Program-made: the position numbers and the translations under genes | Notes under the pieces: generated by a model | Seen by the model: only the letters and a program-made list of their open reading frames with translations | The model's database searches: none | What the model was told of the DNA's origin: nothing | Assembly (NCBI GenBank): GCA_024278345.1 | Contig: JAJRTK010000099.1 | Span: 1 to 41,210, forward strand | Direction: 5' to 3' | Length of the DNA: 41,210 bases | Source of the DNA: a bacterium | Lineage (GTDB): Bacteria > CSSED10-310 > JAJRTK01 | Shown: in pieces, positions 1-41,210 of the stretch | How positions within the stretch are numbered: position 1 is the stretch's first letter | Layout: each line of letters opens with the position of its first letter

Positions 1-1210
1 ACTTCTCAGGCAGCTCTATCAAGATTGGCTCGATGCCCATGGGCCGGGTTTTGTGGGAGAAACCGTCGAGGGAGCCGATGGCGTCGTTCGGCTCGGTGGC
101 CGGTTGCAACAACGGGCTCTTGAGAGCCTGTTTGGGACCGTTCGGGTGAAGCGAACGGCGTACGGTGCGGAGGGCCACGATAGCCTCCGGCCCAAGGCAC
201 CGATTCTGGTCCTGACAGCGGAGGGGAAATCCGTGCCGGTTACGAAGAAAGAGTTGCGGCCCCAAACCCGTCGAGCCGCGGAAGCGAAGGAATCCCAGGG
301 CCAAAAGCCTCCGAAGGCCGGGCAGGTTCAGACGGCCCGCAAACGAGAAGCGATGGTGGCCTCGGTCTACGAGATCGACCGACACGAACGAACAGCGGAG
401 GAGTTTTTGAGTGAACTCCGGCCCGTCCGGGAGGCGACGAAGAAAAAGCGACCCTCCCCTCAAAACAAGGTGGTCTGGGCCTGAAACCTCCCCTCATTTC
501 CAGGCGGAAAGAGGGTTTGGGGGCTCGTTGACCGGTTGAAGGGCGATGAGAGGGGAGGGGCGGCGGACGGAGGGGAACTTACGCCGAAGGCGTGGGTCAT
601 GCCGGCCCGACCGGACCCCAACCAGCAGAAAAAAGCAGTTGTCGGAGTCTTTGACCTGGATGCGTCCCACAAGCAAAAAAAAATGAGGGGATGGCTCAGG
701 GTCTGGGCCAGCCTGAAGAAGGGCCGGAAGAGAGTTATCGAGGAACTCTTTGAGGAGGCCCAAGCCTGGGATCCAGAGCACCGCAAGGAGTGGGTCGATC
801 TCTTCCATGGGCTGAAGCATCCTTTAGACCTTGTGAAAGCCGAAGCCAAGAGGCGTGGCATTCATCTGGTCATGATTCTCGACCTGATGCATGTTTTGGG
901 GTACCTATGGGCAGCAGCCTTTGCCCTTCGCGGCCGAGAGGGGCATTGCGCCCAGGTCCAAGTGAAAACCTGGCTTGCCGTGCTTCTCCGGGGAAAGGCG
1001 AGCCGGTTTGCGGCGGCCGCTATCTGGTCAAAGACCGAATGGAACGGACGGGAGCCTGTTGGTCTCTGGCTGGTGCCGAAGCGATGCTCCAACTTCGGGC
1101 AATTTGGGGCAACGACGACTTTGACGAAACCCGGGACTTCCACGTTGCTCGTGAAGCCCGGAGGAACCATGAGGTGCTCCACAAATCAGAACTCGACTTC
1201 CAGCAGGTGC
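1..1210 (+). pseudogene. Degraded ISKra4-family transposase, left-truncated by window edge
   Basis: Two plus frames together give recognisable pieces of an ISKra4-type transposase. Frame 2 (from base 2) gives an N-terminal part with SLFGTVRVKRTAYGAEGHDSL, then LVLTAEGKSVPV and MVASVYEIDRHERTAEEFL, and after 700 [20 protein letters not shown] and [11 protein letters not shown]. Frame 1 from about 1015 gives [20 protein letters not shown] and the terminal RNH-containing part. From memory of the family, about 90 residues are missing after GHDSLRPKA (near 200). About 60 residues and the reading frame are lost near 990-1015. A small element interrupts the gene at 480-700. The 5' end lies outside the window. 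It is clearly non-functional. No inverted-repeat end was found between 1210 and 1364. Confidence 0.85.
480..700. mobile_element. Family C MITE-like insertion inside the transposase
   Basis: This 221-bp segment starts CCTGAAACCTCCCCTCATTT and ends with its near-complement (681-700), giving 17 of 20 matching positions. The word GTCTGGG flanks it directly on both sides (473-479 and 701-707); the direct repeat can be read up to 10 bp because its last bases merge with the element end. Removing the element and one flank joins codons for KVVWA to SLKKG, the continuous sequence expected in ISKra4 transposases. The insert brings an in-frame TGA at 482-484. It encodes no evident protein. The exact boundary is uncertain by 2-3 bases. 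Confidence 0.75.
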
Positions 1211-1364
1211 CCACCCACCGCATCTCAGGCTCGTTGTGTAGCTTATGTCGAGAAAGAGCCGCACCCGTCGCGAATCGTGGCTGGGGTGAATTTCTGCACC
1301 GAATGAGATATGCTTTTGGAGAAAGCATTTTGGATGTTTCGTCCGGGACTGATGGGAGTGAATC

Positions 1365-1907
1365 GTGAGAAATCGTTGGATACCGCGAAGTTCAGTAAGT
1401 TTGTTCTCCATGCTGGGACTTGGTCTTGTCATTGCCTTTCCCCTGTGGGCCCAATCACTTCAATCCCAGGTGACTGATGATTGGCTGAGTATCGACCAGG
1501 CCAAGTGCAAGCTATTCCTGCCGGGCCGCTGGTCGGTGGAGGTCAAACCGTCGGAGATCGGAGTCTGGATCTTGGCAAGCATGGAAGAAGGCAAGGTGAC
1601 CCTCACGGTGCAGAGCATCGAGGGCAAGCAGACAGCGACCCCGGAAAACCTCGAAAAAATTTTCTCCAAAGAGATCGCCAATGGCGCGAAGGCAAGCATA
1701 CTGGACAGAACTTCCAACAGGATTCGAGCACGCTATATCGCCTCCATCGAAAAGGAGCTCGTCGTCTTCGAGGCCCTTTTTGTCCGAGAAGGCAAGACGT
1801 CCTGGATGGTCTATGCTCGAGCTCTCATGGATGACACCGGCAAAGAGCTTCGCCTCGACAACCTGATGAAGTCGATCCTGAGCTCTTTTTCCCCAGCCGC
1901 AAAATGA
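1365..1907 (+). CDS. Secreted hypothetical protein
   Basis: A 180-residue protein starting at GTG 1365, with GGGAG about six bases upstream. Residues 1-30 form a signal peptide: basic start (MRNRW), hydrophobic stretch [13 protein letters not shown], and likely cleavage after WAQS. The mature part begins with a phrase resembling stress-response or PsbP/DUF1795-type folds ([20 protein letters not shown], then alternating hydrophobic strands) and ends in a helix that includes [12 protein letters not shown]. That fold is only a guess from pattern. An export function in the periplasm is inferred. It stands alone between the transposase remnant and a convergent membrane-protein gene. An internal ATG at 1410 would shorten the signal peptide and is less likely. 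Confidence 0.75.
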
Positions 1908-1996
1908 CTCTGCTTCGCAAGCGCCCCCGAGTGCCCCCCATCCGCCCTTCATCGCCCTGGATCCCTGGCTTGTGCCCCAAGAGTGTGTCCCACACT

Positions 1997-2701
1997 CTAT
2001 TTCGGTAGAAGCCTGTAGTCGGTTCCCGGGGCCGGCGGAAGCTGCGCCGGGTCCACTGGCTTCTGGCCAAGAAAAAGGCCCAAAGGTGCGGTGGCAGCGC
2101 CAGTCATGAGCCCCACCTGTGCGGCAAGCATGGCATCCCACATTAGCTCAATCGCGATGGTTGGCGCTGGATTGGGGATCCATGAAAGAAGGCCCTGCAT
2201 GAAAATGAGGGCAAACCCTCCGATAAAGCCCGCGCGGAAACTGTGAATGACCCCGGCGAGGGCCGCCGAACGACTCTTGGAAGCTTCCGTCTTGCCAGCA
2301 GTTGCGGCCATGGACGATAGAGCTGCGTTCTCCAGCGAGCGCTTCGCGATCATCGCGGCAGGAATCAAGGGGAGCGAGAGCAAGGCGTAGGGCCACAATC
2401 CGAAATCGGTGAACCATCCGTTCATTGCGAGGATCCCGTAAGACACCCAACCGCCCACACCCAACACGACAAAACTGGCTAGACGCCCAAATCCGCGGGC
2501 CCGCTTCCACGCCGGCCCATGAGCGACGACCCGGCGCATCACCTCCGAGCGGCACCGGGAAAGCCGATAGTTCTGCATGATCCTATCTAGCCGGTTCTTC
2601 CATTCCTTGTACTGAACTCGATCTCCGGACAAAACCCGATGCAGCACCATTAGGGGCCAGCTAGCGCGGACCTTGAGTTCTTGTCGTTTGGCTAGTTGCA
2701 T
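1997..2701 (-). CDS. Integral membrane hypothetical protein
   Basis: I chose the ATG at 2701 (MQLAKRQELKVR) because GAGGA lies about eight bases upstream. An ATG at 2752 in the same frame has no ribosome site. The 234-residue protein has a basic N-terminal cytoplasmic segment of about 75 residues, then hydrophobic segments FVVLGVGGWVSYGILAM, YALLSLPLIPAAMIA, AGFIGGFALIFMQGLLSW and LMWDAMLAAQVGLMTGAA, so about four membrane spans. The tail PVDPAQLPPAPGTDYRLLPK is proline-rich. I do not recognise the family. It converges on the secreted protein at 1365-1907 with 89 bases between, where I see no clear terminator hairpin. Confidence 0.65.
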   Translation of the reverse strand: MQLAKRQELKVRASWPLMVLHRVLSGDRVQYKEWKNRLDRIMQNYRLSRCRSEVMRRVVAHGPAWKRARGFGRLASFVVLGVGGWVSYGILAMNGWFTDFGLWPYALLSLPLIPAAMIAKRSLENAALSSMAATAGKTEASKSRSAALAGVIHSFRAGFIGGFALIFMQGLLSWIPNPAPTIAIELMWDAMLAAQVGLMTGAATAPLGLFLGQKPVDPAQLPPAPGTDYRLLPK

Positions 2702-2854
2702 GGCTGATTCCTCGTTTTGCCCTGGATTTCCAATAGCGTTTCCCTTTATCATCTAATAATCTCAATCGACCGAATGTTCCATCCCTTTGCCCTGCATCGG
2801 GCTAGAGAAATGGTCATCCTCAACCCGTCATGGGTCCTGAAAGCGCCGAACTAA

Positions 2855-3853
2855 CTATCCCTGTGGCGATTTGTGTAGATTTCGCCACTTATTGGCGAGT
2901 TCTATCTCCCCGTGGCGAAGCACGTGGTTTTGGGGATATTCCTGGTTTTTTTTCTCGCACCATGCCGCTGTGGTTGCCACGGCTTCCAGGATCGGTCGCG
3001 GCTGAAACCCAAGCTCTCGGATGGCCTTTTCCGGCGGCGATAGATAGGGAAACCGCACGCTGCCCAGAGGATCGAGATCTTCCAGTGAAAGAGTTCCAAG
3101 GTTTTCCTGTGGGACCGAAATCAACTGAGGTTTTCGCCGAAGGACCCGAGCGATTTCCAGGATCAAATCCCGTAGTGTCAAGCAGTCGCGCTGGCACAGG
3201 TTGTAGGCTTGGCCAAACGCGTTTTCCCTTGCCTCGAGCACTTGAAGGATGCCAGTGGCAAGATCCTCGGAATCCGCCAAGTGAAACCGCTGCCGACCTC
3301 CGTCCACAAGCAGAATCGGGCCACCATCCAGAACCCTTTCCACATAGTATTGGAAGCGAAGAGTGTGGTCGTTCGGACCGATGACCACGGGAGGTCGCAC
3401 GATGCTCCATGGGGCATTCCGGTGAGACATGAGCTCAATCTCGGCTTCGATCTTACCCAAGGCATAAGCGGAGGCCATCTGTTTCGATGCGGTGAGTGTC
3501 TTGGGATCAACCGGCGCCATCTCCTCAAAGAAAGGCGGTCGAGCTCCGATGTCGTAGACGGAAGCGGACGATGTGAAGAGGTAATGCCCTGTCTGCTTGA
3601 AGAGGATTTCAGACGCATCTTGGATGTGGGAGCGGCCAAAGGCTATATTGTCGATGATGGCGTCGTAATCGTCGGTGACGACAGCACGAAGCGCCTCACG
3701 GTCTTGGCGATCCGCCTGCAAATGCCTAGCACCTCTGGGAACGGGGTTTCGGCCCCTGGAAAGAACGCTGACATCGCATCCACGTTCCAGCAGCAGTTCT
3801 ACGATGCGCCGCCCAAAAAAGCGCGTGCCTCCCAAAACCAAGATCTTTTTCAT
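2855..3853 (-). CDS. NAD(P)-dependent epimerase/reductase (atypical SDR)
   Basis: The ATG at 3853 (MKKILVLGGTRFFG) is preceded by AGGTGAGG and puts the nucleotide-binding motif GGTRFFG at residues 8-14, as in atypical extended SDRs; an ATG at 3910 in frame would add 19 unlikely residues. The central region carries SSASVYD and IVRPPVVIGPND, followed by DSEDLATGILQVLE, typical of nucleoside-diphosphate-sugar epimerases or isoflavone-reductase-like enzymes. The usual YxxxK appears replaced by a YALGK-type motif (ASAYALGKIEAE), which retains Tyr and Lys. It lies 40 bases downstream of a methyltransferase on the same strand, probably one operon. The last 25 residues are encoded by repeated TGGCGA-type inverted words (2863-2935) and may be non-homologous. 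Substrate unknown. Confidence 0.85.
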   Translation of the reverse strand: MKKILVLGGTRFFGRRIVELLLERGCDVSVLSRGRNPVPRGARHLQADRQDREALRAVVTDDYDAIIDNIAFGRSHIQDASEILFKQTGHYLFTSSASVYDIGARPPFFEEMAPVDPKTLTASKQMASAYALGKIEAEIELMSHRNAPWSIVRPPVVIGPNDHTLRFQYYVERVLDGGPILLVDGGRQRFHLADSEDLATGILQVLEARENAFGQAYNLCQRDCLTLRDLILEIARVLRRKPQLISVPQENLGTLSLEDLDPLGSVRFPYLSPPEKAIRELGFQPRPILEAVATTAAWCEKKNQEYPQNHVLRHGEIELANKWRNLHKSPQG

Positions 3854-3893
3854 CCTCAAAGCCTCACCTAGATCGCCAACGATCCATATAAAC

Positions 3894-4673
3894 TTACGTT
3901 TTCCGTCCAAGGAGCGTCATCCAGATGGAGTCTCTCCAGTGAAATTTCTTCGCTCCAGGGCCATCCTTGACATCGATGACCTCGATACCGCAATTCCAGA
4001 ACATTGCCACAAGCTCGTGGACGCTGTAGATTCGATGAACGGTGCTGATGATCCGTTGGCTTCCCTCCGTGGGGAGAAAGGTCCATTCCACGAGGAGTCT
4101 GCTCTCGGTGGGGATAAAAGAAACCTCCTGGAGTACGAAGCCATCCTGGCAATGGTCCCAGATTCGTGGCTGTGGCTCCAGGAGATAGGCGTCTCGGTTC
4201 ATGACCTCCAGAACCAGCCAGCCGCCAGTTTTGAGGACGCGACTGTATTCCTGAATAACCCGAAATTCATCGGCGTCAGAAAAAAAGCCGAAGCTATTGA
4301 ACATACAGATCACCGCCCCACAGGTGCGGTCCTTCAAGGGGATGTGCCGTACATCGGCCCGAACAAAGTGAGGTTGGGCCGTCACAAGGTGCCTTTCCCT
4401 GCGGGATCGGGCCAATTGGCCGGGCGAAAGATCGATTCCCAGAACCTCGTATCCCCGATTCCGAAGCTCGTATGCGTGGCGTCCTGCGCCACAGCATGCA
4501 TCCAGGATCAGATCGCCGGGAGCCGGTGCGATCCACTTTTCCAGCCGGTCCACTTCGGACCTGGTGACCTCCTGGCTCGTTGCCGCCACATTGAACCGGT
4601 CATAGTCCTCCCCCTCAAAATAGCTCTGGTACCATTTGCTTGCGGTCTCGCATTTTGACCCTTCCAGCACCAC
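3894..4673 (-). CDS. Class I SAM-dependent methyltransferase
   Basis: A 259-residue protein with the Rossmann SAM-binding motif LILDACCGAGRHAYEL (about residues 55-70), acidic motif II VLGIDLSPGQL, motif III region FVRADVRHIPL and motif IV AVICMFNSFGFF, followed by RVLKTGGWLVLEVMNRD. This is the pattern of YdaC/UbiE-like small-molecule methyltransferases; methyl acceptor unknown. The start is GTG at 4673 with AAGGAG four bases upstream; a second GTG follows directly. Downstream lies the epimerase, 40 bases away, so the two probably share a transcript. It diverges from the membrane protein at 4713 with only 39 bases between the starts, so promoters must overlap. Confidence 0.85.
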   Translation of the reverse strand: MVLEGSKCETASKWYQSYFEGEDYDRFNVAATSQEVTRSEVDRLEKWIAPAPGDLILDACCGAGRHAYELRNRGYEVLGIDLSPGQLARSRRERHLVTAQPHFVRADVRHIPLKDRTCGAVICMFNSFGFFSDADEFRVIQEYSRVLKTGGWLVLEVMNRDAYLLEPQPRIWDHCQDGFVLQEVSFIPTESRLLVEWTFLPTEGSQRIISTVHRIYSVHELVAMFWNCGIEVIDVKDGPGAKKFHWRDSIWMTLLGRKT

Positions 4674-4712
4674 GATCTCCTTGCTTTTGGGGGCTTTTCT
4701 TGAGGTGAATCC

Positions 4713-5309
4713 ATGGCTGCTTCAAAACCGATGAACTCTTCTTGTGTCCACGCTGAATGGGGAGCCCTTCTAGAAGAGGTGAGGCCATCGTTTCATCTTT
4801 ATTGCAGCTACATTTGTTTATTTCTAGCAGGCGGTGGAGGTCTTGCTTGGATCAAGTGGGGGGAAAGTCCCTGGTGGTGGCTCTTCTTCTTTACGCGCTT
4901 CCTTTGGCCCATGGCTTTTTTTTGCGGCGGGCTCACGGTCTGGGGCGCCTGGGGAGTATGGTTTTTAAAGAACGACCGGTTTCGGCTGTACGAAAAAGGT
5001 GTTTACCGAGGCCCGGCGCGGGAAAGGGGCGGTATCTACTTGGAGTATACCGGTATCCGCCAGCTCATTCTTTCCGCCGTACAGATTGCCCCGAGCCAAC
5101 GCCCCATCATCGGAAGTTACCGGATTCTTGGGGATCGAGCTGAAATTATCTTTTTCCCAAAACTCTACGCTGAGGCTGAGCTGCTTGCCCAGAAATTGGA
5201 GGATCTCGCGGGGCTGACTTGGAAAGATCTGGAATCGCCCTACACGGAGGTCAACGGGCCCAATGCTCACTCTTGTTCACGGCATCCCGGGGCATCCGGT
5301 GAACCTTGA
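4713..5309 (+). CDS. Membrane protein with bPH-like C-terminal part
   Basis: ATG 4713 is preceded by GAGGTG at good spacing. Residues about 27-47 (LYCSYICLFLAGGGGLAWI) and 55-85 (WWWLFFFTRFLWPMAFF and following) form two or three membrane spans. The region after them, NDRFRLYEKGVYRGPARERG with GIYLEYTGIRQL, looks like a small beta-rich membrane-linked domain of the bacterial PH type (inference from pattern). The tail is low in hydrophobic residues. Its last 43 bases overlap tail to tail with the HAD-like gene on the other strand, so the final 14 residues may be poorly constrained. Function unknown. Confidence 0.7.
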   Translation: MAASKPMNSSCVHAEWGALLEEVRPSFHLYCSYICLFLAGGGGLAWIKWGESPWWWLFFFTRFLWPMAFFCGGLTVWGAWGVWFLKNDRFRLYEKGVYRGPARERGGIYLEYTGIRQLILSAVQIAPSQRPIIGSYRILGDRAEIIFFPKLYAEAELLAQKLEDLAGLTWKDLESPYTEVNGPNAHSCSRHPGASGEP

Positions 5310-5740
5310 ACCTGAGCCAACCACGTGCGGACTTCCTTGAGAACCTCCAGAAGTTCGCCATCAGTTTTTCTACCGGCCCAGCGCCGGACCTGTCGAAATA
5401 CGAATTTCCCATTGCCTTCGTAAAGATCCTCCAAGACGCCTTGGTCCCTCAAGGTGCAGTTGTCATCGATCCAGAATCCCGGTTTGTCAGTCTCGATCGC
5501 CGCTGCTTTACATCCAGCCCATCGCTGGTAACTGATCATGGAAACGCTGGCTCCACAGCCGGTTAGAATCGCTTCCACCCGGTGTCGGGAAAAAGAGGTC
5601 AACCAACGGCAGTCCAGCTCACCCGCATGGCGCTTGACCCAAGTCAGCAGAGTCTGTAGATGGGGCCTGTAGTAGACTTGTTGGAGCCCCACCAGCAGGA
5701 GCGTGCCTTCGACATCCAAGTAAAGAACCGGTCGATCCAT
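5267..5740 (-). CDS. HAD-like hydrolase domain protein
   Basis: A 157-residue protein that begins VLYLDVEGTLLLVG and later has WLTSFSRHRVEAIL (Thr/Ser motif), a lysine in GCKAAAIE and FWIDDN (acidic motif). This order matches the HAD fold, in particular the small HAD domain seen in Swiss-Army-Knife RNA-repair type proteins (LDVDGVL, WxTSW, WIDDE; from memory). The second Asp of the DxD signature is Glu here (D-V-E), which in HAD phosphatases usually serves as general acid, so activity may be altered. It is transcribed against 4713-5309 with a 43-base overlap and divergently from the thioesterase at 5856. Confidence 0.75.
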   Translation of the reverse strand: MDRPVLYLDVEGTLLLVGLQQVYYRPHLQTLLTWVKRHAGELDCRWLTSFSRHRVEAILTGCGASVSMISYQRWAGCKAAAIETDKPGFWIDDNCTLRDQGVLEDLYEGNGKFVFRQVRRWAGRKTDGELLEVLKEVRTWLAQVQGSPDAPGCREQE

Positions 5741-5855
5741 GAAGTTGCTCCAGTGGCGGTCATGATGGTCGCTAGCGCCGGAAAAACGGTTATTTCAAAC
5801 GACTAGGCTCGCCTATTTATCCATTTTACCAAAGGCGGCTAAGGGAGTATTCATA

Positions 5856-6950
5856 ATGCGGCGCCATGGAAGCAGAAAGGGAGCAATGCGGATTCACGAA
5901 ACAACCATTGAAACGATTCAGTTCGTCATGCCGGAGCATGCAAACCCCCTGGGGACACTGTTTGGCGGCAAGATGATGCACTGGATGACAACCGCCGGAA
6001 CACTAGCGGCTTCAAGGGTATCGCGAGGTCCCGTGGTGCTCGGCTCCATGGACAACATTTCCTTCCTTTCGCCAGTTCAAGTGGGGGAGGTCGTAAACCT
6101 GCGGGCTTTTGTGGAGTGGATCGGAAATAGCTCCATGGAGGTTGCCATCGAGGTGGAATCAGAAGATCCCCGCACCGGTTTGCGGAAGCCCACGACACAA
6201 GCCCACATGGCGTTCGTCGCCATCGATCCCCATGGGCATCCTCGGGCATTTCCCGCAACCATCGAGACCTCCAATGAACAAGAGCAAACGAAACTTGACC
6301 AGGCATTGGAGCGGAAGAAGCGCCGGCTCGAAAGGATGGCAGCCCGCCGCCAGCGTGGGACATCAGCTTCGAAACTCCGCAAATGCTCCACGACCCATGG
6401 CGCGGAATCTCTGCGGATCGTCTTCCCTGAGAACGCTGTCCATTCTTCCCTCATGTTCGCTGGAGATCTCATGGAATCCATCGACGAAGTGGGCGGGATC
6501 TTGGCCCGAAGGAGAGCTAGAACGGTTGTCGTGACCGCAGCCATTGATGCCATGGATTTTTTTTACCCCATCCGTGTGGGCCATGTCCTGGCTCTTCGAG
6601 CCGGGCTCAACCTTGTGGGCCGCTCCTCCATGGAAGTCGGTGTCCGGGCCGAAGCGGAAAACCCCAGCACCGGAGAGAGTCGCCATACCTGTTCAGCTTA
6701 CCTGACGTTCGTCGCGCTGGACGGTGACGGGAAACCTGTGGCGCTCTCCCCTTTCCTGCCCACGACGGAGACCGAAAAACTTCGCTACCAGGCGGCGCAA
6801 CGGCGCCGAGAGCTTCGAATTCGCCGACTTCAACCGCCTCCAATGCTATCAGAACCCAACATCGGGAGAATGCTCCATGCGCCAGCCGAAAAGCTACAAA
6901 ATCCAAAAGGCCCTTCACTGGGTCCGCCAAGAGATGGACCAGCGCCCTGA
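5856..6950 (+). CDS. Acyl-CoA thioesterase with two hot-dog domains
   Basis: A 364-residue protein with two tandem hot-dog domains. Domain 1 (about residues 15-130) has MPEHANPLGTLFGGKMMHWM and SMDNISFLSPVQVGE. Domain 2 (about 180-310) has MFAGDLMESIDEVGGILA and IDAMDFFYPIRVGHVL. Between them lies a basic linker (RKKRRLERMAARRQR). This is the arrangement of BFIT/ACOT-type thioesterases, which hydrolyse acyl-CoA to free fatty acid and CoA. The helix that normally provides the catalytic acid reads MHWMTTAGT in domain 1 but MESIDEVGG in domain 2, so probably only the second site is active. Start 5856 has AAGGGAG with eight bases spacing; ATG 5886 is an alternative. The 3' end overlaps the next small gene by 74 bases. 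Confidence 0.88.
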   Translation: MRRHGSRKGAMRIHETTIETIQFVMPEHANPLGTLFGGKMMHWMTTAGTLAASRVSRGPVVLGSMDNISFLSPVQVGEVVNLRAFVEWIGNSSMEVAIEVESEDPRTGLRKPTTQAHMAFVAIDPHGHPRAFPATIETSNEQEQTKLDQALERKKRRLERMAARRQRGTSASKLRKCSTTHGAESLRIVFPENAVHSSLMFAGDLMESIDEVGGILARRRARTVVVTAAIDAMDFFYPIRVGHVLALRAGLNLVGRSSMEVGVRAEAENPSTGESRHTCSAYLTFVALDGDGKPVALSPFLPTTETEKLRYQAAQRRRELRIRRLQPPPMLSEPNIGRMLHAPAEKLQNPKGPSLGPPRDGPAP

Positions 6951-7062
6951 TGTCACAAGAAACCAGCTTCTCCAGGAAGCCGCGGTCAAATTTGACCTGG
7001 ATCCAAGAGAAACGGAAACAGTTCTTCACTTTAGCGTTTCCCCTGATCCGTCGGGCCCGTAA
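6877..7062 (+). CDS. Small helical protein overlapping the thioesterase
   Basis: A 61-residue reading frame starting at ATG 6877 with GGGAG eight bases upstream, overlapping the last 74 bases of the thioesterase in another frame. The sequence (KIQKALHWVRQEMDQRPDVT, then NQLLQEAAVKFDLDPRETET) has amphipathic helices and a helix-turn-helix-like spacing with conserved-looking Pro/Asp turns, unlike a random shadow frame. I do not know the family. Nothing overlaps its second half (6951-7062), which supports a real gene. A small inverted repeat, CTGGTT-GCA-AACCAG, follows the stop at 7065-7079. Confidence 0.6.
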   Translation: MRQPKSYKIQKALHWVRQEMDQRPDVTRNQLLQEAAVKFDLDPRETETVLHFSVSPDPSGP

Positions 7063-7064
7063 AT

Positions 7065-7079
7065 CTGGTTGCAAACCAG
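7065..7079. repeat. Short hairpin after the small gene
   Basis: CTGGTT, a three-base loop GCA and AACCAG form a perfect 6-bp stem directly after the stop codon of the 61-residue gene. There is no T-run after it, so a standard intrinsic terminator is not supported. It may be an mRNA 3' stabiliser or chance. Confidence 0.3.
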
Positions 7080-7138
7080 GAAATCCTGGCGTAAGCTGAA
7101 GAAATCAGTCATGGAACTTGCGCTTGAGGGGCTGGATC

Positions 7139-7573
7139 ATGGCTTCGGAGCGAATGATTACTTTTAGAGATTATCGTCGCATGCTGTGCGACTACTTTGT
7201 CCGTCCCGGCCCAAAATCGTTTCCGAGATCTCGGAAGACCCGGCTGCTCTTGCTGTGGAGTGCCACCCGATGCCTTGAGTTGGGCCAACCCTACGACGAG
7301 GGAGAGATCGACGATGCGATTCTGGAGTGGCAGGAGCGAATTGGTGGCCCCGTGGACATCGATCATGTGACAATTCGTCGGTATCTTGTGGATATGGGCT
7401 TCCTGGATCGCAATCCCTCTGGGACTGTTTACGCCGTCATCCACAGCTTTCTCGATGAAGGGGAATGGGACAAGGCAATCTTCGAGGCCGACGAAGAATC
7501 CGTCATCGAGGAGATCCGGAAGCAACGAGCCAAGGATCGCGGCCAGCATCGAGGGGGTAGACGCGGCTTTTGA
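7139..7573 (+). CDS. DUF2087 domain protein
   Basis: A 144-residue protein from ATG 7139, with GAGGGG about seven bases upstream; an in-frame TTG at 7118 is a worse start. The motif DIDHVTIRRYLVDMGFLDRN followed by SGTVY is the hallmark of DUF2087, a small domain often found in putative transcriptional regulators and metal-related proteins. The N-terminal helix ITFRDYRRMLCDYFV and the acidic helix after Y-A-V-I-H are consistent with an all-helical protein. The basic tail (KDRGQHRGGRRGF) may bind nucleic acid. The stop is only two bases from the opposing livF stop; together they form the palindrome TGACGTCA (7571-7578). A regulatory role is inference. Confidence 0.8.
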   Translation: MASERMITFRDYRRMLCDYFVRPGPKSFPRSRKTRLLLLWSATRCLELGQPYDEGEIDDAILEWQERIGGPVDIDHVTIRRYLVDMGFLDRNPSGTVYAVIHSFLDEGEWDKAIFEADEESVIEEIRKQRAKDRGQHRGGRRGF

Positions 7574-7575
7574 CG

Positions 7576-8283
7576 TCAGCCTCCCAAATAGTGTGCCCGA
7601 ACCCGGTCGTCCTGGCTCAAGTCTTGCGCCTTCCCTTCGAGTTCCACCGTGCCTGTCTCCAAAACATAAGCCCGATGGGCAATCTGCAGCGCCAGGTGCG
7701 CGTTCTGTTCCACCAACAGAATCGTGAGCCCCTGTTGTTCGTTGAGGCGAACGACCTGCTGGAAGATCTGTTCCACCAGAATGGGAGCAATTCCCAGTGA
7801 AGGCTCATCCAAGAGCAGGAGCTTTGGCCTGGACATGAGGGCGCGGCCGATGGCCAGCATCTGTTGTTCCCCACCGGAAAGCGTTCCGCCCCGCTGCTTG
7901 GCTCGCTCTTTCAGCCTGGGGAAGAGGGAGAAGACCATCTCCCGATCCGCGGCGATCTCACGCCGGTCCTTGCGGGTGAAGGCTCCCATGTCGAGGTTTT
8001 CCGAAACTGTCAGGTTTGCAAAGATTTGCCGGCCCTCGGGAGAATGGCTGATCCCCAGGCGCACGATTTCATTTGCCGGAACCGTATCGATCCGTTTCCC
8101 AAGAAACCGGATTTCTCCAGCTTTGGGCCGGATCAACCCTGAAACCGTTCGCAACGTGGTAGTTTTCCCGGCGCCGTTGGCACCGATCATCGTCACAATC
8201 TCGCCTTGGCGAACGCGAAGTGACGTGCCTTTCAGAGCGTGAATGTTCCCGTAATAGACGTCAATTTTCTTGATTTCAAGCAT
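7576..8283 (-). CDS. livF: Branched-chain amino-acid ABC transporter ATPase LivF
   Basis: A 235-residue ATPase with Walker A GANGAGKTT (about residues 34-42), Q-loop region, ABC signature LSGGEQQMLAIGRALM, Walker B KLLLLDEPS and switch histidine in LLVEQN (LivF proteins carry Gln/Asn variants here). Length and the typical start LEIKKIDVYYGNIHALKG identify LivF. It energises uptake of Leu/Ile/Val or related amphipathic substrates together with LivG. It overlaps livG by eight bases and is the last gene of the operon, ending against the DUF2087 gene with no room for a separate terminator. Confidence 0.95.
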   Translation of the reverse strand: MLEIKKIDVYYGNIHALKGTSLRVRQGEIVTMIGANGAGKTTTLRTVSGLIRPKAGEIRFLGKRIDTVPANEIVRLGISHSPEGRQIFANLTVSENLDMGAFTRKDRREIAADREMVFSLFPRLKERAKQRGGTLSGGEQQMLAIGRALMSRPKLLLLDEPSLGIAPILVEQIFQQVVRLNEQQGLTILLVEQNAHLALQIAHRAYVLETGTVELEGKAQDLSQDDRVRAHYLGG

Positions 8284-9052
8284 CCACGGACCCTCCCAAG
8301 TAAGCGCGGATGACCTTGGGATCGGTGCGCACCTCTTTCGGAGTCCCCCGGCAAATGATCTTCCCGTAGTCCAGTACGACGATTCGTTCGCAGAGTCCCA
8401 TGACGAAGGCCATATCGTGTTCGATGAGCAAAACCGTCAAGTCCAGGTTTTTCCGAATGCGGCCCACAAGCTCCGACAAATCCTCCTTCTCCTGAGGATT
8501 CATGCCTGCCGCCGGCTCGTCCAGCATCAACAGGGATGGGCCGGTGGCCAGTGCCCGGGCGATCTCCAAACGCCGCTGCTCGCCATAGGGCAAGTTCTTG
8601 GCAAGGTCCTTGCTCCTGGAAGAGAGCTCCATCAGCTCCAGAAGCTCGGTGGAACGCCTTAGAATTTCTTTTTCTCCTTCGTGAAACTTGTACCGCCGAA
8701 AAACTGCATCCAAGATCCCGTAGCTGACGCGGTGATGGCAGGCCAGGCGCACGTTGTCGAGGACGCTCAGGTCATCGAAGAGCCGGATATTCTGGAACGT
8801 TCGGGCAATTCCTCCAGCGGTGATCCGGTGCGGCTTCAGGCCAATGATGCTCCCTCCCCGATAGAAGATGTCGCCGGAGCTTGGCTGGTAGACTCCCGTG
8901 ATCATGTTGAACACCGTTGTCTTGCCGGCGCCGTTGGGGCCGATGAGGCCCAAGAGCTCTCCTTCCACCAGCGTTTCGTCAAAGCGATCCACCGCCACAA
9001 GGCCACCAAATCGCATGGTCAAGTTCCGGCACTCCAAGATCCCGCCACTCAT
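8276..9052 (-). CDS. livG: Branched-chain amino-acid ABC transporter ATPase LivG
   Basis: A 258-residue ATPase with Walker A GPNGAGKTT (about residues 37-45), the long LivG-specific insertion between Walker A and signature (GIARTFQNIRLFDDLSVLDN, and ACHHRV), signature LPYGEQRRLEIARAL, Walker B SLLMLDEPAAGMNP and switch LLIEHDM. It forms the second ATPase half with LivF. The start ATG 9052 overlaps the livM stop (ATGA), and the stop overlaps the livF start, so translation is probably coupled. Nothing unusual in the motifs. Confidence 0.95.
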   Translation of the reverse strand: MSGGILECRNLTMRFGGLVAVDRFDETLVEGELLGLIGPNGAGKTTVFNMITGVYQPSSGDIFYRGGSIIGLKPHRITAGGIARTFQNIRLFDDLSVLDNVRLACHHRVSYGILDAVFRRYKFHEGEKEILRRSTELLELMELSSRSKDLAKNLPYGEQRRLEIARALATGPSLLMLDEPAAGMNPQEKEDLSELVGRIRKNLDLTVLLIEHDMAFVMGLCERIVVLDYGKIICRGTPKEVRTDPKVIRAYLGGSVDA

Positions 9053-10110
9053 GTTTTGCCCTCCCCGGCGGCGGAGCCAGAACCTCTTCCACCAGACCGG
9101 AAGAGCCCAGCCAACTTCTTGTAGGCTGCCGTGTCCCAGATTTCACGCTTCCCGAAAAATCCCTGCGGCGCCGAAATCATGAGCAAGATCAATAAAATGG
9201 CAAAAAACACCTGCCATCTGTCCACCGCCAATGTCTCCATTGTATCCGCCAACCGCATCAGGGGAGGCCACCCGATTGCCGAGGCAATTGTACTGGGTAA
9301 ACCAAACAGCTTCAGCTTCAAGATCTGCTGCACGAAATAAAGGATGACGGTTGCCAGCAGCGTTCCCGACATCGAGCCCATGCCACCAAGGACCACCATC
9401 AGCAGAATCAGAATCCCCGGCATGATCCCAAAGTCCTTGGGGCTGATGATCCCGAAAAAATTCGCGTGAATCGCGCCCGCCAGACCGGCAAATGCCGCCC
9501 CGATCAGAAAGGCCACAACCTTGTAATAGGTCACGTTGACACCAATCAGCTCCGACGCCACTTCGTCTTCCCGGATCGAGACGATGGCTCGCCCGTGGCT
9601 GGAATGGATCAGGTTGCGGCAGACCAGAACGGTCAATCCCGTCATGGCCACGGTGAAAACCAAGAAAAACAGGTAGAACCAGACCTCCGTGGCGGGGGTC
9701 TTCTCGATGAGCACCCTTGGGATCGCCAAGCCTCGGCTTCCCCCAACCCAATCGAAGTTGTTGAGAAGGATCCGGACGATCTCCGCGAATCCCAGCGTGG
9801 CGATGGCTAGATAATCCCCACGAAGGCGCAAACAGGGGACCCCAATCACAAATCCCGCCAGGGCCGCCAATCCGATACCCGCCAGCAAAGAGCTTCCAAA
9901 CACCACCACACCAGGCGCCTGGAACGGGAAGTGGACAATCACCGCTCCGGCTCCATAGGCGCCAACTGCCCAAAACGCCTGGTGCCCCAGGCTGAACATC
10001 CCGGCATACCCATTGATCAGATTCAGGCTCAACGCCAACATCGCGAAGATGCCAACGGAGATCAGATGATAGACAACGAAGTTGTAACTGAAAATGTCCC
10101 CGAAGCTCAT
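9049..10110 (-). CDS. livM: Branched-chain amino-acid ABC transporter permease LivM
   Basis: A 353-residue polytopic membrane protein of the LivM type. It begins with hydrophobic helices (LISVGIFAMLALSLNLINGY), then AGMFSLGHQAFWAVGAYGAG, a signature segment GVPCLRLRGDYLAIATLGFA (contact to the ATPase), and RAIVSIREDEVASELIGVNV, a typical coupling region. About nine or ten spans. The C-terminus extends about 40 residues beyond the last span (RSGGRGSGSAAGEGKT), cytoplasmic. Start overlaps the livH stop (TGATG). It forms the translocation pore with LivH. Confidence 0.93.
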   Translation of the reverse strand: MSFGDIFSYNFVVYHLISVGIFAMLALSLNLINGYAGMFSLGHQAFWAVGAYGAGAVIVHFPFQAPGVVVFGSSLLAGIGLAALAGFVIGVPCLRLRGDYLAIATLGFAEIVRILLNNFDWVGGSRGLAIPRVLIEKTPATEVWFYLFFLVFTVAMTGLTVLVCRNLIHSSHGRAIVSIREDEVASELIGVNVTYYKVVAFLIGAAFAGLAGAIHANFFGIISPKDFGIMPGILILLMVVLGGMGSMSGTLLATVILYFVQQILKLKLFGLPSTIASAIGWPPLMRLADTMETLAVDRWQVFFAILLILLMISAPQGFFGKREIWDTAAYKKLAGLFRSGGRGSGSAAGEGKT

Positions 10111-11420
10111 CAGACCTTCTCTCCCTCGAAGGAACCGAAGAAACCTGAAGGCTTGACCAACAGGATCACGATGAGGACCACAAAAGCCACGGCGTCTCGG
10201 TACGCGCTAAATCCGTACGCAGCCACGAGTGTTTCGATGAGCCCGAGGGCAACTCCTCCAAGAATTGCCCCGGGGATCGACCCAATCCCGCCCACCACGG
10301 CCGCCACAAACGCCTTGAGGCCCGGCAAGAACCCCATGTAGGGGTCGATCTTGCCATAGCGAAGACCCCACAAGACTCCCCCTATTCCCGCAAGGAATGC
10401 CCCAATAAAGAACGTAAATGTGATCACTCGGTTGGTGTCAATCCCCATGAGGCGGGCCGCATCATGGTTGTAGGAAACAGCCCGCATCGCCTTGCCAAGA
10501 TTCGTGTGGACCACCAAAAAGTAAAGGAGCAGCCCAGAAACCAACAGGCTCAGGAAGACCAGGGCCTTCTTCCAAGCATTGGATAGAGGAAGGTCCCCGA
10601 AAAGTCCCGCACCGCGGCTCCTCTGGTTCTCAAGCATGGCCGTGGTCAGCTCCTGACCCTCGTAGAAGACGAACCTCTTTTTTCCAGCTTCCAAGCGATA
10701 AAGATTCCCGGGGACGGTGTAGCCGGCACTTTCCCCTTCTCCCACCCCTTCGCCCGGCGCGGCTCCCATGCCTGTGCCACTGCGCTGAATCCGGCCCTCG
10801 AGATCCTCCCAACTCAAGAAGGTCTTCATGGCCGGCCAGGCGCGAGGCGACGCCGAAAAAATCCAGATCCCTCCATTCTGCAGCGCCAGCGACACACCTA
10901 ACGCCGTCAAGAGAGCCGCTATCCGTCCGCCGGGCTTTGCTCCCCTGGTATGGCGATCCGTGTACCGCGGAAGATAGGAAAGGGCCAACCAGAGGCTGCC
11001 CGCCAGCAACAGGCCCGCCCCAACCGAAGAAAACCGCTTGGCCAGGGGATTCCATAAAAAGACCACGAACAGAAGCGCGTAAATCGACGACACGGTGGCC
11101 GCAACGCGACCCTCTCCTCGCAGCGGCTTGTAGACGAGCCTTTCACAGAGTACCGCAAAAATTGCCGTGGAAAAGGCTGCCACCAGGATCGCCACCAGCA
11201 AGCCTACGAGACTTGCCGCAGGTCCCGGCAAGGGCAATTTCTCCACCGGAACATAGAGAAGGGAGAAGTACCCCATCACGCCGCCAAACATGAAAAACTC
11301 GCCGTGAGCAAAGTTGATCAGCTTGATGATCCCATACACCATCGTGTAGCCCAGGGCGATGAAGGCGTACATGCAACCCAGGCTCAGCCCGTTGATCGTC
11401 TGTTCCAGAAAATAATCCAT
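10110..11420 (-). CDS. livH: Branched-chain amino-acid ABC transporter permease LivH, enlarged
   Basis: The N-terminal part (LEQTINGLSLGCMYAFIALG, TMVYGIIKLINFAHGEFFMF) and C-terminal part (GKAMRAVSYNHDAARLMGID, GGIGSIPGAILGGVALG) are standard LivH. The length of 436 residues is about 130 more than usual. The excess sits in two places. First, between PLRG and RIAALLTALGVSLALQN there are about 60 residues with two hydrophobic stretches (VSSIYALLFVVFLW; AGLLLAGSLWLALSYL). Second, between the span ending GGIWIF and the one beginning ALVFLSLL there are about 85 polar residues including a Gly/Glu-rich stretch and NLYRLEAGKKRFVFYEGQEL. The reading frame is intact throughout. The function is pore formation with LivM; the insert role is unknown. 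Confidence 0.92.
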   Translation of the reverse strand: MDYFLEQTINGLSLGCMYAFIALGYTMVYGIIKLINFAHGEFFMFGGVMGYFSLLYVPVEKLPLPGPAASLVGLLVAILVAAFSTAIFAVLCERLVYKPLRGEGRVAATVSSIYALLFVVFLWNPLAKRFSSVGAGLLLAGSLWLALSYLPRYTDRHTRGAKPGGRIAALLTALGVSLALQNGGIWIFSASPRAWPAMKTFLSWEDLEGRIQRSGTGMGAAPGEGVGEGESAGYTVPGNLYRLEAGKKRFVFYEGQELTTAMLENQRSRGAGLFGDLPLSNAWKKALVFLSLLVSGLLLYFLVVHTNLGKAMRAVSYNHDAARLMGIDTNRVITFTFFIGAFLAGIGGVLWGLRYGKIDPYMGFLPGLKAFVAAVVGGIGSIPGAILGGVALGLIETLVAAYGFSAYRDAVAFVVLIVILLVKPSGFFGSFEGEKV

Positions 11421-11434
11421 GGTTCCCCAGCCGG

Positions 11435-12601
11435 TCAGGGCGAAATCGTGGTCTTGTACCGGAAGCCCTGGGGAGTCACTTCCATGATCACCGCATCCTT
11501 GACGGCGTTCCGCTCCTTGTTCAAAGAGATGTTCCCGGTAATGCCCTCGACGTTTGTCGTCGAATTGATGGCATCCTTGAGCTTGTCTCGCGTGAGCTCC
11601 CCTTCCACCCGGTCGATGGCGCTAGCTAGAACCAGAGCGGAGTCATACCCAAGACCCGCCATGGAACCCGGCCGCGCCCCGAACCGCTCCTCGTAGCTCT
11701 TGACGAAGTCCTGGATCTTCTTGCTTGGATCGTCGGCGGCAAAGTGTGTCGATATGAAGGTGCCGAAGACTGCTGCGCCCCCCAGTTCAAGGAGCGAAGG
11801 GCTATCCCAGCCATCACCGCCGATTTTGACAATCCCTTTCCACGCATCCTTCGCCTGCTTCAGCATTGGGCCCACGTCTCCATAGTAAGCCGGAATGAAG
11901 ATGACATCCGGATCATACGACTTGACACTGGAAACCAGGGCGGAATAATCCGCGTCTCCCTGGCTGAACGATTCCTCCCCCACGACTTTCCCGCCCAGCT
12001 CTTCGAACGTCTTGAGGAAGGCATCCCGCAGCCCCAAGCTGTAATCGCTTGCCTTGTCCGTGATGATCACAGCCTTGTTCCTGCCCAACTCCTGGGCCGC
12101 GAACTTGGCCAAAACTTCACCCTGGAACGGGTCGATGAAGCAGATCCTGGAAATGTATTCTCCTGTCTCAGTCACCGCGACATTCGTGGAAGCCGGACTC
12201 ATCATGGGGACATGGGCTTCCTGGGCCACCTTGGCGCCAGCCAGCGAATTCGTCGAGGCGACTGCACCGATAATCGCCAGAACCTTGTTGACCTGGATGA
12301 GCTGATTGACCGAGTTCGCCGTTTCGATCCCCTCGCTCTTGTTGTCCAAAACCACGAGCTCGATGATCTTCTTCCCAGCAGCTTTCCTCTCGGAGTTGAT
12401 CTTCTCCAGGGCCAGCTTCAGGCCGTTGAGCCCTTCCTCTCCGTAAGTAGCGACATTCCCCGACAACTCCAGCACCACTCCCACCTTGATAGCCTTCGCT
12501 CCAGGCCCTTCCCGCGCCTGTTCCCCAGGCTCTCCACCTCGGTTGCATCCCGCCATCAGCGCCAACGCCACGAAAACTCCAAAGATCCCCTGTCGTTTCA
12601 T
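11435..12601 (-). CDS. livK: Branched-chain amino-acid binding lipoprotein LivK-like
   Basis: I start the gene at ATG 12601 (MKRQGIFGVFVALALMAGCN) with GAGG eight bases upstream; frame-open sequence further upstream runs into a dispersed repeat and is not protein. The start is a lipoprotein signal with lipobox LMAGC (Cys about residue 19). The mature part is a type I periplasmic binding protein: VGVVLELSGNVATYGEEGLN, GAVASTNSLAGAKVAQEAHV, PMMSPASTNVAVTETGEYI, DPFQGEVLAKFAAQELG, with a C-terminal GITGNISLNKERNAVKDAVI. It delivers the amino acid to LivHM. 14 bases separate it from livH. The AT-rich stretch at about 12620-12636 upstream may hold the operon promoter, but I see no convincing -35/-10 pair. 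Confidence 0.92.
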   Translation of the reverse strand: MKRQGIFGVFVALALMAGCNRGGEPGEQAREGPGAKAIKVGVVLELSGNVATYGEEGLNGLKLALEKINSERKAAGKKIIELVVLDNKSEGIETANSVNQLIQVNKVLAIIGAVASTNSLAGAKVAQEAHVPMMSPASTNVAVTETGEYISRICFIDPFQGEVLAKFAAQELGRNKAVIITDKASDYSLGLRDAFLKTFEELGGKVVGEESFSQGDADYSALVSSVKSYDPDVIFIPAYYGDVGPMLKQAKDAWKGIVKIGGDGWDSPSLLELGGAAVFGTFISTHFAADDPSKKIQDFVKSYEERFGARPGSMAGLGYDSALVLASAIDRVEGELTRDKLKDAINSTTNVEGITGNISLNKERNAVKDAVIMEVTPQGFRYKTTISP

Positions 12602-12903
12602 GATTCGGACCTCATTCCCTGTATTAATTAAACAAGCGGCCTTCGGAAAAAATTCCTGCCCCATCACTCGCCCAAAAACCTCACATCGGATCCGGCATGG
12701 CTTCGTCGAGTCTTTCACAAACCCCTTTTCACCGGTGCCCACACGGGTCAAAGCAAAAAAGGCGTTCTTTCCCTTTTGTTGAGTTCCGCTCCCATCGCTC
12801 ACGGCCGTTCGCGCTACTCGCCCCTGCGAAGACAGGCCACGGCTGCGGAGCCAACAGGGCGCGATAGTACAGAAGTTTCCCGCCCAGTGTCAATCAAATA
12901 AGG
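12602..12903. other. Gene-free region upstream of liv operon
   Basis: About 300 bases between the livK start and the stop of the DUF4846 gene. It contains one copy of the 55-60 bp dispersed repeat (12761-12822) and an AT-rich stretch (around 12620-12636) near livK. No further gene is supported. Confidence 0.6.
12761..12822 (-). repeat. Dispersed 55-60 bp repeat, copy 1
   Basis: Read on the minus strand this is GGCGAGTAGCGCG, then GCGATGGGAGCGGAACTCAA and AAAGGGAAAG. It aligns over its length with copies at 24684-24746, 26149-26209 and 34605-34658. All four share the order GGCGA, GCG, CGG and GGGAGCGGA followed by CTC and an A-rich end. It lies between genes. Confidence 0.65.
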
Positions 12904-13950
12904 CTAATCCCGAAATCTGCGGAGCTTCGGTCCACGGAAAACCCATTCGGGCGTCCTTAGAGTCTCCCCGAACTCCAGTGAATACCACGGCGACAACGAA
13001 GAAGCCACGGGGTTTTTCAGGACCTCGAACTCCTGGGCCGGCATGTAGCTTTGTCCAAGGAGAAAAACCCGTTCTCCTGTCCGCCAGTGCCGAGCCAGAT
13101 CCAACACCAGAACCGCGTGTCCCGGATATCCGGGCTCCACAATGACGTCGCCCATTCCCAGCACCCGCCAGTCATCCACCTTTTCGAGGTCGCGGCTCAT
13201 GGAAGCGGTCCCGGCATAGGTGAACAGAGTCCTCAGATAGCCGCGGAAAGCCTTATAAGAGTCCCCCGAAGCTCCAGTTTGCAGCCAGGTGACCCGATTC
13301 CCCTGGACGCGAGGCCGAAAACCGGCAATCCACTTCCTGTAGCTGGCCAGATCACCGCTTGTGAATCGGAACTGGATGGCATCGAGCTTCCCCAATGAGT
13401 AAAGGTATTCGGCTCGAAGTCTGAGGATGGCGTCCGCGCACTGTTGGAGGTCCCGGCGCCCGACGTCCATCTGTACAACCGCGTAGTGGGCTGCCTGATT
13501 CAACTTCAGCGAGCCATCAAAAAGTCTCACGGGAGGATTGTCTGCCTTGAGAGGCAGGCGGCGCAGCCACCAACCAAAGCTCTCCTCGGCCACGGCGGCG
13601 CGGCCATAGCCGTCCGGTGGCTCGATACGTTCCATGAGGATGGAAGGGGGCTTGGCACCAGAGAGCCAAGGGTAGACCGGCTGAGGCCCTGCCACCGCCC
13701 ACAAAGCCCATAACGCCAATCCGGCGACCACGAACCACCTTCCCACGGAAGGCAGATGCCTTATACCGTGGAAGTACACGCCAGCAGCAGCATGGAGGCC
13801 AGAAGGCCTCCATGCAAAAAAATCGCGGGCGGCGGGGGCGGCCTGCCTTTCATTTTTTTGGGTGCTGGCCAGTTCTCCATGAGCGTTACCATGGGCAAGG
13901 AGAGTTGGCCAAGAACCACCCTGAATCTTCCGGTTTCCACAAGAAGACAT
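12904..13950 (-). CDS. DUF4846 family protein, membrane-anchored
   Basis: The C-terminal 250 residues carry the DUF4846 pattern: RFTSGDLASYRKWIAGFRPR, LFTYAGTASMSRDLE, GDVIVEPGYPGHAVLVLD and LLGQSYMPAQEFEVLKNP ending in PWYSLEF. These proteins are exported or anchored and of unknown function. A hydrophobic segment WFVVAGLALWALWAVAG precedes it. The first 55 residues (up to about 13785) look unlike protein and contain a perfect palindrome (13791-13814), so the real start may be a GTG near 13779; I keep the longest frame. The gene follows the L,D-transpeptidase by seven bases on the same strand, suggesting a shared operon and a cell-envelope role (inference). Confidence 0.82.
   Translation of the reverse strand: MSSCGNRKIQGGSWPTLLAHGNAHGELASTQKNERQAAPAARDFFAWRPSGLHAAAGVYFHGIRHLPSVGRWFVVAGLALWALWAVAGPQPVYPWLSGAKPPSILMERIEPPDGYGRAAVAEESFGWWLRRLPLKADNPPVRLFDGSLKLNQAAHYAVVQMDVGRRDLQQCADAILRLRAEYLYSLGKLDAIQFRFTSGDLASYRKWIAGFRPRVQGNRVTWLQTGASGDSYKAFRGYLRTLFTYAGTASMSRDLEKVDDWRVLGMGDVIVEPGYPGHAVLVLDLARHWRTGERVFLLGQSYMPAQEFEVLKNPVASSLSPWYSLEFGETLRTPEWVFRGPKLRRFRD
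13791..13814. repeat. Perfect 10-bp inverted repeat
   Basis: CATGGAGGCC, loop AGAA, GGCCTCCATG: ten perfect pairs. On the plus side it is followed by CAAAAAAA, so on neither strand does it have a T-run after the stem. It lies in the doubtful N-terminal part of the DUF4846 frame, where it could hide or expose the true start site in mRNA (inference). Confidence 0.6.
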
Positions 13951-13957
13951 CGTTCCT

Positions 13958-14740
13958 CTAGTCCTTCAGAAGGTAACGTCCGCTCCGGGATACCCTGATC
14001 CTTGGGATCCGATGGCTGCGTTCAAAGAAACTGAAGCCGGGTTCGAGGTTCCGCCAAAACTCAAGAAGAGGCTTGTTGGAAGTCGAATTTTCCAGCCTTT
14101 TCAGGCCCTGCTCATCCAATCGGGTGGGAAAAATGTGGACGGGAATTTTGGTTTGCCCCGCCGCCCGAGCCTCCACGGCCACGACGTAGAGCTCTTTGAC
14201 AAGAGGCGTCGTGATGGGAATGCAGCCGATGGTCACACAACTCCCGTGGATAAAAATGTCGCCTCCAAGATTCCCCGACTCACCCAAGATCCGATCCGAG
14301 CGGTTGGGGTAGTCAAGGCCCAGGGACAGGTAATAGCTGCTCACCGGGTTGAAGCGGTCGATGATGTAAAAGCCCTCCGGAACTTGCAGGTCGCCCTGTC
14401 TACGCTTGGGACCCAGTTTTCCCGAGGCCGAGCAGATGGCGTATCGGGTCACCAGTTTGTAGGGTTCGCGGGGAGAATCTTGAGCCCAAAGCTCCAGTTG
14501 TCCCTCCCATTTGAAAACGCGCAAGAAGATACGGGAAGGAGGAAAAGCGAGCCCTTTTTTGGCGAAAAGAGCTTGGACGGAACTCTCCGTTTCCGAAAAG
14601 GCGGTGCGGACGCGGGAATAGCGTAGTTGCTCGGGCTTGAAGCCATTGTCCGCACCGGCGGCCCCGGCTAAGAGCAAGATCATGAGCATCCCTGCAAGCC
14701 CTACGTCTACTCGAGGCACAACCTGTCCTTTTTGCCGCAT
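13958..14740 (-). CDS. L,D-transpeptidase (YafK type)
   Basis: From ATG 14740 the protein has a signal peptide (VGLAGMLMILLLAGAAGA, cleavage before DNG). The catalytic region reads GDIFIHGSCVTIGCIPITTP: the HG and S/TxGC signature of YkuD/YafK L,D-transpeptidases, with the nucleophile Cys in IGC. Preceding features RVFKWEGQLELWAQ (substrate-side strand) and VPEGFYIIDRFNPVSSYYLS fit the YafK subgroup. Members cross-link or trim peptidoglycan, or attach/release lipoproteins, in the periplasm. An ATG at 14773 is possible but has no ribosome site and would leave 11 extra residues before the signal. It is followed closely by the DUF4846 gene. Confidence 0.88.
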   Translation of the reverse strand: MRQKGQVVPRVDVGLAGMLMILLLAGAAGADNGFKPEQLRYSRVRTAFSETESSVQALFAKKGLAFPPSRIFLRVFKWEGQLELWAQDSPREPYKLVTRYAICSASGKLGPKRRQGDLQVPEGFYIIDRFNPVSSYYLSLGLDYPNRSDRILGESGNLGGDIFIHGSCVTIGCIPITTPLVKELYVVAVEARAAGQTKIPVHIFPTRLDEQGLKRLENSTSNKPLLEFWRNLEPGFSFFERSHRIPRIRVSRSGRYLLKD

Positions 14741-14895
14741 GTCAATCGCGGTTCCGGGCCACAAATAGTGCATCCGTGCCCCAATGGACGGATCTTTCGG
14801 GTCGCCCCGCCGCCGTCCGCGGAAAGAGGATCCACGGCTTGAGCTCCTTGGGCTGCAACAAGAGGCGAGAATAGGAAGGCATCGGGAGAAGCGGA

Positions 14896-15240
14896 TCAGT
14901 GTTTCCGCTCCGGTGAGTCCGTGACCATGAAGTCCATGATAAGCTCAACAAGGGATTTGTTTTTATCGGCCTTCGAGGGTTCCTCGTGGTGCTCTTCGAA
15001 CTTTCCGGCCCGCACTTCCTTGATGATCCGCCGATGTTGTTCTTCCATCAGTTTGCGGACCACGTCCTCAAAGCAATCCATGCTGACGACTTCGGCGTAG
15101 CTGGTGCGTTTCGCATGGATAATCGTGCCCCGCTTGTAAACTAGAGTCTCCACCTTGGGGTTCTTGACCCCTTTGTCCTCAGTTTGGACATGGTAGACGA
15201 TACCCCGGACCTTGATGTCCGTATTGAACCCTGTGAGCAT
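14896..15240 (-). CDS. Conserved small protein, function unknown
   Basis: A 114-residue protein beginning MLTGFNTDIKVRGIVYHVQT and continuing EDKG, NPKVETLVYKRGTIIHAKRT and SYAEVV, then a helical half (VVRKLMEEQHRRIIKEVRAG) and an acidic/basic tail. I recall the phrase FNTDI(K/R)..G..YHVQTEDKG from proteins in several deep-branching bacteria; no function is known to me. It precedes no clear operon partner: a truncated mobile element separates it from the TPR protein upstream (15778-17286), which has the same orientation. The ribosome site is weak. The protein appears intact and real. Confidence 0.7.
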   Translation of the reverse strand: MLTGFNTDIKVRGIVYHVQTEDKGVKNPKVETLVYKRGTIIHAKRTSYAEVVSMDCFEDVVRKLMEEQHRRIIKEVRAGKFEEHHEEPSKADKNKSLVELIMDFMVTDSPERKH

Positions 15241-15468
15241 AATATGGTTCTCGACCTACCGGTTGCTCGCCCCAGCGCCAAAGACAACCGGCCCTACCCC
15301 GCAAAACCGATGTACAACTCCGCTACCCTAATGAAAATGAGCGGCAATTGTCAAACTCGGAATTCTGATCGCGGATGGTGGAGTGAGGCAGTGGGCGGCA
15401 CGTTCCCACCAGTGAGGAGAAGAGGCATGCCTTGGTCATCGTTTCCGACCGCTCTCCCAATGCTCCCA

Positions 15469-15628
15469 ATTGCAACGGGTCCGCGGCCAGACTCCCCTGA
15501 CGACCGCCGGGGAACGCGAGGCGTGACCCTTCGAGTCACGCAAACGTGACCCGCCGAGCGGAGCGAGGCGCTGCTCGGCCGTTTGGAATTCTACAATCCT
15601 TGAAGTGTCCCGCCGTACGTGGATACCC
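15469..15628 (-). mobile_element. Family A MITE, truncated copy
   Basis: On the minus strand, from 15628, the sequence starts GGGTATCCACGTACGGCGGG, matching the end of the intact copy at 25747 with few changes. It continues with the same GCCTCGCT...GCTCGGCGGGTCACG block, the GTCAC/GTGAC palindrome series and finally GGACCCGTTGCAAT. About 40 bases of the intact copy are missing. The match stops near 15469, so the other inverted end is lost. No flanking duplication can be checked. Confidence 0.75.
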
Positions 15629-15777
15629 CTCGAAGCATGCCCCGGAGGCTTCGTCCTGCAAACCGTTCAGGGACCGCCCGCCCGGGACGCCAGTGGAGAC
15701 GAGGGCGAAGGCGTCCCGGAAGATTCGCCGTGAGTGGAATCGCGCCTGCCCCGGAGTGATTGTGACGGTGCCCCGGA
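15629..15777. other. Gene-free DNA beside the truncated MITE
   Basis: Between the element end and the TPR gene stop. It contains two possible stem-loops (GAAGC...GGCTTC near 15632-15652, and GGGACGCC...GGCGTCCC near 15684-15718). No gene supported. The part from 15241 to 15468 on the other side of the element also shows no convincing gene. Confidence 0.4.
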
Positions 15778-17286
15778 TTATTGAAACAAGACCTGCCCCA
15801 GCTCTTGGACTAGCGCCGGATCTTCGCTTTCCCCGGCCGTGGCCTCTACGTCCTGACGATACCCCCAATCGACCATTCTTCGTGCCCAGTCTCCATAGGC
15901 CTTGAGCTTGGAGTGATCGCGAAAAAAGCAATCGACTCTCCCAAACTCCCGGTACTTTTCCCGCAGATCGGACAAGAGCTCCAGGGTCTGTTGCAGGTAG
16001 CGCCTTTCACCGTTGACATCACCGACTCGTTCTTTGACTCTCGCCACAAGGAGAGAGGTACGCCACACTAGTTCTGGAAGGCGAAGCCCCTTGGCGTAAG
16101 CATGGATTTTTTCCACTACCTCTTCCAGGGCTCCGTCCGGGGATTGGTAGCGGTCGATTTCGCAAAACAGCACCGCTGCAAGGACCGCGGTTTCCCTGAG
16201 ACCATGAGTTTCCGCCAGTTCAAACGCCTGATTTGCCAGATTCCTGGCCTCCTTGGAGTTGCCGCGGGCCATGGCCGTCAACCCTCTGGCGTGGAGGATT
16301 CCCGGTATGGAGGTTTTCCTGTGGTGTTTCCGAGCCAATTCTTCCGCCTGCGCCAGCACCTCTTCGGCACGGGGGGGGTCCCCTTCCTGCAAGTAAACCC
16401 TCCCCATCAACAAAAGTGCTTCGGTCGCGCTGTGGGAATCGGAGTCCGTGAGACGGGTAGAGGCCCATTCCACACAAGATCTTGCGGTTTTCGGGTCGTG
16501 GATGGTCAGGTAAAGTAGAGCTTGGGCCAGCGCTACCGAAACAACCTCACCGGGAGAGGGAGAATCGGTTTGAGCAAGGGCGTCCTCGAAATAGTCGAAT
16601 GCAGTTTGGTACTCTCCCAAGGCAATGAGGCACCGGCCAAGCTTCACGATGGATGCAGCTCGCGCCCCTCCTTCCCGAGCCCGAGTCACCACCTCTCGGT
16701 GAATTGCCATGGCCTGGGCGTAGGAGCCCACGGATTCGAAGAGCTCGGCGATGATCGATTTGATTCGGGCCACTTCCAGAGGATCGCCGTCCTGGCCAAT
16801 GACTCGGAGCGCCTGCTTGCACCAGCGCAACGCGACCTGGATTTCTCCCCGCTCCCTGTCCACGTCAGCCAAGACGCAGAGCGCCCGAGCCTCCCGAACA
16901 CGATCCCCCCGCTCGCGAAAAATGGCCAGCGCCCGTTCCGCATAAGCCTGCCGCCGTGCCGGGCTTCCCAATTCTCCAAACAGTTCCGCCATTTTGAGCA
17001 AGAGAGCTGGTACTTCCTCCGAGACGTGGGCTTGGGCGTAGTAGAGTTGTTCCGCCAGCTTCCCGAGGACTGCTTCCCGGTGAGGGGAATCATCGGTGGC
17101 CAGGCCGGAGGAATCCCTCTTCTCGAACAAATCGCCATTGTGAGGCCGGTGGATGCGGACGGCCTTCCGCAGCAGCAAGCCGCCACATTCTTGACAACGG
17201 CCCGTGAGGGACACGTTCACGTGCTGCTGCCCACAGTCCAGACAATGGGACTCTCCCTCGCGCCAAGTGGTCAATCCATTTTCCAT
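15778..17286 (-). CDS. Zinc-ribbon and TPR repeat protein
   Basis: From ATG 17286 the 502-residue protein begins with a zinc ribbon: CLDCGQQHVNVSLTGRCQEC (two CxxC pairs, residues about 15-34). The rest is a long array of helical TPR-like repeats with Ala/Glu/Leu periodicity (for example RRQAYAERALAIFRERGD, EARALCVLADVDRERGEI, ALLLMGRVYLQEGDPPRAEE, ARNLANQAFELAETHGL). Such proteins mediate protein contacts; no enzyme domain is visible. The 29 in-frame residues before ATG 17286 look random. It lies 93 bases downstream of the YkgJ-type gene start's stop region (17380), so the two may be co-transcribed. Cytoplasmic, function unknown. Confidence 0.78.
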   Translation of the reverse strand: MENGLTTWREGESHCLDCGQQHVNVSLTGRCQECGGLLLRKAVRIHRPHNGDLFEKRDSSGLATDDSPHREAVLGKLAEQLYYAQAHVSEEVPALLLKMAELFGELGSPARRQAYAERALAIFRERGDRVREARALCVLADVDRERGEIQVALRWCKQALRVIGQDGDPLEVARIKSIIAELFESVGSYAQAMAIHREVVTRAREGGARAASIVKLGRCLIALGEYQTAFDYFEDALAQTDSPSPGEVVSVALAQALLYLTIHDPKTARSCVEWASTRLTDSDSHSATEALLLMGRVYLQEGDPPRAEEVLAQAEELARKHHRKTSIPGILHARGLTAMARGNSKEARNLANQAFELAETHGLRETAVLAAVLFCEIDRYQSPDGALEEVVEKIHAYAKGLRLPELVWRTSLLVARVKERVGDVNGERRYLQQTLELLSDLREKYREFGRVDCFFRDHSKLKAYGDWARRMVDWGYRQDVEATAGESEDPALVQELGQVLFQ

Positions 17287-17379
17287 CGTCGAGCCTGCCT
17301 TGGTTCCTTTCGAGCTGTCCCGGGCGCCTGGTCGGTCTGGCGCCGCAAAATCAGCCATTCGGTCCCGCCACATCGAGAT

Positions 17380-17790
17380 TCAAACGCCAGTTCCTTCCGT
17401 GCCCGCAAGCATTTCTTCAATTCTATTGCCACTGTGGAGAGGACCGGAAGCAATCCCTTCACATTGCCGAGCCTCGAGCTCCCATCTCTCGGGCGAGCCC
17501 AAGTTTTCTTCCCAGAACGGGTAGGTGCGGCATTGCCTCGGGCGAGATCCATAAACCAAACAGCCCTCATCGAAAAAAATGCAGCTTCCGTCCCGCCGCT
17601 CCAACAAAGAGAATCCACCGGGAACCTTGCGCACATATTTTAGGTAGAAACCCGCCACGGAAATCTCAAGATGAGATGCCAGCCGTTCGCTTTCCGCACT
17701 CCCGACATAAACGTATCCGGGCTCACCTGTACAGCACTTGCCACATCGGGTGCATTGGAACTTCAGTCCGTTTTGATAGAATGGTGCCAT
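17380..17790 (-). CDS. YkgJ-type cysteine cluster (CxxCxxCC) protein
   Basis: From ATG 17790 the protein reads MAPFYQNGLKFQCTRCGKCC: the CxxCxxCC cluster at residues about 13-20, with two more cysteines in GSCIFFDEGCLVYGSRPRQC before RTYPFWEENL. This is the signature of the UPF0153/YkgJ family, thought to chelate zinc or iron. The length of 136 residues is normal. The in-frame extension to 17886 is rich in Arg and probably not translated. It sits between a methyltransferase (17883-18761) and the TPR protein, all on the minus strand. Confidence 0.85.
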   Translation of the reverse strand: MAPFYQNGLKFQCTRCGKCCTGEPGYVYVGSAESERLASHLEISVAGFYLKYVRKVPGGFSLLERRDGSCIFFDEGCLVYGSRPRQCRTYPFWEENLGSPERWELEARQCEGIASGPLHSGNRIEEMLAGTEGTGV

Positions 17791-17882
17791 GGGGATAAAG
17801 GGCTCGCGGACCCGGGGCCTCACAAAGCGAAACCTGCGACTTTCGTTTGCCCTCGGCCGCAATAAGACGGAGTCAAGAGCGA

Positions 17883-18761
17883 TCATTCAGTCTCGGTTTC
17901 CACAGGTAAGTTTGTCAACTCCGCATTCACCGGCCCCAGTTGTTCGGGAGGGCAAGTTTTTCCCAACGGCTTGATTCCACAAACCAAAATCGCGTAGCCA
18001 GGAAGAAACGGGATCAGGAAATCGAGCTTGGAGAAGGCGTAAGTCAGGGGATAGATCTTGGAGTAGAGGCGAAACGATTTCTCCACCGATTTCAGCTCTT
18101 CAGCAGTGGATGGCGTGATGCTGCCGGTTCGTTTTCCCGTCCCCTTTCCCCTCTTCAGCAGCCGGTATCCGACGTTCAATACCAACTCGACCGCCTCGGT
18201 GAAGAAGCGGGAGTAGGTGGAACGATGGGTTACCTCCAGGCCCCGTGCCTCCAGGTTTGAGACCATTTTCTTCAGACTATATCCCTCTCTCACGTGGCCG
18301 TAGATATCCGGCGTCATCCCAATCCTACATTTTAGCCAGTTGAGCAGTTGGAACCGGGAGGATGAGGGAGCGGAAAGAAACAGAAAACCGCCTGGCCGGA
18401 GCACCCGGACGACCTCGTCAAGGCACCTTTCATCGTCCACTACGTGTTCCACGAAGTCAAGAGTCAACACGAGGTCGAAACTCTTGTCGCCAAAGGGAAG
18501 CCCCCGATGCCCCACCTGGACCACGCCCTTTTTCACCAGCCGTTTCGTGGCCGATACGTTGGGCCGGTCGAGGTCGGCGCTGATCCAACGACCCCCAAGG
18601 CGGCGCATCCAATAGCTCACTGTTCCCTGGGCGCATCCGAGGTCCAGGCACCGAAAACCCGCCATGGGGGGCAACAGAGATGCCAGAAGCCTGACTTTTT
18701 CTTTTTTCTTGATGGTCTTTTCGTAAATCCGAAGTTGCCACTCAGCCGAGGCACTGTCCAT
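17883..18761 (-). CDS. Class I SAM-dependent methyltransferase
   Basis: ATG 18761 (MDSASAEWQLRIYEKTIKKK) has GGGAG eight bases upstream, so the 87 open codons before it are ignored. SAM-binding motif CLDLGCAQGTVSYWMRRLGG (about residues 38-57), then ISADLDRPNV, RGLPFGDKSFDLVLTLDFVE, HVVDDERCLDEVVRVLRPGG: a Methyltransf_11-type domain. After it, the C-terminal part contains a hydrophobic segment (LTYAFSKLDFLIPFLPGYAI) and a possible membrane-association region; such proteins are common in surface polysaccharide or lipid modification. The acceptor is unknown. It is downstream of comEC with 175 bases between, in which I see nothing. Confidence 0.85.
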   Translation of the reverse strand: MDSASAEWQLRIYEKTIKKKEKVRLLASLLPPMAGFRCLDLGCAQGTVSYWMRRLGGRWISADLDRPNVSATKRLVKKGVVQVGHRGLPFGDKSFDLVLTLDFVEHVVDDERCLDEVVRVLRPGGFLFLSAPSSSRFQLLNWLKCRIGMTPDIYGHVREGYSLKKMVSNLEARGLEVTHRSTYSRFFTEAVELVLNVGYRLLKRGKGTGKRTGSITPSTAEELKSVEKSFRLYSKIYPLTYAFSKLDFLIPFLPGYAILVCGIKPLGKTCPPEQLGPVNAELTNLPVETETE

Positions 18762-18936
18762 GTTGTCGCTCCCTTTTGTGAGCTTGCCCGGGAGGGCAAC
18801 GATTCGTCTCTCAATCGCTCTCCTACCACCGACAACCCAGCCCGATCCAGCGCCGCCGTTGCTTTCCCGGTCGAAGATCGGACAACCCCGTCGTCCCAGG
18901 TTGGCCATGAGAGCTTCGGCCTGGCCAGTGGAACCG

Positions 18937-21315
18937 TCAGGGGGATTGCAATCCCCCACCCGCCTGTGCCGACCACAATTCCTTCCAGTCCCCACCAGAA
19001 AACCGCGATCCGCGAACACCATCCTCTCCGGCGCTGATCCGAACGGTTCCAGTCCAGAGCCGCAACACGCGATCTTCCCCCACCAGCTCTTCCAACCGCC
19101 GAAGCTCTTCGAGACAAGGTCCGGACGATGCCGTCTGAACGCTGCCAGAAACGATGATTAGCCAAGGGGATACGGCCTTGAGAAATTCCGGGGGGCTACG
19201 CCCGCAACTTCTGGAGAGTGACCGCTGGAGGAGCTTTGAGCCAATTGTTTCACCGTAAAGCTCGGCGCTGTCCAGCAAGGAGACCGGGTCAATGGCTCCG
19301 GCAAGCAGAACCGAGAAGGCACCGAGGCGCAACCCGAGCAAAGGCGGCTGATCCGTGGCCCTTTTGCCGAACCGAGTGTCGCTCAGCCGTTGGATCCATT
19401 CCAGCCTTGCGCCTTGCAGGGAAATCTCTTGCAGGTGGCTCGGAAGGGGGACTTTTACCGGTCGAGCCACCTTGACCATCGAAACCGAAATCGGACGAAG
19501 TGTTGACAGGAGGTCAAGGGCCGCCTCGGCTCCTCCTCGAAGGAGATAGACAGTCTCCAGTCCATCCACTCCCAAATCCCGAAGGAATGCCTGGAGCCCC
19601 TCCGCTGCGTGCCCCTTTTCCGATGGGCTTCCCATGGGGGCGTAAACCAGCAAGTCGTTCCCTTCCGGAAGGCGGACAAGAGCGCAGGTCGAGGCTCCGA
19701 GATCGGGGAAATAGATCTCCGTGGCAGGGCTGGCAGGGGCGAGCAACCCCGTGATTGCGACGATCCCAGAGGCGCAGACCAAAATGGCCTGGCCAGTGGC
19801 CCTAAGAAACGTCGGTGGCAGCGCGAATGTGAGCCAGAGCACAAGGCAAAGCTGGACCAGGACGCTGGAAAAGTGCGGCAAATAGATACTTGCGCCAGGG
19901 AGCCAAGCAAAGAAGTCAGACACCTCGAAGAGCCCTGCCGCGGCGACACAAGCGAGCTTTGCCAACGGGTGTGAAACCCCGGCAAGGGCGGAAGGCAGCA
20001 AGATGGAAAAAGAGGCACTGGCCAGGCTCAGGGCAAGAGAAAGAACGAAAAGCGGAGCCGCTGCCAGATAGGCCAAGGCGCCAAACAGGCTCAGGCGTTG
20101 AAAATTCGCAAGCAAAACGGGAAACGTGCCTGCCTGGGCCGCCAGAGAATAGCCAAGGCTTGTGGCAAGAGCTGATGGCAGCCGGATCTGACTTGCCATA
20201 GATTTTCCGTACAGAAGAACGGAAAATGTAGCCAACACGGTCATTTGAAAGCCTATGTCCCCCAAGAGACGCGGGTTCCACACCAGGAGGCCCGCAGCGG
20301 CGATTCCGACGCTATTCAAAGGATCGGGCCGCCTTTTTAGGACGATGCCCAGCAAGTAGACAAGGACCATCACGCCGGCCCGTGCTACCGAAGGGCGATA
20401 ACTTGTCAAGCCCAGGTAGAACAAGACTGATAGGCTCGTGAGGGCGGCCGCGCCTCGATAACTGAGAAGCAGCCGGGCAAACAAGAAGACGGCGGCGGAT
20501 AGCAAGCCAAGGTGCAGGCCGCTCACTGCGAGCAAGTGGTAAAGCCCGCTGCGGCGAAACGACTCGGTGAGATCGGCGCTCAGCCCTTGGCGATCGCCAA
20601 GGAGAATCGCGGCGAGGAATGCCCCGTGCTGGAGGCGCCATTTGTCGCGCATGGCCCAGTCAGGGGGCTGCGTCTTCCGAAGATTGCGAACCAGCTCCGC
20701 CGATAGCTCGGGCAACCAGCGTCTCCAAGCTGCTGCCCGGCGAGTCCGGATCCCACCGAGGGATCTTCCCTCCAGAGTGATTCCTCTTTCCTCATAGTAC
20801 CGCTTTCGGTTCCAGGTGCCAGGCAGGCTCCTAGGTCGGAGCGGGCGCAGAGCAAAGCGTCCGCTGATTTCGTCGCCAGGAAGCATCCCGCGCCGTGGCC
20901 ACCTTTTCAAGATCACCACTAAACCCACGCTTACAAAGCGGTTATCCACTCTGCTTGCCGCTATTTCCACCCGCGGGCCCGATCCCTTCCTTGGTGTGAT
21001 TCGGAGCAGGGTGCCCACGACTTGTGCCACCTGTTCCCGGGCGTCAGAAATCTTCGCCGGAACCTTTTGGGAATCGTTGGTCGCCCTGAAGATCCGTCCT
21101 TCGAGTAGAGCCAGCCCCGCCACGCACAGGACGATCCCCACGACTCGGAGTCCCTTTGAAGGGAAGAAACGATGGAGAGAGACCAGCCCCACGAGTTGCA
21201 GGGAAAAACCAGAGAGCCAGCCCAGTCCCAGCCGAGCGGCGGCAAGTCCCAGCACCACACCGATGAAGAGAAGTAATCCGGGACGGCTCAACAGGTGATC
21301 AGCTCTCCGGAGCAT
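18937..21315 (-). CDS. comEC: ComEC/Rec2 family DNA-uptake membrane protein
   Basis: A 792-residue protein. Residues 1-70 hold the first spans (LLLFIGVVLGLAAARLGLGW and following), then a soluble OB-like part (GTLLRITPRKGSGPRVEIAA, GMLPGDEISGRFALRPL). The Competence domain starts near GDRQGLSADLTESFRRSGLY and HLLAVSGLHLG, its hallmark, with about eight spans. The C-terminal 250 residues occupy the place of the beta-lactamase-like domain, but its HxHxDH zinc ligands are not present (VDGLETVYLLRGGAEAALDL where LTHxxxDHxGG is usual). ComEC forms the inner-membrane channel for incoming single-stranded DNA. The start overlaps the ComEA-like stop by 17 bases. Confidence 0.9.
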   Translation of the reverse strand: MLRRADHLLSRPGLLLFIGVVLGLAAARLGLGWLSGFSLQLVGLVSLHRFFPSKGLRVVGIVLCVAGLALLEGRIFRATNDSQKVPAKISDAREQVAQVVGTLLRITPRKGSGPRVEIAASRVDNRFVSVGLVVILKRWPRRGMLPGDEISGRFALRPLRPRSLPGTWNRKRYYEERGITLEGRSLGGIRTRRAAAWRRWLPELSAELVRNLRKTQPPDWAMRDKWRLQHGAFLAAILLGDRQGLSADLTESFRRSGLYHLLAVSGLHLGLLSAAVFLFARLLLSYRGAAALTSLSVLFYLGLTSYRPSVARAGVMVLVYLLGIVLKRRPDPLNSVGIAAAGLLVWNPRLLGDIGFQMTVLATFSVLLYGKSMASQIRLPSALATSLGYSLAAQAGTFPVLLANFQRLSLFGALAYLAAAPLFVLSLALSLASASFSILLPSALAGVSHPLAKLACVAAAGLFEVSDFFAWLPGASIYLPHFSSVLVQLCLVLWLTFALPPTFLRATGQAILVCASGIVAITGLLAPASPATEIYFPDLGASTCALVRLPEGNDLLVYAPMGSPSEKGHAAEGLQAFLRDLGVDGLETVYLLRGGAEAALDLLSTLRPISVSMVKVARPVKVPLPSHLQEISLQGARLEWIQRLSDTRFGKRATDQPPLLGLRLGAFSVLLAGAIDPVSLLDSAELYGETIGSKLLQRSLSRSCGRSPPEFLKAVSPWLIIVSGSVQTASSGPCLEELRRLEELVGEDRVLRLWTGTVRISAGEDGVRGSRFSGGDWKELWSAQAGGGLQSP

Positions 21316-21814
21316 GAGTCCCTACCGATTCGGTCCCCTCCAAGGTCAGATAGTCCCGGATTTTCCTGTAAGTCTTGGGACCGATTCCGCGAACCGCCAA
21401 GAGCTCCGAGAGGCTGTGGAACTCCCCCAGCCGCCGCCGAACCGCAACAATGGCGGCGGCGGTCTTGGGACCAATCCCTGGAATCGCGGTGAGGCAAAGC
21501 TCTTGGCAGCGGTTTAGTCTTCGCCGAGTCCGGAGGGGAGGATACTCTACAATGAGGAACTCCTCTTGACGCGCTTCTCCCGGCTCCCGCCACTCCAAGT
21601 ACACTGGGGAAAGCTCTTGCCTCCCCTTCCGCAACAAGGCAGCTTCCCTTTTCAGCGGCCCCACTGAAGCCCGCTCCCGGAAAACCACGGAATGGTTGCT
21701 TGCTGATGCCAGGTTTTCCTGTTCCGGAACGACTGTTCCACGGGCGGCCAGAATCAGAGCCAAATCGATGGCAAGAATCACCGTGGCTATCCCAAGCAAT
21801 CGGCGCGGAATCAT
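21299..21814 (-). CDS. ComEA-like helix-hairpin-helix protein
   Basis: A membrane-anchored protein (IPRRLLGIATVILAIDLALI, residues 2-21) with a linker and two C-terminal helix-hairpin-helix motifs: LTAIPGIGPKTAAAIVAVRR and LLAVRGIGPKTYRKIRDYLT. This is the layout of the competence DNA receptor ComEA, although here the two HhH motifs are the only recognisable part and the linker is long. I start at ATG 21814, with GGAGG and GGGGG upstream; a GTG at 21832 is directly after the stop of the binding-protein gene. The stop overlaps comEC by 17 bases, which supports joint expression and a role in DNA uptake. Confidence 0.85.
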   Translation of the reverse strand: MIPRRLLGIATVILAIDLALILAARGTVVPEQENLASASNHSVVFRERASVGPLKREAALLRKGRQELSPVYLEWREPGEARQEEFLIVEYPPLRTRRRLNRCQELCLTAIPGIGPKTAAAIVAVRRRLGEFHSLSELLAVRGIGPKTYRKIRDYLTLEGTESVGTHAPES

Positions 21815-21832
21815 CGACCCCCGGCCCTCCAC

Positions 21833-23638
21833 TCAATGATACTCAGAGGGAATCCACCACAAATGGATCCAGGCAAAAAAACGGTAAGGATCGATGGTTT
21901 CGGCGCGAACGTTTCTGAGCTTGTTGCTTACGGTGGCGACATTCTTCATGGACCAGAGGAAGAGAAAGGGACAGTCCTCGGTGATGATCTTCTGACTCTC
22001 ATACGCGATGGACCGGATTTCTTCGAAATCGCTCTCGATCCGCCAACGCCGCAGGAGCTCCGTGAGTCTATCATTGCTGTAGGCGCCATAGTTTTGGACT
22101 CCCCTGGGTTCGAAGAGAGGCCGGAAATTGTAGCCGTACCCGAAAAGGTATTCGGTAAATGCTATGTCAAAGTTGCCTTCTGCCAGCGTACGTTCGAAAA
22201 CGCCTCTTTCCATCACCGTAATCGTAATCTGGATGCCCAGGAGCTCCATGGAATCGGCAAAGGCCCGGAGCATGTCCATGTCTTGATTGGGCCGTTCATT
22301 GGAAGCAATGAGATTGAGGCGAATTTCTTTTTGTTTCGTCACCGTTGCCAGGAGTTTTTTTGCCCTTCTCAGGTCGTAGGAAAGCGGCTCGATTCGGGGG
22401 TCGTACAGCCAGGAGTCCGGACTGGCTGGACCGGCGACAACCGTGCCGTGGCCCTGGTAAAAAGTCTCGATCCAAAGTTTTCGATTCGTCGCGACGGTCA
22501 TGGCCTGGCGAAACACCTTTTCCTTGAGGAGCGGGTGTCGGCAATTGAAAAGGAACCCCGCAAACTTCAGAGAGGGGTAGCTGATGGTTTTGGCGACGCC
22601 GCTGCCCGCGATTCGCGGGAGCTCTTCCATGGGAGTTTCGGGGATGAGGTCGATGATCTCCGCTGTGAGCCGCGATACCATCGTGTGGACATCCGATGTT
22701 CGTTTGCGGCGGATTCTCAAGATGTAGGGTTTCCGCTCCCCGTGGTAGTCTTGGAACCTCTTCAGGGAGACATCCCCATTGAGCATCGCCCGCAGAAACC
22801 GGTAAGGCCCCGTGCCCACCGGGCGCACCAAAAAGGCCGGGTTGGTCGTCTTGCTGATGAAGTCATTGTGTTTCGGTATCCAGCCGCTCCGACCGGCGGG
22901 CCCACGGGCGATGACCTTGATTTCAACCCATCCGGCCTTTTCCCCAAGAACGCTCACTTGGGCGCCACGTGAGAGGTTCCCCACCACCCTGCTGTCTTTG
23001 GTGGGTTCCGCCCTCAGAGGGATCTTTGGGACTTGGATCTCCCGCACCCTTCCGGGATCGGGATCCTCTTTGAGGGATGGCGAAAACGTTGTAAACTTGT
23101 GCGCGGGCAAGATAGGAAGCGCAAGAAAATAGGACTCTGGAGAGGAGACTGCTTCCCGAAGGCTGAAGACAACAGTGGTTTTATCGATGACCGTGACATC
23201 CTCGATATTTTCGAGCTCCGTCGCCAAAGGGCTTCCGGTCCTGGGGTTGGAGATCACCCGAAAACTGAACGCCACGTCCTCAGAATCCACCGACTGGCCG
23301 TCATGCCATTTGAGGTTTTTCTTGAGCCGGAAAGTCACGACGCGGGCGCCCATGTCGTAAGTCTCGCAAAGCCGGCACTTTACGCCCAATCCCACGTGTT
23401 CCCGTTCCAAAAGCTGCTCGAAGATCAAAGCGCAGAATCGGGTCGTGGCCACGTTCGCTCTGAAGACCGGGTCGAATCCCAGCAGGGTCTGACGCTCGGA
23501 ATAGACCATGCCGCCGCCCTCTTCAGCCGCCATGACGAAATCGGCCGCCGAAGCGGACAAGACCACCGCCACCATGATCCAGGCCGCTCTAGACCGGCCC
23601 CCCCTTTTTAACAGCTCGCGCCAAACCAAACGATTCAT
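21833..23638 (-). CDS. Extracellular solute-binding protein (family 5) with inserted SH3-like domain
   Basis: A 601-residue protein with signal peptide (AWIMVAVVLSASAADFVMAA). The family 5 (peptide/nickel-type) fold is shown by YSERQTLLGFDPVFRANVAT, TFRLKKNLKWHDGQSVDSED, VRPVGTGPYRFLRAMLNG, and a C-terminal AEGNFDIAFTEYLFG. Within it, between LPILPAH and VRPVGTGPYRF (about residues 200-260), where the family has a short loop, lies an SH3b-like segment: IPLRAEPTKDSRVVGNLSRG, AQVSVLGEKAGWVEIKV, GRSGWIPKH. No permease or ATPase genes are adjacent, so the partner transporter is unknown. It precedes the ComEA-like gene; the stop TGA abuts GTG 21832. Confidence 0.85.
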   Translation of the reverse strand: MNRLVWRELLKRGGRSRAAWIMVAVVLSASAADFVMAAEEGGGMVYSERQTLLGFDPVFRANVATTRFCALIFEQLLEREHVGLGVKCRLCETYDMGARVVTFRLKKNLKWHDGQSVDSEDVAFSFRVISNPRTGSPLATELENIEDVTVIDKTTVVFSLREAVSSPESYFLALPILPAHKFTTFSPSLKEDPDPGRVREIQVPKIPLRAEPTKDSRVVGNLSRGAQVSVLGEKAGWVEIKVIARGPAGRSGWIPKHNDFISKTTNPAFLVRPVGTGPYRFLRAMLNGDVSLKRFQDYHGERKPYILRIRRKRTSDVHTMVSRLTAEIIDLIPETPMEELPRIAGSGVAKTISYPSLKFAGFLFNCRHPLLKEKVFRQAMTVATNRKLWIETFYQGHGTVVAGPASPDSWLYDPRIEPLSYDLRRAKKLLATVTKQKEIRLNLIASNERPNQDMDMLRAFADSMELLGIQITITVMERGVFERTLAEGNFDIAFTEYLFGYGYNFRPLFEPRGVQNYGAYSNDRLTELLRRWRIESDFEEIRSIAYESQKIITEDCPFLFLWSMKNVATVSNKLRNVRAETIDPYRFFAWIHLWWIPSEYH

Positions 23639-23772
23639 GACTCCGCTCTCCGCACCTGCCGTCGAAGTCCGGTCAAACCTCTTGCCAGAAGGATTCCATA
23701 AGAAGGACTTTCCTCTTCTATAACCGACGATTCGGGGTAGTCTAGCGGAAAAAGCAGCTTCTGGCCAGACGA

Positions 23773-24600
23773 TTACACGTGCCCCATCTCAACCCCGGCG
23801 CCTCCTCTTGGCGGTCCACCGGTGGAGTCAAGGTCTGGAGGCCTCAACAAGCGAAGCCAAGGTGCCAATTTTTCGGCCAACAGCTTGGCAATTCGCTCGT
23901 AGCCTTCCCCGGTTGGATGAACATCCCTTGGCCTCAGCCATTCCAGCCCACCGCACTGGGCGAGCTCCACCAGCGGCAGGTTTCGTTGACGGGCCGTGAG
24001 CCGCAGGATCGGATTCAGCTCGCGGGCGATTCTCTCGTTTGACTGAGGCGAAAAGTGGTAGGGGACTGACTGGACCTCCGGCAGGGTACACAAACAGAGC
24101 AGGGGCTGCGCGGAACCCGGGTTTTTCCGGTGAAGAAGAAGTTCCACCAACCGCTCCAATGCCAAGGCGAACTCTTCGGTCTCCACGTGGTTCCTATCCA
24201 CTCGCGCGTCATTCGTCCCTATGAGCAAGATCACCAGATCCGCTTTTCCACAAGCCGGCAAGAACAGCTCCTCGCGGGAAAGAAGCTCCAAGGATGTGTG
24301 GCCGGGAAAGCCGATCTTCACGACCTTGGCATCGACGCCATTCTCCCCCAGGAGCCGCTGAAATCGCTTCGGGTAGCTCGAATCCGTGAGACTGTCCCCC
24401 AAGCAAAGGATGCGGAGTCTCTGATTCCCGGCGTTAGAAAGATTCTCCATGGCGGTGCGAGCCCGCTCCGGATCCCGGCGACGAACAATCCCCCAGCGAC
24501 GGACCCTCCACCAAACCAGCAGCCCCCCGATAACCCCTGCTCCCCAAACGGCAATCAACACTGTCCAGGCCACTGCCCCACCTTTCAAAATCTGGATCAT
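23773..24600 (-). CDS. Membrane-anchored SGNH/GDSL hydrolase
   Basis: ATG 24600 (MIQILKGGAVAWTVLIAVWG) follows GGAGAAGG at six bases, so the longer open frame (which runs into a dispersed repeat) is rejected. Residues 9-31 form an N-terminal membrane anchor. Then the catalytic blocks: block I LRILCLGDSLTDSSYPKRF (nucleophile Ser), block III VILLIGTNDARVD, and block V RDVHPTGEGYERIAKLLA with the Asp and His. A block II glycine lies near VVKIGFPGHTSLELL. These enzymes are esterases, lipases or deacetylases acting on lipids or carbohydrate esters; substrate not predictable. Length 275 residues. It is downstream of the SDR on the same strand. Confidence 0.87.
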   Translation of the reverse strand: MIQILKGGAVAWTVLIAVWGAGVIGGLLVWWRVRRWGIVRRRDPERARTAMENLSNAGNQRLRILCLGDSLTDSSYPKRFQRLLGENGVDAKVVKIGFPGHTSLELLSREELFLPACGKADLVILLIGTNDARVDRNHVETEEFALALERLVELLLHRKNPGSAQPLLCLCTLPEVQSVPYHFSPQSNERIARELNPILRLTARQRNLPLVELAQCGGLEWLRPRDVHPTGEGYERIAKLLAEKLAPWLRLLRPPDLDSTGGPPRGGAGVEMGHV

Positions 24601-24683
24601 CAGACGCCTTCTCCATGCCCCAAAAGCGTTTTTCCACCAAAATCCGAGCATGCTCTTCGATGAGGGCTTGGATCCCGGTAATT

Positions 24684-24746
24684 CCTTTGCTTTCTTTGGG
24701 TTGAGTCCGCTCCCGGCGGCGTCCATCCGGCCGACCGCTGCTCGCC
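24684..24746 (-). repeat. Dispersed 55-60 bp repeat, copy 2
   Basis: On the minus strand: GGCGAGCAGCGGTCGGCC, then GACGCCGCCGGGAGCGGACT, CAACCCAAAGAAAG. Nearly identical in its second half to the copy at 26149-26209. It lies between the SDR (24822) and the SGNH gene start (24600). In one frame it reads GSGLNPKK, which gives spurious N-terminal extensions. Confidence 0.7.
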
Positions 24747-24821
24747 ATTGTCGCCGCTTTGGCGGCCACTGATGGCCAAGGTCCCTCCGCCGAAAACCCC
24801 GTGTCACGACGGGGGTGGCAA

Positions 24822-25637
24822 TCAGGCTCCGGATCTCCTTTCCGCACGAAGGAACTGACGGTATTGGAGCCAGTCAAGGACCCACGGCGCCGTTTTCGCC
24901 AAGATTACGATAAGTCGCCCCTTGAAAGATGGAAAAGCCCTTCTCCGCCCCTTCCGAGCTGCCCGCAAAATCGCTCGGGCAACCTGTTCCGGCGTTTGAG
25001 ACCACTTTCCCTCCAGGCTCGGGGCGGTCCCTTGGGCAAGATGGTGGAAAAAGGGTGTTCGCGTCAACGATGGATAGACCGTGGTGACCCCGATTCCCTC
25101 CTTCCGAAGCTCCACTCGGAGCGCGTCGGCCAGTCCCTCCAATCCAGCCTTTGATGCTGAATAGGCGGCGCCCATGGGCATCCCGCGCAACCCGGCCACG
25201 GAAGAGATAAGGGTAATTCGGGCTCCATGGATTCCCACCATGAGCGGAAGACAGCTTCGAACGGTCTCAATGGCGCCGAGCAAATTGACTTCCACGATCC
25301 GGCGTGCCGCGGCCCGACTCGTGCTCTTGAAAGAGCTCCACTGGCCGATGCCCGCGCAATAGAAGAGGGAGTGAAGCCCATGGGCCTCCGCCGCGATCTG
25401 CTTGGTCATGGCATCCACCTGCCGGGCGTCGGTCAAATCAGCCTCAATGATCAGGTGGCCGGGATTGTGGCCGCCTCCGCACTCCAGGGCAAGCGCTTCG
25501 AGGCGTTGGCGCCGCCTGGCCACGAGCACAAGACGAGCGCCCCGTGGGGAAAGCTCACGGGCCAGGGCCGCTCCGATCCCGCTGGAGGCGCCAGCGATAA
25601 GCACCGTTTTCCCCTCGAATCCGCCGGTGGACTTCAC
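24822..25637 (-). CDS. Short-chain dehydrogenase/reductase
   Basis: A 271-residue classical SDR. TVLIAGASSGIGAALARELS gives the TGxxxGxG-type cofactor motif (here AGASSGIG, residues about 15-22), followed by VARRRQRLEAL (basic residues suggesting NADP), DLTDARQVDAM, the FYCAGIG motif (NAG equivalent, changed to CAG), catalytic Ser in ISSVAG and YSASKAG (Tyr and Lys). Tail ILAKTAPWVLDWLQYRQFLR may bind membrane. The start is GTG at 25637 with GGAGAA six bases upstream. Substrate unknown. It may share a transcript with the SGNH gene, although 221 bases and a repeat separate them. Confidence 0.88.
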   Translation of the reverse strand: MKSTGGFEGKTVLIAGASSGIGAALARELSPRGARLVLVARRRQRLEALALECGGGHNPGHLIIEADLTDARQVDAMTKQIAAEAHGLHSLFYCAGIGQWSSFKSTSRAAARRIVEVNLLGAIETVRSCLPLMVGIHGARITLISSVAGLRGMPMGAAYSASKAGLEGLADALRVELRKEGIGVTTVYPSLTRTPFFHHLAQGTAPSLEGKWSQTPEQVARAILRAARKGRRRAFPSFKGRLIVILAKTAPWVLDWLQYRQFLRAERRSGA

Positions 25638-25746
25638 GTTCTTCTCCAGTCAAGCTCTCTGTTGGCCTTGGTCATGGAATCGGCCACTCGGAGCGGCAAC
25701 TTTTCCAGGAATGCCTGTGGTGAGGGGCGGGGAGTGACCCTGGCAT
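25638..25746. other. Gene-free DNA left of intact MITE
   Basis: Between the SDR start and the element. The word CCCTGGCAT (25738-25746) directly before the element is the left target duplication. No gene or RNA is recognised here. This is part of a 731-base region without genes (25638-26368) that also holds the element, the repeat copy at 26149 and the unknown DNA before the M61 gene. Confidence 0.5.
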
Positions 25747-26041
25747 GGGTATCCACGCAAGGCGGGACATTCCCGGGACTGTGGAATCGCAAGCGTCCGG
25801 GCAACGCCTCGCTGTCGCTCGGCGGGTCACGTTTGCGTGACTCGAAGGGTCACGCCGCGCGTTACCCGTAGGTGGTCCGGGGACGCTGTCCCCCGTCCCC
25901 AGGCAGGACTTCGCCCTGCACCCACCAGGGAGCTCGCAAGGACCCGTTGCAATGAACAGCAACGAGTTCCCCACCCACATTTTTGTGCGCTGCGCGTTTT
26001 CCTTTTGTTTCCAAACTTTGTCCCGCCTTGCGTGGATACCC
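25747..26041. mobile_element. Family A MITE, intact copy (295 bp)
   Basis: The first 23 bases (25747-25769, beginning GGGTATCCACGC) are the exact reverse complement of the last 23 (26019-26041). The nine bases CCCTGGCAT occur directly before (25738-25746) and directly after (26042-26050), a perfect target duplication. Inside are hairpins: GTCACG TTTG CGTGAC and GTGAC...GTCAC near 25827-25856, and GGCAGG...CCCTGC near 25902-25919. No reading frame of note. Two related copies lie at 15469-15628 (inverted) and 41084-41210. By its length, GGG ends and 9-bp duplication it fits non-autonomous derivatives of ISKra4-type elements (family data from memory). Confidence 0.93.
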
Positions 26042-26148
26042 CCCTGGCATCATTCTCTCCGTCCAAAAGTCGTTCGCCGAAAGAAGGCAAGAGCTTTGAA
26101 CGCGTCATGGCCGGCCGGGCTCGGTCAATGCTTCAGGACCCATGGAAA

Positions 26149-26209
26149 GGCGAGTGGCGGCGGACGGATTGCCGCCGCCGGGAGCGGACTCAACCCAAAG
26201 AAAGGAAAG
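26149..26209 (+). repeat. Dispersed 55-60 bp repeat, copy 3
   Basis: GGCGAGTGGCGGCGGACGG, then TTGCCGCCGCCGGGAGCGG and ACTCAACCCAAAGAAAGG. Same order of blocks as the other three copies; closest to 24684-24746. Located about 160 bases upstream of the M61 peptidase. Confidence 0.7.
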
Positions 26210-26368
26210 CGTTTTGCTCGATTGATGTCCGAAAAGAGGGACGGAGCCAGCCCCTTTGCTTTGCCGCTGAATAGGCCAGAATATGGTATGCTTCGGCCAA
26301 TCGCGTCTGACTTTGTCGATAGGTTCCAGTTTTTATCACGAAACCTCCGTTGATGCCGAGAGTATGTC

Positions 26369-28234
26369 ATGATGAAGATCTCTCCCCGTATCCTGCAGCC
26401 GGCTGTGGCGGAGATCACTTCGGGGCAGATGGTAAGCTACCGGCTTTCCATGCCCAATCCGTCGAACCATCTGGCGGAGATTGAGCTTCAGCTCCAGGAG
26501 CCTAATCGGGATTGGATCGACCTTGTCATGCCAGTCTGGACCCCGGGATCCTATTTGATTCGGGAATTTCCGAGGCATGTTCAAGAGCTGACCGCATTGG
26601 GGGATGGCCGGCAACTCACCGTGGAGAAGAGGTCCAAAAATGTGTGGCGCCTGGAGACGAAGGGGCGCCGTTTCATCGAGGTTCGATACAAGGTTTACTG
26701 CAATGAGCTGACAGTCCGCACCAGTCACCTGGATGATCGCCATGGGTTCTTCAGCCCTCCGACCCTTTTTTTTCGGGTGGCCCACTGGCCGGCGGCTCGG
26801 TATGAGCTTGAGATCCGCCCTCCGGAGGGTTGGCGTGTCAGCACGAGCTTGCGCCCGTTGGGTGCGGGGGTCTATGGGGCGTCGAGTTTCGATGATCTGA
26901 TGGATGCGCCCTTGGAAATCGGCGGACATGAGGTCATCCCTTTCACGGTGGGTGGGATTCCTCACGAGCTGATCCTTTATTGCGAGTTCGGTACCGATGA
27001 CCAAGGCCGTGGGCTTCAGGCATTCGCGAGGCGTCTAGTGGTGGATCTCACTCCATTGGTTGAGGAGAGCTCGAAGCTCTTTGGCGGCCTTCCCTACGGG
27101 CGTTACCTGTTTATCCTGCATTTAGTTCCAGGCCATCGGGGTGGCCTCGAACACCGGTCAAGCATGGTTTGCGGAGGGGATCCCCGAATTTTCGGGAGCG
27201 AGGCCGGTTACCGGAAGTTTCTTGGCCTTTTGAGTCACGAGTTTTTTCATGTCTGGAACGTCAAGCGGATTCGACCCCGCGCATTCCGCGATTGCGACTA
27301 TTCCAGGGAAGTCTATACGGGCCTGTTGTGGCTTTTCGAGGGGTTCACCACGTACTACGAACATCTCCAGCTTGTTCGGGCGAAACTGACCACTTCCCGG
27401 CAGTTTTTGGAGGGCCTGAGCCGGGAAATATCCGTGGTCATGGCAACGCCCGGTCGCCATTTGCAGAGCTTGGAGCGGGCGAGTCGGGATGCGTGGATCA
27501 AACAGTATCGGAAAGACGAAAACACTCGGAACACAGCCGTTTCCTACTATTCGAAGGGGTGTCTGGTGGCGTTGCACCTCGATCTTTTGATCCGCCGGGA
27601 CTCCTGTGACAGACTCTCCCTGGACGATGTTATGCGAGAGATGTGGCGCCGTTACCAAGAAAGTGGGAAGGGTTTGGGAGAAAATGAATTCGAAACTCTG
27701 GTTTTTCAGGTGACAGGGCGTGATTACTCTGATTTCTTTGAGCAAGCCATCCGGGGCACGGCCGACTTGGAGATCGAGGTTCCTCTGGCCGCGGTGGGCG
27801 TTGAGCTGAGGAGGGGAGTTTGGAGGCGTGGACAGCTAGCCATCGATTTGAGCGGCCTTTCGAGCATGGGCGCCAGAGTGCGGGCAAAGGGGGATTTCCT
27901 GGAGATCGTGGAGGTGAGTCCTGGTGGGGCGGCAGCCGAGGCGGGCATCGATCCCGGGGACTTACTCGTGGCTGTCAACGACCGGAAGATCGATTTGAGA
28001 AACTTCACTGAAAATGTCGCGATAACGCCCCCGGGAACTCGTCTCAAGTTTCATCTATTCCGGCGGGAGCGCCTTCGAGAGTTCAATCTTTGTCTCCGGG
28101 TGCCGTTGCCCACGGACTGCGAGCTTTTGTTCAGGGCCGACCGGGGGTCGAACCAGTTTCGGGCTTTCCAAGAATGGCTAGGCAGGGGGCATTCCACGGA
28201 AATCCGAGACATCGCCGCGGGACCGGTGGAATGA
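26369..28234 (+). CDS. M61 family metallopeptidase with PDZ domain
   Basis: A 621-residue protein. The N-terminal half matches the M61 beta-domain (LVMPVWTPGSYLIREFPRHV). The zinc site HEFFHVWNVKRIRP lies at about residues 290-303, with the third ligand Glu in WLFEGFTTYYE about 30 residues later. Residues about 495-590 are a PDZ domain (ARVRAKGDFLEIVEVSPGGA, AEAGIDPGDLLVAVND). M61 enzymes (glycyl aminopeptidase type) cleave N-terminal residues. There is no signal peptide, so a cytoplasmic location is likely. The stop overlaps the ftsX start (ATGA, 28231-28234), placing it at the head of a coupled envelope operon. Two ATGs stand in tandem at 26369 and 26372. Confidence 0.92.
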   Translation: MMKISPRILQPAVAEITSGQMVSYRLSMPNPSNHLAEIELQLQEPNRDWIDLVMPVWTPGSYLIREFPRHVQELTALGDGRQLTVEKRSKNVWRLETKGRRFIEVRYKVYCNELTVRTSHLDDRHGFFSPPTLFFRVAHWPAARYELEIRPPEGWRVSTSLRPLGAGVYGASSFDDLMDAPLEIGGHEVIPFTVGGIPHELILYCEFGTDDQGRGLQAFARRLVVDLTPLVEESSKLFGGLPYGRYLFILHLVPGHRGGLEHRSSMVCGGDPRIFGSEAGYRKFLGLLSHEFFHVWNVKRIRPRAFRDCDYSREVYTGLLWLFEGFTTYYEHLQLVRAKLTTSRQFLEGLSREISVVMATPGRHLQSLERASRDAWIKQYRKDENTRNTAVSYYSKGCLVALHLDLLIRRDSCDRLSLDDVMREMWRRYQESGKGLGENEFETLVFQVTGRDYSDFFEQAIRGTADLEIEVPLAAVGVELRRGVWRRGQLAIDLSGLSSMGARVRAKGDFLEIVEVSPGGAAAEAGIDPGDLLVAVNDRKIDLRNFTENVAITPPGTRLKFHLFRRERLREFNLCLRVPLPTDCELLFRADRGSNQFRAFQEWLGRGHSTEIRDIAAGPVE

Positions 28235-29184
28235 CCCGTGATGCATCGGGCCAGGTGATGGACGTTGACGGGAAAACGCTCTTGGCGACCTCCAGGTGGG
28301 CCACAGCCTATTATTGCTTGAGGGAGACCGTGGCCAACATCCGCCACCACGCATTGGCCACCATGTTGACGATCCTCGTGATTGCCCTGGGCGCGCTGAT
28401 TTTCGAATCGTTCGGTCTCGTGTCGGCGAATATATCCAGGGTTGTCCAGGAGGGAAGCGACGGACTCTTTCTGGAGCTCTACTTCACGCCTTCGGCATCA
28501 GAAGAGGCACAGTGGGCGCAGCGGTTGGACCTATTGCAGCGCAAGGAAGTTTTGGATGTTCGCTGGATTACGGCCGAAGCCGCTTTGGCTGAATTCGAGG
28601 GTCAGGGATATGGCCAACTCTTGACAGGAATTGAAGGCAACCCTTTGCCCGCATCTCTTTTTGTGCGCCTCGAGCCCACGTTGACACAAGAAGAGGTGAA
28701 AGCTCTGGGTCGAAAGCTAGGAGAACGGCCGGAGTTCGAAGACTGGCGTCATAGTGGCGAGTTGGCGGAGCAGCTCCGCCCGGTGGTGAGGTTGACGAGG
28801 TGGCTCGTGACCATGGTGGGCTTCTTCCTGGCCCTATTGCTGAGTGCCATGGTGGGGGGGACCGTGAAACTGGCGTTCGACGCCCGTAGAACAGAAATGG
28901 AAATCTTGGAGCTCGTGGGCGCGACGGCAGTCTTTATACGGCTTCCCTATCTGTTGGAGGGGGGGCTGTTGGGAGCCATGGGGGGGCTTCTCTCCCTGAG
29001 TGCCCTGTACGGGATTTACCTTTCGGTAGTCTCTTCCGTCGATTTTGGTTCCTTGTTGTTTGTGGGCTTTGACGGCATCCGATTCTTCGGGCCGGGCATG
29101 CTCTTGGCTTTTTGTGTGGGGACAACGGTGCTGGGGTTCGTGGGGAGCTTTTTGGCTTTGAGCGGAGACTGGGGGGAAAGTTGA
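28231..29184 (+). CDS. ftsX: Cell division protein FtsX
   Basis: A 317-residue protein with one N-terminal span (HALATMLTILVIALGALIFE), an extracellular/periplasmic domain (ISRVVQEGSDGLFLELYFTP, WITAEAALAEFEGQGYGQLL, NPLPASLFVRLEPTLTQEEV), and three C-terminal spans (WLVTMVGFFLALLLSAMVGG, LEGGLLGAMGGLLSLSALYG, and ILLAFCVGTTVLGFVGSFLAL-like). ELVGAT is the conserved FtsX segment. FtsX works with the ATPase FtsE to activate amidases via EnvC-type factors at the division site. ftsE is not in this window; the usual position before ftsX is taken by the M61 gene. Start ATG 28231 overlaps the M61 stop; the stop overlaps the next start (TGATG). Confidence 0.9.
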   Translation: MTRDASGQVMDVDGKTLLATSRWATAYYCLRETVANIRHHALATMLTILVIALGALIFESFGLVSANISRVVQEGSDGLFLELYFTPSASEEAQWAQRLDLLQRKEVLDVRWITAEAALAEFEGQGYGQLLTGIEGNPLPASLFVRLEPTLTQEEVKALGRKLGERPEFEDWRHSGELAEQLRPVVRLTRWLVTMVGFFLALLLSAMVGGTVKLAFDARRTEMEILELVGATAVFIRLPYLLEGGLLGAMGGLLSLSALYGIYLSVVSSVDFGSLLFVGFDGIRFFGPGMLLAFCVGTTVLGFVGSFLALSGDWGES

Positions 29185-30620
29185 TGAAAAGCCTGCCTGT
29201 TTTGCCGTGTGAGGTGGAGGATCCCAGCTTGCATCACTCATTGCGGATGGGAGTAAGGCGGCCTGGGGCGCGTTTCCGTCAAGGAGGAGATGCGGATGCC
29301 AGGAAGCGCATGGGGTCGGGATTCAAGTGGCCCGGGATCGGTGCCCGGAAGGGCTGCCCGCCAAGGGATATGTTGGGAACTGTCGTGAAGAGGTGGCGGC
29401 GGATTGACGATGGGACTTTTGGGTCACGGTTTTTTTTTCGGCGGTGGTCTTCATTTTTTTTCTTGTTCGCCCTGTTTTCTCTTTTCCCTTGGAGCTCCAT
29501 GGCGAGGGATACGAGGAATCTCCGAAAGAGGATTGTCACCATCCAGGACCAATTGAAGCGTCTTGGGGAGGAGGCAAGGATCCATGACATGGAGGCCCAG
29601 TCGGCGGAGAAAATGATTGATGATCTCGCCTTGGCCATCGAGTCCCTTGACATCGAAATCGAAACCGCTTCGAAAGGGTTGGAGCTGGCCGAGCTGGAGA
29701 TGACTGAAAACAACGATGCCATGTTGGAGGCACTTGACGAAGAGCGCCAGCTTCGCGAGAATATCGGCAAGCACAACCGCTTTCTTCAGATGCGGCTCCG
29801 GGCGGTTTACAAGCAAGGCCGCTTCACGGCCTTGAAGCTCGTTTTGGGTTCCGCCAGTGCTGGGGAGTTCCTTCGCAGCCTCCACTATTTGTCTCTTCTC
29901 ACCCGTTCTGATCGGGAACAAATCGCCATCCTCCGCAGCCAACGCAAGCTTCTGTCCGATGTGCGCGCGCGGCGGAAGGAGGTAGGAGAACGCCTTCGAG
30001 AGATCAGGACCCAGGCGGCCCAGAGGCGGGAGATTCTGGAGACCCGCCGAAGGGAAAAGAGAGACCTTCTAGGGCAATTTGGTGCTCACCAGAAGAAAAT
30101 CGAGAAGCGGCGGGATCGACTCCTCCAAACGAACGTAAGACTCCGGTTCTACCTGGCAGAGCTCGAGGAAACGCTGGGCCGGGCCGAGGATCTGGAGGAA
30201 TATCGGGGAGAATTGGAGTGGCCCGTGGAGGGCAAGGTCATTTCGGGATTTGGCAAGAAGCGCCATCAGCTTTACGATACCGTGATCATAAGAAATGGCA
30301 TCCAGATTGCTGCCCAGCAGGGCCAGCCCATCCGAGCGGTTTTTCAGGGGAAAGTCCGCTTTTCCGGAAGATTTCACGGATACGGAAAACTGGTGATTTT
30401 GGAGCATCCCGGGGCCTACTACACGCTGTATGGCCACCTGGGAACCCTTCGTTTTCAACGGGGCGCGGAGATCCAGGAAGGCATGGTTCTCGGGACTGTA
30501 GGAGAAACCGGTGTGACCACGCGAAACAGCCTTTACTTCGAAGTTCGGAAGGGGCTCACCCCTCAAAACCCGCTAAAATGGCTCAAACGTAGACGGAATA
30601 AAAGTCGGAGACGACGATGA
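29184..30620 (+). CDS. EnvC-like murein hydrolase activator (coiled coil + LytM)
   Basis: ATG 29184 overlaps the ftsX stop. An in-frame ATG at 29370 would place the hydrophobic signal (FFFLFALFSLFPWSSMA) nearer the start; I cannot decide between them. After the signal comes a long coiled coil (RNLRKRIVTIQDQLKRLGEE through QTNVRLRFYLAELEETLGRA), then a LytM/M23 domain from WPVEGKVISGFGKK to the end. The zinc ligands are changed: NGIQIAA where HGVDI is usual, and SLYFEVR where HLHFE is usual; YGHL is kept. This fits EnvC, a non-enzymatic LytM that activates amidases with FtsEX. Stop and next start overlap (ATGA). Confidence 0.88.
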   Translation: MKSLPVLPCEVEDPSLHHSLRMGVRRPGARFRQGGDADARKRMGSGFKWPGIGARKGCPPRDMLGTVVKRWRRIDDGTFGSRFFFRRWSSFFFLFALFSLFPWSSMARDTRNLRKRIVTIQDQLKRLGEEARIHDMEAQSAEKMIDDLALAIESLDIEIETASKGLELAELEMTENNDAMLEALDEERQLRENIGKHNRFLQMRLRAVYKQGRFTALKLVLGSASAGEFLRSLHYLSLLTRSDREQIAILRSQRKLLSDVRARRKEVGERLREIRTQAAQRREILETRRREKRDLLGQFGAHQKKIEKRRDRLLQTNVRLRFYLAELEETLGRAEDLEEYRGELEWPVEGKVISGFGKKRHQLYDTVIIRNGIQIAAQQGQPIRAVFQGKVRFSGRFHGYGKLVILEHPGAYYTLYGHLGTLRFQRGAEIQEGMVLGTVGETGVTTRNSLYFEVRKGLTPQNPLKWLKRRRNKSRRRR

Positions 30621-32122
30621 AGATAGACGGCCGAAACCGCCGCATTGCGATCTTGGGACTTCTTTTGGGAACCCTTGTGGGCTCCATGTTTTCGCTGGCC
30701 GAGGAGAAGAGTCAGGAGGAAAAAACCGATATTTTCAGCGAAACAAAGAAGTTCGCGGAAATCTATCGCTACATCCAAAGAATGTACTACCGGCCGGTCA
30801 ATCGGCAGGTTCTCCTTAGCGGGGCTATCGAAGGGATGTTGCAGATCGTTGATCGGAACGATGTCTTCCTCGCAGCCTCCACGGATCAGCTTGGCGAGCA
30901 GCCGGACGGTGAAATCCCCGGGCAGGGGGTTGGTCTCATCGTTGGCTTTGGGAAGCGGGAGCCCTTTGGTTCTTCCGTACCGGTGGTGCTGGTGACGCTT
31001 CCGGGCTCGCCAGCGGACAAGGCGGGCATCCGGAAGGGAAGCGTGATTTGGCAGGTAGACGACAAAGTCGTGGCTATGGGCGAGCTTTTGGGACCCAATC
31101 TCTATGACATGCTCAATCAGCCGGCTGGGGAGAAAGTCAAGCTGGTTCTCTTCGATCCGGTGGCCGGCAGAAGAGAGGTGGAGGTGGAGTCGGGCGATCT
31201 GACGGTTTCCAGTAAAATCGAGGAGCGGCGGGTTAAAGGCGAGATTCCGCTGGTTCACTTTCCCTTGCTCGTTTCTGAAAGCACGGTATCCGGGTTTGAG
31301 GCCAGTCTCGCCAGGCTGGAGGAATCCGGCGCTCTGGATGGAGGCCTCATTCTGGATCTTCGCGGAAGCTGTCTTGGAGAGGCACAACAGGGGTATGCAC
31401 TTGCAGACCTGTTACTCCGCGACGGCCCTCTTCTGGGGAAAGTCCTTGTTCAGCGGAAGGGGGAATTCCAGCCCAAGAGAGGCGACCGGGGGGAACAGAT
31501 CCTCTACTATGCCGGCGATCATCACGCGTGGCTGGATTTCCCGGTGGTCGTCATCGTTGACGGGACAACGGCGGGTGCCGCCGAGATTATGGCCGCCACT
31601 TTGGGGCATTGGGACCGGGCCCGCCTGGTGGGCCGCACGAGTTTTGGCTACGCCCCGTTCCGCCAGCGATTCCTTTTTGACAAAGGTGCTCAGATCACGC
31701 TGACGACGGGCCTTTACTCGACGACGGACGACCAAGTTTTCATGGGGGAAGGGGTGACGCCCCACGTGAAAGTGACGGTCGAGGAAGGTTCGGCGGGAGC
31801 GCGGGGAGTCTCGGGTGGTCTGCAAGGGCCGCCACAAGAAGGGGATGGAGCGGGGAGGGAGCAGTCCGAAGGGCCGGATCAAGAACCAGGTGCATCTGGC
31901 TCAGGCCCTACTTCGAGGCCGCAAGGCGGGGAAGAAACGCCCGTGGAACCGCCGAAGAACGTGGAGACGAGACCGAGCAGCCAGGTGAGCATGGATGCAG
32001 ACGATTCCGGGGTTGAAGAGGAAGGAGCGCTCCTCGATACCACCGATCCGGTGCTTGATGTTGCGATCCAGGAGCTTTTGCGTCTCCGCTCCAATCTTGC
32101 TTCCAGCGCTGGCCTGGGTTGA
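30617..32122 (+). CDS. Ctp/S41-family protein without catalytic residues
   Basis: N-terminal span (IAILGLLLGTLVGSMFSLA), then YRYIQRMYYRPVNRQVLLSG, EGMLQIVDRNDVFLA, a PDZ domain (about residues 98-190, PVVLVTLPGSPADKAGIRKG) and the S41 core. The nucleophile motif is DGTTAGAAEIMAATLGHWDRA: the position of the catalytic Ser is Gly320, and the Lys position in SFGYAPFRQ is Tyr345. The spacing of 25 is exactly that of Ser452/Lys477 in Prc (from memory). The C-terminus (about 100 residues) is rich in Gly, Glu and Pro. Ctp proteins usually follow envC and are active; this one is likely inactive, perhaps a scaffold or regulator. Confidence 0.88.
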   Translation: MKIDGRNRRIAILGLLLGTLVGSMFSLAEEKSQEEKTDIFSETKKFAEIYRYIQRMYYRPVNRQVLLSGAIEGMLQIVDRNDVFLAASTDQLGEQPDGEIPGQGVGLIVGFGKREPFGSSVPVVLVTLPGSPADKAGIRKGSVIWQVDDKVVAMGELLGPNLYDMLNQPAGEKVKLVLFDPVAGRREVEVESGDLTVSSKIEERRVKGEIPLVHFPLLVSESTVSGFEASLARLEESGALDGGLILDLRGSCLGEAQQGYALADLLLRDGPLLGKVLVQRKGEFQPKRGDRGEQILYYAGDHHAWLDFPVVVIVDGTTAGAAEIMAATLGHWDRARLVGRTSFGYAPFRQRFLFDKGAQITLTTGLYSTTDDQVFMGEGVTPHVKVTVEEGSAGARGVSGGLQGPPQEGDGAGREQSEGPDQEPGASGSGPTSRPQGGEETPVEPPKNVETRPSSQVSMDADDSGVEEEGALLDTTDPVLDVAIQELLRLRSNLASSAGLG

Positions 32123-32127
32123 CGCGG

Positions 32128-34593
32128 ATGAGCGGCATCGAGTCCCAGGCGAACCTTGTGGGGCGTTTTTTCGGCGATTTTTTTCGGCATGCCCATGGTG
32201 AACCGGCAACTTTGGCCAGGTTCTCGGAAAGATGTTTTCTTCTGGGTATGCTCTTGGTTCCGTTGGCTTTTTCTACACGGAGCTTCGAGGCTTTTCTGAC
32301 GCTGAAACAGTTTTTGGCCCTCTCTTTTTTGTGGTGGTCGGCTGTGGTCTACGGCGCTGCCTGGATCAGGGGCGAGGTCCGTTTACCCGGGAACCCGGTG
32401 GTTTACTGGTTGCTCGTTCTCCTGGGAGTCTTCATAGCATCGGCTCTTCATGCGGGTCGTTGGGAAGAAGGCTGGTTCACCCTGGTGGGAATCGCCGTGT
32501 TCGGCGCTGTGTTTCCCGCGGTGGTCTCGGCCTGTGGCAGGCCAGGATTTCGGGCGTCTGGAATTCGGATGCTGCTGCTTACGGGGTTTGTGGGAGCCAG
32601 TTATGGTCTTCTTCAGGTGCTGGACCTCGATTTCCTCAACGCCATCTTTGATCTTTGGGTCCGCACCGAGGGGAAGCGTGGGATTTTTTCCACTTTTGGC
32701 AATCCAAATTTTTTGGCCGAGTACTTGGTTCTTTGCTTTCCTTTCCTTCTGGCTCAGTACGTGGCTGCCCAAACCCGCCGGGAGCGGGCGATTTTGGGGC
32801 GGCTGATGGTTCTCTTTGCCACGGCCATTCTTGCCTGCGGTACCCGTGGGGTTTGGCTGGGCTTCGTAGTCGCTGTGTTGGCATTTGTGCTTCTGGTTGC
32901 GGTTTTTTCGCCAAAATGGCGGAGTTCGGCGATCCGGGCGCTGGGTCTATCGACCTTGATCCTTGTCTTGGGGGCGGCGCTCCTTATGTTGGCAGGTCCG
33001 CGAGAGAGGGAGGAGACTTTCGCGGAACGCTCGAAGGTTCTCGCCGGGGAGATAGGGATCTCCGGAGAAGCGAGGCTCCTGGCATGGCGCGTTGCGTTTG
33101 AGGAGATGATTCCACCCTCGGCCCCTTTTGACTGGTTTTTGCGGGCCATCGGCTACCGGCGGCCGGCGGAGGCCACCGGACCACCCTCACCCTCGGTCTG
33201 GCTAGGGAGTGGCCCGAGCAGTTTTCGACTCGATTTTCTTCGATCCCGGGGGCGGTATTTCCGGCGGCTCCAGGGAGATGACCATCGCCGCTTGGTGGAT
33301 GCGCTGAACTACCAAAGGCTCCACAACGAGGTTCTGCAACTTTTTGTGGAGGGCGGGCTTCTTGGGATCGGTCTCCTGTTTCTGGCGGCCACCGGGTTTG
33401 CCCTCACGTTTCTGAGATGCGTGAGAAGGGAGACGGAAGGTCGGCGTCTGGAGCGGATTGCCGCCGTTTGCGCCCTTTTGGGGCCCGGAGTTCACGCCCT
33501 TTTTTCCTTCCCCGCACACCTGGCCTCCACGGCGGTGGCGGCTACTTTTGTGGCTGGCTTGGCGGTTTCTGGTGGAGGCGGGAACGTAGTCCGCCGGAGG
33601 GAAAAGGCGCCGGCCTGGGCATTGGCGCTCTGCCTGGTTCTGGCAGTGGCAGGAGAAGCCGTGTTTCTCAGGCCCTTCTTGGCCGATATCGTTCGGAAAC
33701 AGGTGGAATCGACATCGACGGGGAAGACCAGGGAGTTCGACAGGCGGATCGCCTCTGTTGGCCTGGCGTTGGAGCCTCTCAACGGGCCACTCCATTTCGC
33801 CTTGGCGAAGACAGCGTACGATGCCAGGGACTACGAAACGGCGGAAAAGGAGTCTCGCTTGGCGTTGCGGGGGATCCAGGATCTGTCTCTCTACACCCTT
33901 TTGGGTATTGCGCTCTACAGCCAGAACAAGCTGGAAGAGGCGGAAGCCATGCTCCAAGAGGCGTACGCCATCAGTGGAGGCGATCCGAAGATTCTCTATT
34001 ATGTGGGACTGGCACAATCTCGGGCCGGAAAAACCGAGGAGGCCGTGGTATCCTTCCGAAAGGCCGTTGATGGGAAAGGCGACCTCTTTCTTGCCTGGCG
34101 GGAGCTGGGAAACCTCTACGGCGGGAAGCTGCGGAGGCCGCGGCGGGCTTTAGAGAGTTTCCGGCAAGCCGCTTCAGTGAAGCCAGACGATGCCTATCTA
34201 CTGGGCAAACTCGCCTTTGCTCACTTGGCTTTAGGGGAGAGGGACGCGGGACAGCGGGTCTTGGAACGGGTGGTGAAGCTGGCGCCCACCGAAGTGAGTG
34301 CCTGGGTCACCTTGGGAGATCTCCACGGGAGGAATCAGGAATTCGAGAAGGCGCTTCGTTGTTTTGAGACGGCTGTCTCGCTGGCCCCTTCGGCGGCGGA
34401 GCTTTGGTTTCGCTTGGCCTTGGTCCGGGACGCGCTGGGGCGGGCTGACGAAGCTTTGGAGGCAGTGGGGAAAGCACTGGAGCTCAAACCGGGAGATCCC
34501 CGGGCAGAGCGTCTCCGAAGGAAAATCGTGGCCGCGAGGCCGGAAGAGCGGCGGCCGGAGGCTTCTTCAGTCAGTGGGGAGGGGCCTGGGTAA
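32128..34593 (+). CDS. O-antigen ligase/polymerase-like protein with C-terminal TPRs
   Basis: An 821-residue protein from ATG 32128 (a TTG at 32119 is alternative). The N-terminal 520 residues have about twelve spans of the Wzy/WaaL type, including IFSTFGNPNFLAEYLVLCFP, typical of the family, and a periplasmic loop with LYRRL-type arginines (FDWFLRAIGYRRP, FRLDFLRSRGRYFRRLQGDD, LNYQRLHNEVLQLFVEGGLL). The C-terminal 270 residues are TPR repeats (for example LFLAWRELGNLYGGKLRRPR, VSAWVTLGDLHGRNQEFEKA). WaaL/Wzy join polysaccharide units on undecaprenol or lipid A. It begins a cluster with GT2 and WecA-like genes. A dispersed repeat follows the stop. Confidence 0.88.
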   Translation: MSGIESQANLVGRFFGDFFRHAHGEPATLARFSERCFLLGMLLVPLAFSTRSFEAFLTLKQFLALSFLWWSAVVYGAAWIRGEVRLPGNPVVYWLLVLLGVFIASALHAGRWEEGWFTLVGIAVFGAVFPAVVSACGRPGFRASGIRMLLLTGFVGASYGLLQVLDLDFLNAIFDLWVRTEGKRGIFSTFGNPNFLAEYLVLCFPFLLAQYVAAQTRRERAILGRLMVLFATAILACGTRGVWLGFVVAVLAFVLLVAVFSPKWRSSAIRALGLSTLILVLGAALLMLAGPREREETFAERSKVLAGEIGISGEARLLAWRVAFEEMIPPSAPFDWFLRAIGYRRPAEATGPPSPSVWLGSGPSSFRLDFLRSRGRYFRRLQGDDHRRLVDALNYQRLHNEVLQLFVEGGLLGIGLLFLAATGFALTFLRCVRRETEGRRLERIAAVCALLGPGVHALFSFPAHLASTAVAATFVAGLAVSGGGGNVVRRREKAPAWALALCLVLAVAGEAVFLRPFLADIVRKQVESTSTGKTREFDRRIASVGLALEPLNGPLHFALAKTAYDARDYETAEKESRLALRGIQDLSLYTLLGIALYSQNKLEEAEAMLQEAYAISGGDPKILYYVGLAQSRAGKTEEAVVSFRKAVDGKGDLFLAWRELGNLYGGKLRRPRRALESFRQAASVKPDDAYLLGKLAFAHLALGERDAGQRVLERVVKLAPTEVSAWVTLGDLHGRNQEFEKALRCFETAVSLAPSAAELWFRLALVRDALGRADEALEAVGKALELKPGDPRAERLRRKIVAARPEERRPEASSVSGEGPG

Positions 34594-34604
34594 TCGGCGT
34601 CAAA

Positions 34605-34658
34605 GGGCGACTGGCGCGCAGCGGATGCCAGCGACGGGAGCGGAACTCGACCCAAAAG
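34605..34658 (+). repeat. Dispersed 55-60 bp repeat, copy 4
   Basis: GGGCGACTGGCGCGCAGCGG, then ATGCCAGCGACGGGAGCGG and AACTCGACCCAAAAG. Lies in the 155 bases between the ligase/TPR stop and the likely start of the GT2 gene. Matches the other three copies in block order. Confidence 0.65.
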
Positions 34659-34748
34659 TGGAGAGTTGTTGGGGTGCTGGGGGCGGGTCAACCGAACCGG
34701 AGGATAGCACTTGGGGCTCAAACATCGGTAGCCTGGGAGGAGTGGGAG

Positions 34749-35648
34749 TTGCCGGAGAGGGACCAGAAGCGAAACGGCGGGCTGGCGGTGGTGGTGGTGA
34801 CGTACAACAGCGTTGCCGACATACCGGCCTGCGTTTCCAGTGTTTTAGAGCAGGTGGAAGTGGATGAGCTGGTGGTGGTAGACAATGCTTCGAGGGACGG
34901 CACGGCGGGCTGGCTTTTGGAGCGGTCGGCGGGCGAGGATCGTTTGAAGGTGCTTTTGAACGACCGGAACCGCGGTTTTTCGGCGGCTTGCAACCGAGGT
35001 GCCGGCATGGTCCGAGCCGGAGTTCTTCTTTTCCTCAATCCCGATTCAGTACTCCTTCCGAAATCGGCGAATTGCCTCCTGGACGCATTTGAAAACGATC
35101 CTAAGACCGGCATTTTTGGACTCAAGGTGTTCGACTGGGATGGCGTTACGGTTCAACTTTCCTGTCGGGCATTTCCGAGCCATGGGACGGTCTTTTTTCA
35201 CCGCTATTCGCTCTTGACGCGTCTTTTTCCGGGGAACCCTTGGTCCAGGAGATATCTTTCCACCGCTTTTACTCACAAGACCGCTGAGCGCTTTGATTGG
35301 GTGTCGGGGTGTGCCATGGGAGTGCGCCGAAATGTGTTTCAGGAGCTTGGCGGTTTTGATGAGGACTATTTTCTTTTCAGCGAGGATGTAGATCTCTGCA
35401 AAAGGGCTTGGCAGCATGGGTTCGAGGTGAGGTATCTCCCCTCCGCCAGGGTGAGGCATCGGATTGGGGGCTCCAGCCTTTCGGCGCCGGCAAAAGTCAT
35501 CATCGAGCGGCACCGGTCGATGTGGCTCTACTATAGGAAGCACCTCCGCGGAAGCTTGTTCCTGGACGCCGGAACGTGGTTGGGTATTTATGCTCGATGT
35601 GCCCTGGTTCTGTTGCGCTCGCTTTTTTCCCGGAGGAGTGGCCCATGA
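34749..35648 (+). CDS. GT2 family glycosyltransferase
   Basis: Likely start TTG 34749, with GGAGG eight bases before, identical in spacing to the next gene; a GTG at 34674 is the longer option but overlaps repeat-flanking DNA. The catalytic start is VVVVTYNSVADIPACVSSVL, then VDELVVVDNASRDGTAGWLL (nucleotide-binding Asp), LLFLNPDSVLLPKSA (DxD equivalent NPDS) and SEDVDLCKRAWQHGFEVRYL (acceptor/base ED). This is the rhamnosyl/galactofuranosyl-type GT2 set. It transfers a sugar to a polyprenol-linked chain, donor unknown. The C-terminus overlaps the WecA-like start (ATGA). Confidence 0.88.
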   Translation: MPERDQKRNGGLAVVVVTYNSVADIPACVSSVLEQVEVDELVVVDNASRDGTAGWLLERSAGEDRLKVLLNDRNRGFSAACNRGAGMVRAGVLLFLNPDSVLLPKSANCLLDAFENDPKTGIFGLKVFDWDGVTVQLSCRAFPSHGTVFFHRYSLLTRLFPGNPWSRRYLSTAFTHKTAERFDWVSGCAMGVRRNVFQELGGFDEDYFLFSEDVDLCKRAWQHGFEVRYLPSARVRHRIGGSSLSAPAKVIIERHRSMWLYYRKHLRGSLFLDAGTWLGIYARCALVLLRSLFSRRSGP

Positions 35649-36862
35649 ATCTATTGGCCTTTTTCGTGGCTCTCGTCCTGAGTTTTTTACTGACACCTCT
35701 TGTCTTCGTGGCGCTGGAAAAAGCGAAGATCCTTGACCATCCGTCGGGCGGCAGGAAGATCCACCGGAGGCCGATTCCCGTTGGTGGGGGTGTGGCGATC
35801 TATCTTGCGTTTTTTGGGGCCATTGTCTTGCTTGCGCCGTGGCAGGAGACGGCGCTCCTTGAAGTGGACACGCAGATGCTGGGGCTTGTTCTTGCGGCGA
35901 CGTGCCTTGTCGTCGCGGGGTTGTGGGACGACGCACGGGGGATGAAGCCTCGGCGCAAGCTGCTTGCGCAGGCGACAGCCGGGTGGCTGCTCTTCACTTT
36001 CGGCTTCCGCATTGGCGTGGTGACGAATCCGCTTGGCGGACAGATCATCCTTGGTTGGTGGGATCTGCCCCTGACGGTGTTGTGGGTCGTTTCTCTCTGT
36101 AATGCCATCAACCTTATCGACGGGCTGGACGGGTTGGCTTGTGGTGTTGCCGTGATTGCGGCAACCACGTTGGGGCTGATTGGCATCTATCCGGCGGACT
36201 ACAGCAGAGATGCCCCCTTTCTTTGTTTTGCCCTGGCGGGGGCGGCCCTTGGGTTCCTTCGCTTCAACTACCATCCGGCGAAAGTCTTTTTGGGGGACAC
36301 AGGGTCGATGTTGTTGGGGTTGCTTCTGTCGGCCATAGCTTTGACCAGTGCTCGGAAGAGCTCGACGGCCATTGCGCTCTTGATGCCTTTGGTGAGTCTG
36401 GGAGTTCCGGTGATCGACACGCTTCTGGCAATTCTCCGCCGCGCAATTTCGGGAAGTGGCATCTTTACGGCCGATGGGAAGCATCTCCATCACCGTCTTC
36501 TCAAGCTTGGCATCAGCCACGAAGACGTCGTGAAAGTCTTTTATTTCATCAGCGTGTGGTTGGGTTTGGTAGCCTTCATGTTTGTGTTGATTCCCAACCA
36601 ATTCGCGATCATTGTGTTTGGGGTCTTGGGGATGGGGCTGCTCTTTGCCATCAAGAGCCTTTCTTTTCTGGAAGCTGTGGTCCACGGTCGTCCACACCCA
36701 CGTTCGGTGCCTCTTTCAGCGCCGCTTCGGTGGTTCAGCCGGCGCGTTTTGGAGCGGCCGGCGGCACTCCTTGAGCGTTGGAGCCGCCGCGTCCTGAAGT
36801 GCGAAGAGCGGGGCGCAACGCGTGAAGGAAAGAAAAGAAGGGGACCTATCAGATCCGGTTGA
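35645..36862 (+). CDS. WecA/TagO-type undecaprenyl-phosphate sugar-1-phosphate transferase
   Basis: ATG 35645 overlaps the GT2 stop, with GGAGG eight bases upstream. About eleven spans. Catalytic motifs: ILDHPSGGRKIHRRPIPVGG, LWDDARGMKPRRKLLAQ (DD-containing), NAINLIDGLDGLACGVAVIA (the DGLDG motif), FLGDTGSMLLGLLLSAIALT (magnesium-binding), and HLHHRLLKLG (HHxHH-type). This is the WecA/TagO subgroup rather than MraY. It places the first sugar phosphate on undecaprenyl phosphate, starting surface polysaccharide synthesis for the flanking ligase and GT2. The final codons (REGKKRRGPIRSG) lie in an inserted element: the stop TGA at 36860 belongs to it. Without the insert the end would read REGKKRSSSTG. 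Confidence 0.9.
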   Translation: MNLLAFFVALVLSFLLTPLVFVALEKAKILDHPSGGRKIHRRPIPVGGGVAIYLAFFGAIVLLAPWQETALLEVDTQMLGLVLAATCLVVAGLWDDARGMKPRRKLLAQATAGWLLFTFGFRIGVVTNPLGGQIILGWWDLPLTVLWVVSLCNAINLIDGLDGLACGVAVIAATTLGLIGIYPADYSRDAPFLCFALAGAALGFLRFNYHPAKVFLGDTGSMLLGLLLSAIALTSARKSSTAIALLMPLVSLGVPVIDTLLAILRRAISGSGIFTADGKHLHHRLLKLGISHEDVVKVFYFISVWLGLVAFMFVLIPNQFAIIVFGVLGMGLLFAIKSLSFLEAVVHGRPHPRSVPLSAPLRWFSRRVLERPAALLERWSRRVLKCEERGATREGKKRRGPIRSG

Positions 36863-36993
36863 CAACATCACCGCTGGGGCGGGCCTCCTTCCCGGCTCCG
36901 TGCAGCCGGAGGGCGCTACACCGGCAAGATGCCGGTGCCACCGTTTCGGCGAAGAAAATTGTAAAGCAAAAACACGACAATTTGATAGGTCCC
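36841..36993. mobile_element. Family B MITE-like element (153 bp)
   Basis: Begins GGGACCTATCA (36841-36851) and ends TGATAGGTCCC (36983-36993), a perfect 11-bp inverted pair extending to 14 bp with one mismatch. The eight bases AAAAGAAG stand directly before (36833-36840) and after (36994-37001), a target duplication. Inside are two hairpins (CTCCGTGCAGCCGGAG region and CACCGGCAAGATGCCGGTG) near 36895-36935. No frame of its own. It overlaps the last 22 bases of the WecA-like gene and supplies its stop codon. Only one copy is in the window. Transposase partner not seen. Confidence 0.85.
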
Positions 36994-37419
36994 AAAAGAA
37001 GTTCGTCAACGGGCTGACCGGTGAGCTATGAACGGTGCTTCACGATACTATGAAAACAGCTTCATAGTTTCCGCAGCCCCGGACCCCAGGTTTTCTAAGG
37101 GGGACTTGCGCAGGAGCCCTTTGTTTCTAATGGGGAATGGCGAGAGGCCAGGAAGGATCAGTGGAGTTTTCCAGGAATCCGCCGTGGATTTCAGCGAAGG
37201 CGGAATGCCAGGCGATCATTGTGTCCCATGTTTTTTAACGCGTTGTTGTCTTGGGTGAAAAAGAGCTCGTGGGTTGGGGCTGGCCAGTTCCGAGGCGTTT
37301 TCGGTATGAAACTTGCTTTACCCATCTGTGTAGTGGAGACCTTTGCGCGAGATGCGAAAAGGCGTCCACTCCCTCGGAGGGAAGGATCCTGGAACCCACT
37401 GATGTTGGAGGTGACGGCG
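36994..37419. other. Gene-free region before the TadE-like gene
   Basis: About 425 bases. It contains the right target duplication of family B, a perfect 8-bp stem (37047-37068) that may end the polysaccharide operon, and open but poorly protein-like sequence before the TadE-like start at 37420. I looked for a c-di-GMP riboswitch pattern and did not see one. No promoter is convincing. Confidence 0.4.
37047..37068. terminator. Possible terminator hairpin
   Basis: ACTATGAA, loop AACAGC, TTCATAGT: eight perfect pairs followed by TT. The stem is AT-rich and the T-run short, so it is only a candidate for the end of the polysaccharide transcript. Confidence 0.3.
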
Positions 37420-38094
37420 ATGGGACCCCGCAAGGTCAAGCTCGGCGAAGATGGTCAGGCTCTCTTGGAGTTTGCCCTGACATTTCCAATCTTGTTGACA
37501 TTGGTGACGCTGATTATGCAGTTCGCCTTGGTTTTCAACGGGACGGCTCTGGTTCGTTATGCAGCCTATAATGCCGCGCGTTCGGCTGCCGTTCATCTGC
37601 CGCTCAACGGCAACAACGGTGGCGACTCTGCGGTTCAGAGCAAAGCCAGGATGGCTGCGGCATGGTCCATGGCGCCCGTTTCACCGCGGGCGTCCGGGGG
37701 GATTTTCGGGGGGCTGCCGGGGAACATTGGCAACATTGGAGGACTGGATATCGCGGATCGATTGCTCTACGCCTGGGGCATCTTGACGATGACGGATGGC
37801 GTGAAGGTCCAAAGGGCGGGGGACTTTGGGAGTGGCAGTAATTCCAGTGGATGGTCCGTTCGGGAGCCGGTTTACGTGACGGTGGATTTTTACTTCGCGC
37901 TGCTCATCCCGCCGGCAGATCGGGTCCTGTGGTATTTCGGAGGCAGTGCCAAAGACTTTACTTCGATCCTGCTGTACTACGCCACTGGCGGAAAGCTGAA
38001 AACGCTGGACATGAAGGGCAAGGCCGTGTTTCTCCACACCGGTGTGGATTGTGGGGAAAAGAGTAGCGGAGCCTGCAACGGAGGGCGGGGATAA
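37420..38094 (+). CDS. TadE-like pilus-associated protein
   Basis: ATG 37420 has GGAGGTG about six bases upstream. Residues about 9-35 read GEDGQALLEFALTFPILLTL, followed by IMQFALVFNG: the TadE/TadG-type prepilin-like start, with Gly-Gln-x-x-L-E and a hydrophobic helix. After it ALVRYAAYNAARSAAV continues the helix, as in TadE. The remainder (to 224 residues) is exposed: a Gly-rich stretch (GGIFGGLPGNIGNIGGLD) and two Cys near the end (VDCGEKSSGACN). Such minor pseudopilins are processed and assembled with Flp pili. First gene of a four-gene run; two bases separate it from the next gene. No Tad ATPase is visible. Confidence 0.82.
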   Translation: MGPRKVKLGEDGQALLEFALTFPILLTLVTLIMQFALVFNGTALVRYAAYNAARSAAVHLPLNGNNGGDSAVQSKARMAAAWSMAPVSPRASGGIFGGLPGNIGNIGGLDIADRLLYAWGILTMTDGVKVQRAGDFGSGSNSSGWSVREPVYVTVDFYFALLIPPADRVLWYFGGSAKDFTSILLYYATGGKLKTLDMKGKAVFLHTGVDCGEKSSGACNGGRG

Positions 38095-38096
38095 TT

Positions 38097-39308
38097 ATGA
38101 TCTTGTATCTACGCCGTAAGATGGGGTTGATGGGCCGTGATGAAAACGGCCAGTCGATGGTGTTCATTGCGCTGACGCTGTTTATGATGTTCCTTTTTGT
38201 TTGCGTCACCGTGAACGTAGGCGATTTTGTCGCTCAGAAGGTCGATGCCCAGAACTCGGCGGACGCCATGGCGATCTCCCTGGCGGCCTGGCAGGCGCGG
38301 GGGCTGAACCAGATCCAAACGCTGAACATGGCCAAGAACCTGGCTCATGTCTATTATATGGGGGAAGTGGCGGAAGTCATTTACTGGATCGCTCAGTATA
38401 TCGCGGCATTGGCAACGTGGTGGAATCCTTTCGACGACATCTGGGCGCTTTGGAACCTCCGCCAAGCCGCTGGTGGACCCATTTGCTGGATCACCGGGTG
38501 GTGCCCCGAAGAGTCGCTTCCGGATGAGTATGTTGAGTTTCACGACGAGCTTGACTCTCTTACGGAGATCCAATCCTTCATTGCGGGTGTCGATCTGGAT
38601 GGCGATGAAGCTGGCCGCTGGGGAAGCGTTGAAGCGGCCATGATGGCGGCCATTCCCATGATCGAGAGCGCCAATGGCGGCGGTGCGGCGTCTATGGCGG
38701 CCAACGCCGCGGTGGCACGGTGGGAATTGGGTGGGCTTCCCAACATTGGTCTGGGGCTCTACGATCCCGACTTGAAGATCGACTTCGTCCTCCGGGATAC
38801 GATGTTGTTCATGATTTTCAATATCCTACAGATAATCGGGATAGACATTGATTCAGGGGATTTAGGAGACATTGGGGACTTTCTGAATCAGCTTTCCACC
38901 GTCTTGGAGGTGCCGTTCGACTGGGCGATCCAAACGGATGATTTCTTGACCGACCAGTTTACGGTGGGCTTGGCTGTGAGGGACGCCACAAGCCCGATGT
39001 TCGGCGGGAGATTCAAACCGAAGACGCTCATCGGCACGATATTCGGGAACCTTGGTGGAGGCGGGGAAGTGCAGTTGGCCATTGCTCAGGCCCGGCCCTT
39101 CAAGCCCCAGCCTTATGTTCTTCGGCCAGGTAACAATCGGAACGGAATGGCGGCGAATCTCTTTGGGCTTCCCATCGATTTGAGATGGATCATAGGCCAA
39201 CCGCCCAGCGCCAGTAATGCGGCGACATGGGACGTGAAACTGACTCCCGTAACCGTGATCTCCGATTTGGGACTGGGTGGAGTCTCGGACCTGGTGATGA
39301 CCCACTGA
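38097..39308 (+). CDS. TadG-like protein (putative Flp pilus-assembly TadE/G-like)
   Basis: A 403-residue protein with N-terminal GQSMVFIALTLFMMFLFVCV and TVNVGDFVAQKVDAQNSADA, the TadE/G-like (PF13400-type) start; the segment QNSADAMAISLAAWQARGLN is characteristic of TadG and similar proteins. After it a mostly helical region with three cysteine positions (PICWITGWCPEE) and a long Gly/Asp-rich domain of about 270 residues that I do not recognise (no von Willebrand A metal site DxSxS is visible). ATG 38097 is two bases after the previous stop. Envelope location. Confidence 0.8.
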   Translation: MILYLRRKMGLMGRDENGQSMVFIALTLFMMFLFVCVTVNVGDFVAQKVDAQNSADAMAISLAAWQARGLNQIQTLNMAKNLAHVYYMGEVAEVIYWIAQYIAALATWWNPFDDIWALWNLRQAAGGPICWITGWCPEESLPDEYVEFHDELDSLTEIQSFIAGVDLDGDEAGRWGSVEAAMMAAIPMIESANGGGAASMAANAAVARWELGGLPNIGLGLYDPDLKIDFVLRDTMLFMIFNILQIIGIDIDSGDLGDIGDFLNQLSTVLEVPFDWAIQTDDFLTDQFTVGLAVRDATSPMFGGRFKPKTLIGTIFGNLGGGGEVQLAIAQARPFKPQPYVLRPGNNRNGMAANLFGLPIDLRWIIGQPPSASNAATWDVKLTPVTVISDLGLGGVSDLVMTH

Positions 39309-39324
39309 GGAGGAGGAGACGACG

Positions 39325-40056
39325 ATGCGAGCCATTTGGCAGGAGAGAAGCAAAGAGGAAGGTCAGGCCATGACGGAGCTGGTTCTGACGCTTCCGGTGA
39401 TCTTACTCTTTTTTGCCGCGGTCTTCTATTTTGGCCACGGGATGAACCGGAAAATCGAAAACAAGATGGCGGCCCGTTATGCGGCATTCACGGCAAATCG
39501 GGACGATGGGTTTCACCCGGATAACGATCTCTATGGTTCCACCGAAGCGATTCGGCAGGTGATCGACAGCGGGTTTTATACTCGCAACGCCAGTGTGACC
39601 CTGCAGGTGAGTGACTGGAGTGACATGGGAACCATGTCGTCCGTGGTGAGCTTTTTGAGCTTTTCGTGGCCGGGGATTTCCGCGATTTGGGATGCCATCC
39701 AGGGTGGCGGCTGGGGAGGTATTTTCGACGGAATCGATTTGGTGACGACCAACGGGCCGAACTTTTTCGCCGGTGCTTACTTGGCGCTGGCGCAATACAC
39801 ACCTGGAACCCGGGTGGTTACGGAGACCACCATCACTGCCACTGGCAGTGGTTTTGGCGGATTGCTGGAGGGGATGGGTTCTCAGACGACGCGAGGCGAG
39901 CTCTACATCGATTTGAACCCCAAGAAGCTGGTTTTTAACACTCTTTCCGGGTCGAACTACCTGCCCATCATGTTCAATTACTTGCTGCTTTGGGATTGGG
40001 ATTTCGGCATGAACTGCCTTTCCACGGATAATGACGACACCAATTGGATCTGCTGA
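39325..40056 (+). CDS. TadE-like pilus-associated protein
   Basis: ATG 39325 follows GGAGGAGGAG. The start reads EEGQAMTELVLTLPVILLFF, a TadE-like Gly-Gln-x-x-x-E prepilin signature followed by a hydrophobic helix to about residue 36. The remainder (to 243 residues) is a soluble part rich in Ser/Thr/Gly: SVTLQVSDWSDMG, ARYAAFTANRDDG, TTITATGSGFGGLLEGMGSQ, with a late Cys pair (MNCLSTDN, WIC). A partner of the two preceding proteins; 16 bases separate it from the TadG-like gene. Confidence 0.8.
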   Translation: MRAIWQERSKEEGQAMTELVLTLPVILLFFAAVFYFGHGMNRKIENKMAARYAAFTANRDDGFHPDNDLYGSTEAIRQVIDSGFYTRNASVTLQVSDWSDMGTMSSVVSFLSFSWPGISAIWDAIQGGGWGGIFDGIDLVTTNGPNFFAGAYLALAQYTPGTRVVTETTITATGSGFGGLLEGMGSQTTRGELYIDLNPKKLVFNTLSGSNYLPIMFNYLLLWDWDFGMNCLSTDNDDTNWIC

Positions 40057-40122
40057 TCTGATCTGGCGAAATCCAAGTCAAAGAGTGGATCTGGGCCTAT
40101 GTTGGATCGAGGGAGGTGACCG

Positions 40123-41070
40123 ATGAAAAAGCTTCTGCGGACCTTTGGAGCTGGGACGATCATCCTAATCGTGGTCGTGTTGGGGACACTTCACGCCGTT
40201 GGATACCGAGACGCGAAGGCTCGGGTTGAAGACTATGTCCGTTCTTTTGGCAACAATGGTGTGCCTGGCGCCATCGAGCCGTACGGGATGAACCGGTTGC
40301 TCAAGACCACCCGGGTTCGATACAATAACACCGTCTACCGGCTTTCCTTCAGCTCCACCAGTGCGTCGAAAGATGAAGTCATCGACGCCTACTCCCAATA
40401 CTTGGAAGGTCCGAAGTTGGTGGAGGTCGCAGGGAAGGGGGCGGTCAAGACCCTGTTCAACTTCGACGGAAATGCCATCACGGTCATTCGGGCCATGGAT
40501 CTGGGGGAGCGAGGTTCTGGTTCTTTCGTTCAAAAGCTCTACACGGTCAAGAAGAACCTGGGCAGGAACTTGACACCGGAAGAGATGCTGGCGAGCATGC
40601 CGGAATTGGCGCCCACCATCGAGGCGGTTTCCGACGAAAAGCTCACCATGTCGGAACGGATCCAGCTTGGGCTGAAATTACTGAAGACCATGTTCCCGCT
40701 GGAAAATCACCCTTCCAAGAGCCGGATTGCCAGGATGCCTGAAAAGGATGCGCCTGGCTATGATCTCTTCGACGAATCGCGCTATCCGGGGGCCGTGCGA
40801 CGAAGCTCAATGGCACTGGAAGATGGGCGAATCCACATCGTCCGTTACGTGACGCGATCCACACCTGACGCGGTGCAGCGCTACTACCTACAGAGCCTGC
40901 CCGCTGCCGGTTGGGCTCCCGATCCAACACTCGTGATGGCGCAGGCCAAGAATGGGAGTTCGGATCCCTATCAGCTCTTGTTCCAGAAAACGGGTGGGGA
41001 AACGCTCAACATCACAATCGCCCCGTCTTCCAAGGGGCAGAGAACCGACATCACGGTGATGTACCAATGA
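40123..41070 (+). CDS. Membrane-anchored hypothetical protein in the Tad-like cluster
   Basis: ATG 40123 has GGGAGGTG upstream. Residues 5-26 (LRTFGAGTIILIVVVLGTLH) form an uncleaved anchor. The soluble part has two similar-looking halves: one with VYRLSFSSTSASKDEVIDAY and SQYLEG, another with IHIVRYVTRSTPDAVQRYYL and QSLPAAGWAPDP, each followed by beta strands (KTLFNFDGNAITVIRAMD; LLFQKTGGETLNITIAP). The duplication is my reading. I do not recognise the family. Last gene of the TadE/TadG-like run, 13 bases before a family A element. Confidence 0.7.
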   Translation: MKKLLRTFGAGTIILIVVVLGTLHAVGYRDAKARVEDYVRSFGNNGVPGAIEPYGMNRLLKTTRVRYNNTVYRLSFSSTSASKDEVIDAYSQYLEGPKLVEVAGKGAVKTLFNFDGNAITVIRAMDLGERGSGSFVQKLYTVKKNLGRNLTPEEMLASMPELAPTIEAVSDEKLTMSERIQLGLKLLKTMFPLENHPSKSRIARMPEKDAPGYDLFDESRYPGAVRRSSMALEDGRIHIVRYVTRSTPDAVQRYYLQSLPAAGWAPDPTLVMAQAKNGSSDPYQLLFQKTGGETLNITIAPSSKGQRTDITVMYQ

Positions 41071-41083
41071 GCTTACAAAAGCA

Positions 41084-41210
41084 GGGTATCCGCGTAAGGC
41101 GGGACAATTCGGTATTATCTTGCGTCGTACCAACGCCTCGCGTTGCTCGGCGGTCGTTCGGGGACTCCGTCCCCCGTCCCCTGGCAGGGCGTTGCCCTGC
41201 ACCCACCAGG
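41084..41210. mobile_element. Family A MITE, copy cut by window end
   Basis: Starts GGGTATCCGCGTAAGGCGGG, two substitutions from the 23-bp end of the intact copy, and continues with AACGCCTCGCGTTGCTCGGC, GGGGACTCCGTCCCCCGTCC and GCCCTGCACCCACCAGG. Compared with the other two copies it lacks the roughly 43-base GTCAC/GTGAC palindromic block. The right end lies beyond the window. Confidence 0.88.

Follow-up and report, generated by a model that had tools for sequence, protein, structure and literature searches.

An intact copy of a high-copy, protein-less MITE family, probably mobilised in trans by an ISKra4-type transposase

Is the 295-bp stretch with inverted ends, lying between two divergent genes of this bacterial contig, a mobile element, and if so, what moved it? 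The window analysed here is the whole contig (G000:C17 of the source assembly), 41,210 nucleotides long, and its features are collected in Table 1. The perfect 23-bp inverted ends and exact 9-bp duplication described in the original prediction were confirmed on the sequence: the arms are 100% complementary over 23 nt and are separated by 249 nt. Searched at 0 mismatches, the end pattern matched the window four times and 100 shuffles not once. Two further copies had been claimed for the window, and both are genuine relatives of the focal element (83% and 86%), but neither is complete, one being truncated and the other cut by the contig end. The 295-bp stretch is thus an intact copy of a high-copy, protein-less MITE, hereafter family A.

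Table 1. Positions and strands of the mobile-element features annotated in the 41,210-nt window.
Feature	Position	Strand	Basis
Decayed ISKra4-family transposase gene, interrupted by an internal stop and with a divergent middle part; candidate remnant of the mover type	2..1116	+	NF033572, best E 4.7e-13, under the curated cut-off
Truncated family-A copy, single end (15606-15628)	~15463..15628	-	Family copies span 166 bp of it
Left copy of the 9-bp target duplication, CCCTGGCAT	25738..25746	.	Sequence; other copies have freely varying left flanks
Intact family-A MITE, 295 bp, gene-free	25747..26041	+	Inverted ends and family alignment
Left 23-bp terminal inverted repeat, GGGTATCCACGCAAGGCGGGACA	25747..25769	+	Same as consensus from 180 sampled ends
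Mosaic interior: L1, 23-bp GTCACG repeat, GGGGACGCTGTCCCC stem, CCCGTTGC/GCAACG stem (variant c), R1	25770..26018	+	Alignment
Right 23-bp terminal inverted repeat	26019..26041	-	Complement of left arm
Right copy of the target duplication, CCCTGGCAT	26042..26050	.	Sequence
Intact family-B MITE, GGGACCTATCA.. ends, exact 8-bp duplication AAAAGAAG	36841-36993 (with duplications 36833-37001)		
Family-A copy interrupted by the contig end	41084..41210	+	End pattern and similarity

The source is a metagenome assembly of 6.06 Mb in 550 contigs, 87.9% complete, and the family-A end pattern matched it 398 times with at most 2 mismatches, while the reversed control gave 0. The possibility that no other copies with the same ends exist in the genome is therefore decisively ruled out. 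BLAST of the element against its own genome returned at least 98 matches, counted from the 40 candidates scored out of 577 first picked up. Ends and pairs were sampled in 0.98 Mb, almost all of it from contigs with family-A matches. This sample held 180 ends (at most 3 mismatches) and 37 MITE-sized pairs, and most of the 23 end positions were 94-100% conserved. Exact duplications flanked 15 of the 37 paired copies (8 bp long in 10 cases and 9 bp in 5), whereas shuffling predicts 0.4, and the 15 duplications are 15 different target sequences. The unpaired ends belong to nested, truncated or diverged copies, or lie at contig edges. A search for empty sites within the genome, using joined flanks, returned self-matches only. 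With hundreds of copies, conserved ends and these duplications, the earlier view that the sequence represents a mobile non-autonomous family and no chance hairpin was borne out. Family A is short and multicopy, has terminal inverted repeats, lacks a transposase gene and shows many independent duplications, as expected of the MITE class.

One or two scattered end hits with 1-2 mismatches were present in 20 of 385 other genomes; these look like chance, with a frequency little above that of the reversed-pattern control in the same table. The full element had no match in 59 other genomes, nor by BLAST in plasmids and phages, and an end scan of viral contigs gave 0 matches.

Which transposase moved the family is suggested by the ends and the duplications. 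Prokaryotic Mutator-like (p-MULT) elements have ends of 18-39 bp with a terminal cytosine and generate duplications of 8 or 9 bp (PMC3942029). Among them, the ISKra4-family ISs (p-MULT 4; ISKra4, ISMich2 and ISAzba1 groups; PMC3942029) share with family A inverted ends that start with GGGT. The ends of family A fall within the 18-39 bp range of p-MULT 4 and begin with G, and a duplication length varying between 8 and 9 bp points toward this transposase family. Elements located by profile search in other genomes were similar: G054 contains 1,227-bp ISKra4 copies with GGGTGCATCTCAGTTAGGCG ends and 8-bp duplications, and in G038 a 1,831-bp copy has GGGTGTGCGACAAATTTGTGG ends and is flanked by a 9-bp duplication, both sets of ends starting with GGGTG. 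The same-phylum genome G003 carries a 1,655-bp ISKra4 IS with perfect inverted ends (GGGTGTCCGTCCGGAATACCGGACT), in a copy without a duplication, together with two 307-bp elements (L175 and L179; contigs C16 and C108) whose ends are near-identical to those of the IS and which are flanked by exact 8-bp duplications. The family-A end resembles the G003 end variant GGGTGTCCATCCGGAATGTGGGACT (p = 5e-5, keeping the first four bases constant and uncorrected across the nine sequences compared) and, more weakly, the end of the intact G003 IS (p = 0.015, likewise uncorrected across nine). The stronger match in G003 is thus to the variant end rather than to the end of the intact IS.

Within the genome of the focal element itself, ISKra4 is the only p-MULT type that was detected (profiles: ISKra4 and IS256-type). 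The ISKra4 profile found decayed pieces only in this 87.9% complete assembly, namely the remnant at 2-1116 of the window and others on contigs C481 and C464. Beside the three remnants, A-type ends were matched at chance level only, and a search of the intervals between A-type ends, extending to 4 kb, uncovered no autonomous element, the longest interval being 517 bp. A possible end, GGGTAGCCCC, upstream of the C464 remnant was tried as an A-type end and rejected, since it is not significantly similar to family A. Because only decayed ISKra4 pieces are present here and none carries an A-type end, we infer the mover from its footprint and from end similarity. On these grounds, family A was probably moved in trans by an ISKra4-type (Mutator-like, p-MULT 4) transposase. 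Such a transposase, supplied in trans, would recognise and bind the 23-bp ends, which start with GGGT, and would insert the element elsewhere through cuts staggered by 8 or 9 bp, giving rise to duplications of the same lengths. The autonomous copy may no longer exist, or, being multi-copy, may have dropped out of the binned assembly.

An alternative is that family A is a genuine MITE whose mover belongs to another family producing 8-9 bp duplications (another p-MULT type, e.g., IS256 or ISLre2, or an unrelated DDE transposase) and is absent from the assembly. We regard this as possible but rather unlikely. It would be in keeping with the failure to find an autonomous partner with A-type ends in this genome, and multi-copy ISs are often missing from binned assemblies. 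Against it, the A ends resemble ISKra4 ends from the same phylum. An IS256-derived element is disfavoured, as no IS256-type transposase (PF00872) was matched in this genome, the assembly of which is incomplete. The DDE_Tnp_1 and ISAs1 profiles detected one fragment, on contig C373. This fragment (L082, 1-265) is the C-terminal part of an ISAs1-family transposase at a contig edge, and the ends of the element lie outside the assembly. Its presence would favour a mover of another family, but ISAs1 ends begin with CAGGG. An ISAs1 origin was therefore discarded: no CA precedes the GGG of family A, and the left flanks of its copies finish in many different bases.

Alignment of the 37 copies revealed left modules of more than one type, a 23-bp GTCACG repeat that some copies lack, differing GC-rich stems and three kinds of right module, which occur in about 30 combinations (these calls are approximate, and some right ends fit two types). 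The focal copy combines an L1 left side with an R1 right side, and R1 is otherwise mostly paired with L2 (L068, L126, L127). Gaps aside, the focal copy shares 94-95% identity with its closest sampled relatives, and it is thus no fresh duplicate of any sampled copy. A recent insertion, as originally proposed, is in line with the intact ends and duplication, but these roughly 95% identities and the mosaic interior fit it less well. For the family as a whole, the closest ungapped pair among the sampled copies is 98.8% identical, which suggests that family A may have been active fairly recently. The core of the right module (CCACAT..TTTGTGCGCTGCGCG) is also present in family C, whose ends differ.

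Such mosaics may have arisen by recombination or gene conversion between copies. A more far-reaching idea is that hairpin modules are exchanged among copies, and even between families A and C, forming a recombining, cassette-like repeat system that works via the transposase or homologous conversion, with the stems kept for an RNA or DNA role; we consider this speculative and doubtful. The focal interior folds as RNA with z -6.93 when the ends are included and z -2.81 when they are left out, and an Rfam search of the element gave nothing reaching the gathering score. Two overlapping, weak terminator-like stems lie inside the element, near the level of shuffled sequence, and a simple scan of the surroundings of the insertion yielded no promoter-like site beyond chance expectation. 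The stem-rich and mosaic interiors, together with the many truncated or nested copies, would also be expected if the family had spread mainly by recombination, or as REP- or ERIC-like structural or regulatory palindromes, with transposition ancient and now irrelevant. However, the 15 exact duplications of differing targets, together with ungapped pairs reaching 98.8% identity, imply that the family transposed in the not too distant past, which makes this account very improbable.

Family A is accompanied in this genome by at least two further MITE families with 8-9 bp duplications: family B, with 289 ends and a length of about 154 bp, and family C, with 244 ends, a length of about 200 bp and ends GGCCTCGGTCATGGTACCGGCCAC (e.g., L101 2873-3072). 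In the window, the ORF at 35576-36862, coding for a family 4 glycosyltransferase, terminates inside the family-B MITE, which thus seems to be the source of its last codons and stop. Ends of A, B or C were found on 72 of 124 sampled contig edges compared with 23 of 372 random internal windows, a figure biased upward for the edges because most contigs were picked for carrying A copies. The three families are probably behind much of the fragmentation of the assembly. A chance hairpin or an assembly artefact, which the 550-contig metagenome assembly and the repeat-laden contig edges might bring to mind, is ruled out by the absence of the end pattern from shuffles and from the reversed control and by intact copies with distinct exact duplications (15 of 37 pairs) inside many contigs.

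Locally, the divergent genes that flank the focal element encode a short-chain dehydrogenase and an M61 peptidase, and neither gene is interrupted by the insertion, given its position between them. The best named matches of the M61 peptidase gene are 42% identical and are spread over several phyla. A short repeat, TCGGCGGCAATCCGTCCGCCGCC / GGGAGCGGACTCAACCCAAAGAAA, adjoins the focal element (24685-24733 and 26161-26209) and also occurs at L059, L061 and elsewhere in the genome. A decayed, family-C-like end (GGCCTTGGTCATGG..TCGGCCAC) adjoins the focal and the truncated A copies at 25660-25690 and 15429-15448, respectively. The arrangement may hint that repeats cluster in the same intergenic gaps.

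Our results link family A, by footprint and end similarity, to the ISKra4 transposase family, and define a MITE family of very high abundance from a lineage that has been little sampled. A limited literature search found no description of a MITE attributed to the ISKra4 family. The 307-bp elements of G003 and the intact ISKra4 IS beside them offer a ready pair for a cross-mobilisation test, and with a single long-read genome, MITE mosaicism could be tested on the reassorted interiors. Compared with ISKra4 ISs of about 1.2-1.8 kb (sizes measured in G054, G038 and G003), family A is only 295 bp long and has no transposase gene, and its partner IS was not found. The G003 elements are like it in their MITE size, ISKra4-type ends, exact 8-bp duplications and lack of an obvious gene, but they have a different interior and few copies, and share their genome with an intact ISKra4 IS whose ends are closely similar. 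The Chunjie MITE of Geobacter uraniireducens (reviewed in PMC10969869) is similar in its length of 178-235 bp, conserved ends, duplications, size-variable interiors and many partial copies, but is present as 38 full and 57 partial copies; the likeness is one of description rather than of compared ends. Correia, ERIC and QMITE elements (PMC10969869) are likewise palindromic and protein-less and reach tens to hundreds of copies in a genome, but differ in ends and hosts, a distinction drawn from descriptions rather than alignment. The Tn3-derived TIMEs (PMC4133298) are also protein-less, measure about 262 bp and have conserved core segments proposed to shape transcripts, whereas their ends are 38-bp Tn3 ends, their duplications are 5-6 bp and they are usually single copy. 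Among these systems, family A stands as a new MITE family of a familiar type, unusual in its copy number, in the three families resident together and in its mosaic interiors.
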